Assembly: GCA_900316255.1 (NCBI GenBank)
Contig: ONCI01000038.1
Span: forward strand, 1-39,635
Reading direction: 5' to 3'
DNA: 39,635 nucleotides
Source of the DNA: an uncultured Eubacteriales bacterium
GTDB lineage: Bacteria > Bacillota > Clostridia > Oscillospirales > Oscillospiraceae
Shown here: in pieces, positions 1-39,635 of the stretch
Layout: every line of letters starts with the position of its first letter
How positions within the stretch are numbered: the first letter of the stretch is position 1
The notes under the pieces: generated by a model
Database searches by the model: none
Told to the model about the DNA's origin: nothing
The model's input: the letters and a program-made list of their open reading frames with translations, nothing else
Made by a program: the position numbers and the translations under genes

Positions 1-786
1 TCCCTCGTGGCCGTCTCCCAGCCGGAGAAGCGCGAGGACGGCCCGCAGGCTGACGCCTGGGGCTATGTGGACGAGGACGGGGACGGCCTCATCCTGGTGC
101 CCATCAAGGGCGGCAGCTATTCCGGCTATATGCTCATCGTGCTGGATCCCTCCCGGGTGGTGCTGGGCTGCAAGCCCGAATCCATCGCCGACAAGGGCTA
201 CACCGTGCAGCAGTTTGTGGAAATGGCGGACGGAGTCGCCGGCATCAACGGCGGCGGCTTTGTGGACCCCAACGGCACGGGCGACGGCTCTGTGCCCGAC
301 ACGCTTATCGTGACCGGCGGCAAGATCTATAACGGCGGCAGCGGCGTGGGCAAGGGCTTTGTGGGCATCGACAGCGATTACATCCTCCATGTGGGCTTCA
401 AGTCCACCGAGGACGTGCGGGAATGGGATATCCAGGAGGGCTGCGGCTACGGCCCGATCCTGGTCATCAACGGCGAAATGGTGCCGGAGGATAATCTCAA
501 GAGCGGCCTGAACCCCCGCACCGCCATCGGCCAGCGCTCCGACGGGGCGATCCTGATGCTGGTCATCGAGGGGCGTCAGCCCTCCCGTCTGGGCGCCAGC
601 TACGTGGATGAGGCGGAACTGATGCTGCGCTTCGGCGCGGTGAACGCCTGCAACCTGGACGGCGGCTCCTCCACCATGATGTGGTTCAACGGTGAATACA
701 TCAACAACAGCGCTTCCGTCATCGGCATCCGGCCCATCCCCACCAGCTTCATCGTGCTGAAGGAAGGGAGGAACGGCAATGGCTAA
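1..786 (+). CDS. Phosphodiester glycosidase (NAGPA-domain) protein, 5' partial
   Basis: The reading frame is open from the first base, so the N-terminus lies outside the window; the GTG at position 7 need not be the start. The visible 260 or so residues form a NAGPA-type domain (phosphodiester alpha-N-acetylglucosaminidase family). Family-typical segments are seen in order: an INGGGF stretch near residue 80, NPRTAIGQ near residue 170, and ACNLDGGSSTMM near residue 215. Bacterial members are usually exported and act on sugar phosphodiesters in the envelope or exopolysaccharide; the substrate here is unknown. The stop overlaps the start of the next gene by 8 bases, so the two are probably translationally coupled. 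Confidence 0.85.
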   Translation, partial: SLVAVSQPEKREDGPQADAWGYVDEDGDGLILVPIKGGSYSGYMLIVLDPSRVVLGCKPESIADKGYTVQQFVEMADGVAGINGGGFVDPNGTGDGSVPDTLIVTGGKIYNGGSGVGKGFVGIDSDYILHVGFKSTEDVREWDIQEGCGYGPILVINGEMVPEDNLKSGLNPRTAIGQRSDGAILMLVIEGRQPSRLGASYVDEAELMLRFGAVNACNLDGGSSTMMWFNGEYINNSASVIGIRPIPTSFIVLKEGRNGNG

Positions 787-1879
787 GAACAGATCCGGAG
801 AGCCCAAAAAGCGTAAAAGCCGTTTCGGTTTGTTTCTTCTCATCTACGTCTGGGTCCTGCTGATCCTGGGCGGGATCGGTCTTTACAAGCTGCAGGACTT
901 CCTCAACGCCTATGAGGCCTCCCAGCCCAAATACGTCGTGGAGGAGTATGAGGGCTCCCTGCGGGAAGCGCCCTCGGAGGCCGCCCGTTGCGCCCTGGAG
1001 GAGATCGACTCCCGCATCCTCAGCGACGAGGAGAAGGAGACCTGGCTGCAGGAGCGGCTGGCCGAGATCCATCTCAGCAAGGACGCCTCCCTCAGTCGGG
1101 AGGACCATCAGGTCTATCGGATCAGGGACGCAGCGGGAGAGGAACTCGGCAGCGTGAGCTTCGAGCCGGTGGGCCAGGGCAAGTATTCCCTGCCGGTCTG
1201 GGACGTCACGGAGGAGGAATTTGATTTCTCCGCCTCCTACCGGACCCGGGAGATCACCGTCCCCTCGGATTACGCCGTCCTTCTGGGGGATTATCCCCTG
1301 GACAAGCACTGCATCGCGGAAAAGAACATTCCCTATGCCGCTCTGGAGGAGTGCTACCTCCACTATAAGGATCTTCCCACCATGGTCCGCTATGAGACCC
1401 CCTCCTTCGTAGGCGAGCCCGCGCTCCGCGTCCTGGACAGTGAGGGGAAGGAACTGGACCAGGAAGATCTGAACGAGGAAGCCTTCCTGGACCGCTGCAG
1501 CCCGGAGATCCGGGAGAAGGCGGAGGAGTTCATCCCCAAATTCATCGATCTCTACGTGCTCTATTCCGCGGACATTGAGGATTCTTACCGCTTCTATTTC
1601 TACCAGCTCCGTCCCCTGGTCCAGCCCAACAGCCCCCTCTACACCCGGCTGCGCATGGCCTTTGAGGGCCTGGGCTACACCGCCACCAAGGACGTGAGCC
1701 TGGACAGGGTGGACATCAACCGCATCACCGATCTGGGCAAGGACCGCTATCTGGTGGACGTGAGCTACGCCACCACGGTCACCGGCTCCGAGGGTCCCAT
1801 CCCCATGGAAGACCACGTGCTGCTGGTGCTCATCGACAACGACGGCACCCTCCTGGCAGACTCTCTCTATTACCTCTGA
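779..1879 (+). CDS. Membrane-anchored protein of unknown function
   Basis: I do not recognise the family. The 366-residue protein starts with a basic stretch (KKRKSR, about residues 10-15) followed by one hydrophobic segment (about 17-40), predicting a cytoplasmic N-terminus, one membrane helix and a large extracytoplasmic part. The rest is soluble and acidic, with no cysteine motif or catalytic signature I can name. It overlaps the upstream phosphodiester glycosidase gene by 8 bases, suggesting a shared envelope role (inference). A strong terminator follows 23 bases after the stop, so this is the last gene of its operon. Confidence 0.7.
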   Translation: MAKNRSGEPKKRKSRFGLFLLIYVWVLLILGGIGLYKLQDFLNAYEASQPKYVVEEYEGSLREAPSEAARCALEEIDSRILSDEEKETWLQERLAEIHLSKDASLSREDHQVYRIRDAAGEELGSVSFEPVGQGKYSLPVWDVTEEEFDFSASYRTREITVPSDYAVLLGDYPLDKHCIAEKNIPYAALEECYLHYKDLPTMVRYETPSFVGEPALRVLDSEGKELDQEDLNEEAFLDRCSPEIREKAEEFIPKFIDLYVLYSADIEDSYRFYFYQLRPLVQPNSPLYTRLRMAFEGLGYTATKDVSLDRVDINRITDLGKDRYLVDVSYATTVTGSEGPIPMEDHVLLVLIDNDGTLLADSLYYL

Positions 1880-1901
1880 GCGAAGGAAAACACAAAGAAT
1901 C

Positions 1902-1939
1902 AAGGCTCCCTTTCCCGGCACGGGAAAGGGAGCCTTTTT
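1902..1939 (+). terminator. Rho-independent terminator
   Basis: A perfect 16-bp stem (AAGGCTCCCTTTCCCG paired with CGGGAAAGGGAGCCTT) with loop GCA, running directly into TTTTT. It ends the glycosidase/membrane-protein operon. Confidence 0.93.
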
Positions 1940-1947
1940 GTTTTCCT

Positions 1948-2172
1948 GCCGGGCGGCTGATAGCCGCCCCTACGGCCGGAGGATCCTTTTTCGGTCAACC
2001 GCCCCTCACGCAGCCCATCCCTGTCGTAGGGGAGGGGCTTGTCCCCTCCCGGCGGAAACAGGCTTCGATCCCGGCAAAGGCGAGGCAAATACGGATGCGG
2101 CTGCGGATTCGCCCCGCCTTTCTTTGTGATTTTCGTCTTCCCGCCGGGCGGCCACAAGGGCCGCCCCTACGG
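1948..2172. repeat. Three REP-like palindromes with GTAG head
   Basis: Three units lie at 1948-1976 (minus), 2024-2055 (plus) and 2141-2172 (minus). Each reads CGTAGGGG into a GC-rich stem (for example GGGGAGGGG/CCCCTCCC), followed by CCGGCGG or similar. The GTAG head next to an imperfect palindrome is the form described for REP elements mobilised by REP-associated tyrosine transposases. Other units occur at 18977-19005, 19131-19162, 26165-26193, 31338-31370, 31380-31412, 34581-34614 and 34756-34783. There is no gene between 1880 and 2288. Confidence 0.75.
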
Positions 2173-2196
2173 GGGGCTTTGCGGGACGTCGGGGAC

Positions 2197-2224
2197 GAGA
2201 TCCTTCGCTGCGCTCAGGATGACA
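2197..2224. repeat. Dispersed GAGATCCTTCG...CTCAGGATGACA palindrome
   Basis: The unit starts GAGATCCTTCG and ends CTCAGGATGACA; ATCCT and AGGAT can pair. The same unit occurs twice, in opposite orientations, at 35828-35928. It is a different family from the GTAG palindromes. Confidence 0.6.
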
Positions 2225-2257
2225 GCGCGGGGGGCGCGGCAACCGGCTTTGAGGCAC

Positions 2258-2290
2258 AAAAAAAGCACAGGCTAAACGCCTGTGCTTTTT
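2258..2290 (-). terminator. Rho-independent terminator of the ylxM-ffh-rpsP-khpA operon
   Basis: Stem AAAAAGCACAGGC (2260-2272) pairs with GCCTGTGCTTTTT (2278-2290). On the minus strand it is followed by a T run (complement of 2258-2264). The khpA stop codon lies at its base. Confidence 0.9.
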
Positions 2291-2519
2291 AGTCGAGGAT
2301 CTCCACGGAGACCTTCTTGCCCTTTTTCTGGGCGACGGCCCGCATGAGAACGCGGATCTGCTTGACGATCCTTCCCTGCCGGCCAATGACCTTGCCCATA
2401 TCGCCGTCGGCGACGCGAACCTCGAAAACGGTCTCACCGTCGGCCTTGCGCTCGGTCACAGAGACCTCGTCGGGATGATCGACCAGGCTCTGTACGATGT
2501 AGGTCAAAAGTTCTTTCAT
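2289..2519 (-). CDS. khpA: KH-domain RNA-binding protein KhpA (YlqC family)
   Basis: A 76-residue single KH domain. The RNA-binding GxxG loop is VIGRQGR at about residues 44-50, inside the usual alpha-loop-alpha of small KhpA proteins. In other Firmicutes KhpA partners with KhpB (Jag) and influences cell-wall synthesis and division through RNA binding. It sits 18 bases downstream of rpsP, the standard position in Firmicutes, and is the last gene before the terminator. Length and context fit the family well. Confidence 0.93.
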   Translation of the reverse strand: MKELLTYIVQSLVDHPDEVSVTERKADGETVFEVRVADGDMGKVIGRQGRIVKQIRVLMRAVAQKKGKKVSVEILD

Positions 2520-2537
2520 GCCGGTAGAAACTCCTTT

Positions 2538-2774
2538 TTATGCCTCAAGCTTTTTCAGCAGGCCGCGGACGGTGTCGGTGGGCTGAGCGCCGTTGGCAAC
2601 CCAGTACTGCACGCGCTCCTGGTTGACAGTCAGCTTCTCGCCGTCGGCCATGGGATCGTAAGTGCCGAGCTCTTCGATGAAACGGCCATCACGGGGGCTG
2701 CGGGAATCAGCCACGACGATCCGGTAGTAAGGAGCCTTCTTGGCGCCCATTCTGCGAAGACGGATTTTAACCAT
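2538..2774 (-). CDS. rpsP: 30S ribosomal protein S16
   Basis: A 78-residue protein starting [10 protein letters not shown], the conserved S16 N-terminus, with the family-typical [16 protein letters not shown] segment. It is a small-subunit protein that helps assemble the 5' domain of 16S rRNA. The ATG at 2774 is preferred over upstream in-frame codons because GGAGGTG lies 9-11 bases before it and the conserved N-terminus begins there. It lies between ffh and khpA; the gap to ffh holds a palindromic element. Confidence 0.97.
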
Positions 2775-2807
2775 TGTATGATTCACCTCCATAATGTAGT
2801 TAATAAA

Positions 2808-2912
2808 GAATAATGAAGACTGAAGAATTGTGGTGTGCCGCTTCGCGGCACGGATTTCAATTCGCCGCCGGAGGCGGCACCGCAATTATTTACCATTCAT
2901 TATTCATTATTC
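2808..2912. repeat. Nested palindromic element between ffh and rpsP
   Basis: Outer arms GAATAATGAA (2808-2817) and TTCATTATTC (2896-2905, with an overlapping second copy at 2903-2912). A second stem AATTGTGGTG (2826-2835) pairs with CACCGCAATT (2878-2887), with one mismatch. Inside are two perfect hairpins: GTGCCGC/GCGGCAC (2835-2851) and GCCGCC/GGCGGC (2864-2878). It fills almost the whole gap and looks like a small non-coding mobile palindrome inside an operon. Confidence 0.6.
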
Positions 2913-2916
2913 GTTT

Positions 2917-4302
2917 TTAAAACAGTCCTCCGAGGCCGGGGAAGCCGCCGCCTCCGCCGAGACCTCCCATGCCGCCCGTTTTGCCCATTTTCTTCTGCAG
3001 CTTCTTCATGTTCTTGCCGGAGAACTGCTTCATCATCTGCTGCAGGGCTTCAAACTGCTTGAGCAGGCGGTTGACCTCCACCACGCTGGTGCCGGAGCCG
3101 CCGGCGATGCGCTTTTTGCGGCTGGAGTTGAGGATGGCGGGATTGTCCCGCTCGGCCTGGGTCATGGAAAGGATGATGGCCTCCTGGCGGGCCAGGGCCT
3201 TTTCATCCATTTTGGCACCCTTCAGGGCCTTGGCGTCCACCCCGGGGATCATGCCGGCCAGGCCTTCCAGGTCGCCCATGCCCCGCAGCTGCTTCATCTG
3301 ATCCAGATAATCGCTGAGGGAGAAGCGGTTGGCGCGGAGCTTTTCCGCCGCCTCCAGGGCCTTCTTCTCATCAAAGCTCTGTTCGGCCTTTTCGATGAGG
3401 GTCAGCACGTCGCCCATGCCCAGGATGCGGGAAGCCATCCGGTCCGGATGGAAGGGCTCGATCTGATCCAGCTTCTCGCCCACGCCCATGAACTTGATGG
3501 GCTTGCCGGTGGCCGCCCGGATGGAGAGGGCCGCGCCGCCTCTGGCGTCGCCGTCCAGCTTGGAGAGCATAACGCCGGTGATGTCCAGGGCCTCGTCAAA
3601 GGCCGAGGCGGCGTTCACCGCGTCCTGACCGGTCATGGCGTCCACCACCAGCAGGATCTCCGCCGGCTCCACGGCGGCCTTGATGTTCTGCAGCTCCTGC
3701 ATCAGCGCCTCGTCGATGTGGAGGCGGCCGGCGGTGTCCAGGAACACCAGGTCGTTGCCGTGCTTTTTGGCATGCTCGATGCCCGCCTTGGCGATGTCCA
3801 CAGGATCGATCTGCCCCATCTGGAACACCGGGATGTCCAGCTGGGCGCCCACGGTCTCCAGCTGCTTGATGGCGGCGGGACGGTACACGTCGCAGGCCAC
3901 CAGTAGCGGCCGCTTGCCCTGCCGGCGCATGTAGCCGGCAAGCTTGGCGCCGTTGGTGGTTTTGCCCGCGCCCTGCAGGCCCACCAGCATCACAACGCTG
4001 GGGCTTTTGGAGGAGATGTTCAGCTTCTGATTCTCCCCGCCCATGAGAGCGCAGAGCTCCTCATTGACGATCTTGATGACCATCTGGGCCGGGTTCAGGG
4101 CCTCCAGCACGTCGGTGCCCACGGCCCGGTCGGTGACCTTTTTGGTGAAGTCCTTGACGACCTTATAGCTGACGTCCGCCTCCAGCAGCGCCATGCGCAC
4201 CTCGCGCATGGCCTCCTTCACGTCGGAGGCAGAGAGTCTTCCTTTGCCGCGCAGCCGCTTGAACGCGGCGCTCAGTTTGTCGGATAAGCTTTCAAATGCC
4301 AT
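2917..4302 (-). CDS. ffh: Signal recognition particle GTPase Ffh (SRP54)
   Basis: The 461-residue protein has the full SRP54 layout: N-terminal four-helix bundle (about 1-90), GTPase G domain with P-loop GLQGAGKTT (about residue 108), DTAGR (about 189) and SKLDGDARGG (about 247), then a methionine-rich M domain that binds SRP RNA and signal peptides. It targets nascent membrane and secreted proteins to FtsY/SecYEG. The C-terminus is a glycine-rich tail (GGMGGLGGGGGF), common in Firmicutes. It follows ylxM by 14 bases in the conserved ylxM-ffh order. Confidence 0.98.
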   Translation of the reverse strand: MAFESLSDKLSAAFKRLRGKGRLSASDVKEAMREVRMALLEADVSYKVVKDFTKKVTDRAVGTDVLEALNPAQMVIKIVNEELCALMGGENQKLNISSKSPSVVMLVGLQGAGKTTNGAKLAGYMRRQGKRPLLVACDVYRPAAIKQLETVGAQLDIPVFQMGQIDPVDIAKAGIEHAKKHGNDLVFLDTAGRLHIDEALMQELQNIKAAVEPAEILLVVDAMTGQDAVNAASAFDEALDITGVMLSKLDGDARGGAALSIRAATGKPIKFMGVGEKLDQIEPFHPDRMASRILGMGDVLTLIEKAEQSFDEKKALEAAEKLRANRFSLSDYLDQMKQLRGMGDLEGLAGMIPGVDAKALKGAKMDEKALARQEAIILSMTQAERDNPAILNSSRKKRIAGGSGTSVVEVNRLLKQFEALQQMMKQFSGKNMKKLQKKMGKTGGMGGLGGGGGFPGLGGLF

Positions 4303-4316
4303 GTTCTTTCCTCAAT

Positions 4317-4670
4317 TCAAACGTTCAAAAGCGTGTCCACGGTCTCCCGCATCTCCCGGGCCAGCTCGCTGGTCCTGCCTTCGCCGGACCGGGCCAGCTC
4401 CTGCAGCGGAGCCTGCAGGCTCTCCAGGCCCAGGCGGACCTGGCGGAAGCGGCGCAGCAGACCGGTCTTCTCCTCCATCTCTCTCATGGCGGCCTCCGCC
4501 CGGCGGATGTTGTCCCACACGCCCTGGCGGGACACCCCGGACTGCTCGGCGATCTCGGAAAGAGATAGATCCTCGTTCACATGCAGATCATAGCACTCCC
4601 GCTGCTTGTCGGTGAGAAGAGCGCCATAAAAGTCCAGCAGCATGGACTGCATCCATCGGCCTTCTTCCAC
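4317..4670 (-). CDS. ylxM: YlxM-family SRP-associated HTH protein
   Basis: A 117-residue all-helical protein of the UPF0122/YlxM family. It has the family core LLDFYGALLTDKQRECYDL, then a sigma-70 region 4-like helix-turn-helix (LSEIAEQSGVSRQGVWDNI). Its partner is the SRP pathway, as shown by its fixed position just before ffh. The GTG at 4670 is chosen because AGGGGGG lies 6 bases upstream; an in-frame TTG at 4688 has no ribosome binding site. The promoter at 4706-4734 gives a leader of about 30 bases. Confidence 0.9.
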   Translation of the reverse strand: MEEGRWMQSMLLDFYGALLTDKQRECYDLHVNEDLSLSEIAEQSGVSRQGVWDNIRRAEAAMREMEEKTGLLRRFRQVRLGLESLQAPLQELARSGEGRTSELAREMRETVDTLLNV

Positions 4671-4705
4671 AGCGATCCCCCCTGTCAAGCTTCACAGCTT
4701 TACAG

Positions 4706-4734
4706 ACTATACACCCTGTCCGTCTCCCTGTCAA
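4706..4734 (-). promoter_or_regulatory. Promoter of ylxM-ffh-rpsP-khpA
   Basis: On the minus strand TTGACA (4734-4729), 17-base spacer, TATAGT (4711-4706). Near-consensus housekeeping promoter, correctly placed for ylxM. Confidence 0.85.
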
Positions 4735-4828
4735 GTGTTTTTTCTTCACAGCGCCCTTCTGCATAGAAAATCCCGGGCTGGGAAAACTTGTCTTATCGTA
4801 TGGTTTCATAAGCAAGGAGAATTTGCCG

Positions 4829-7800
4829 ATGGAGAGCGTGTTGAATGCGTCCTATGTGGAAAACGAAAGGCTCCGCGCCTGCGGAGGGGCCGCGGCCAGG
4901 CTGCTGCCGCCCAGGGGCGAGATCCGCTGCCGGCGCCTGCTTCCCGCCGTCCGCAAGGCTCTGCGGGCGATCCGCCGCTGCTGCGGGCTGCTGCAAAAAC
5001 GGGCGGAGACGGCAGCCGAGGTCCCTGCCGCCTGGGAATGGCTGCTGGACAACGAGTATCTGGCCCGGCGTGAGGCCATCAGCGCCGCGGGGGATCTTCG
5101 CGGCAGGGACGCGCTCCGCCGCAGTTCCGAGGGCCCGCTGATCCTGGCGCTGGCCCGGTCCCTGCTGCTGGCGGGAAGGGGCGAAGTCACAGAGGCGCGG
5201 GCCGCGCTCTTTCTGGAGGGCTTCCAGACGGTCACGCCCCTGCGCCGGGCCGAGCTGCGCTGTTTTCCCGCGGCGCTGCGCCTGACCGTTCTGGAGGAGC
5301 TGGCAGCCCTCTCCGGAGAGCTCTCCCGCAGCGGTTCTCCCGAGGACTATGCCGAGGGCCTGGAGGCGCTGTTCACCACCCTGCGGCTCTTCTCCACCCT
5401 GGATGCGGAGGAGCTGCTCACCGGGGCGGACCGCTGCCACGCCATCCTCTCCCGGGACCCGGCCGGGATCTTCCCCCGCATGGACGCCGACTCTCGCCGG
5501 GACTATCTCTGCCGGCTGGAGAAGCTGGCCCGCCTCCGGGGGCAGGAGGAGCCGGCCTTTGCCGCCGCCCTGCTGCGGGAGGCGGAGGAGAGGAATGTAC
5601 ACGTGGGAGAGCTGCTTTTCCCCCGGGCAGGAGAGGCTCCCGCCCGGCTCTGTACCGCTTTCAGCCTGCTGATGACGCTGGTCCTCAGTCTGCTGCTGGC
5701 CTTTTCCCGGGGCGGTCCCCTTGCGGCTGTGCTGCTGCTCCTCCCCGTCTGGCAGCTGGTAAAGGACGGACTGGACCTGCTGCTCTCCCGCCTCTGCCCC
5801 CGGCGGCGTCTGCCCCGGATGGATCTGCGGGAGGGGGTGCCGCCGGAGGGCCGGACCCTTTGCGTGATCTCGGCGCTCCTCACCGGGGAGGAGGAAGCCC
5901 GGCGGCTCTGCCGGCGGCTGGAGGAGCAGCGCATGGCCGCCCGCCGGGAGGGGCCGGAGCTGCTCTTCGGCCTGCTTGCCGACCTGCCGGAGGCCCAAAC
6001 GGAAACCGCCCCGGGAGACGACGCCCTCCTCCGGGCCGCGAAAACCGGGATCGAAGCGCTGAACGCCCGATACGGCGGCGGCTTCTTTCTCTTCACCCGA
6101 CCCCGCTCCTTTGACGGGCAGCTCTGGACCGGCCGGGAACGGAAGCGGGGCGCCCTGCTGGAGCTGGCCGCCCTCTGCGCCGGAGAAAAAAGCGCACTCT
6201 CCGTCACGGGAGATCCGGCCCCGCTTCGGGGCGTCCGTTTTCTGCTGACTCTGGACAGCGACAGCGTCCTCAGCCCCGGATCTGCCGGGGAGCTGATCGG
6301 GGCCATGCTCCATCCCATGAACCGACCCCGGATCGACGAAAAGACCGGTCTCGTCACCGCCGGTCACGGGGTGATCCAGCCCCGGCTCATCGTCGAGCCG
6401 GAGAGCGCATGCGCGACGGACTTCGCCCTGGTCTTTGCCGGACCCGGGGGCAGCGACCCCTACGGCTGCCTCTGGGGAGAGGGGAATCAGGACGCCTTCG
6501 GCAGCTGCGGCTTTGCGGGCAAGGGCATCCTGGACCTGCGCTCCCTGCTGCGCTGCTCCGCCCGGCACATCCCGCCCGGGCGGGTGCTGAGCCACGACGC
6601 AGTGGAAGGGGCCCTGCTCCGGGGCGCTTATGTGGGGGAGGCCGAGTGCGCCGACCATTTCCCCGCAAAGCCCCTTGCCTACTATAAACGGCTGCACCGC
6701 TGGGTGCGGGGGGACTGGCAGAACCTGCCCTTCGCCTTTTCCCGGACTCTTCCCGAGACGGCCCGGAGGCGGCTGCGGGAGAACCTGCTGCGCAGTCTTC
6801 TGCCTCCGGCCACGCTTCTCGCCATTCTGGCGGGCTTCTTTCTCCCCGGCAGTCCCCTGGTCATCGCCGCCTGGGCGGCGCTGCTGGCCCTGCTGGACCG
6901 GCTGCTGCTGGCTCTGCTCGCCGAGAGCCGGCGCCGGGCAGGCCGGGAGCGGCGTTTTTCCCGCCTCCTCACCGGCATGGGCGGCGCCATCGTGCAGACC
7001 TTTCTGCGGCTCTGGCTGCTGCCCTATGAGGCCTGGATCTGTCTCTCGGCCCTGGTCACCGCCCTCTGGCGGATGACGGTCAGCCACAAAAGGCTCCTCC
7101 AGTGGCAGACCGCCGCCCAGGCCGAGCAGGGCCGGGGCGGGCTGCCGGCCTATTGCCGCGCCTTTCTGCCCGCGGAGGCCCTGGGTCTCCTGTGCCTGCT
7201 GCTCTCCCCGGGGATCCTGGGCCGCTCCGCAGGCCTCCTGTGGCTCCTGTCCCCGGCGGCGGCCTGCGCTCTGGGTCTCCCCGCCGGGAAAGAGTCTTCC
7301 CTTTCCTCCGCCGATCGGGAGGAACTGCTGCGCCTCACAGAGCAGAGCTTTCGGTATTACCGGGACTTCTGCCGGGAGGAGGATCACTTTCTCCCGCCGG
7401 ACAATTTCCAGGAGCAGCCGCCGGTGGGTCTGGCCCACCGCAGCTCCCCCACCAACATCGGCATGGCCATGGTCGCCGCCGTCTCGGCGGAGGCCATGGG
7501 CTTCTGCCCCCGGGCGGAGGCTCTGGCCCTTCTCTCCCGCATCACGGACACGCTGGAGTGTCTGCCCCGCTTCCGGGGGCATTTTTACAATTGGTACGAT
7601 ACCCGCAGCCTCTCGCCTCTGCTGCCCGCCTGTCTCTCCACCGTGGACAGCGGCAACCTCTGCGCAAGCCTCATCACCGTGGAGCAGGCCCTTCTTTCCT
7701 GGGGCGAGGCGGCACTGGCAAAGCGGCTCAGGCGGCTCTCGGAGGAGATGGACTTCTCCTTCCTCTATGATCCCGGGCGGAATCTTTTCTATATCTCCTA

Positions 7801-10800
7801 CGACACGGAGCAGGACCGGGGGACAGGCGGCTGGTACGATCTGCTGGCAAGCGAGGCCATGCTCACAAGTTATCTGGCCGTGGCCCGGGGCCAGGCGCCG
7901 CTGAAGCACTGGAAAAGGCTGGGCCGGGGCCTGCTGCAGAAGGACGGCTACCGGGGTCTTGCCAGCTGGACCGGCACCATGTTCGAATATTTGATGCCGG
8001 CCCTGTTCCTGCCCCCGGTGCCCGGGAGCCTCCTGCAGGAGAGCGCCCGCTTCTGCCTCTATGTGCAAAAACGGCGCCGCTATCCGGGCAAGCCCTGGGG
8101 CGTCTCCGAAAGCGCCTACTACGCCCTGGACGCGGGACTCAGCTACCGCTACAAGGCCAGCGGCTGCGCCGAGCTTGCCCTGAAGCGGGGCCAGGACGAG
8201 GACTTGGTCACCGCGCCCTACGCCGCCTTTCTGGCTCTGGCGGTGGACCCGTCAGCCGCGGTGCAGGATCTGCGGCTGTTCCTGCGCTGCAGCGCTCTGG
8301 GTCCCCAGGGCTTTTATGACGCGGTGGACTTCACCCCCTCCCGCTGCCGGGAGGAGGAGGGACAGGTGGTCCGCTGCACCATGGCCCACCACGTGGGCAT
8401 GAGCGTGGCCGCCGCGGCAAACTGCCTCTGCGGCGGGCTGCTGCGGGAGCTGTTTTTCCGGGATCCCGCCATGGCGGCCTATCTTCCCCTGCTGCAGGAG
8501 CGGATGCCCCAGGGCGTGCCTGTGCTGCGCCGGGAGCTGAGCCGGGTGCCGGAGAAGCCGCCCCGGGACCCGGAGCGCTGGTGGTCCGTCTCCGGCGGCG
8601 CGGAGGACGGGGAGGAACGGCGCTGCGTCCTCTCCAACGGGGCTTTCGAGCTGCTGCTCCACCGGGACGGGCGCAGCTGCGCCCAATACCGGGGCCTCAC
8701 AGTCTACGGACGGCCCGGATTGGAGGCGGGCAGTCCCCGGCTACGCCTGTTCTGGCAGGGAAAGGAGCTGCCCGATCCCGGCGAGGCGGGCCGCTGGGAG
8801 CTTTCGGAGACCCGGGGTCTCTGGTCCCGGGAAGCGGGAGAACTCCTCTGCCGGGAGGAGCGCTCCCTCCCCACCGGCCAGATCGGGGAGCGGTGGAGCC
8901 TGCATCTCCACGCCCTCCAAAAGGGCGATGGAGAACTCCGGCTGGAGCTTGTCCCCCTCCTCTGCCATCTGCGGGACCGCGACGCCCACCCGGCCTACTG
9001 GGCCACGGGCATCGAGGCGGAGAAGACGGGGACGGACGCCCTTCTGCTGCACCGGCTCCGGCGGGGCACCGTTCCTTCCCTCTGGCTCTGCCTGCGGACC
9101 GAGGGGAGCGCCGCCTGGTCCTTCGACGGCTCTGCCCGTCTTTCGCTGCCCTTTTCCCTGAAGACCGGTCAGACGCGGGAGCTGCGCCTGGCCCTCTGCT
9201 TGGGGGAAAGCCGGGAGACCGCCCTGGAGGGGGCTGCCCGCATCCTGCGGGATCCCGGCAGGGCCGATTTGGTGGGCGCTCTGGCCCAGCGGCTGGAGAT
9301 GAGCGGCACGGAACTGGGCAGGGCCATGGCCCTGCTGCAGCTGCTGTACCGTCCCCTCCACGCCGCGGTCCCCAGGCGGAAGCTCTGGCCCTTCGGCGTC
9401 TCCGGCGACCTGCCGCTGCTGCTCTGCGACGGACGCTCGGCGGAGGCTCTGCCCCTCCTGCGCCGCTTCCTGCTGGAGCAGGGGGAGTATCGCCAGCCCC
9501 TGCGCCGGGAGGTGGGCCGCCTGCTCTCCGGCTGGGGCCTGGAGGCCCTGCTGGATACCCCGGGCGGCGTCCACTTTGCTCCCCTCACCGCCCGGGAGAC
9601 CCTGCTGAGCCGGGCCTGCTTTTGCCCCGGCGAGACTCTGTGGCGCTTCCCGCCGCCTGTCCCGCCCCGGCTTAGCGCTCCGCGGCAGCGGGGCAGTCTC
9701 CCCCGCTTTTCCTTCGAGGGAGAGAGCTTTTCCTTTCTCACGCCGCCCCTCCCCGCCCGGGTCTGGCAGCTGCCCCTCTCCAACGGCCATATGGGCGCCA
9801 TCGCGGCGGACTGCGGCCCCGCCGCCCTCTGGCTGGACAATGCCCGGGAGCTGCCCCTCACGGTCCCCATGGAGGACCCGCGGGCCGCCCAGCCGCCGGA
9901 ACTGCTCTGGGCAGAGACGGAGGAGGGCCCAATAAGCCTCTTTGCCGCGGAGGACGGACGTCCCTGCCGGGTCAGCTTTGCCCCGGGCCACGCCCGCTGG
10001 GAAAAGGAGCTTTCCGGGCGCAGGGTGGTGACGGAGCTCTTCCTGCCCCCCTGGCAGAACGCCCGGCTGCTGCTGATCCGCGGGGCTGCGGGACTGGAGC
10101 TGCGCTGGCAGCTGCAGCCCCTGCTCTCTCCCGCGGACGCCTCCTCCCTGCGCTGCCGCTTTTCCGATGGCCTCTTTCGGGCGGAAAACCCGGAGAGCGG
10201 CCGGGAGGGGCTCTGTTTTCTGGCGGGATGCAGCGTGCCCTGCGGCTGCCGCACGGACTTTACGCCTCCCGCCATGCTGCTGCAGCTGCAGGCGGAGGAG
10301 CTCACGGTGCTGGGCTGCGGCTGCTGTACGGAGGCGGAGCTTCGCCAGCTGCTGCGCCCCGGCGCGGCGCTCTCCGCCCTGGCGGAGGTCCGCTCCCAGT
10401 GGCAGCGGCTCCTGGGGGAAAAGCCCAAAAAGACCGGGCTTGTTGCCCTGGACCGGCTCCTCTTCCCCTGGGCGGTCTACCAGGCGCTCGCCTGCCGCCT
10501 GCTGGGCCGGGCCAGCCTTTATCAGCGGGGCGGCGCCTACGGTTTCCGGGACCAGCTGCAGGACGCGGTGAATCTGCTGGGTCTGGATCCGGGTTACGCC
10601 CGGGAGCGGATCCTGGACGCCTGCCGCCACCAGTATGCGGAGGGAGACGTGATGCACTGGTGGCATCCCCTGCCGGAGGGGGACAAGGGGCTCCGCAGCC
10701 GCTGCAGCGACGATCTGCTCTGGCTGCCCTGGGCCCTCTGCGCCTATGTGGAGGCCACCGGGGACCTGGGCATCTGCACGCGCCAGGAGCCCTGGCTCTC

Positions 10801-11650
10801 CTCTCCGCCTCTCAGGGAAGGCGAGCATGACCGCTACGAGTCCGCCGCCTCCAAGCGCTCCGGCACGGTGCTGCAGCACGCCCGGGCCGCTCTGGAATGC
10901 TGCTTTGCCCGGGGCTTCGGCCCCCACGGTCTGCCTTTCTTCGGCAGCGGCGACTGGAACGACGCCATGGACGCCGTGGAGGGAGAGAGCGTCTGGCTGG
11001 GCTGGTTCCTCTCCGGCTGCGCCCTGGACTTTTCCGCCCTCCTGGAAGAGCTGGGCGAGCCTGACGCCCTGCGCTGCCGCAGCATCGCCGAGCAGGCCGG
11101 CCGTGCCGCGGAGCAGAGCTTCAACGGCCGCTTTTACCGCCGGGGCTATTGGGCGGACGGAGAGCCGCTGGGCGGGGACGGGCGCATGGACCTGCTGCCC
11201 CAGGCCTTTGCCGCCATGAGTCCCTTCTCGGATCCGCTCCACGCCGAGACGGCCCTGGACGAGGCCATCCGCCGCCTGTGGGATCGGGAGCACGGCCTCA
11301 TAAAGCTCTTTGACCCACCATTTTCCGAGAATGAGCGCAGCCCCGGCAGCATCACCGGCTACGGCAGAGGCGTCCGGGAAAACGGCGGGCAATACACCCA
11401 CGGTGCCCTGTGGCTGGCCCTGGCCTGCCTCCGCCGGGGGCGAAAACAGGACGGCCTTGCCCTGCTGCAGCTTCTCTCCCCCGGCTATGCGCAACGGGAC
11501 CTTGCCCGCTACGAGGCGGAGCCCTTCGTGCTGCCGGCGGATATCTGCTCCGCCCCCGGCCGGGAGGGGGAGGCGGGCTGGACCTGGTACACCGGCTCCG
11601 CCGGCTGGTTTTACCGCATTCTTACCGAGGAACTGAGCGAGCCGGAATGA
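4829..11650 (+). CDS. Cyclic beta-1,2-glucan synthase-like protein (GT84-GH189-like-GH94)
   Basis: The 2273-residue multidomain protein has NdvB/Cgs architecture. Residues about 275-320 form membrane helices. A GT84-type transferase domain (about 340-640) contains LTLDSDS (DxD, about 474) and RWVRGDWQ (about 623). More membrane helices lie at about 652-820. A glucoamylase-like middle domain (about 825-1240) has SSPTNIGMAM and MAHHVGMS; in characterised synthases this region (GH189) performs cyclisation. The C-terminal half is GH94 phosphorylase-like, with FRDQLQDAVNLL (about 1910) and GSGDWNDAMD (about 2040) holding the expected acid Asp. It probably makes beta-1,2-glucan from UDP-glucose at the membrane. 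It is shorter than the roughly 2800-residue proteobacterial enzymes. The ATG at 4829 follows AAGGAGA; the upstream in-frame TTG lacks one. Confidence 0.85.
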   Translation: MESVLNASYVENERLRACGGAAARLLPPRGEIRCRRLLPAVRKALRAIRRCCGLLQKRAETAAEVPAAWEWLLDNEYLARREAISAAGDLRGRDALRRSSEGPLILALARSLLLAGRGEVTEARAALFLEGFQTVTPLRRAELRCFPAALRLTVLEELAALSGELSRSGSPEDYAEGLEALFTTLRLFSTLDAEELLTGADRCHAILSRDPAGIFPRMDADSRRDYLCRLEKLARLRGQEEPAFAAALLREAEERNVHVGELLFPRAGEAPARLCTAFSLLMTLVLSLLLAFSRGGPLAAVLLLLPVWQLVKDGLDLLLSRLCPRRRLPRMDLREGVPPEGRTLCVISALLTGEEEARRLCRRLEEQRMAARREGPELLFGLLADLPEAQTETAPGDDALLRAAKTGIEALNARYGGGFFLFTRPRSFDGQLWTGRERKRGALLELAALCAGEKSALSVTGDPAPLRGVRFLLTLDSDSVLSPGSAGELIGAMLHPMNRPRIDEKTGLVTAGHGVIQPRLIVEPESACATDFALVFAGPGGSDPYGCLWGEGNQDAFGSCGFAGKGILDLRSLLRCSARHIPPGRVLSHDAVEGALLRGAYVGEAECADHFPAKPLAYYKRLHRWVRGDWQNLPFAFSRTLPETARRRLRENLLRSLLPPATLLAILAGFFLPGSPLVIAAWAALLALLDRLLLALLAESRRRAGRERRFSRLLTGMGGAIVQTFLRLWLLPYEAWICLSALVTALWRMTVSHKRLLQWQTAAQAEQGRGGLPAYCRAFLPAEALGLLCLLLSPGILGRSAGLLWLLSPAAACALGLPAGKESSLSSADREELLRLTEQSFRYYRDFCREEDHFLPPDNFQEQPPVGLAHRSSPTNIGMAMVAAVSAEAMGFCPRAEALALLSRITDTLECLPRFRGHFYNWYDTRSLSPLLPACLSTVDSGNLCASLITVEQALLSWGEAALAKRLRRLSEEMDFSFLYDPGRNLFYISYDTEQDRGTGGWYDLLASEAMLTSYLAVARGQAPLKHWKRLGRGLLQKDGYRGLASWTGTMFEYLMPALFLPPVPGSLLQESARFCLYVQKRRRYPGKPWGVSESAYYALDAGLSYRYKASGCAELALKRGQDEDLVTAPYAAFLALAVDPSAAVQDLRLFLRCSALGPQGFYDAVDFTPSRCREEEGQVVRCTMAHHVGMSVAAAANCLCGGLLRELFFRDPAMAAYLPLLQERMPQGVPVLRRELSRVPEKPPRDPERWWSVSGGAEDGEERRCVLSNGAFELLLHRDGRSCAQYRGLTVYGRPGLEAGSPRLRLFWQGKELPDPGEAGRWELSETRGLWSREAGELLCREERSLPTGQIGERWSLHLHALQKGDGELRLELVPLLCHLRDRDAHPAYWATGIEAEKTGTDALLLHRLRRGTVPSLWLCLRTEGSAAWSFDGSARLSLPFSLKTGQTRELRLALCLGESRETALEGAARILRDPGRADLVGALAQRLEMSGTELGRAMALLQLLYRPLHAAVPRRKLWPFGVSGDLPLLLCDGRSAEALPLLRRFLLEQGEYRQPLRREVGRLLSGWGLEALLDTPGGVHFAPLTARETLLSRACFCPGETLWRFPPPVPPRLSAPRQRGSLPRFSFEGESFSFLTPPLPARVWQLPLSNGHMGAIAADCGPAALWLDNARELPLTVPMEDPRAAQPPELLWAETEEGPISLFAAEDGRPCRVSFAPGHARWEKELSGRRVVTELFLPPWQNARLLLIRGAAGLELRWQLQPLLSPADASSLRCRFSDGLFRAENPESGREGLCFLAGCSVPCGCRTDFTPPAMLLQLQAEELTVLGCGCCTEAELRQLLRPGAALSALAEVRSQWQRLLGEKPKKTGLVALDRLLFPWAVYQALACRLLGRASLYQRGGAYGFRDQLQDAVNLLGLDPGYARERILDACRHQYAEGDVMHWWHPLPEGDKGLRSRCSDDLLWLPWALCAYVEATGDLGICTRQEPWLSSPPLREGEHDRYESAASKRSGTVLQHARAALECCFARGFGPHGLPFFGSGDWNDAMDAVEGESVWLGWFLSGCALDFSALLEELGEPDALRCRSIAEQAGRAAEQSFNGRFYRRGYWADGEPLGGDGRMDLLPQAFAAMSPFSDPLHAETALDEAIRRLWDREHGLIKLFDPPFSENERSPGSITGYGRGVRENGGQYTHGALWLALACLRRGRKQDGLALLQLLSPGYAQRDLARYEAEPFVLPADICSAPGREGEAGWTWYTGSAGWFYRILTEELSEPE

Positions 11651-11675
11651 GGTCTGCATTCCGGCTCCCTTTTCG
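11640..11675 (+). terminator. Terminator after the glucan synthase gene
   Basis: AGCCGGAATG pairs with CATTCCGGCT across a 7-base loop, followed by CCCTTTTCGCTCTT. The stop codon lies at the top of the stem. The tail is only moderately T-rich. Confidence 0.65.
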
Positions 11676-11713
11676 CTCTTCACTTTTCTCTCTTCTCACT
11701 TCACTTTTCCCTC

Positions 11714-11742
11714 TTCACTCTTCGGGAATCTCGTGGTATAAT
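11714..11742 (+). promoter_or_regulatory. Promoter of the M16 peptidase/lgt operon
   Basis: TTCACT (11714-11719), 17 bases, TATAAT (11737-11742). The -35 is weak and the -10 perfect. It would start a leader of about 220 bases that carries the structures at 11751-11951. Confidence 0.65.
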
Positions 11743-11750
11743 AATGTGAT

Positions 11751-11951
11751 AATGATCATCGGATAGCGAAAACAATCGAGGATTCGATTGTTTTCGCTGC
11801 CAAACGACACGTTTGGCAGCGAATGATTATTTGAATCATTCGCCCGATGCTCATTGCAATGAATATATGGCAAAACAGCTTTGCTGTTTTGCTGCGCCGC
11901 AAAGCGACGCAGCGAAAAGCTTTTTGGCTTTTCGCCATCATATAATCATTG
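11751..11951 (+). ncRNA. Two tandem cloverleaf-like palindromic structures in the M16 operon leader
   Basis: Unit A (11751-11855): outer arms AATGATCATCGG and CCGATGCTCATT (11 of 12 pairs) enclose three hairpins: AGCGAAAACAATCGA/TCGATTGTTTTCGCT (11765-11798, 15 bp perfect), GCCAAACG/CGTTTGGC (11799-11817) and GCGAATGATT/AATCATTCGC (11819-11843). Unit B (11857-11951): outer arms CAATGAATATATGGC and GCCATCATATAATCATTG (15 pairs with small bulges) enclose AAAACAGC/GCTGTTTT (11872-11890), GCTGCGCCGC/GCGACGCAGC (11891-11913) and CGAAAAGC/GCTTTTCG (11913-11934). Arms of A and B are unrelated in sequence, but the layout is the same. It matches no riboswitch or leader I know. Whether it acts as RNA or DNA is unknown. 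Confidence 0.5.
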
Positions 11952-11972
11952 TAAATTATGTGGAGGTGCCCC

Positions 11973-13289
11973 ATGGAGCTGACAAGGACCGAGATCCTCC
12001 CCGGCGTGTGGCTGAACGCCCTGCACACGGAGAAATTCAAGACCGCCTGCCTGAGTCTGAGCCTGCTGACCCAGCTGACGCGGGAGACCGCGTCCATGAA
12101 CGCCCTGATCCCCTACGTTCTGCGTCGGGGCACCACCCGCTATCCGGATATGGAGGCTCTCTCCGCCCGGATGGACGAGCTTTACGGCGCCGCGGTGGAG
12201 CCGGTGGTCCGCCGCATCGGCGAGATCCAGTGCCTGGGCTTCTATGCCAGCATCCCCGAGGGAGACTTTCTCCCCGGCGGCAAGGCTGTGCTGCATGAAG
12301 TCTGCGAGCTGCTGGGAAGCCTGCTGCTCTCCCCCGCCACCCGGGGCGGCCTGCTTCTGCCCCAGTATGTGGACAGCGAGCGGGAGAAGATGCTGGAGGC
12401 CATCCGCAGCCGGGTCAACGAAAAGCGCAGCTACGCGCTCATGCGCTGCGTGGAGGAGATGTGCTGCTTTGAGGATTTCGCCGTGGGCCGTCTGGGCAGC
12501 GAGAGCGAGTGCGAAAACATCAACTACAAAAAGCTCACCCGCCAGTACCACAGCCTGCTGCAGCAGAGTCCGGTGGAGATCTTCTACTGCGGCCGGGCCG
12601 ACGAGCGGGAGGTCCGCGCCTGCCTGCGGGACGCGCTCATCACCCTGCCCCGGGGCGAGATCGACTATGAGATCGGCACAGACCTGCGCATGAACGCCCT
12701 GGAGGATGCGCCCCGCTTCAAGGAAGAGGCGCTGGACGTGAACCAGGGGCAGCTCTGCATCGGCTGGCGGCTGGGCGAGTGCATGGAGGACCCGGACCTG
12801 GCCTCCCTGCTGGTCTTCAACGCCGTTTTCGGCGCGGGCACCACCTCCAAGCTCTTCCAGAACGTGCGGGAAAAGCTGCAGCTCTGCTATTTTGCGGGCT
12901 CCCTGGTGGACGTGCACAAGGGGCTGCTGCTGGTGTCCGCGGGCATCGATTTTGACAAGCTGGACGCCGCCCGGGAGGAGATCTTTGCCCAGCTGGAGGC
13001 CATGAAGCGCTGCGAGATCAGTGCCGAGGAGCTGGCCGCCGCCAAGGCGGGCATCGCCTCGGACCTGCGGGCCATGACCGACAGCCAGGGCGAGCTGGAG
13101 GGCTTTCTCCTGGCCCAGACGGTGGACGGCCTGGATTACGGTCCCCTGGAGCTGGCAGCCCTTGTGGAGGACGTAAGCGCCGAGGAGGTCTCCGCCATCG
13201 CCCGCAGCACAGAATGCGACCAGATCTACTTCCTGCGAGGAAGCGAAGACGAAGAAGAAACCGAGGAAGGCGAAGAAGATGGAGAGTAA
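11973..13289 (+). CDS. M16-family peptidase-like protein, non-catalytic partner (YmfF-like)
   Basis: A 438-residue M16-fold protein without the HxxEH zinc motif, which should lie in the first 70 residues. It pairs with the next gene, which has the motif, as in ymfF/ymfH-type pairs where the inactive chain completes a heterodimeric clamshell. The C-terminal tail is very acidic (EDEEETEEGEEDGE). The ATG at 11973 is chosen because GGAGGTG lies 5 bases before it; the ATG at 11958 has no ribosome binding site and overlaps it. It overlaps the next gene by 11 bases. Its substrate is unknown. Confidence 0.8.
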   Translation: MELTRTEILPGVWLNALHTEKFKTACLSLSLLTQLTRETASMNALIPYVLRRGTTRYPDMEALSARMDELYGAAVEPVVRRIGEIQCLGFYASIPEGDFLPGGKAVLHEVCELLGSLLLSPATRGGLLLPQYVDSEREKMLEAIRSRVNEKRSYALMRCVEEMCCFEDFAVGRLGSESECENINYKKLTRQYHSLLQQSPVEIFYCGRADEREVRACLRDALITLPRGEIDYEIGTDLRMNALEDAPRFKEEALDVNQGQLCIGWRLGECMEDPDLASLLVFNAVFGAGTTSKLFQNVREKLQLCYFAGSLVDVHKGLLLVSAGIDFDKLDAAREEIFAQLEAMKRCEISAEELAAAKAGIASDLRAMTDSQGELEGFLLAQTVDGLDYGPLELAALVEDVSAEEVSAIARSTECDQIYFLRGSEDEEETEEGEEDGE

Positions 13290-14556
13290 ACGCTATTCCG
13301 CCATCGGCGAGACGCTGTACAGCGAGACCCTGCCCAACGGCCTGCGCCTGCGGGTGGTGCCAAAGCCCGGCTTTTGCAGCCGTTATGCGGTCTTCGCCGC
13401 CAACTACGGCGGCGCCCACCGGCGCTTTTTCCTGGACGGGAAGCCTGTGGAAACGCCTGCCGGCGTGGCCCACTACCTGGAGCACAAGATGTTCGACCTG
13501 CCCGGGGGCGACAATGCCCTGGACGTACTCAGCGCCAACGGCGCCGACCCCAATGCCTTCACCGCCTCGGGCATCACCTGCTACTACTTCCAGTGCACCG
13601 AGCACTTTGAAGAGAATCTGCGCCTGCTGCTGCACTTTGTCTCCACCCCCTACTTCACCGAGGAGACGGTGCAGAAGGAGCAGGGCATCATCGCCCAGGA
13701 GATCCAGATGGGCGAGGACAGCCCCGGCAGCGCCGTGTACCACAGGCTGCTGCGCCAGCTCTATGCCGCCCATCCCATCCGGGACAAGGTGGTGGGCACC
13801 CTGGACAGCATCAAGGAGATCACGGCCGAGACGCTTTATGCCTGCCACAAGGTTTTCTACGCCCCGGGCAACATGTGCCTTTGCGTAGAGGGCGACGTGG
13901 ACCCGGAGGAGATCGCCCGTATCGCCCGGGAGGCCCTGGGCGAAGGGGGCGAAAGCCTGCCCCGGGCGGACTTTGGCCCGGAGGAGTCCCCTCTGCCGGT
14001 GGAGAAGCTCCACCGGGAGCAGATGGATGTCTCCGCGCCCCAGTTCCTCATCGGCGCCAAGCTCAGCCCTCCCGCAAACGGCGAGGCGGCGCTGCGCCTG
14101 CGCCTGGTCTCCGCCCTGGCCCTGCGCCTGCTGGTGGGTTCAAGCTCCGATTTCTATAACCGGCTCTACGCCTCCGGGCTGCTGAACCGGGATTTTGACG
14201 CCGAGGCGGACTTTTCCGCCGGCACCGGCACCCTGCTCATCGGCGGGGAGAGCCCGGACCCGGAGGCTGTGCTGCGCGAGCTCACAGAGGAGCTGCGGCG
14301 CGTCGATAAAACGGGTCTGGACCCCCAGCGCTTCGAGCGGGCGAAGCGGGCCTCTCTGGGCGCCCGTCTCCGGGGACTGGAGGATTTTGAGAGCGTGTGC
14401 ATCGCCCTGGCGGAAAGCCTGTTCGAGGGCTGCTGCGCCCTGGACGCCACGGAGCTGCTGCAGAGCGTGACGAAGGCCGAGTGCGAGGACTTCCTCCGCC
14501 GGGAGCTGCGGGAGGAGAAGCTGGCCCTCTCCATCATCGAGCCGAGGAGGAGCTGA
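13279..14556 (+). CDS. M16-family zinc metallopeptidase (YmfH-like)
   Basis: The 425-residue protein has HYLEHKMF at about residues 62-69, the inverted zinc motif HxxEH of M16 peptidases, and the downstream glutamate region EQGIIAQEIQMGED (about 135-148) expected to supply the third ligand. It is cytoplasmic by sequence (no signal peptide). With the preceding non-catalytic chain it probably forms a two-subunit oligopeptidase or peptide-processing enzyme. Its start overlaps the end of the partner gene by 11 bases, so the two are likely made in equal amounts. lgt follows one base after the stop. Confidence 0.88.
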   Translation: MESKRYSAIGETLYSETLPNGLRLRVVPKPGFCSRYAVFAANYGGAHRRFFLDGKPVETPAGVAHYLEHKMFDLPGGDNALDVLSANGADPNAFTASGITCYYFQCTEHFEENLRLLLHFVSTPYFTEETVQKEQGIIAQEIQMGEDSPGSAVYHRLLRQLYAAHPIRDKVVGTLDSIKEITAETLYACHKVFYAPGNMCLCVEGDVDPEEIARIAREALGEGGESLPRADFGPEESPLPVEKLHREQMDVSAPQFLIGAKLSPPANGEAALRLRLVSALALRLLVGSSSDFYNRLYASGLLNRDFDAEADFSAGTGTLLIGGESPDPEAVLRELTEELRRVDKTGLDPQRFERAKRASLGARLRGLEDFESVCIALAESLFEGCCALDATELLQSVTKAECEDFLRRELREEKLALSIIEPRRS

Positions 14557-14557
14557 C

Positions 14558-15505
14558 ATGACGAGCGTACTGCGTTTTCTCTCCCTTCTGGAGGAGACCG
14601 TGCTGGAGACCATCCAGCGGGATTCTGTCATCAGCTTTCCGGGGCTGGGGATCTTCGGCCTGAACCCGCCTGCCTCCTTCAGTGTCTTCGGCCATCGGAT
14701 CTATTTCTACGGGGTGCTCTTTGCCCTTGGCTTCACCCTGGGCATCCTCTACTGCGCCCGGCGCAGCAAGGATTTCGGCCTGAAGTCCGATGATTTTTAC
14801 GATATGGTGATCCTGCTGATCCCGCTCTCCATCCTCTGCGCCCGGATCTATTTCGTGCTCTTCCGGCTGGACGAATTTGCGGGGCGGCCCCTCATCGCCT
14901 ACTTCGCGGTGTGGGAGGGGGGCATCGCCATCTACGGGGGCATCATCGGCGGGATCCTGGCCATCTGGCTGGTCACCCGGCGCAAGAAGCTCCCCTTCCT
15001 GGCCATGCTGGACTTGACCGTTTTCGGCGTGCTCATCGGCCAGATCATCGGCCGCTGGGGCAACTTCATGAACCGGGAGGCCTTCGGCGGCCAGACGGAG
15101 ATCTTCTGCCGCATGGGGCTGACGGATCCCTCAGGTCACACGATTTACGTCCACCCCACCTTTCTTTACGAAAGCCTCTGGAATCTGGTGCTTTTCCTTG
15201 GGCTCTGGCTCTGGGTGAAAAAGGGCAAACGGAAATATGACGGGCAGATGTCCCTGCTCTATCTCTTCTTCTACGGTCTGGGCCGGGCCTGGATCGAGGG
15301 CCTGCGCACCGACAGTCTCTACATCGGCCACACGGGCATCCGGGTGTCCCAGGCGCTGAGCCTGGTGCTGGTGCTCTTCGCCGGGGCCCTGCTCCTGTGG
15401 GAGCGCCGCCGGGAGCATCCGGCGTCGGAGCTCTGGGTCAACCGAGTGAAGGCCGCGGAGGAAGGAAAACAAAACGAAGAACAAGCCACGCAAAGCGGCA
15501 AATGA
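14558..15505 (+). CDS. lgt: Prolipoprotein diacylglyceryl transferase
   Basis: The 315-residue integral membrane enzyme transfers diacylglycerol from phosphatidylglycerol to the lipobox cysteine of prolipoproteins. The Lgt signature GRWGNFMNREAFGG is at about residues 167-180, and WEGGIAIYGGIIGG precedes it. About seven hydrophobic segments are visible. The N-terminus is roughly 30 residues longer than typical; the chosen ATG has GAGGAGG 7 bases upstream, and no internal start is better supported. Predicted lipoproteins in this window (26495-27673 and 39529 onward) would be its substrates. Confidence 0.95.
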   Translation: MTSVLRFLSLLEETVLETIQRDSVISFPGLGIFGLNPPASFSVFGHRIYFYGVLFALGFTLGILYCARRSKDFGLKSDDFYDMVILLIPLSILCARIYFVLFRLDEFAGRPLIAYFAVWEGGIAIYGGIIGGILAIWLVTRRKKLPFLAMLDLTVFGVLIGQIIGRWGNFMNREAFGGQTEIFCRMGLTDPSGHTIYVHPTFLYESLWNLVLFLGLWLWVKKGKRKYDGQMSLLYLFFYGLGRAWIEGLRTDSLYIGHTGIRVSQALSLVLVLFAGALLLWERRREHPASELWVNRVKAAEEGKQNEEQATQSGK

Positions 15506-15520
15506 TAAGGAGGCTCTATC

Positions 15521-15949
15521 ATGGCAGATTACAAAGAATTGTTCGGTTCTCTGGTCAACAAGGCCAAGGACGTGATGGAAAGCACCGGCGTCACCGAGGT
15601 GTACCAGAAGGGCGCCAGCCGCACCAAGGCCTACAGCCGCATCGCCCGCCTGACGCTGGACACCAACAGCCAGGCCGAGGAGCTGCGCAAGGTCTATACC
15701 GAGATCGGCCGGCTCTATTTTGAGCAGGCCCGGGAGAATCCCGAAGGCGTGTTCGCCCCCCTCTTTGCCCAGGCCGGCAAGCTCATGGACGAGCTGAAGG
15801 CCAAGGAAGACGAGCTGGAGGAGCTGAAGCGCTCCCTGAGCGCGGAGGCGGAGGAAAAGGACATCGAGGTGGAGATCACCCAGGACATCGACGAGTTTGA
15901 CCAGGTGGTCAGCGCCACCGAAGCCGAGGGCAAGGGCGGCGAAGACTGA
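15521..15949 (+). CDS. Small acidic coiled-coil protein of unknown function
   Basis: A 142-residue soluble protein with no family I can name. Residues about 95-115 are heptad-like and rich in Glu, Lys and Leu (KLMDELKAKEDELEELKRSL), suggesting a short coiled coil. The C-terminus is acidic. AAGGAGG lies 9 bases before the ATG. It sits between lgt and a membrane glycosyltransferase, 15 bases after lgt and 13 bases before the next gene, so it is co-transcribed with envelope genes; this alone does not give it a function. Confidence 0.75.
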   Translation: MADYKELFGSLVNKAKDVMESTGVTEVYQKGASRTKAYSRIARLTLDTNSQAEELRKVYTEIGRLYFEQARENPEGVFAPLFAQAGKLMDELKAKEDELEELKRSLSAEAEEKDIEVEITQDIDEFDQVVSATEAEGKGGED

Positions 15950-15962
15950 ACCGGGAGGTCCC

Positions 15963-17567
15963 ATGAAAGAAGCTGCAAAAAAGCACGGCCCGCTCCTTTT
16001 GGCGCTGGCCGTGATCCTGGCCGTCTGTCTGCTGTTTGCCCAGCGGAAAAACGGCATGTTCATCGACGAGATCTATACATACGGGCTCTCCAACAGCCAC
16101 TATGCCCCCTTCCTGGAGGATGTGGCCGGCGGCGAGCTGGAGGGCGCCGTCCTCACCCGGCAGGACCTGCTGGACTATGTCACCGTGGGGGAGGATGAGC
16201 TCTTCGATCTGGGCTCCGTGTACTATAACCAGGTGCATGACGTGCACCCGCCCCTCTACTACTGGCTGTTCCACCTGGCCTCCTGCCTGACGCCGGGGGT
16301 CTTCAGCAAGTGGACCGGGCTGATCCTGGATCTGGTCCTCTATCTGCTGACCCTTATCGCCCTGTACCGGCTCTGCCTGCGTCTCTTCGGCAGCAGGCTG
16401 GCCGCCCTCACCGCCGTTCTGCTCTACGGGCTCAGCGGTCTGGGCCTTTCCACCATGCTGATGATCCGCATGTATGTGCTCATCACCCTCTTCTCGGTGC
16501 TGCTGGCCCTGTGGATCACCCGGCTCATGGAGGACGGGCGTCCGGTCTGGAGCCTGCTCTCGGGGCTCACGATCTTCCTGGGCCTGCTGACCCAGTACTA
16601 CTTCGTGTTCTACGCCTTCTTCGTCTGCGCGGCCTTTGTTTTCTACGCCGCGGCGAAGAAGCGCTGGAAGGACCTGGCGGTCTTCGCTCTCTGCGCCTTC
16701 GCGGGGGTGGGACTGATGGTCCTGGTCTTCCCCGCCTGCATCACGCATCTCACCGCGGACAAGCTGGTCTCCGGCGGCAACGCCCTGGAGCAGCTCTCGG
16801 TGTTCTCCCAGTATACGCACCGCCTCCTGGTGTTCTACCATGAGGTGCGCCACGGCATGAAGGCCGCGGTGCTCTGCGCGCTGGCTCTTGTGCTGCTGCT
16901 CCTGGTCTTTTTCCGGAAGCTCCGCGCCGCCGGGAGGGAAAAGCCCCTCCCCTGGCGGAGTCTGGTGATCCTGCTGCCCGCCTTTGCCGCCCTTGTGGTG
17001 GTGGCCCTCATCTCCCCCGTGGAGGAACAGCGCTATATCTACAATCTGGCGCCCTTCTTCGCAGCCTCGGTGGGCCTGCTGGCAGCGCTTCTGGAGCGGG
17101 CTCTGGGCTCCTTCCGCCGGGAGACGCTCCTCAAGAGCGCGGCGCTGCTTGCGGTGCTGGCCGTCTCTCTCTTCTTCGCCCGGAGCCAGCCGCCCAAGTA
17201 TCTCTACCCCGTCGACCCTTGTGACGAGGATCTCTACGCCGTCTATGACGCCATGATGGAGCAGCACGAGGACGAGCCCTGCCTCTATCTGACCTACTAC
17301 TTCTATCCCCCCACCCAGGACCTGGGCGAGCTGCTGTATTTTGACGACGTGCTCGTCACCGCCCAGCCGGACTCCCCCGCGGTGGACCGGTATCTGGCCG
17401 AAAACCCCAGCGAGGAATGCGTGGTCTTCATCGACGTGAACGAGTTCTGGTCCAGCGGCTTTGACCCGGAGGAGATCCTGCCGGCCCTGGCCGCCAGCAC
17501 GGACTACAGCTCCTGGGAGCTGCTGTATGAAAACAACCTCTCTGTGACCTATCTGCTGAGAAAGTGA
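15963..17567 (+). CDS. GT39/ArnT-like membrane glycosyltransferase
   Basis: A 534-residue multi-pass protein of the GT-C class. The first membrane helix (about 10-26) is followed by MFIDEIYTYG with the Asp-Glu pair at residues 35-36, the catalytic position in the first outer loop of PMT/ArnT enzymes, and by a VHPPLYYW segment (about 99-106) typical of the family. At least eight further helices follow, with a C-terminal soluble part from about 420. It should take a sugar from a polyprenyl-phosphate carrier outside the membrane and pass it to an envelope acceptor. The next two genes encode enzymes that make and flip such a carrier. The ATG has GGGAGG 5 bases upstream. Confidence 0.82.
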   Translation: MKEAAKKHGPLLLALAVILAVCLLFAQRKNGMFIDEIYTYGLSNSHYAPFLEDVAGGELEGAVLTRQDLLDYVTVGEDELFDLGSVYYNQVHDVHPPLYYWLFHLASCLTPGVFSKWTGLILDLVLYLLTLIALYRLCLRLFGSRLAALTAVLLYGLSGLGLSTMLMIRMYVLITLFSVLLALWITRLMEDGRPVWSLLSGLTIFLGLLTQYYFVFYAFFVCAAFVFYAAAKKRWKDLAVFALCAFAGVGLMVLVFPACITHLTADKLVSGGNALEQLSVFSQYTHRLLVFYHEVRHGMKAAVLCALALVLLLLVFFRKLRAAGREKPLPWRSLVILLPAFAALVVVALISPVEEQRYIYNLAPFFAASVGLLAALLERALGSFRRETLLKSAALLAVLAVSLFFARSQPPKYLYPVDPCDEDLYAVYDAMMEQHEDEPCLYLTYYFYPPTQDLGELLYFDDVLVTAQPDSPAVDRYLAENPSEECVVFIDVNEFWSSGFDPEEILPALAASTDYSSWELLYENNLSVTYLLRK

Positions 17568-18502
17568 GAAAGCCTATGCTCTCTGTGATCCTTCCCTCTT
17601 ATAATGAAGAAAAAATGATCCCCATCGCCGCCGGGACCGTAACGGAGATCCTGGACGAGGCGGGGATCGACCACGAACTGCTGTTTGTGGACGACGGCTC
17701 CCGGGACAAGACCTGGGAGGAGATCGAAAAGGCCGCCGCGCAGAATCCCCATGTGGTGGGCCTCCATTTCAGCCGCAATTTCGGCAAGGAAGCCGCCATG
17801 TTCGCCGGTCTGGAGCAGGCACGGGGCGACTGTGTGGTGGTCATGGACTGCGACCTGCAGCACCCGCCGGAGAAGATCGTGGAGATGTACCGTCTCTGGC
17901 AGGAGGGCTACGAGGTGGTGGAGGGCATCAAGGTGGACCGGGGCACGGAGACCGGCATGCACCGCTTCGCCGCCAAGAGCTTTTACGGCATCATCAGCCG
18001 GGCCACCGGCCTGAACATGGCCGACTCCTCCGACTTCAAGCTTCTGGACCGCAAGGTGGTGGACAGCCTGAACGCTATGCCCGAGCGCAATGTCTTCTTC
18101 CGGGCGCTGAGCTTCTGGGTGGGCTTCAAGCGCACCACCGTCCGCTACCGGGTGCAGGAGCGCACCGCCGGGGAGAGCAAGTGGTCCACCCGCTCCCTCA
18201 TCAAATACGCCATCAACAACATCGGCTCCTTCTCCTCCGCCCCGCTGCAGATCATCACGGGCCTGGGCGTTCTGATGCTGGTCATCTCCGTCATTTTCGG
18301 CGTGGTGGCCCTGGCGCAGAAGATCGCCGGAACCGCCATCGGCGGCTTCACCACGGTGATTTTGCTGCTGCTCTTCACCGGCAGCCTGATCATGATCTCC
18401 CTCGGCATCATCGGATATTACATCGCCCGGATCTATGAGGAGCTGAAGGGCCGTCCCCGCTACATCATTTCCCGCGTCTGCGGCAGGGAGGACGAAGCAT
18501 GA
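17564..18502 (+). CDS. GtrB-like polyprenyl-phosphate glycosyltransferase (GT2)
   Basis: The 312-residue GT2 enzyme resembles GtrB/CsbB/DPM synthases, which transfer a sugar from a nucleotide donor to undecaprenyl phosphate. The GT-A fold shows LPSYNEE (about 10-16), FVDDGSRD (about 42-49) and VVMDCDLQHP (about 93-102). Two C-terminal membrane helices (about 230-255 and 265-290) are the family hallmark. The GTG start overlaps the previous stop (GTGA); an ATG four codons later is possible, and neither has a strong ribosome binding site. The stop overlaps the GtrA-like start (ATGA). Confidence 0.9.
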   Translation: MRKPMLSVILPSYNEEKMIPIAAGTVTEILDEAGIDHELLFVDDGSRDKTWEEIEKAAAQNPHVVGLHFSRNFGKEAAMFAGLEQARGDCVVVMDCDLQHPPEKIVEMYRLWQEGYEVVEGIKVDRGTETGMHRFAAKSFYGIISRATGLNMADSSDFKLLDRKVVDSLNAMPERNVFFRALSFWVGFKRTTVRYRVQERTAGESKWSTRSLIKYAINNIGSFSSAPLQIITGLGVLMLVISVIFGVVALAQKIAGTAIGGFTTVILLLLFTGSLIMISLGIIGYYIARIYEELKGRPRYIISRVCGREDEA

Positions 18503-18930
18503 TCGACAAAATCAGGGCGCTCTGCGTGAAGCACCGGGAGATCCTGGTCTATCTCATCGTAGGCGGGCTCACCACCCTGGTCTCCTGGGCGGCCAAATTT
18601 CTCTGGAACCTGGCCTTCTACGGCGGCACCCCCGATCCCACGGCCCTGCAGAACACCATCCTCTCCGTGGTGGAAAACGCGGCAGGTATCGCCTTCGCCT
18701 ATCCCACCAACCGCAGGTGGGTCTTTCAGAGCAAGAACCCCAACATCCTTGCCGAGGCCGGCAGCTTCGTGGGTTCCCGGCTTCTCACCATGCTGCTGGG
18801 CTGGCTGCTGAATCTGCTCTTCACAAACGTGCTGGGCGTTCCCATGATGGTCTCCACCGTCATCGCCTCCGTCTTCGTGGTGGTGGGCAACTACATCATC
18901 TCCAAGCTCCTGGTCTTCCGGAAGAAATAA
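18499..18930 (+). CDS. GtrA-family membrane protein (putative lipid-linked sugar flippase)
   Basis: A 143-residue protein with four hydrophobic segments (about 15-35, 50-68, 85-105 and 112-135). The central motif AYPTNRRWVFQ is typical of the GtrA family. GtrA proteins are thought to flip polyprenyl-linked sugars to the outer leaflet. It overlaps gtrB-like by four bases and ends the GT-C/GtrB/GtrA glycosylation set. No simple terminator follows; a hairpin lies at 19066-19108. Confidence 0.9.
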   Translation: MIDKIRALCVKHREILVYLIVGGLTTLVSWAAKFLWNLAFYGGTPDPTALQNTILSVVENAAGIAFAYPTNRRWVFQSKNPNILAEAGSFVGSRLLTMLLGWLLNLLFTNVLGVPMMVSTVIASVFVVVGNYIISKLLVFRKK

Positions 18931-18976
18931 ATCAAAAAAGGGTCCGTTGCAAAATAAGCGCATGGGCCAGTCAGCA

Positions 18977-19162
18977 CCGTAGGGGAGGCTTGCTTCCCCC
19001 TCCGGGGGAAGTGGCCGAAGGCCGATAGGGGTCCCTCCCGGCAGTTGAAAACATAGAATTGCAAAAAAGTTCGGCGAACTCGCAGATTGTGCGAATTCGC
19101 CGAACTTTCTCTTGCAATATGGACAGACTCCGCCGGGAGGGCACAAGGCCCTCCCCTACGGT
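18977..19162. repeat. Nested inverted repeat bounded by two GTAG palindromes
   Basis: GTAG-type units at 18977-19005 (plus) and 19131-19162 (minus) face each other, so CCGTAGGGGAGG at the left can pair with CCTCCCCTACGG at the right. Inside, CCCTCCCGGC pairs with GCCGGGAGGG, and a hairpin occupies 19066-19108. It resembles a paired REP (BIME-like) unit. It fills the gene-free stretch 18931-19213. Confidence 0.6.
19066..19108. terminator. Strong hairpin, possible bidirectional terminator
   Basis: AAAGTTCGGCGAACTCGCA (19066-19084) pairs with TGCGAATTCGCCGAACTTT (19090-19108), with one mismatch. The flanks are AAA on the left and CTCTTGC on the right, so the T tract is poor. It lies between convergent genes and may end transcription in both directions. 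Confidence 0.4.
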
Positions 19163-19213
19163 ATCAACGGACTTCCGCCTATGATTTCTCCCTTCCCTGT
19201 ATACGGAAGGCTC

Positions 19214-19489
19214 TTACTTCTTCCCGTAGCGGAAGGCGAAGATCAGACTCGTCACCGAGAGGGCCACCGCGGTGGCCACCAGCATGGCCTCATAAGAGAA
19301 GGGCAGGATCTTCCGCAGCAGGAAGACCAGCAGCAGGGCCGCCAGGTCCACCACCATGCGGGCAAGGTTTCCCGCCATGAGGATATTGCTGTCGTTCTTC
19401 CCCAGGCTCTTTTTTAAAATCAGGATGTTCAGTCCGCCCCAGAGCGCGCCCCAAACAAGGCCTGCCAAAGCTCCCCACAGGTAGTTCAT
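19214..19489 (-). CDS. Small membrane protein, possibly AtpI-like
   Basis: A 91-residue protein with three hydrophobic segments (about 3-27, 40-60 and 66-86), with NLARMVVDLAALLLVFLL in the middle. The size and this segment recall the ATP synthase subunit I (AtpI) family, but no ATP synthase genes are nearby, so the name is tentative. The ATG at 19489 is chosen because earlier in-frame sequence runs back through the promoter region and is not protein-like. On the minus strand TACAAT (19531-19526), preceded by a TG extension, is a plausible -10. The gene is convergent with the gtrA-like gene. Confidence 0.6.
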   Translation of the reverse strand: MNYLWGALAGLVWGALWGGLNILILKKSLGKNDSNILMAGNLARMVVDLAALLLVFLLRKILPFSYEAMLVATAVALSVTSLIFAFRYGKK

Positions 19490-19647
19490 CGCGTTTCCCC
19501 TTTTCTTTGCGCTTTTGTTGCTTTGATTGTAGCATATTTTTACGCCGCGGAAAAGTGCCTTTCGTATAAAACACGCAAAACGGGGCAAACTGATCCCAAC
19601 CGCCGACGTGTTCCGTCGTCCGGCAAGTATCATGATGAGGTGATCGG

Positions 19648-19821
19648 ATGAGTCCCAAAGAACTGCTCTATATCGAAGACGCCCTGGGCCACGCCCAGTA
19701 CCTGCGCACCCAGTGCGAGACCGCCGCGCAGCAGCTGCAGGATCCCGCCCTGCAGACCCAGGCAAGGCAGCTGGCCGAAAGCAATCAGGCCCTGTTCCGC
19801 CGCTTTTTCAATCTGGTATAA
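19648..19821 (+). CDS. Small spore coat-like protein
   Basis: A 57-residue protein with an N-terminal KELLYIEDALGHAQYLRTQCE stretch followed by Gln-rich helix, resembling the short partner that often precedes CotF-like coat proteins in Clostridia. GAGGTGA lies 6 bases before the ATG. It is followed after 10 bases by the CotF-like gene, so both are one operon, probably expressed during sporulation (inference; no sporulation sigma-factor promoter could be assigned with confidence). Confidence 0.6.
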   Translation: MSPKELLYIEDALGHAQYLRTQCETAAQQLQDPALQTQARQLAESNQALFRRFFNLV

Positions 19822-19831
19822 GGAGGAGCTT

Positions 19832-20080
19832 ATGAACGACAAGGAGATCATGGAGGGCATCCTCCTCACCACCAAGGGGGTCTGCGACCTGTACCTGCAC
19901 GGCTCCGTGGAATCCGCCACACCCCAGGTCCACGAGGCCTTCAGCACCGCGCTGAACGACGCCATCTGCATGCAAAACGGCATATATTCCGCCATGCAGA
20001 GCCGCGGCTGGTATCCCGCCGACCAAGCCCAGCCCCAGAGCATCCAGCAGGTCCGGCAGAAGTACAGCGCCCAGGCGTAA
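19832..20080 (+). CDS. CotF-like spore coat protein
   Basis: An 82-residue all-helical protein starting MNDKEIMEGILLTTKG, with the RGWYPAD ending typical of small CotF-family coat proteins. AAGGAGG lies 7 bases before the ATG. It is the second gene of a two-gene set with the 57-residue protein. The terminator hairpin begins 13 bases after the stop and is the one duplicated around the element at 20125-20258. Confidence 0.75.
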   Translation: MNDKEIMEGILLTTKGVCDLYLHGSVESATPQVHEAFSTALNDAICMQNGIYSAMQSRGWYPADQAQPQSIQQVRQKYSAQA

Positions 20081-20093
20081 GGCTCTGCCGGGA

Positions 20094-20124
20094 AAGCCCG
20101 GGAAGAACGAATCTTCCCGGGCTT
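20094..20124 (+). terminator. Duplicated terminator hairpin, left copy (no T tract)
   Basis: Arms AAGCCCGGGAAGA and TCTTCCCGGGCTT with loop ACGAA. It is identical over 31 bases to 20259-20289, but is followed directly by CAAGCTG rather than by T residues, so it should terminate poorly. Confidence 0.6.
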
Positions 20125-20258
20125 CAAGCTGTCGACAAAGTGTCGACAGCTTGAAAAGCCAAAATGGAAACTTCCGAAAAAGTTCCCATTTTGGCATAGA
20201 TTGAACGTGAAGGGGGGCATACCCTCCCCCCTTCACAATCCCCCCATGCGTGTCCATG
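20125..20258 (+). mobile_element. 134-bp palindromic element, copy 1
   Basis: It holds three hairpins in series: AAGCTGTCGAC/GTCGACAGCTT; GCCAAAATGG/CCATTTTGGC (20158-20195) with an inner AACTT/AAGTT stem; and GTGAAGGGGGG/CCCCCCTTCAC (20207-20236). It ends near CATGCGTGTCCATG. A second copy of the same length and orientation is at 22591-22724, differing at only a few positions. It is non-coding. It lies exactly between two identical 31-bp copies of a terminator hairpin. The family is not one I recognise. Confidence 0.6.
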
Positions 20259-20300
20259 AAGCCCGGGAAGAACGAATCTTCCCGGGCTTTTCTCTTTCTT
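20259..20300 (+). terminator. Duplicated terminator hairpin, right copy with T tract
   Basis: Same 31-base hairpin as 20094-20124, here followed by TTCTCTTTCTTC. This copy is probably the working terminator of the spore coat operon. Confidence 0.75.
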
Positions 20301-20349
20301 CTATGGTTCCGGAGCAAAATCGGCTGCGTGCGCAGGCTGCTCCGCGCTC

Positions 20350-20378
20350 TTGACATCCTTCCGGAACTAACATACAAT
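20350..20378 (+). promoter_or_regulatory. Promoter of the ktrB-ktrA operon
   Basis: TTGACA (20350-20355), 17 bases, TACAAT (20373-20378). The predicted transcript starts near 20385, downstream of the in-frame TTG at 20384, which rules that codon out as start. Confidence 0.85.
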
Positions 20379-20431
20379 ACAATTTGAGAAAAGGGCGCAA
20401 ATCGGCGTGCCGTGCAGAGGGATGTGATGCC

Positions 20432-21844
20432 ATGAGACCAATCAGCGAGAACAGGCACTCGGAAGGCCTGACGCCTTCCAAAGGCCCCTTCCGTCTTTCG
20501 CCCGCTCATATCATCCCGCTCAGCTTTCTGCTCGCCATAGCGGTGGGAACGCTGCTGCTCCTGCTTCCCGCCTCCTCGGCGAAAGGAGTGGAGACGGATT
20601 TCCTCACAGCGCTCTTTACCTCCACGACCTCCGTCTGCGTGACAGGTCTGGTGGTGGTGGATACATACGCCCACTGGAGCCTGTTCGGCAAGATCGTCAT
20701 CCTGATTCTGATCCAGCTCGGCGGTCTTGGGATCGTTTCGGCCATCTCCATGGTGATGCTCTTCCTTCGCCGCCGCTTTTCCCTGCGCAGCAGGACGCTG
20801 CTCCTGGACGCGCTGAATCTGGACAGCCGTCTCGGCCTCCTGTCCTTCCTCGCAAGGATCTTCAAATGGACCTTTCTGGTCGAGTTCCTCGGAGCCGCTC
20901 TTTACTGCATCGAATTCATCCCCCGCTTCGGTGTGCTGCGGGGAATATGGATCTCCGTTTTCACCTCGATCTCCGCTTTCTGCAACGCCGGACTGGATAT
21001 TCTGGGGCCGGACAGTCTCAGCCGCTACGCAGGCTCTCCGCTGGTCATCTGGGTGACCATGGCGCTGATCGTATTGGGCGGTCTGGGCTATATCGTCTGG
21101 TTTGACATCGGCCGCTGCGTTCGTGACGGGATCCGCTTTCGGTTTTCTCCCCGGCAGGCCATCCGGCGGCTGGGTGCGCACACGCGGCTCGTCCTTCGTC
21201 TGACGGCAGGCCTGATCCTCCTGGGCGCCGTTCTGATCTTCCTGGCAGAGTCCCGGAACCCGGCGACTATGGGAAGCATGTCTCCGGGAGACAAGATCCT
21301 GAACTGCCTGTTCCAGTCTGTGACGTTCCGAACAGCAGGCTTTTACACCGTGCCGCAGGAAAATCTCAGCGACTTCTCCTGTCTGGTCGGCTATCTCTGG
21401 ATGTTTATCGGCGGCTCGCCCATCGGCACGGCGGGCGGCGTCAAAACCGTTACCATGTACCTGGTGTTTGCCAACGCCATCTCTTACGCGCACGCCAGAA
21501 AAGCCAGCGTATTGTTCCGCCGGAAGATCTCCGACGAGCTGATGCAGAAGGCCGCGGCTATCGTGATGATCAGCTTTCTCACGCTGCTCGTCTCTTCCCT
21601 GCTGCTGTTGGCTCTTGAGCCTGTTTCCATGACAGACGGGCTCTTCGAGGCGATCAGCGCGGTCGCCACCGTCGGTCTTTCCCGCGCTCTGACGCCGTCT
21701 CTCCACACCGCGGGGCGGATCATCATCATCGCAACGATGTATCTGGGGCGCATCGGCCCCATTTCCATGGCGCTGTTCCTGGCCCGGCCGAAACCGGAGA
21801 AAAACAGCATCTCGTACGCAGAGGGCAAGTTCTATGTGGGATAG
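20432..21844 (+). CDS. ktrB: Potassium uptake channel subunit KtrB/TrkH family
   Basis: A 470-residue membrane protein with the four-fold M1-P-M2 layout of the SKT superfamily. The four pore loops are visible as TTSVCVTGLVV, AFCNAGLDILG, TFRTAGFYTVP and ATVGLSRAL; each has the filter glycine. This pattern is closer to KtrB than to the TrkH at 23242-24693. The ATG at 20432 is chosen because AGAGGG lies 10 bases upstream and earlier in-frame codons lie at or before the predicted transcript start. ktrA follows after 12 bases. The operon is bracketed by two copies of the 134-bp element. Confidence 0.92.
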   Translation: MRPISENRHSEGLTPSKGPFRLSPAHIIPLSFLLAIAVGTLLLLLPASSAKGVETDFLTALFTSTTSVCVTGLVVVDTYAHWSLFGKIVILILIQLGGLGIVSAISMVMLFLRRRFSLRSRTLLLDALNLDSRLGLLSFLARIFKWTFLVEFLGAALYCIEFIPRFGVLRGIWISVFTSISAFCNAGLDILGPDSLSRYAGSPLVIWVTMALIVLGGLGYIVWFDIGRCVRDGIRFRFSPRQAIRRLGAHTRLVLRLTAGLILLGAVLIFLAESRNPATMGSMSPGDKILNCLFQSVTFRTAGFYTVPQENLSDFSCLVGYLWMFIGGSPIGTAGGVKTVTMYLVFANAISYAHARKASVLFRRKISDELMQKAAAIVMISFLTLLVSSLLLLALEPVSMTDGLFEAISAVATVGLSRALTPSLHTAGRIIIIATMYLGRIGPISMALFLARPKPEKNSISYAEGKFYVG

Positions 21845-21856
21845 GAAGGAAGGCTT

Positions 21857-22498
21857 ATGAGCAAATCGATCGCAGTTTTGGGGCTGGGCAAGTTCGGTCG
21901 CAGTCTCGCGGAAAACCTGTATTCTCTGGGCATGGATCTGATGGTCGTGGACCGGGACCCGGAAGTGGTTCGTGAATTTGCGTCCAAATCCACCATCGCC
22001 GTTTGTGCGAATCTGGAAAACGAGGACGAGATCCATGCTCTGGATCTGAAGCACATGGACATTGTAGTGGTCAGCATGGGCACTTCTCTTGCTCCCAGCG
22101 TCATGAGCGTTGTGGAGGCAAAGAAGCAGCAGGTTCCCTTCGTGATGGCCAAGGCGCTCTCCGATCAGATGGGCTTGATCCTGAAGATGGTCGGCGCGGA
22201 TCAGGTGATCAATCCGGAGGCGGAGAGCGGCATGCGCGTGGCCCGGGCTTTGGCCTCGCCCACGATCCTGGATCTGTTCGACGTGGGAGAAAACCTCTGC
22301 ATGATCGAGATGGTCCCGGACAAAAAGTGGATCGGGAAGACCCTGCTGGAGCTGAATCTGCGGCAGAAGCGCGGGATCAACGTGATCGCCATGAAGGAAC
22401 CCGGGACGACCTGGTCCTATCTGGATGCCCACTCTCCCATCAAGGACAATGCCACGCTGCTTGTGGTTCTGGAAAAAAAGCTCTTGAGTCAGTTCTAA
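21857..22498 (+). CDS. ktrA: Potassium channel regulatory subunit KtrA (RCK)
   Basis: A 213-residue cytoplasmic protein with RCK_N Rossmann domain (GLGKFGRSL at about 8-16; acidic MVVDRD at the end of beta-2) and RCK_C domain (about 135-213). KtrA rings bind adenine nucleotides and gate KtrB. The size matches KtrA rather than the double-length TrkA encoded at 24690-26054. It follows ktrB by 12 bases and is followed by the terminator/element structure at 22567-22785. Confidence 0.93.
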   Translation: MSKSIAVLGLGKFGRSLAENLYSLGMDLMVVDRDPEVVREFASKSTIAVCANLENEDEIHALDLKHMDIVVVSMGTSLAPSVMSVVEAKKQQVPFVMAKALSDQMGLILKMVGADQVINPEAESGMRVARALASPTILDLFDVGENLCMIEMVPDKKWIGKTLLELNLRQKRGINVIAMKEPGTTWSYLDAHSPIKDNATLLVVLEKKLLSQF

Positions 22499-22566
22499 GT
22501 GCCGGGGTCATGCCGCTCGTTTCTTGAGCGATCCCCACGCCGGAGTCAGCAGTCAAACGCAAAAAA

Positions 22567-22590
22567 AGATCAGGAAGAAATTCCTGATCT
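22567..22590 (+). terminator. Duplicated ktr terminator hairpin, left copy (no T tract)
   Basis: AGATCAGGAA and TTCCTGATCT around a short loop, preceded by a run of A but followed by CAAGCTG. Identical over 24 bases to 22754-22777. Confidence 0.6.
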
Positions 22591-22724
22591 CAAGCTGTCG
22601 ACAAAGTGTCGACAGCTTGAAAGCAAAAATGGGAACTTCCAAAAAAAGTTCCCATTTTTGCGTAGATTGGACGTGAAGGGGGGCATACCCTCCCCCCTTC
22701 ACAATCCCCCCATGCGTGTCTATG
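22591..22724 (+). mobile_element. 134-bp palindromic element, copy 2
   Basis: Same three hairpins and orientation as 20125-20258. The central one here is a perfect 16-bp stem, GCAAAAATGGGAACTT/AAGTTCCCATTTTTGC (22623-22661). After the shared 134 bases come 29 extra bases (22725-22753) not present in copy 1, then the second copy of the ktr terminator hairpin. Confidence 0.6.
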
Positions 22725-22753
22725 CTATGCCGCATTGGTTTGTCTACAGTCTG

Positions 22754-22785
22754 AGATCAGGAAGAAATTCCTGATCTTTTTTCTG
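22754..22785 (+). terminator. Duplicated ktr terminator hairpin, right copy with T tract
   Basis: The same 24-base hairpin as 22567-22590, followed by TTTTT and CTG. Likely the working terminator for ktrBA. Confidence 0.8.
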
Positions 22786-22846
22786 TTCATACGCGGCGGA
22801 GCTTTCCGCTTTCCCTGTTTTGTCTCTCTTTCCTCTTGCCCCTGTC

Positions 22847-23245
22847 TTATCCCGCTGTTACCAGGTCGCGGATCTCTGCCAGACGCTTTTCGCCGATGCC
22901 GGGAACCTGCAGCAACTCCTCCACCTTTTGGAAGGGGCCATGCTCCTCCCGCCAGGCGACGATGGCGGTGGAAAGCTTCTCTCCGATGCCCGGCAGCAGC
23001 TGCAGCTGGGCCGCCGTGGCGGTATTCAGGTCCAGCTTCTCTCCGGGCAGCAGTTCCGTGGGGAGTCGGTCGGCGTCGTCGCCGCCCGTAAGCGTACGCT
23101 CGGGGATCGAGGCCGCAGCCTGGATCTCCGTCGGCGCGGCGGCGCCCGCTCCCGGCAGAAGCAGCAGGCTCAGTCCGAAGAGCAGGCAGAGCAGCGCCGC
23201 AAGGACCAGGGTCAGCCTGCCGGAGAGTCTCTTTTCCTCTTTCAT
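22847..23245 (-). CDS. ComEA-like helix-hairpin-helix protein
   Basis: The 132-residue protein has a basic N-terminus, one membrane helix (about 12-32), a linker, and a C-terminal pair of helix-hairpin-helix motifs: LNTATAAQLQLLPGIG (about 73-88) and VEELLQVPGIGEKRL (about 108-122). This is the ComEA layout of membrane-anchored DNA receptors used in DNA uptake. It lacks the extra N-terminal domain of the longer Bacillus ComEA. Its ATG overlaps the trkH stop (ATGA). No comEC is visible in the window, so a role in competence is not shown. Confidence 0.85.
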   Translation of the reverse strand: MKEEKRLSGRLTLVLAALLCLLFGLSLLLLPGAGAAAPTEIQAAASIPERTLTGGDDADRLPTELLPGEKLDLNTATAAQLQLLPGIGEKLSTAIVAWREEHGPFQKVEELLQVPGIGEKRLAEIRDLVTAG

Positions 23246-24693
23246 CGCTTCCAGGTCCGGGGGCTGAGGAGCACCAGGATGGGATAGATCTCCAATCTGC
23301 CCATGAGCATGGCCAGGCTCAGCAGCAGCTTGGTCCGGTCAGAGAAGAAAGCGAAGCTTCCCGCCGGTCCGATGGCCCGGGTCATGCCGGGGCCGATGTT
23401 CGACAGGCAGCTGAGGGCCGCGGTGAAGCTGGTGGGGATGTCCACCCCGTCCAGGCTCACCAGGAAGGAGAAGAGCAGCAGCAGGGCCATGTACAGCGTG
23501 AAAAAGGTCGTCGCGGCCTTCACAGTGCTGCGCTCCACCCGCTTGCCGTCCAGCTGGACCCGGACCACATTACGGGGCCGGATCATCTGCCGCAGTTCCG
23601 CCTGTGCGTTCTTGTTCAGGATGATCAAGCGGGAGATCTTGATGCCGCCGCCGGTACTGCCCGCGCAGCTTCCGCAGAGCATCAGGAGCATCAGGATCCA
23701 CTTGCAGTACTCCGGCCAGTCCTCGGTGAAATCCACCGTGCCGAAACCGGTGGTGCTCAGCAGGGTGGCCACGTTGAAGAAGGCCTGATGCAGCGTCTCT
23801 CCCAGGCTGCCGTAGAGCTTGTAGATCCCCAGGCTGATCAGGATGGCGCTGCCGAAGATGATGGCCAGGTACCAGCGCAGCTCCTCGCTCTTCAGCGCGT
23901 CCTTCCAGTGTCCGATGAGGATCAGGAAATAGAGGTTGAAGTTCACGCCAAAGAGGAGCATGAACACGGTGATGACCGTTTCGATATAGCTGCTGCCAAA
24001 GCCGCCGACGCTGGCGGGATTGGTGGAGAAGCCGCCGGTGCCCGCCGTGGAGAAGGAGTGGACCAGGGCCTCATAGAAGCTCATGCCGCCGCAGAGCAGA
24101 AGCAGGGTCTCCGTCAGGGTCAGGCCGATGTAGATGAGATAGAGCACCCGGGCGGTCTTTCTGGCACGGGGCACCAGCTTACCCACCGTGGGGCCGGGGA
24201 CCTCGGCCCGCATGATGTGCATGGAGTGCTCCCCGCTCATGGGCAGCACCGCCATCAAAAACACCAGCACGCCCATGCCGCCGATCCAGTGGTTGAAGAG
24301 CCGCCAGAACATGTCGCCCCGGTAGTTTTGGGCCATGCCGCCGATGTCCGTTACCACCGAGGCGCCGGTGGTGGAGAGGCCCGAGGCCGTTTCAAACACC
24401 GCGTCCACATAGCGGGGGATGCTGCCGGATAGGACAAAGGGCAGGGCTCCCAGCAGGGAGATGCCGATCCAGCCCAGGCCCACGATCACGAAGCCGTCCC
24501 GGGCCACCATAGAGTTGGTCCTGGGCTTCGGGATCAGAAGCAGGCCGCCCAGGGACCCGGTGATCCCGATGGCGATGATGAAATTCAGCACGTTTTCCCC
24601 GTACCAGAGTCCCGCCGCCAGGGGCAGCAGCATCAGCGCCGCGTAGATCAGCAGGATCCAGCCCAGGACACGGCAAATCATACGGTAGTTCAT
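23242..24693 (-). CDS. trkH: Potassium uptake protein TrkH
   Basis: The 483-residue channel subunit has about ten hydrophobic segments and four pore loops: SGLSTTGASVV (about 104-114), STAGTGGFST (about 219-228), LSTTGFGTV (about 313-321) and SNIGPG near residue 430. The loops with TTG resemble TrkH more than KtrB. It moves K+ inward together with TrkA, whose gene overlaps its start (ATGA). It is the middle gene of trkA-trkH-comEA-like, convergent with the ktrBA operon. Confidence 0.95.
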   Translation of the reverse strand: MNYRMICRVLGWILLIYAALMLLPLAAGLWYGENVLNFIIAIGITGSLGGLLLIPKPRTNSMVARDGFVIVGLGWIGISLLGALPFVLSGSIPRYVDAVFETASGLSTTGASVVTDIGGMAQNYRGDMFWRLFNHWIGGMGVLVFLMAVLPMSGEHSMHIMRAEVPGPTVGKLVPRARKTARVLYLIYIGLTLTETLLLLCGGMSFYEALVHSFSTAGTGGFSTNPASVGGFGSSYIETVITVFMLLFGVNFNLYFLILIGHWKDALKSEELRWYLAIIFGSAILISLGIYKLYGSLGETLHQAFFNVATLLSTTGFGTVDFTEDWPEYCKWILMLLMLCGSCAGSTGGGIKISRLIILNKNAQAELRQMIRPRNVVRVQLDGKRVERSTVKAATTFFTLYMALLLLFSFLVSLDGVDIPTSFTAALSCLSNIGPGMTRAIGPAGSFAFFSDRTKLLLSLAMLMGRLEIYPILVLLSPRTWKR

Positions 24694-26054
24694 GCTTTGC
24701 CCTCTAAAATGGCGTCCATATTCTCGATCCTGCCCGCCGCCGTCACGATCACCGCGTGATCTCCCGGCAGGATGCGGGTATTGCCGTCGGGGACGATGCT
24801 CTTGCCGCCCCGGATGATGGCGCTGATGAGGATATTGGGCTTCAGCTTCAGGTCCTTCAGGGGAATGTTCACGCAGGCGGAATCCTCGCTCACCTTGAAT
24901 TCCAGGGCTTCCACCTTGCCGTCCGCCAGACGGTAGAGGGTCTCCATGCTGCCGCCCATGGAATTGCCCATGGCGCGGACGTAGCGGGCCAGCTGCTGGG
25001 CCACGATCTCCTTGGGGGAGACGATGCTGTCCAGCCCCGCGTTCTCCAGGATCGCGGCACAGTATTCCCGGTTCACCTTCACCACGATCTTGTCCACGGA
25101 GCAGCTCTTGGCATAGAGGGCGGTGATGATGTTGTCCTCATCGTCGCCGGTGACGGCCACAAAGGCGTCCGCCGTGGCGATCCCGTCCTCCTGCAGTACG
25201 TCGCTGCGGGTGGCGTCTCCGCAGACGATGTGGGCCTCCGGGATCAGATCGCAGAGCGTATCGCAGCGCTCCCGGTCCCGCTCCACCACCGTTACATGGA
25301 TGCCGCTCTCCTGCAGCATGCGGGTGAGATAGACCGCGACTCTTCCGCCGCCCACCACCATCACCCGGCGCACCGGGCGTTTATACTGGCCGATGGCGAT
25401 GAAGAAGCGCCGCAGCTCCGTGGTGGAGCCGGTGATGCTCAGCCGGTCCCCCGCCTTCAGCACGAAATTGCCGTTGGGGATCAGCCCCTCGCCGCTGCGC
25501 TCTACCACGCCCACCAGGACCTTGGCGCCGAAGCGCTGGACCAGTTCCTTCAGGGCCACACCCTCCAGCTTGCCGCCGGCAGGGACCTTGTGCTCCACGA
25601 TCTCCACGCTGCCCTTGGAAAAGGCGTCCACCCGGGCAGCGCCGGGGAAGCGCAGGGTACGGGAGATCTCCTTGGCGCACTCATACTCCGGATTCACGAT
25701 GACGGAAAGGCCCAGGGCCTCTCGCAGAAAATCCACCTGGTGCAGATACTGGGGATCCCGCACCCGGGCGATCACATGGGACGTTCCCAGCTTCCGGGCC
25801 GTGATACCGCAGACCATGTTGGTCTCGTCCTGCTCTGTGGCGGCCAGCAGCAGGTCCGCGTGGGCGGCCCCCGCCTCCCGCAGGGTTTCGGGGTTGGTGG
25901 CGCTGCCCTCCACGCAGATCACGTCCAGCGCGTTGGACACGTTCTGGATGGTATCCGGGTCATGGTCGATGATCGTGATGTCGTGTCCCTCCTGCGCCAG
26001 AAGCTCGGCCACCGAACGGCCTACCTTCCCCGCGCCGGCAATGATGATCCTCAT
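24690..26054 (-). CDS. trkA: Trk system NAD-binding subunit TrkA
   Basis: The 454-residue protein has two tandem RCK units. The first has AGAGKVGRSVAELL (about 6-19) and an acidic IIDHD end of beta-2; the second has VVGGGRVAVYL (about 232-242) and VVERDRE. Each is followed by an RCK_C domain. It forms the cytoplasmic gating ring for TrkH in response to nucleotides. It is the first gene of its operon and overlaps trkH by four bases. Confidence 0.96.
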   Translation of the reverse strand: MRIIIAGAGKVGRSVAELLAQEGHDITIIDHDPDTIQNVSNALDVICVEGSATNPETLREAGAAHADLLLAATEQDETNMVCGITARKLGTSHVIARVRDPQYLHQVDFLREALGLSVIVNPEYECAKEISRTLRFPGAARVDAFSKGSVEIVEHKVPAGGKLEGVALKELVQRFGAKVLVGVVERSGEGLIPNGNFVLKAGDRLSITGSTTELRRFFIAIGQYKRPVRRVMVVGGGRVAVYLTRMLQESGIHVTVVERDRERCDTLCDLIPEAHIVCGDATRSDVLQEDGIATADAFVAVTGDDEDNIITALYAKSCSVDKIVVKVNREYCAAILENAGLDSIVSPKEIVAQQLARYVRAMGNSMGGSMETLYRLADGKVEALEFKVSEDSACVNIPLKDLKLKPNILISAIIRGGKSIVPDGNTRILPGDHAVIVTAAGRIENMDAILEGKA

Positions 26055-26093
26055 AGCGATCTCTCACTTCTTTCGTAAACTTCGGTATCGTAA

Positions 26094-26122
26094 AGTATAC
26101 CATGTTCTCTCCGCTTTGTACA
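26094..26122 (-). promoter_or_regulatory. Promoter of trkA-trkH-comEA-like operon
   Basis: Minus strand: TGTACA (26122-26117), 17 bases, TATACT (26099-26094) with a TG extension. Well placed for a short leader to the trkA ATG at 26054. Confidence 0.75.
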
Positions 26123-26164
26123 GCTTTTGTGCGCTGAAACACAGGCCCCGCACTCCATCTCCGT

Positions 26165-26474
26165 CGTAGGGGCTGCCGGGGGCGGCAGCCCGCAATGGCC
26201 CCCTCGCCTAAAGTCACCGGAGCCTGCGACGGTGACTGGGGGATACGCTGTCAGAAGCAGAGTCTGAGACGAGCCCGCTTGGCTCGCTCCGCACAAAAGC
26301 GCAGGGGAGAGCTGGCGCGGCAGCGCCTGAGAGGGGTTTTCACATGGTCCGCGCAGCCCCTCTCCGTCGCTTCGCGACACCTCTCCCCGGTGTTCTGGCA
26401 GCAGTCGGCAATGCTGCACCCCTGCAAATACCGTTTGGGCGGACTCGCACATATTGCTATGTACGGGTCCGCCC
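26165..26474. repeat. Intergenic palindromes between trkA and the lipoprotein gene
   Basis: A GTAG-type unit is at 26165-26193 (stem GGCTGCC/GGCAGCC). GTCACC/GGTGAC form a hairpin near 26213-26236. A long imperfect hairpin at 26437-26474 has outer arms GGGCGGAC and GTCCGCCC. The stretch 26123-26494 holds no convincing gene. Confidence 0.5.
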
Positions 26475-26494
26475 CATTCTTTATGATTGCCTTG

Positions 26495-27673
26495 TCAATC
26501 CACACCGAGACGAGTCAGGATCGCCGCTCGCTCATAGCCGGTCAGCTCCTTTGGCGGCTCCCTTGCGGGTCGCTCCGTCCAATAAACCTGAAGGGGGCGT
26601 TCCCGGTTCTCCAGAAGGATTTGGGCCAGCGTATCCGCAGGCCAAGGGGCCATGGCGTTGCATTCGGAGGGGGTTAAGTCCCAGCCCCGATCATCCCATA
26701 GGAAGCCCATGAGCTCACCGCCCTCTTCCCAAAGGCAGAGCTCCAACACCGTATCCACAGGGAGATCCGGCCGCTTATAATAGGAGCCGCCCCAAAGCTT
26801 GAAGTCCTCTTTCAAAGCCCCCTCCAGCTCGATCCACCCGTTCCGCAGACGAATGGGATAGCTTTGATTGCCATAGGAGAAGCAGAGCTCTCCCTTTTCC
26901 TGGACAAGGTCGGTTTCCCCCCAGTTCATCCAGTAGAAGCTTCTCCCCCTCAGCCAGGGGCTGCCGTCGCTCACGCCGTAAACCGCGATCGTCTCCGTGA
27001 AGATGCCGGAGGTAGGGCCATAGCCCAGCAGGACGATCTCCCCTTTCCCATCGTCATCCACATCTGTGCAGGCCAATCCCTCCCCGTAAAAGCAGTAATG
27101 CAGGGGGATCGCCTGCTCCTTTCCCACCAGCCAGGTATTGGTCTGATAGAGGGGGTCCACAATTCCTTCCTCCGGCGGGTAGTCCACCAGCAGGCAAAAG
27201 ACCTGGGTCCCTGTGGCTTCATAAAGGCCCTCTGGCGTCCGTTCCAGAAGATGAACTGCCTCCACCGGGATCAGCGCCCCGGCCTCTTCGGCGCTGAGGG
27301 CATGTTCATCCGCCGTACTACGTCCCCAAGTCTCCGTGATGACGCATTTGTGATAGCTTTTGGTGTTGTCACTGATCTCCACCCAAAGGCCGTCCCCGTA
27401 CAGGATCTTGCTCCAGCCCTCTGCCGTGGAGGGGAGCAACCGCAGCCCACGGGACACATATTTGTCTATGATCTCCTGCAGCTCAGAGGGGCTGATATTC
27501 TCATACACCATTCTGACACGGTGAAGGCCGTTTTCCCAGTCCTCTTCCGTTTCGCATGCAAGGGCAGCCTCCCCTTCCCCGCTCTGCGCCGACGCGGTTT
27601 CGCAGCCAAGGAGCCAGGGGGCGCTCAACATCAGCACAAGGGAGAGGAGCAGCAAGATGGCCGTTCTTCTCAT
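26495..27673 (-). CDS. Lipoprotein of unknown function
   Basis: The 392-residue protein begins with a type II signal peptide (MRRTAILLLLSLVL...) and lipobox LLGC with the cysteine at residue 24, so it should be lipidated by Lgt and anchored outside the membrane. Residues about 205-216 read DVDDDGKGEIVL, an Asp-rich calcium-loop pattern like that in FG-GAP/VCBS repeats. Otherwise I do not recognise the family. It stands alone, with its own promoter at 27736-27765. AAAGGAG lies 9 bases before the ATG. Confidence 0.8.
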   Translation of the reverse strand: MRRTAILLLLSLVLMLSAPWLLGCETASAQSGEGEAALACETEEDWENGLHRVRMVYENISPSELQEIIDKYVSRGLRLLPSTAEGWSKILYGDGLWVEISDNTKSYHKCVITETWGRSTADEHALSAEEAGALIPVEAVHLLERTPEGLYEATGTQVFCLLVDYPPEEGIVDPLYQTNTWLVGKEQAIPLHYCFYGEGLACTDVDDDGKGEIVLLGYGPTSGIFTETIAVYGVSDGSPWLRGRSFYWMNWGETDLVQEKGELCFSYGNQSYPIRLRNGWIELEGALKEDFKLWGGSYYKRPDLPVDTVLELCLWEEGGELMGFLWDDRGWDLTPSECNAMAPWPADTLAQILLENRERPLQVYWTERPAREPPKELTGYERAAILTRLGVD

Positions 27674-27735
27674 AAAGCAAGCTCCTTTCTATCCATAGAA
27701 CGGATAAGGATGTCGATTGTTTTCAAGATTATATA

Positions 27736-27765
27736 ATTATATCAAGTGCGTCTGTCCCCCGTCAA
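27736..27765 (-). promoter_or_regulatory. Promoter of the lipoprotein gene
   Basis: Minus strand: TTGACG (27765-27760), 18 bases, TATAAT (27741-27736). A second TATAAT lies 8 bases downstream (27733-27728). Confidence 0.75.
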
Positions 27766-27804
27766 GGCAAACGCGTGTAAAGCCTTTCCGCCCATCAGCC
27801 GCTC

Positions 27805-27833
27805 TTGCACAAGCGGCATGGATGGAGTATAAT
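27805..27833 (+). promoter_or_regulatory. Promoter of the DUF2461/glycosyltransferase operon
   Basis: TTGCAC (27805-27810), 17 bases, TATAAT (27828-27833). It lies 32 bases before the ATG at 27865. Confidence 0.8.
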
Positions 27834-27864
27834 AAATTGTTATCTGCAGAAGAGAGGACTATCT

Positions 27865-28572
27865 ATGTTTCAAGGCTTTTCCAAAGAGACCGGGGAATTT
27901 CTGTGGGAGCTGGGCTTTCACAACGAGCGCCCCTGGTTTCTCGAACATAAAGAGCAGTTTGAGCGCTGCCTGAACCAGCCCTTCAAGGACCTGGCCAAAG
28001 AGACCGGCGCGCTGCTGCAGCAGCGCTTTCCCGAGCTGGACATTGAGGGCCACGTCTCCCGCATCTACCGGGACGCAAGGCGGCTCTTCGGCCGGGGACC
28101 CTACAAGGACCACCTGTGGTTTACCCTGTGGGACAGCTCCGCCGGCAAGGACGGCCCCGCCTTCTGGTTTGAGATCGGCGCCGCCACCTGCAGCTGGGGC
28201 CTGGGCTACTTTGACGTGACCCCGGCGGAGATGGAGATCTTCCGCCGCAGCATCGACGCCAATCCCGCCCGCTTCGCCCGCCTGGCGGAGGAGATCGACG
28301 GGATGGGCCGCTACCGGATCTTCGGCGCGGCCTACGCCCGCCCCAAGGGCAGCTATGACGAGCCGGTGCGCAGCTGGTACGAGCGCAAATACGTGGGGGC
28401 CGAGCACGTCCAGGACCTGGAGGGGGATATGTTCAGCCCCGCTCTCCCGGGCATCCTGGCAGACGCCTTTACGGAGCTGATGCCCATGTACCGCTTCCTG
28501 CGGGAGGTACACCTCTCCGCGAGAAGGGACGGCCTTACGCGAATGGGAAAGGAGAGCCGCCATGAAGGATAA
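27865..28572 (+). CDS. DUF2461 family protein
   Basis: A 235-residue soluble protein of the DUF2461 (TIGR02453) family. The family-typical features FLWELGFHNERPWFLEHK near the N-terminus, RIYRDARRLFGRGPYKDHLW in the first third, and a GLGYFDVTPAEM segment are all visible. The biochemical role of the family is unknown. The ATG at 27865 is chosen because AGAGAGGA precedes it and because the longer frame runs back into the promoter. It overlaps the following glycosyltransferase gene by 11 bases. Confidence 0.88.
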   Translation: MFQGFSKETGEFLWELGFHNERPWFLEHKEQFERCLNQPFKDLAKETGALLQQRFPELDIEGHVSRIYRDARRLFGRGPYKDHLWFTLWDSSAGKDGPAFWFEIGAATCSWGLGYFDVTPAEMEIFRRSIDANPARFARLAEEIDGMGRYRIFGAAYARPKGSYDEPVRSWYERKYVGAEHVQDLEGDMFSPALPGILADAFTELMPMYRFLREVHLSARRDGLTRMGKESRHEG

Positions 28573-29590
28573 GCTGGTCACCGTGATCATCCCCGCCTGG
28601 AATGCCCAGAGTTTTCTGGAGGCCACCCTGGAGAGCCTCCTGGGCCAGAGCCACCGGAATCTCCGCATCCTGGTGGTGGACGACGGCTCCACCGACTCCA
28701 CCCCCGCCATCCTGGAGCGGCTCCACCTGGCCGATCCCCGGCTTCAATACTGGACCGTTCCCAACGGCGGCCCGGCCAAGGCCCGCAATTTTGCCCTGGA
28801 TCACCTGCCGCCGGAGACGGACTATGTGATGTTCCTGGACGCGGACGATCTGTTGCTGGAGGACGCGGTGGCCTACGCCCTGGCTGGCGCGGAGGGCGCG
28901 GAGCTTGTGATCTTCGGCTTTGCCATCCGCCAGATGGACGGGACCCTGCTCCCCTACTGCGAGCCGGAGCAGCTGCTGGACCGGAGCGAGCTGGGCGCGT
29001 CCCTGGCCCGGCTCTACAAGGCCAATCTCCTGAACCAGGTCTGGGCCAAGCTCTTTTCCGCGGCGCTTGTGCGGGACCTGCGCTTCCCCGATTACCGCTG
29101 GGGCGAGGACCGGCTCTTCCTGTTCCAGGCCCTGGAGCGGGCGGAAAAGCTCAAGATCCTGCCGGAGTGCAAGCACCGCTACGTGATGCACGAGGGAGAA
29201 AGCCTCATCACCCGGTATTATGACAAGAAGTTCCGCGTATGCTGTGAGGCGGACGAAGCGATGGAGCGTCTGTGCGAAAAGCTGGGCGTGTCGGAGCAGG
29301 CGGATTTCCGCTACATGTTCGCCAAGAGCGTCTTCTCCTGCATGACCACTCTCTACGCCCGCAGCTGCCGCCTGACGAGGCCGGAAAAACGTGCCGTCGT
29401 CTCTCAGATCGTGAACGACCCCCGGGTGCAGCGCCGCTGCCGCGGCTGCGCCGGCGGTCTCCCCACCAGGCTTCTCTGCGCCGTGCTGCGCAGCAGGCTC
29501 GTGGGTCTGAACCTCTTCGTTTTCAGGCTGGTGGCCTGGTGCGGAGAGCATCTGCCGAGGCTCTTTACCAGAATCAAACACAGGAAATAG
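28562..29590 (+). CDS. Family 2 glycosyltransferase
   Basis: The 342-residue enzyme has a GT-A domain in its first 210 residues: VTVIIPAWNAQSFL (about 6-19), LVVDDGSTDSTP (about 37-48), NGGPAKARN (about 68-76) and FLDADDLL (about 90-97, DxD-type metal site). RWGEDRLF (about 179-186) matches the ED catalytic-base region of the family. The C-terminal part is basic and may be membrane-associated. Such enzymes usually build capsule or wall glycans; donor and acceptor are unknown. It is coupled to the DUF2461 gene. Confidence 0.9.
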   Translation: MKDKLVTVIIPAWNAQSFLEATLESLLGQSHRNLRILVVDDGSTDSTPAILERLHLADPRLQYWTVPNGGPAKARNFALDHLPPETDYVMFLDADDLLLEDAVAYALAGAEGAELVIFGFAIRQMDGTLLPYCEPEQLLDRSELGASLARLYKANLLNQVWAKLFSAALVRDLRFPDYRWGEDRLFLFQALERAEKLKILPECKHRYVMHEGESLITRYYDKKFRVCCEADEAMERLCEKLGVSEQADFRYMFAKSVFSCMTTLYARSCRLTRPEKRAVVSQIVNDPRVQRRCRGCAGGLPTRLLCAVLRSRLVGLNLFVFRLVAWCGEHLPRLFTRIKHRK

Positions 29591-29622
29591 TTTTTAGTTT
29601 TTAGTTTTTAGTTTCTAGTTTT
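29588..29622 (+). repeat. Short tandem repeat TAGTTTT
   Basis: About five near-perfect 7-base units directly after the glycosyltransferase stop codon. No gene lies between 29591 and 30073. Confidence 0.6.
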
Positions 29623-29657
29623 CGTTCTGTGGGAAGTCGACGCAAAAAGCTTCACTC

Positions 29658-29686
29658 TTGCCAAGAAAGATCTTTTGCGCTATAAT
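29658..29686 (+). promoter_or_regulatory. Promoter of murI
   Basis: TTGCCA (29658-29663), 17 bases, TATAAT (29681-29686). The transcript would have a leader of about 380 bases. Confidence 0.8.
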
Positions 29687-29717
29687 CGGTTTCACTTTTT
29701 CCGCCAGCTGCAGAAAA

Positions 29718-30050
29718 TGATGACGGGCTCCGATTTCCGTCTCAAAAGATATTTCCATCGTTTTTGAGGCAGCTCTGCCGCCTCAAAAACACCGTAAGGC
29801 GAGCTGAGCGAGCCCTCGCGCCGTCGTCAAACGAAACTCACTCCATTCCGCATTCCCGGTTTCGAAGAGCCGTGAATGCTTCATATCCGTTCCTTCCGTT
29901 TTCCTCTCAAAATCAAAGCAGCCGCTTTGATTTTGGAAAGAAGAAGGAGGGTGCAGAACGCGGTTTTCGTCATGCCTGACGGAAACGGAGTGCAGCGAGC
30001 TTCTTCTGATGCGAACGCGAGTCCTAAAATGCAAAACAGGTTTTGCATTT
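29718..30050 (+). ncRNA. Hairpin-rich murI leader with long-range stems
   Basis: A long-range stem pairs TGATGACGG (29718-29726) with CCGTCGTCA (29821-29829), enclosing GTTTTTGAGGC/GCCTCAAAAAC (29760-29790). A second pairs CACTCCATTCC (29839-29849) with GGAAACGGAGTG (29981-29992, small internal loop), enclosing CATTCCCGG/CCGTGAATG (29851-29878), CAAAATCAAAGC/GCTTTGATTTTG (29908-29935) and CGTCA/TGACG (29968-29981). A final hairpin, AAATGCAAAAC/GTTTTGCATTT, is at 30028-30050, just before the murI ribosome binding site. It was found by eye; I recognise no known riboswitch or T-box. Confidence 0.4.
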
Positions 30051-30073
30051 CACAAGAAAGGGGGCTGATGGCC

Positions 30074-30877
30074 ATGGACGATCGTCCCATCGGCGTGTTT
30101 GACTCCGGCCTGGGCGGGCTGACCGCGCTGCTGGAGCTGCGCCGGCTGATGCCGGAAGAGAATATCGTTTACTTCGGCGATACGGGCCGTCTGCCATACG
30201 GGGAGAAGACCCTGGCGCAGCTGCGCGTCATGGCCGCCCAGGACCTGCGCCTCATGGCGGAGCAGGACGTGAAGGCCATTCTGGTGGCCTGCGGCACCCT
30301 CTCCAGCAACACGCCGGAGCTGCTGGAAAGCTTCCCCATCCCCACCGCCGGGGTGCTGATCCCCAGCATCCGGGCCATGGCGGAGGCACCGGGGGACGGG
30401 GCTCTGGGCATCATCGCCACCGCCGCCACCATCCGCAGCGGCGCCTTTGAGCGGGCCCTGCGCAAGGCCTGCCCGGGCCGGGAGATCATCCCCATCCCCT
30501 GCCCCAAGCTGGTGCCGCTCATCGAATTCGGACATACGGATCCGGAGGACCCCCTGCTGCAGGAGGCCCTGGAGGAATACACCGCGCCCCTGCAGAAGGC
30601 CAGCGCCGTGCTGCTGGGCTGCACCCACTACGGCATCGTGGCCGAGGGCCTGCGCCGTCTCCTGCCGGAGGACTGCGCCCTCGTCAGCGCCGCCGCCTGC
30701 GGCGCCGCGGCGATCAAGGCGCAGCTGGAGCAGCGCGGCCAGCTGGGCGGCTCCGGAGAGGAAAGCTTCCTGGTCAGCGGCGACCCCAGGGACTTTGCCC
30801 GCTCCGCCTCGGTGCTGCTGGGCCGCTCCATTGCCGACAAGGTCCGCCGCGTACCCATTATGAGGATAGAGACATGA
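30074..30877 (+). CDS. murI: Glutamate racemase
   Basis: The 267-residue enzyme makes D-glutamate for peptidoglycan. The N-terminus MDDRPIGVFDSGLGGLT carries the conserved Asp-Ser, GRLPYG follows, the first catalytic cysteine is in LVACGTLSSN (about 74-83), and the second in LLGCTHYG (about 178-185). The first motif has Gly where the family usually has Asn (CNT). The ATG at 30074 is chosen because GGGGG lies 9 bases before it; the ATG two codons earlier is too close. The stop overlaps the next start. Confidence 0.95.
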   Translation: MDDRPIGVFDSGLGGLTALLELRRLMPEENIVYFGDTGRLPYGEKTLAQLRVMAAQDLRLMAEQDVKAILVACGTLSSNTPELLESFPIPTAGVLIPSIRAMAEAPGDGALGIIATAATIRSGAFERALRKACPGREIIPIPCPKLVPLIEFGHTDPEDPLLQEALEEYTAPLQKASAVLLGCTHYGIVAEGLRRLLPEDCALVSAAACGAAAIKAQLEQRGQLGGSGEESFLVSGDPRDFARSASVLLGRSIADKVRRVPIMRIET

Positions 30878-31305
30878 TGAAAGATGTGATCATTTCCATC
30901 AACAGCCTCTTCTCCTTCGAGGAGGGGGAGGAGCAGCAGATGGAGTTTACCACCGACGGCTATTATTTCTATGAGGACGAGGTGGGCTGCCTCAGCTATG
31001 AGGAGACCGAGGTCACCGGCCTGGAGGGCACCCGCACCAGCCTCTTCGTGATGCCGGACCAGGTGGTGGTGGACCGGGAGGGCACCGTCACCAGCCGCAT
31101 GGTCTTCAAGGAGGGGCTCAAAAGTGCCTTCCAGTACACCACGCCCTTCGGCAGCGCCACCATGGGCATCAACACCCGCCGCATCCGCCAGAACATGGGC
31201 CTGAACGGCGGCAAGGTGGAGATCGACTATGTGGTGGACATGGAACACATGGTTGCCTCCCGCAACAAGTTTGAGATCACCGTCACGGAGATCCCGCCCC
31301 AGTAA
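30874..31305 (+). CDS. DUF1934 (YwiB-like) protein
   Basis: A 143-residue, beta-rich protein of the DUF1934 family, a calycin-like small barrel found in Firmicutes. Family-typical segments are DGYYFYEDEVGCLSYEETEVTGLEGT and the C-terminal IDYVVDMEHMVASRNKFEI. Function is unknown. It starts within the murI stop (ATGA), so it is translationally coupled to peptidoglycan precursor synthesis. No T-tailed hairpin follows; the next 290 bases hold palindromes only. Confidence 0.85.
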   Translation: MMKDVIISINSLFSFEEGEEQQMEFTTDGYYFYEDEVGCLSYEETEVTGLEGTRTSLFVMPDQVVVDREGTVTSRMVFKEGLKSAFQYTTPFGSATMGINTRRIRQNMGLNGGKVEIDYVVDMEHMVASRNKFEITVTEIPPQ

Positions 31306-31337
31306 AACAGAAAACGACCCATCTCGTGATCGAAACC

Positions 31338-31412
31338 GCGGGCGACCGCAAGGGTCGCTCCTACAGGAAGAACCGGTCTGGTTCCGTAGGGGCGTCCCTT
31401 GCGGTCGCCCGT
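31338..31412. repeat. Facing pair of GTAG palindromes (BIME-like)
   Basis: CGGGCGACCGCAAGGG (31339-31354) pairs perfectly with CCCTTGCGGTCGCCCG (31396-31411), and the intervening arms TCCTACAGGA and TTCCGTAGGG extend the match with a few mismatches. Each half is a GTAG-type unit. Confidence 0.65.
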
Positions 31413-31419
31413 TTTCAAG

Positions 31420-31471
31420 CCTTCCCCCAGCGGGGGAAGGTGGCAGCCGCCGATCTCCCGCGAGGCGGCTG
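31420..31471. repeat. Two adjacent intergenic hairpins
   Basis: CCTTCCCCC/GGGGGAAGG (31420-31440) and AGCCGCC/GGCGGCT (31445-31471). A different family from the GTAG palindromes. The stretch 31472-31599 shows no further structure. Confidence 0.5.
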
Positions 31472-31599
31472 ACGAATGAGGGAGAAGCGCAGATGATTGC
31501 CAAGGGCTAAGGGGCGCGCGGCGATGGCCGGGGGATACGCATTACGGCTTCCCGCCCCTCCTCAAAACGAAAATCCAAAAAACTTTTTTCAAAACCCTG

Positions 31600-31649
31600 T
31601 TGACAAAACTGTATGACTGTGCTATTGTACTACTTGCCTAAGACAATAG
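31600..31649 (+). promoter_or_regulatory. Promoter and putative GntR operator
   Basis: TTGACA (31600-31605), 17 bases, TATTGT (31623-31628). An inverted repeat CTATTGT (31622-31628)/ACAATAG (31643-31649) covers the -10 and start region, where an autorepressor would bind. The regulator is encoded directly downstream. Confidence 0.75.
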
Positions 31650-31667
31650 TGTAAAGGAGGCTTGTCC

Positions 31668-32051
31668 ATGGAATGGAACTTTCGCGGAGATCAGCCCATC
31701 TATTCCCAGCTGATCCAGCGGATCAAACAGGGCATCGTCTCCGGCGATCTCAGCCCCGGGGAGCGACTCCCCTCGGTGCGGGACCTGGCCGCCGAGGCCG
31801 GGGTGAATCCCAACACCATGCAGCGTGCGCTGCAGGAGCTGGAGCGGGAGGGCATGGTCTTCTCCCAGCGGACAGCGGGGCGCTTCGTCACGGAAGACGT
31901 AAAGCTCATCGAAGGGGCCAAGCGGGCCTTTGCCGCGGAACACATCCGGGTGTTTCTGGACGGCATGGGAAAGCTTGGCTACGGCAGGGAGGAGATCCTC
32001 TCCCTGCTGCAGGAAGAAGAGGAGGACGCAAATGGCAATTCTGGAATGTAA
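31668..32051 (+). CDS. GntR-family regulator, YtrA subfamily
   Basis: A 127-residue protein: winged helix-turn-helix (about 8-75: IYSQLIQRIKQGIVSGDL, LPSVRDLAAEAGVNPNTMQRAL, EREGMV) followed by a short helical dimerisation tail, the compact YtrA form. YtrA regulators commonly repress their own ABC-transporter operon. The ATG at 31668 has AAAGGAGG 7 bases upstream; the in-frame TTG at 31662 does not. It overlaps the ABC ATPase gene by 20 bases. Confidence 0.93.
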   Translation: MEWNFRGDQPIYSQLIQRIKQGIVSGDLSPGERLPSVRDLAAEAGVNPNTMQRALQELEREGMVFSQRTAGRFVTEDVKLIEGAKRAFAAEHIRVFLDGMGKLGYGREEILSLLQEEEEDANGNSGM

Positions 32052-32727
32052 AAACCTGAGCAAGCGCTACGGCAAGGTAAGCGCCCTGGAGGACGTGAAC
32101 CTGAGCATCGAGCCGGGCCGGGTGGTGGGCCTGCTGGGGCCCAACGGCAGCGGCAAGACCACCCTCATCAAGCTCGTCAACGGGCTCCTGACCCCCAGCG
32201 CCGGCGAGGTCCTGGTGGAGGGGCAGCGCCCCGGTCCCCTGACCAAGGCGGCTGTGGCCTATCTCCCGGATCGGGACTATCTGGCCGACTGGATGAGCGT
32301 GGAGGAACAGATCCGCTTTTTCGCGGACTTCTACAAGGACTTCGACTCCGACAAGGCCATGGAGATGCTGCTCCGGCTGGACATCGACCCCAAGCAGAAG
32401 TTCAAGGCGCTGTCCAAGGGCACCCGGGAGAAGGTGCAGCTCATCCTGGTGATGAGCCGCAAGGCCAGTCTCTATCTGCTGGATGAGCCCATCGGCGGCG
32501 TGGACCCCGCCACCCGGGATTTCATCCTGGACACCATCATCCGCAACTACAACCCCGAAGCCGCCGTGATCATCTCCACCCACCTGATCTCCGATGTGGA
32601 GCCGGTGCTGGACGACGTGATCTTCCTGCAGAAGGGCCGTGTGGTCCTGCACCAGGCAGCCGACAGTCTCCGGGAGGAGAAGGGCAAGAGTGTGGACCAG
32701 TATTTCCGGGAGGTATTCAAATGTTAG
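32032..32727 (+). CDS. ABC transporter ATP-binding protein (YtrB-like)
   Basis: The 231-residue ATPase has Walker A GPNGSGKTT (about 36-44), Walker B LYLLDEPIGGVD (about 147-158), and H-loop STHL (about 183-186). The signature motif is LSKGTREK rather than LSGGQ, as is common in this ABC-2-linked subfamily. It works with the permease encoded next, with which it overlaps by 7 bases. The ATG at 32032 has GAGGAGG upstream. Transported substrate is unknown; relatives respond to cell-wall antibiotics. Confidence 0.94.
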   Translation: MAILECKNLSKRYGKVSALEDVNLSIEPGRVVGLLGPNGSGKTTLIKLVNGLLTPSAGEVLVEGQRPGPLTKAAVAYLPDRDYLADWMSVEEQIRFFADFYKDFDSDKAMEMLLRLDIDPKQKFKALSKGTREKVQLILVMSRKASLYLLDEPIGGVDPATRDFILDTIIRNYNPEAAVIISTHLISDVEPVLDDVIFLQKGRVVLHQAADSLREEKGKSVDQYFREVFKC

Positions 32728-33545
32728 GAAAGCTTTTGAAATATGAATTTCGCGCCACCGGCCGCAGCATGCTGCCCGTTCTGGGTGTGCTGACCCTGCT
32801 GGTGCTGCTGGCCAACATCTCCGTCCGTCTGCTGGACCGTCAGGCCGGCGCCTTCCTCACCATCCTGCTGATCATGGTGATCTTCCTCACGGTGATCGCC
32901 GTCATCGTATCGGAGCTGCTGCCCATCATCGTGATGATCCAGCGCTTCCACAAAAACCTGCTTGCCGGCGAGGGCTATCTGATGCACACCCTGCCGGTCA
33001 GCGTCCACAGCCTGGTCTGGTCCAAGCTGATCGTCTCCCTGGTCTGGATGCTCCTGACCAATGTGATCATCTTCCTTCTGGGAGGTCTCTCCGTCATGCA
33101 TCTGACCAACATGAACCTGGGCGCGGTTCTGGAGGGCTTCCCCAGCGTGGAGGAGCTCCGTCAGTTCCTGTCCTCCGTGGGCCTCAGCATGGGCGATCTG
33201 TATCTCTTCCTGGGTGAGATGGTGGTGGCCGTGGTGCTCAGCGGCATCGTCACATGCCTGCAGTTCTATGCCGCCATGTCCCTGGGCTTCAGCTTTACCA
33301 ACCACAAGGGTCTCATGAGCGTGCTGTGCTTTGTGGGCATCCTCATCGTCCTGAACACCCTGACCAACTTCCTCGGCGTGCGGGAGGTGGAGAACCTCAC
33401 CGAGGTCACCGTGGACTCCTTCCGCGGCGGGATGCAGGTGGCCCAGGGCACCGTGGGCAAGGCTCTGCTCTACACGGTCTTCCAGGGTGCGCTGCTGTAC
33501 CTGGCCACCGTCCTGGGCCTGAAAAAGGGCCTGAACCTGGCATGA
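32721..33545 (+). CDS. ABC-2-type transporter permease
   Basis: The 274-residue protein has six hydrophobic segments (about 18-36, 44-66, 100-125, 165-190, 200-220 and 248-268), with no signal peptide or catalytic motif. Layout and context fit the membrane subunit of a YtrA-regulated ABC transporter. It overlaps both the ATPase gene before it and the HAD gene after it (ATGA). Confidence 0.85.
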   Translation: MLGKLLKYEFRATGRSMLPVLGVLTLLVLLANISVRLLDRQAGAFLTILLIMVIFLTVIAVIVSELLPIIVMIQRFHKNLLAGEGYLMHTLPVSVHSLVWSKLIVSLVWMLLTNVIIFLLGGLSVMHLTNMNLGAVLEGFPSVEELRQFLSSVGLSMGDLYLFLGEMVVAVVLSGIVTCLQFYAAMSLGFSFTNHKGLMSVLCFVGILIVLNTLTNFLGVREVENLTEVTVDSFRGGMQVAQGTVGKALLYTVFQGALLYLATVLGLKKGLNLA

Positions 33546-34360
33546 GCAGGATGCTCCTGGCCTTCGACCTGGACGGCACCCTTCTGGACGACGACAAGCA
33601 CATTCCGGAGGAAAACCTCCTGGCCATCGCCGCGGCGGCGGAACGGGGCTGGATCCCCGTTCCCGCCACCGGGCGGATCTTCCGGGGCATCCCCCAGCCG
33701 GTGAAGGAGCTGCCGGGGGTGCGTTATTTCATCGTCTCCAACGGCGCCGGGGTCTATGACGCAAAAGAGGACCGGATGCTGCTCCGGGCGGACATTTCCC
33801 CGGAGCAGGCAGTGCGCCTCTACGAATATATGGACACCCTCCCCGTGATCTACGACTGTTATCAGGGGGAGGGCGGCTTCATGACCCGCAGCATGTATGA
33901 GAACTGCGAAGATTTCTTCCCCTTCGAGCCTCACATGTATGAGATGGTGAAACGTCTGCGGCAACCGGTGGACGATCTCAAATCCTACCTGCTGCAAAAG
34001 GGCGCGCCCCTGCAGAAGATGCAGGTCTTTTTCCGCCCCCGGGACCTGGCGCTGCGGCGGCAGCTGCTGGAGGACTTCCCCCGACTCTTCCCGGAACTTG
34101 CCGGCACCACCTCGGTCTCCAACAACATCGAGATCAACAGCGCCAATGCTGAGCATCTGGGCATCGATCCCAAAGATACCGTGGCCTTCGGCGACGGCAC
34201 CAACGACCGGGAGATGCTGGAGCTGGCGGGCCTGGGCGTGGCCATGGAAAACGCCGACCCCCTGGTGAAAGCCGTTGCCGATGAGATCACCGCAAGCAAC
34301 AACGCGGCCGGCGTCGCCAAAACTATCCTCCGCCTGCTGGGCGAGAAAAAAGATCCCTGA
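33542..34360 (+). CDS. Cof-type HAD hydrolase lacking the motif III region
   Basis: A 272-residue protein. HAD motif I DLDGTLLDDD (about 9-18), motif II SNGAG (about 67-71) and motif IV AFGDGTNDREML (about 217-228) are present, with a type IIB cap between. In Cof proteins a KGxAL segment with the motif III lysine lies between EINxxxA and the LGI helix; here the sequence goes straight from EINSANA to EHLGID, so about ten residues including the lysine appear to be missing. The start overlaps the permease stop (ATGA), an unusual partner for a YtrA operon. Confidence 0.88.
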   Translation: MSRMLLAFDLDGTLLDDDKHIPEENLLAIAAAAERGWIPVPATGRIFRGIPQPVKELPGVRYFIVSNGAGVYDAKEDRMLLRADISPEQAVRLYEYMDTLPVIYDCYQGEGGFMTRSMYENCEDFFPFEPHMYEMVKRLRQPVDDLKSYLLQKGAPLQKMQVFFRPRDLALRRQLLEDFPRLFPELAGTTSVSNNIEINSANAEHLGIDPKDTVAFGDGTNDREMLELAGLGVAMENADPLVKAVADEITASNNAAGVAKTILRLLGEKKDP

Positions 34361-34397
34361 AGCATGTAATGTGCTCCAGGGATCTTTTTATTTTTTC
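34346..34397 (+). terminator. Terminator of the GntR/ABC/HAD operon
   Basis: AAAAAGATCCCTG pairs with CAGGGATCTTTTT around an inner AGCAT/ATGTGCT stem, with TTTTTATTTTTTC following. The stop codon lies in the left arm. Confidence 0.9.
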
Positions 34398-34580
34398 TCT
34401 CATGTACTGAAATACCGGTCCTCCGCCCAGCAGGCAGGGTTATTCGCAATGTAGGTCCAAATATCCAGGTAATCCTTTTCATTGCGAACAATATGCTCAT
34501 GGAAGGATCGCTGCCAGATATTCTCCCCTAATTCCCGATTAACCAGTCGTTTTACAGTTCCCACGAATCTGGGAAGGACA

Positions 34581-34614
34581 GCCGTAGGGGCCCGGCCATG
34601 GGCTCCCCGACGGC
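34581..34614 (+). repeat. GTAG palindrome inside the RAYT gene, at the frameshift
   Basis: CCGTAGGGGCCCGG... with arms GGGGCCC and GGGCTCC around CATG. It encodes the low-complexity GPSGSPWPGPYG just before the frames diverge. Confidence 0.7.
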
Positions 34615-34755
34615 CCGTCTCCCACGATCGTCACCAACAGGTGGACATGATTCGGCATGATTATATATGCGTCAACGGAAATATGGGAATAGACCTCATT
34701 CGAATGGAGGATAACCTTTTCCACGATCTTGCCCTGCTGGGTGAGCTGTAATTGC

Positions 34756-34783
34756 GGGCCGTCGAGGGCGACGGCCCCTACGG
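34756..34783 (-). repeat. Second GTAG palindrome inside the RAYT gene, in frame
   Basis: On the minus strand GCCGTAGGGGCCGTCGCCC...; it encodes VAVGAVALDGP and keeps the frame open. Confidence 0.6.
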
Positions 34784-34900
34784 CAACAGAAGCGAGGATG
34801 CAGCTTCGGTTCTTCGTGCAGAAGGTTACGAAATACGCCCCATTTTCGTTGTAGTTATACTCCTTCAGGCGAGGAGACTTCCGAACCGGATAGTCTGCTC

Positions 34901-35803
34901 TCACCGGTCCAGCCAATGACAGGCGGCCAGGGCGGCCACGGCCCCGTCGGCTGCGGCGGTGGTGAGCTGCCGCACGGTCTTTTTGCGGCAGTCGCCCGCC
35001 ACGAAAAGGCCCTCGGTGGGGGTAAGGCAATCCTCGCCCGCGTCGGCATAGCCGGCCTTATCCCGGTTCAGCCAGGGGGCAAAGGCCTCCAGATCCGGCT
35101 GGTGCCCGATGGCCACGAAGAGGCCCTCCACGGGGATCTCCCGGCTCTGGCCGTTCTGCTCCACAGCGATCCCGCAAAGCTCCTCCTCGCCCAGGAGGGC
35201 GGTGACGGAGGCGTTCAGAACGAATTCCACGTTCTCCCGCTCCCGCAGGGCGTCCACCAGCTTCTGCTCACCCCGGAAGGAATCCCGGCGGTGGATCAGA
35301 TAGACCTTGCTGCAGGTCTCGCTCAGCAGCAGGGCGTCCTGCAGGGCGCTGTTGCCGCCGCCGTTCACGGCCACGGCCTTGTTCTTGTAGAAGGCCCCGT
35401 CGCACACGGCGCAGTAGCCCACGCCGCTGCCAACCAGCTCCTCTTCCCGCGCAACGCCCAGCATCCGGGGCCGTGCGCCGGCGGCCAGGATCAGGGCTTT
35501 GCCCTCGAAGGCGGCGCCGGAGTCGCAGAGCGCTTTCCAGCCCTCCGCCGTCTTCTCCAGGCCCGTGACCTCTTCCAGCTCCACTTCCGCGCCCTGCTCC
35601 ATGGCCTGCTCCAGCAGCTTGTCACCCAGCTCGTTGCCGCTGATGGACACGAAGCCCGGGAAGTTCTCCACCCGGGGGGACCAGGTGATCTGTCCGCCGA
35701 AGGCGGCCTTTTCCAGCACTAAGACGCTTTTGCCCGCCCGGCAGGCATAGGTGGCGGCGGTGAGACCCGCCGGGCCCCCGCCGATGATGAGAATATCGTA
35801 CAT
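34901..35803 (-). CDS. trxB: Thioredoxin reductase
   Basis: The 300-residue flavoprotein has an FAD site GGGPAGLTAATYACRAG (about 8-24), the redox-active pair CAVC in YCAVCDGAF (about 131-139), an NAD(P)H-binding region with NGGGNSALQDALLLS, and the C-terminal FAD segment GLFVAGDCRKKTVRQLTTAAADG. It reduces thioredoxin-like proteins. The ATG at 35803 has AGAAGGAG 8 bases upstream; an earlier in-frame start reads through the ribosome binding site. It lies 149 bases after nrdD without a visible promoter, so it may be read from the nrd promoters. Confidence 0.93.
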   Translation of the reverse strand: MYDILIIGGGPAGLTAATYACRAGKSVLVLEKAAFGGQITWSPRVENFPGFVSISGNELGDKLLEQAMEQGAEVELEEVTGLEKTAEGWKALCDSGAAFEGKALILAAGARPRMLGVAREEELVGSGVGYCAVCDGAFYKNKAVAVNGGGNSALQDALLLSETCSKVYLIHRRDSFRGEQKLVDALRERENVEFVLNASVTALLGEEELCGIAVEQNGQSREIPVEGLFVAIGHQPDLEAFAPWLNRDKAGYADAGEDCLTPTEGLFVAGDCRKKTVRQLTTAAADGAVAALAACHWLDR

Positions 35804-35827
35804 CGTTTTCTCCTTCTGTAAAAAGAT

Positions 35828-35928
35828 TGTCATCCTGAGTCGCTTGCGACGAAGGATCTCATCCGCGCAGTCTGCGGCAAACCGGGCCTGCGCCGGGGGC
35901 GAGATCCTTCGCTGCGCTCAGGATGACA
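35828..35928. repeat. 101-bp inverted-repeat element between nrdD and trxB
   Basis: TGTCATCCTGAG (35828-35839) and CTCAGGATGACA (35917-35928) are perfect inverted ends, followed inward by CGAAGGATCTC and GAGATCCTTCG. The unit also occurs singly at 2197-2224. Confidence 0.65.
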
Positions 35929-35952
35929 CATTCTCAAAACTCAAAACTGTTT

Positions 35953-38352
35953 TTACTGGGCGGTCACGAAGGCCTTGATGGCGCCGGCGCCGGCGACCTT
36001 CTCAAAGCCGGTGCCCCGGGGGATGATCAGGGTGGGGGCCTGCTTCACGCCGTATTCCTTGGCAAGCTCCGGGTGCTCGTCCGCCAGGATCTTGTCATAG
36101 CGGAAGCCGGCCTTGTCCATGTAGGAGCAGGCGATGCGGCAGTTGGGGCAGGTGGCGGTGGCAAAGAGAATGGGCGTGGGCTCGGCAGCCTTGGCCGCAG
36201 CCACGGGAGAGGCCTCTACAGCCTGCGCCGCTTCCCGGCTCTGGGGCTTGGGGACCTGCACGGGCCCGATGTGGGTCAGGTGAGAGTTCTGCAGGTTATA
36301 CTCCCGGCGCTCCTTGTACTCCTGGGTCTTGCCCTCGTTCCAGTTCTGGACCGGGCGGTAGTAGCCGGTGATGCGGCTGTAGACCTCGGCGCTCTTGCCG
36401 CAGTGGGGGCAGGTGAAGTGCTCGCCGGTGAGGTAGCCGTGGTCCTTGCACACCGAGTAGGTGGGAGACATGGTGTAGTAGGGCAGGCGGTAGTTCTCTG
36501 CGATCTTCCGCACCAGGTTGGCGGCAGCCTGCCAGTCAGGCAGCTTCTCGCCCAGGAAGGCGTGGAACACGGTGCCGGAGGTGTAGCGGGTCTGCAGGTC
36601 ATCCTGGATGTCCAGAGCAGCGAAGATATCGTCGGTGTAGCTCACGGGCAGGTGGGAGCTGTTGGTGTAGTAGGGGGTGCCGCCGGGCTCCGCCGCGGTG
36701 ATGATGTCGGGGAAGGCTTCCACGTCGTGCTTGGCAAAGCGGTAGGAGGTGCTTTCGGCCGGGGTGGCCTCCAGGTTGTAGAGGTCGCCGTACTGCTCCT
36801 GGTAGTCGCTCAGGCGCTCGCGCATGTGGTCCAGCACCTGCTTGGTAAACTCCTGGCACTTGGGATCGGTCATGTCGGCGCGGATCCACTTGGCATTCAG
36901 GCCGGCCTCATTCATACCCACCAGGCCGATGGTGGAGAAGTGATTCTCAAAGGTGCCGAGATAGTGCTTGGTGTAGGGGTACAGGCCCTCGTTGAGGAGC
37001 TTGGTGATGACGGTGCGCTTGATCTTCAGGGAGCGGGCCGCCAGATCCATCAGCTTGTCCAGGCGCTGGTAGAAGTCCTGCTCGTCCTTGGACTGGTAGG
37101 CCAGTCTCGGCATATTCAGGGTGACAACGCCGATGGAGCCGGTAGACTCGCCGGAGCCGAAGTAGCCGCCGGACTTCTTGCGCAGCTCCCGCAGGTCCAG
37201 ACGCAGGCGGCAGCACATGGAGCGCACATCGGAAGGCTCCATATCGGAGTTGATGTAGTTGGAGAAGTAGGGGGTGCCGTATTTGGCGGTCATCTCGAAG
37301 AGGAGCTTGTTGTTCTCGGTGGGAGACCAGTCAAAGTCCTTGGTGATGGAGTAGGTGGGGATGGGGTACTGGAAGCCGCGGCCGTTGGCGTCGCCCTCGA
37401 TCATGACGTTGATGAAGGCCTTGTTCACCAGGTCCATCTCGGCCTTGCAGTCGCCGTAGGTGAAGTCCATCTCCTTGCCGCCCACGATGGCGGGCAGGTC
37501 CTTCAGGTCATTGGGAACGGTCCAGTCCAGGGTGATGTTGGAGAAGGGAGCCTGGGTGCCCCAGCGGCTGGGGGTGTTCACGCCGAAGACGAAGGACTGG
37601 ACGCACTGCTTGACTTCCTTGTAGCTCAGGTTATCCACCTTCACGAAGGGGGCCAGGTAGGTGTCGAAGGAGGAGAAGGCCTGGGCGCCGGCCCACTCGT
37701 TCTGCATGATGCCCAGGAAGTTCACCATCTGGTTGCAGAGGGTGGACAGGTGGCTTGCGGGAGAAGAATTGATCTTGCCCGGGATGCCCAGACCCTGCTG
37801 GATCAGCTGCTTCAGGCTCCAGCCGGCGCAGTAGCCGGTGAGCATGCTCAGGTCGTGCAGGTGGATCTCGCAGTTGCGGTGGGCGTTGGCGATCTCCTGG
37901 TCATAGACCTCGGAGAGCCAGTAGTTGGCGGTGATGGCGCCGGAGTTGGAGAGGATCAGGCCGCCCACGGAGTAGGTGACGGTGGAGTTCTCCTTCACGC
38001 GCCAGTCGGTGACGTTCAGGTACTTGTCCACGGTGTCCTTGTAGTCCAGATAGGTGGACTTCATGCTGCGCAGTTTCTCCCGCTGCTTGCGGTAGAGGAT
38101 GTAGGCCTTGGCGACCTGCTCGTAACCGCCCCGGGACAGAACTGCTTCCACGCTGTCCTGGATGTCTTCCACCGCAATCTTGCCGTCCTTGATCTTGGGC
38201 AGGAAGTCCGCGGAGGTCTTCAGCGCCAGAAAATCGATGACGCTGTCGTTATACTCCGTCTTGGTGGCGTCAAAGGCCTTTTTGATGGCCTCGGCGATCT
38301 TGGTGATGTCAAACTCGACGACCTTGCCGTCTCTTTTTACGACCTGATACAT
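35953..38352 (-). CDS. nrdD: Anaerobic ribonucleoside-triphosphate reductase with fused thioredoxin-like domain
   Basis: The 799-residue class III reductase makes dNTPs without oxygen using a glycyl radical. Residues 1-95 form an ATP-cone (VVKRDGKVVEFDITKIAEAI), the allosteric site. The catalytic core follows, with zinc-site cysteines in VCKDHGYLTG...FTCPHCG and the radical loop RITGYYRPVQNWNEG (Gly about 663). An Ala/Pro-rich linker (about 700-725) leads to a C-terminal thioredoxin/glutaredoxin-like domain with CPNC at 735-738 and a QAPT cis-proline region (about 771-774). The fused domain could deliver electrons to the active site. It lies 24 bases after nrdG. Confidence 0.95.
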   Translation of the reverse strand: MYQVVKRDGKVVEFDITKIAEAIKKAFDATKTEYNDSVIDFLALKTSADFLPKIKDGKIAVEDIQDSVEAVLSRGGYEQVAKAYILYRKQREKLRSMKSTYLDYKDTVDKYLNVTDWRVKENSTVTYSVGGLILSNSGAITANYWLSEVYDQEIANAHRNCEIHLHDLSMLTGYCAGWSLKQLIQQGLGIPGKINSSPASHLSTLCNQMVNFLGIMQNEWAGAQAFSSFDTYLAPFVKVDNLSYKEVKQCVQSFVFGVNTPSRWGTQAPFSNITLDWTVPNDLKDLPAIVGGKEMDFTYGDCKAEMDLVNKAFINVMIEGDANGRGFQYPIPTYSITKDFDWSPTENNKLLFEMTAKYGTPYFSNYINSDMEPSDVRSMCCRLRLDLRELRKKSGGYFGSGESTGSIGVVTLNMPRLAYQSKDEQDFYQRLDKLMDLAARSLKIKRTVITKLLNEGLYPYTKHYLGTFENHFSTIGLVGMNEAGLNAKWIRADMTDPKCQEFTKQVLDHMRERLSDYQEQYGDLYNLEATPAESTSYRFAKHDVEAFPDIITAAEPGGTPYYTNSSHLPVSYTDDIFAALDIQDDLQTRYTSGTVFHAFLGEKLPDWQAAANLVRKIAENYRLPYYTMSPTYSVCKDHGYLTGEHFTCPHCGKSAEVYSRITGYYRPVQNWNEGKTQEYKERREYNLQNSHLTHIGPVQVPKPQSREAAQAVEASPVAAAKAAEPTPILFATATCPNCRIACSYMDKAGFRYDKILADEHPELAKEYGVKQAPTLIIPRGTGFEKVAGAGAIKAFVTAQ

Positions 38353-38376
38353 ATCTCTTCTCCCTTTCCTGTATCT

Positions 38377-39078
38377 TTATTCAACGCCTCTGACCTGAAC
38401 GCTGGGCACGATGGGCCGCACCGCGTCCGCCAGGGCGTGCATTTCCTCTGCTGTGAAGGCGCTGAGGCCTTCGATGGCGATCACGTCGCCGGAATCCTTG
38501 AATTGCTGGAGGTAGTATTCTTTTGCGCCCTCGATCCAGCGGGCGGCCTCCAGCAGGCTCTCCCGTGTGTGCAGGCCCTTCACCACCGTGGTGCGGAACT
38601 CATACTCCACTTGTCCCGAGAGCAGGAAGTTCTTGCTGCGCTCCACCGGGGCCAGATCGAAGCCGGGCACGCCCACGGTTTTGGCATAGAGGGCAGGGGA
38701 GTTTTTGATGTCCACCGCCACCCGGTCCACCAGGCCTTCTTCCACCAGAGCCATCAGCCGCTCCGGGAAGGAGCCGTTGGTGTCCAGCTTCACCGCATAA
38801 CCCAGGTCCTTGACCTTGCGGAGGAAGCCGTCGATGTCCTTGTGGAGCAGAGGCTCGCCGCCGGTGACGGCCACCCCGTCCAGGATGCCCTGGCGCTTTT
38901 TCAGAAAGGCCAGCACCGTCTCCTCGCCGTTCTCGTCTCCCTGAAGCCGCTCGGGCAGCACCAGCGGGGCGTTGTGGCAGAAGGGGCAGCGGAAGTTGCA
39001 GCCGCCGGTGAACACCGTGCATGCCACATGGCCGGGATAGTCCAGCAATGTCAATTTTTGAAGTCCGGATATCCGCAA
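38377..39078 (-). CDS. nrdG: Anaerobic ribonucleotide reductase activating protein (radical SAM)
   Basis: The 233-residue radical SAM enzyme installs the glycyl radical on NrdD. It has CNFRCPFC (about 27-34, CxxxCxxC cluster site), the GGEP motif in AVTGGEPLLH (about 70-79), and DTNGS. The start is taken as TTG at 39078 because GGAGGAGG lies about 8 bases upstream and the conserved RISGLQKLTLLDYPG begins directly after it; a long in-frame extension to 39288 crosses the promoters and NrdR boxes. nrdG comes first in the nrdG-nrdD operon, the reverse of the enterobacterial order. Confidence 0.93.
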   Translation of the reverse strand: MRISGLQKLTLLDYPGHVACTVFTGGCNFRCPFCHNAPLVLPERLQGDENGEETVLAFLKKRQGILDGVAVTGGEPLLHKDIDGFLRKVKDLGYAVKLDTNGSFPERLMALVEEGLVDRVAVDIKNSPALYAKTVGVPGFDLAPVERSKNFLLSGQVEYEFRTTVVKGLHTRESLLEAARWIEGAKEYYLQQFKDSGDVIAIEGLSAFTAEEMHALADAVRPIVPSVQVRGVE

Positions 39079-39115
39079 ATCGCTTGCCTCCTCCCTCTTG
39101 ATCGGTGCAGGGCCT

Positions 39116-39144
39116 ATGATAGTCCCATCTTGTTGTATTGTCAA
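39116..39144 (-). promoter_or_regulatory. nrdG proximal promoter
   Basis: Minus strand: TTGACA (39144-39139), 17 bases, TATCAT (39121-39116). Confidence 0.8.
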
Positions 39145-39152
39145 GGGGGTTA

Positions 39153-39210
39153 ACACAAAATATAGGAAGTTTAACCGGATTGTAACCGGTTTGACCACAA
39201 AATATAGTGT
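39153..39210 (-). promoter_or_regulatory. Pair of NrdR-like boxes
   Basis: Plus-strand 16-mers ACACAAAATATAGGAA (39153-39168) and CCACAAAATATAGTGT (39195-39210) share ACAAAATATAG exactly. By my count they match 12 and 14 of 16 positions of the NrdR consensus. They are 42 bases apart, four helical turns, as expected for cooperative NrdR binding. The first lies 8 bases upstream of the proximal -35. Confidence 0.75.
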
Positions 39211-39239
39211 CACCCGGGATTTTGTTCCCGGCTGACACC
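39208..39239 (-). other. Hairpin at the 5' end of the distal nrd transcript
   Basis: GTGTCACCCGGGA pairs with TCCCGGCTGACAC (one mismatch) around TTTTGT. It begins at about the predicted start of the distal transcript and overlaps the edge of the second NrdR box. Confidence 0.5.
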
Positions 39240-39246
39240 GTTTGAC

Positions 39247-39275
39247 ATTGTACTCGCTCTCCCGCCGTTTTGCAA
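39247..39275 (-). promoter_or_regulatory. nrdG distal promoter
   Basis: Minus strand: TTGCAA (39275-39270), 17 bases, TACAAT (39252-39247). Upstream of both NrdR boxes. I see no gene in 39276-39428. Confidence 0.65.
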
Positions 39276-39428
39276 GCCTTTTCCTCAAAAAACTTTAACC
39301 AAAGCTCCCCTGCTTCCTCCCCTCTCCTTCTGTGCATTTTGTGGTATTGACAAAAGCGGACCACAAGATACGGGGGTTGTGACCCGGCAGCCGCGGCGGG
39401 AGCAGCCGCCGGAAACGCGCAAAAAGGA

Positions 39429-39457
39429 TGGACAGCGGCGCAAGCCCGGCGTATAAT
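39429..39457 (+). promoter_or_regulatory. Promoter of the 3'-terminal lipoprotein gene
   Basis: TGGACA (39429-39434), 17 bases, TATAAT (39452-39457). Confidence 0.7.
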
Positions 39458-39528
39458 GAGGGCGCCGCCTCCCCCGACTCTGTTCGGGCCGTACAAGGCG
39501 GTATTCCGAATCGGGAGGCTGCGCCCCT

Positions 39529-39635
39529 ATGAAAAGAATGCTTGCGCTGATTCTGGCGCTGATCCTGCTCTTTGTCCTCTGCGCCTGCGGCACGGCAGAG
39601 CTTGCGGAGGAGAAAGCGGAGGAGAAAGTCGAGGA
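39529..39635 (+). CDS. Lipoprotein, 3' partial
   Basis: The first 35 residues are visible: a short lipoprotein signal peptide MKRMLALILALILLF ending in lipobox LCAC, then an acidic, helical stretch with a repeated EEKAEEK. GGGAGG lies 11 bases before the ATG. The rest lies beyond the window, so function cannot be assigned. Confidence 0.75.
   Translation, partial: MKRMLALILALILLFVLCACGTAELAEEKAEEKVE

Follow-up and report, generated by a model that had tools for sequence, protein, structure and literature searches.

The 39,635-nucleotide stretch of DNA analysed here (the window) contains two copies of a short repeated element, each lying between two copies of a transcription terminator hairpin. 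Probably, these are copies of a non-autonomous element (MITE) mobilised in trans by an ISEfa7-like DDE transposase of the IS1182 family, which would target the extruded stem-loop of a terminator and duplicate it. We observed that the element shares its ends with autonomous elements, is present in many copies, is flanked in most of them by the same hairpin on both sides, and is missing from two orthologous sites, where a single hairpin is found. The strand chemistry and the extrusion of a cruciform are what we infer from these products. The features concerned are the following:

19832..20080, + strand: gene with a Coat F domain (PF07875), upstream of the target hairpin of copy 1
20094..20124, + strand: left 31-bp hairpin copy, terminator of the Coat F gene, with no T run after it (sequence comparison, folding)
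20125..20258, + strand: MITE copy 1, 134 bp; left terminal repeat kept, about 29 bp on the right, including the right terminal repeat, missing
20259..20289, + strand: right 31-bp hairpin copy, followed by a T-rich tract (sequence comparison, folding)
21857..22498, + strand: KtrA/TrkA-type gene (PF02254), upstream of the target hairpin of copy 2
22567..22590, + strand: left 24-bp hairpin copy, ktr terminator, with no T run after it (sequence comparison, folding)
22591..22753, + strand: MITE copy 2, full length, 163 bp; left end CAAGCTGTCGACAAAG, right end GGTTTGTCTACAGTCTG (comparison of copies)
22737..22753, + strand: right terminal inverted repeat of copy 2; its reverse complement begins CAGACTGTAGACAAAC and matches IS1182-family ends
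22754..22777, + strand: right 24-bp hairpin copy, followed by five T (sequence comparison, folding)

A previous sequence-only reading of this DNA had described two near-identical elements bounded by exact direct repeats of two unrelated terminator hairpins, with a T tract kept on the right only, and all of this was borne out. The repeats of 31 bp (20094-20124 and 20259-20289, around the core 20125-20258) and 24 bp (22567-22590 and 22754-22777, around 22591-22753) were exact, and the two cores were 89% identical without gaps and 93% by BLAST. Both repeats folded as hairpins, with energies of −23.9 kcal/mol for copy 1 (none of 200 shuffled sequences folded equally well) and −13.9 kcal/mol for copy 2 (1 of 200). 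The T-rich tract was found behind the right hairpin only, at both copies. In the same region, two TrkH-type transporter genes (20384-21844, + strand, and 23242-24693, − strand) converge around a TrkA-type gene and a helix-hairpin-helix gene.

The reading had taken a 134-bp core as the unit, with 29 extra bases in copy 2. The bounds of the repeats were correct, but the size of the unit was not: comparison with other copies put the element proper at about 163 bp (22591-22753), the extra bases end in the right terminal repeat GGTTTGTCTACAGTCTG, and copy 1 is the truncated one. Full copies start with CAAGCTGTCGACAAAG and finish with GGTTTGTCTACAGTCTG, and the right end, reversed, resembles the left one, forming imperfect terminal inverted repeats. 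The genome from which the window comes (2.7 Mb, 136 contigs) contained 54 matching pieces, which resolved into 27 copies; this count omits a separate 32-bp piece on contig C66, and what is left over consists of parts of these copies or of their matches to themselves in inverted orientation. Searching this genome with the right end exposed another MITE family whose ends are similar; it is represented by 10 right ends and 9 left ends, most of which lie where the assembly breaks. The element was present in 16 of 36 other genomes of the same genus and in none of 23 genomes from other families of the order.

Two of the 27 copies of the first family had no right flank. Among the 25 others, 22 had the hairpin of their locus on each side, either intact or partly decayed (19 found by script and 3 by eye). 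The direct repeat detected by the script was at least 20 bp long in 18 copies and only 15 bp in L021, because the left hairpin is cut short there. The copies recognised by eye were L003, with an inverted loop, L013, whose right hairpin is shrunken, and L024, where the end of the element is deleted. There was no flanking duplication in the last three: none of it in L018 and L027, and only a left hairpin with a remnant at the right in L019. We read these three as decayed. The two hairpin copies of a locus also differed in places: in L003 the whole loop is inverted, and in L026 the stem carries two compensatory changes. Template switching within palindromes would leave an inverted loop or compensatory stem changes of this kind, and both loci would fit such a process. 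In the second family, all 19 ends abutted a hairpin by eye (the script put that of L050 further in), and 7 of the 9 left ends matched the hairpin of a right end, 5 of them having been joined across contig ends by that very match. Twenty-eight MITE loci were examined in relatives; 21 had an intact pair of ends and 11 of these 21 had an ungapped direct repeat. Similar but diverged hairpins were seen by eye on both sides of three loci (L068, L074, and L085).

Comparison with empty sites, proposed with the sequence-only reading, revealed one terminator and no element at two orthologous loci. At L286, which is syntenic with the locus of copy 1, the coat gene is followed by a single terminator and then by the ktr region; at L281, the orthologue of copy 2, there is likewise a single terminator. 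Among the matches listed, none of the copy 1 orthologues (L284-L294, n = 11) matched the element anywhere in its locus. The closest relative, L284, has different DNA downstream and is therefore not a clean empty site. The hairpins of the relatives are unlike those of the window, so these are orthologous sites rather than identical targets. At L280, the element had inserted independently, and the other way round, at the orthologous ktr terminator, with a hairpin on one side only. Hairpins on both flanks would also be seen if the element had entered pre-existing tandem terminators or a REP/BIME-like array. However, each site has its own hairpin sequence and both orthologous sites inspected have one terminator, and we consider this explanation extremely improbable.

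Searches with the IS1182-type domain PF13751 showed that several species of the same genus carry long open frames. In the genome of the window, a 136-contig assembly, they found two IS1182-type remnants and no intact cognate transposase. A search of this genome with PF01609 yielded one weak match, under the family cutoff, which turned out to be an IS1182-type remnant. On contig C52, a decayed IS1182-type transposase (L105, 1097-1797) directly adjoins a MITE copy (L025). One element of the same genus (L117, 1577 bp, with an interrupted transposase frame) lies between identical 30-bp terminator hairpins, and L118 between two different ones; L119, whose transposase is cut by the start of its contig, has the end CAAATTGTCGACAAA. 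With the NCBIfam model for IS1182 (NF033551, cutoff 270 bits), L117 (296.7 bits) and L104 (361.8 bits) scored above the cutoff and the remnant L105 (112 bits) below it; this scoring covered these three loci.

To judge from its sequence, the repeated element derives from insertion sequences of the IS1182 family and is non-autonomous (a MITE). It is short (163 bp), encodes no transposase, and occurs in 27 copies plus one 32-bp fragment in 2.7 Mb. It has terminal inverted repeats in common with autonomous elements of the family (CAGACTGTAGACAAAC at its right end, CAGACTGTAGACAAAG in Lachnospiraceae GAM79 and others); copy 1 of the window lacks the right terminal repeat. Finally, both kinds of element leave the same footprint, a duplicated hairpin. 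The idea of an undescribed miniature element seeking terminators was supported as to the hairpin targeting; the element is not an orphan. An element unrelated to known transposons, or a relative of group IIC introns, would agree with the small size and with the strong RNA fold (z −9.96). Group IIC introns also insert at terminators; they are RNA-based, larger, and not known to duplicate the hairpin. An Rfam search of the whole window at the gathering threshold gave no match, to intron RNA domains or otherwise; we rejected a group II intron or known RNA family on this basis. With ends matching those of IS1182-family elements that have the same footprint, such an origin appears very improbable.

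For the autonomous elements, an alignment of four IS1182-type proteins served to scan the GTDB collection and gave 295 relatives. The best 80 of 295 were kept, several of them from the same genomes; 17 had no acceptable pair of ends and 7 lacked a flank, leaving 56 testable loci. Elements of the IS1182 family whose terminal repeats are identical or similar occurred in many Clostridia, some Bacilli, and one Fusobacterium. In 31 of the 56 loci, one or both ends had exactly the form CAGACTGTMGACAAA, the others having variants. In 9 loci from other IS1182-like subgroups scanned for ends, only L114 had a convincing pair, without duplication.

Direct repeats of 20-36 bp flanked 43 of the 56 loci; 37 were exact, 4 had one mismatch, and 2 had three. 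None of 8,329 random pairs of positions reached the repeat score threshold, although this control lacks the joint choice on terminal-repeat and direct-repeat score by which the end pairs of the elements had been picked. Hairpins extending from end to end were found in 38 of the 43 repeats, compared with 11 of 1,720 random windows. Duplication of a terminator hairpin on insertion, as the sequence-only reading had suggested, is hence supported at dozens of sites. Its expectation that every copy would be flanked by a duplicated local terminator held for most of the genome's own copies and failed for 3 of 25, as well as for 13 of the 56 IS loci. Nine of these 13 lay between two different hairpins (L140, L166, L188, which is the same GAM79 copy as L256, L189, L196, L197, L206, L211, and L218) and 4 showed neither pattern. 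The loci with two different hairpins could have arisen by attack on a pair of adjacent hairpins or by recombination between copies. We cannot fully explain these 13 loci.

For Lachnospiraceae GAM79 and Oscillibacter valericigenes, whose genomes are complete, we analysed all exact matches of one end pattern (53 ends). These two genomes contained 24 two-ended elements, 18 of them with the repeat, plus 5 single ends; many of these copies are also among the best 80 of 295. Five plasmid copies were inspected: those of Peribacillus and Cetobacterium had exact hairpin repeats of 24 and 22 bp, respectively, in those of Exiguobacterium and ISEfa7 the hairpins of the two sides differed, and the fifth extends beyond the end of its record. 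In GAM79, two elements of 50 and 58 bp (L249, 191-241, and L251, 124-182) consist of two facing ends only, with a hairpin directly at the left and no matching repeat at the right. A 10.4-kb GAM79 element (L313, 1663900-1674450) has intact 24-bp hairpin repeats, and its transposase gene is split by DNA coding for a relaxase, a phage replisome organiser, and a serine recombinase. We considered a cargo transposon and rejected it; this is an IS copy split by the relaxase and serine recombinase DNA.

The proposed point of insertion, the junction of hairpin and T tract, proved only roughly correct: in the 43 IS sites, the repeat was centred on the hairpin dyad in 38 and started with A and ended with T in 33, and the IS copies were not clearly oriented with respect to the T tract. 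Counting inwards from the ends of the repeat, the first eight symmetric pairs were each complementary in 39 to 42 of the 43 sites, compared with 29, 25, 13, 18, and 15 for the first five pairs outside it. Repeat length correlated moderately with the length of the G-C bounded stem-loop (Spearman 0.50; n = 40, three rows without an anchor pair being dropped). The SD of the difference between the two (6.2) exceeded that of repeat length itself (3.8), and the stem extended past the repeat in 8 of 40 sites; the “foot” of the hairpin is therefore approximate. A rule equating the repeat with the G-C stem was discarded (stem plus one pair in 18 of 40, with a large spread). These data bear on the possibility that inverted repeats are read in ordinary duplex DNA by a symmetric protein assembly making a cut with a long stagger, with no cruciform or hairpin. 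Centring on the dyad is what a two-fold symmetric complex would give, the A...T boundaries suggest some sequence preference at the cut, and the length follows the stem only moderately. On the other hand, the hairpins have no evident sequence in common, and repeats of 20-36 bp in the IS set, and up to 37 bp in a complete genome, are not readily compatible with a fixed protein spacing. We regard duplex recognition as unlikely.

We also considered a link of targeting with transcription termination or replication, in which the hairpin would be single-stranded where a polymerase pauses or on the lagging strand. Many of the targets resemble terminators, with a run of at least four T at the right or A at the left in 25 of the 43 IS sites, and in the genome's own MITEs the T tract lay mostly on one side (12 one way, 2 the other, and 2 equal, in 16 copies, i.e., the 19 script copies minus L007, L020, and L021). 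However, the IS copies had no clear orientation (19 pointed one way and 15 the other, with 9 equal), and the independent insertion at the orthologous ktr terminator was in reverse orientation. Such coupling is, in our opinion, quite improbable. A rule placing the T tract always on the right-hand side of the element is obeyed by the two copies in the window and fails in the IS set.

Stem-loop targeting by IS1182-family elements is already known. Review tables list IS1182 elements with a wide range of direct-repeat lengths and with palindromic targets, and ISfinder may already hold some like those described here. In our literature search outside ISfinder, duplication of a whole stem-loop by an insertion sequence was raised, in the text available, only by Wan 2017, hypothetically (PMC5678879): in their “pathway b,” 3' ends are joined to the 5' feet of the hairpin and gap filling duplicates the stem-loop. 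IS1272 and TnSha1 (IS1182 family, Staphylococcus) target stem-loops without sequence specificity, several of which were shown to be terminators (PMC4923244, PMC5678879), and IS1272 deletes or replaces its target with no target duplication (Furi 2016, PMC4923244; Wan 2017, PMC5678879). They share an IS1182-family DDE transposase and stem-loop targets with the elements studied here, most of which, in contrast, duplicate the stem-loop; at 43 of the 56 loci, we found duplication rather than the IS1272-type outcome. IS1182-related transposases are described as acting with or without target duplication or deletion, on sequence or on structure (PMC12056078). ISEfa7 (IS1182-like, Enterococcus faecium plasmids) is 48% identical at the protein level to a transposase from the genus of the window's genome, and the one copy inspected has the ends CAGACTGTAGACAAAG and hairpins near both flanks, as here, though its two hairpins differ. 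ISPse1 and ISCaa15 share the family name, but have 4-bp direct repeats in published tables (PMC3281130, PMC3196728), unlike the hairpin-length repeats reported here.

In the mechanism that we favour, the transposase would recognise the extruded stem-loop of the terminator, as a cruciform or hairpin, and would join the two 3' ends of the element to the 5' foot of the hairpin, one on each strand. The hairpin of each strand would then become a single-stranded stretch to be filled in by gap repair, so that the target site duplication would be the stem-loop itself, with a length that depends on the site. As one hairpin copy keeps the T tract, the host gene should retain a complete terminator and insertion is likely nearly harmless. 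Targeting is apparently by DNA shape and not by sequence. We lean towards the view that a widespread IS1182-family clade uses a DNA hairpin as its target and the stem-loop as its target site duplication, the length being set by the target and not by the enzyme.

As a rule, transposons leave short target duplications of constant length. The duplicated unit here is a hairpin of 20-40 bp, which suggests a DDE transposase guided by DNA shape, and suggests how such elements can spread while leaving genes and terminators intact. Dozens of naturally occurring target pairs are available for deriving the targeting rule and, as IS1272 deletes the same kind of target, one enzyme family offers two outcomes to compare. 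The loci flanked by two different hairpins would be deletions between neighbouring hairpins if the transposase can also attack both of these at their 5' feet. If a hairpin-duplicating clade does exist, it would be a natural confirmation of pathway b of Wan et al., and of a self-restoring way of life in transcription terminators.
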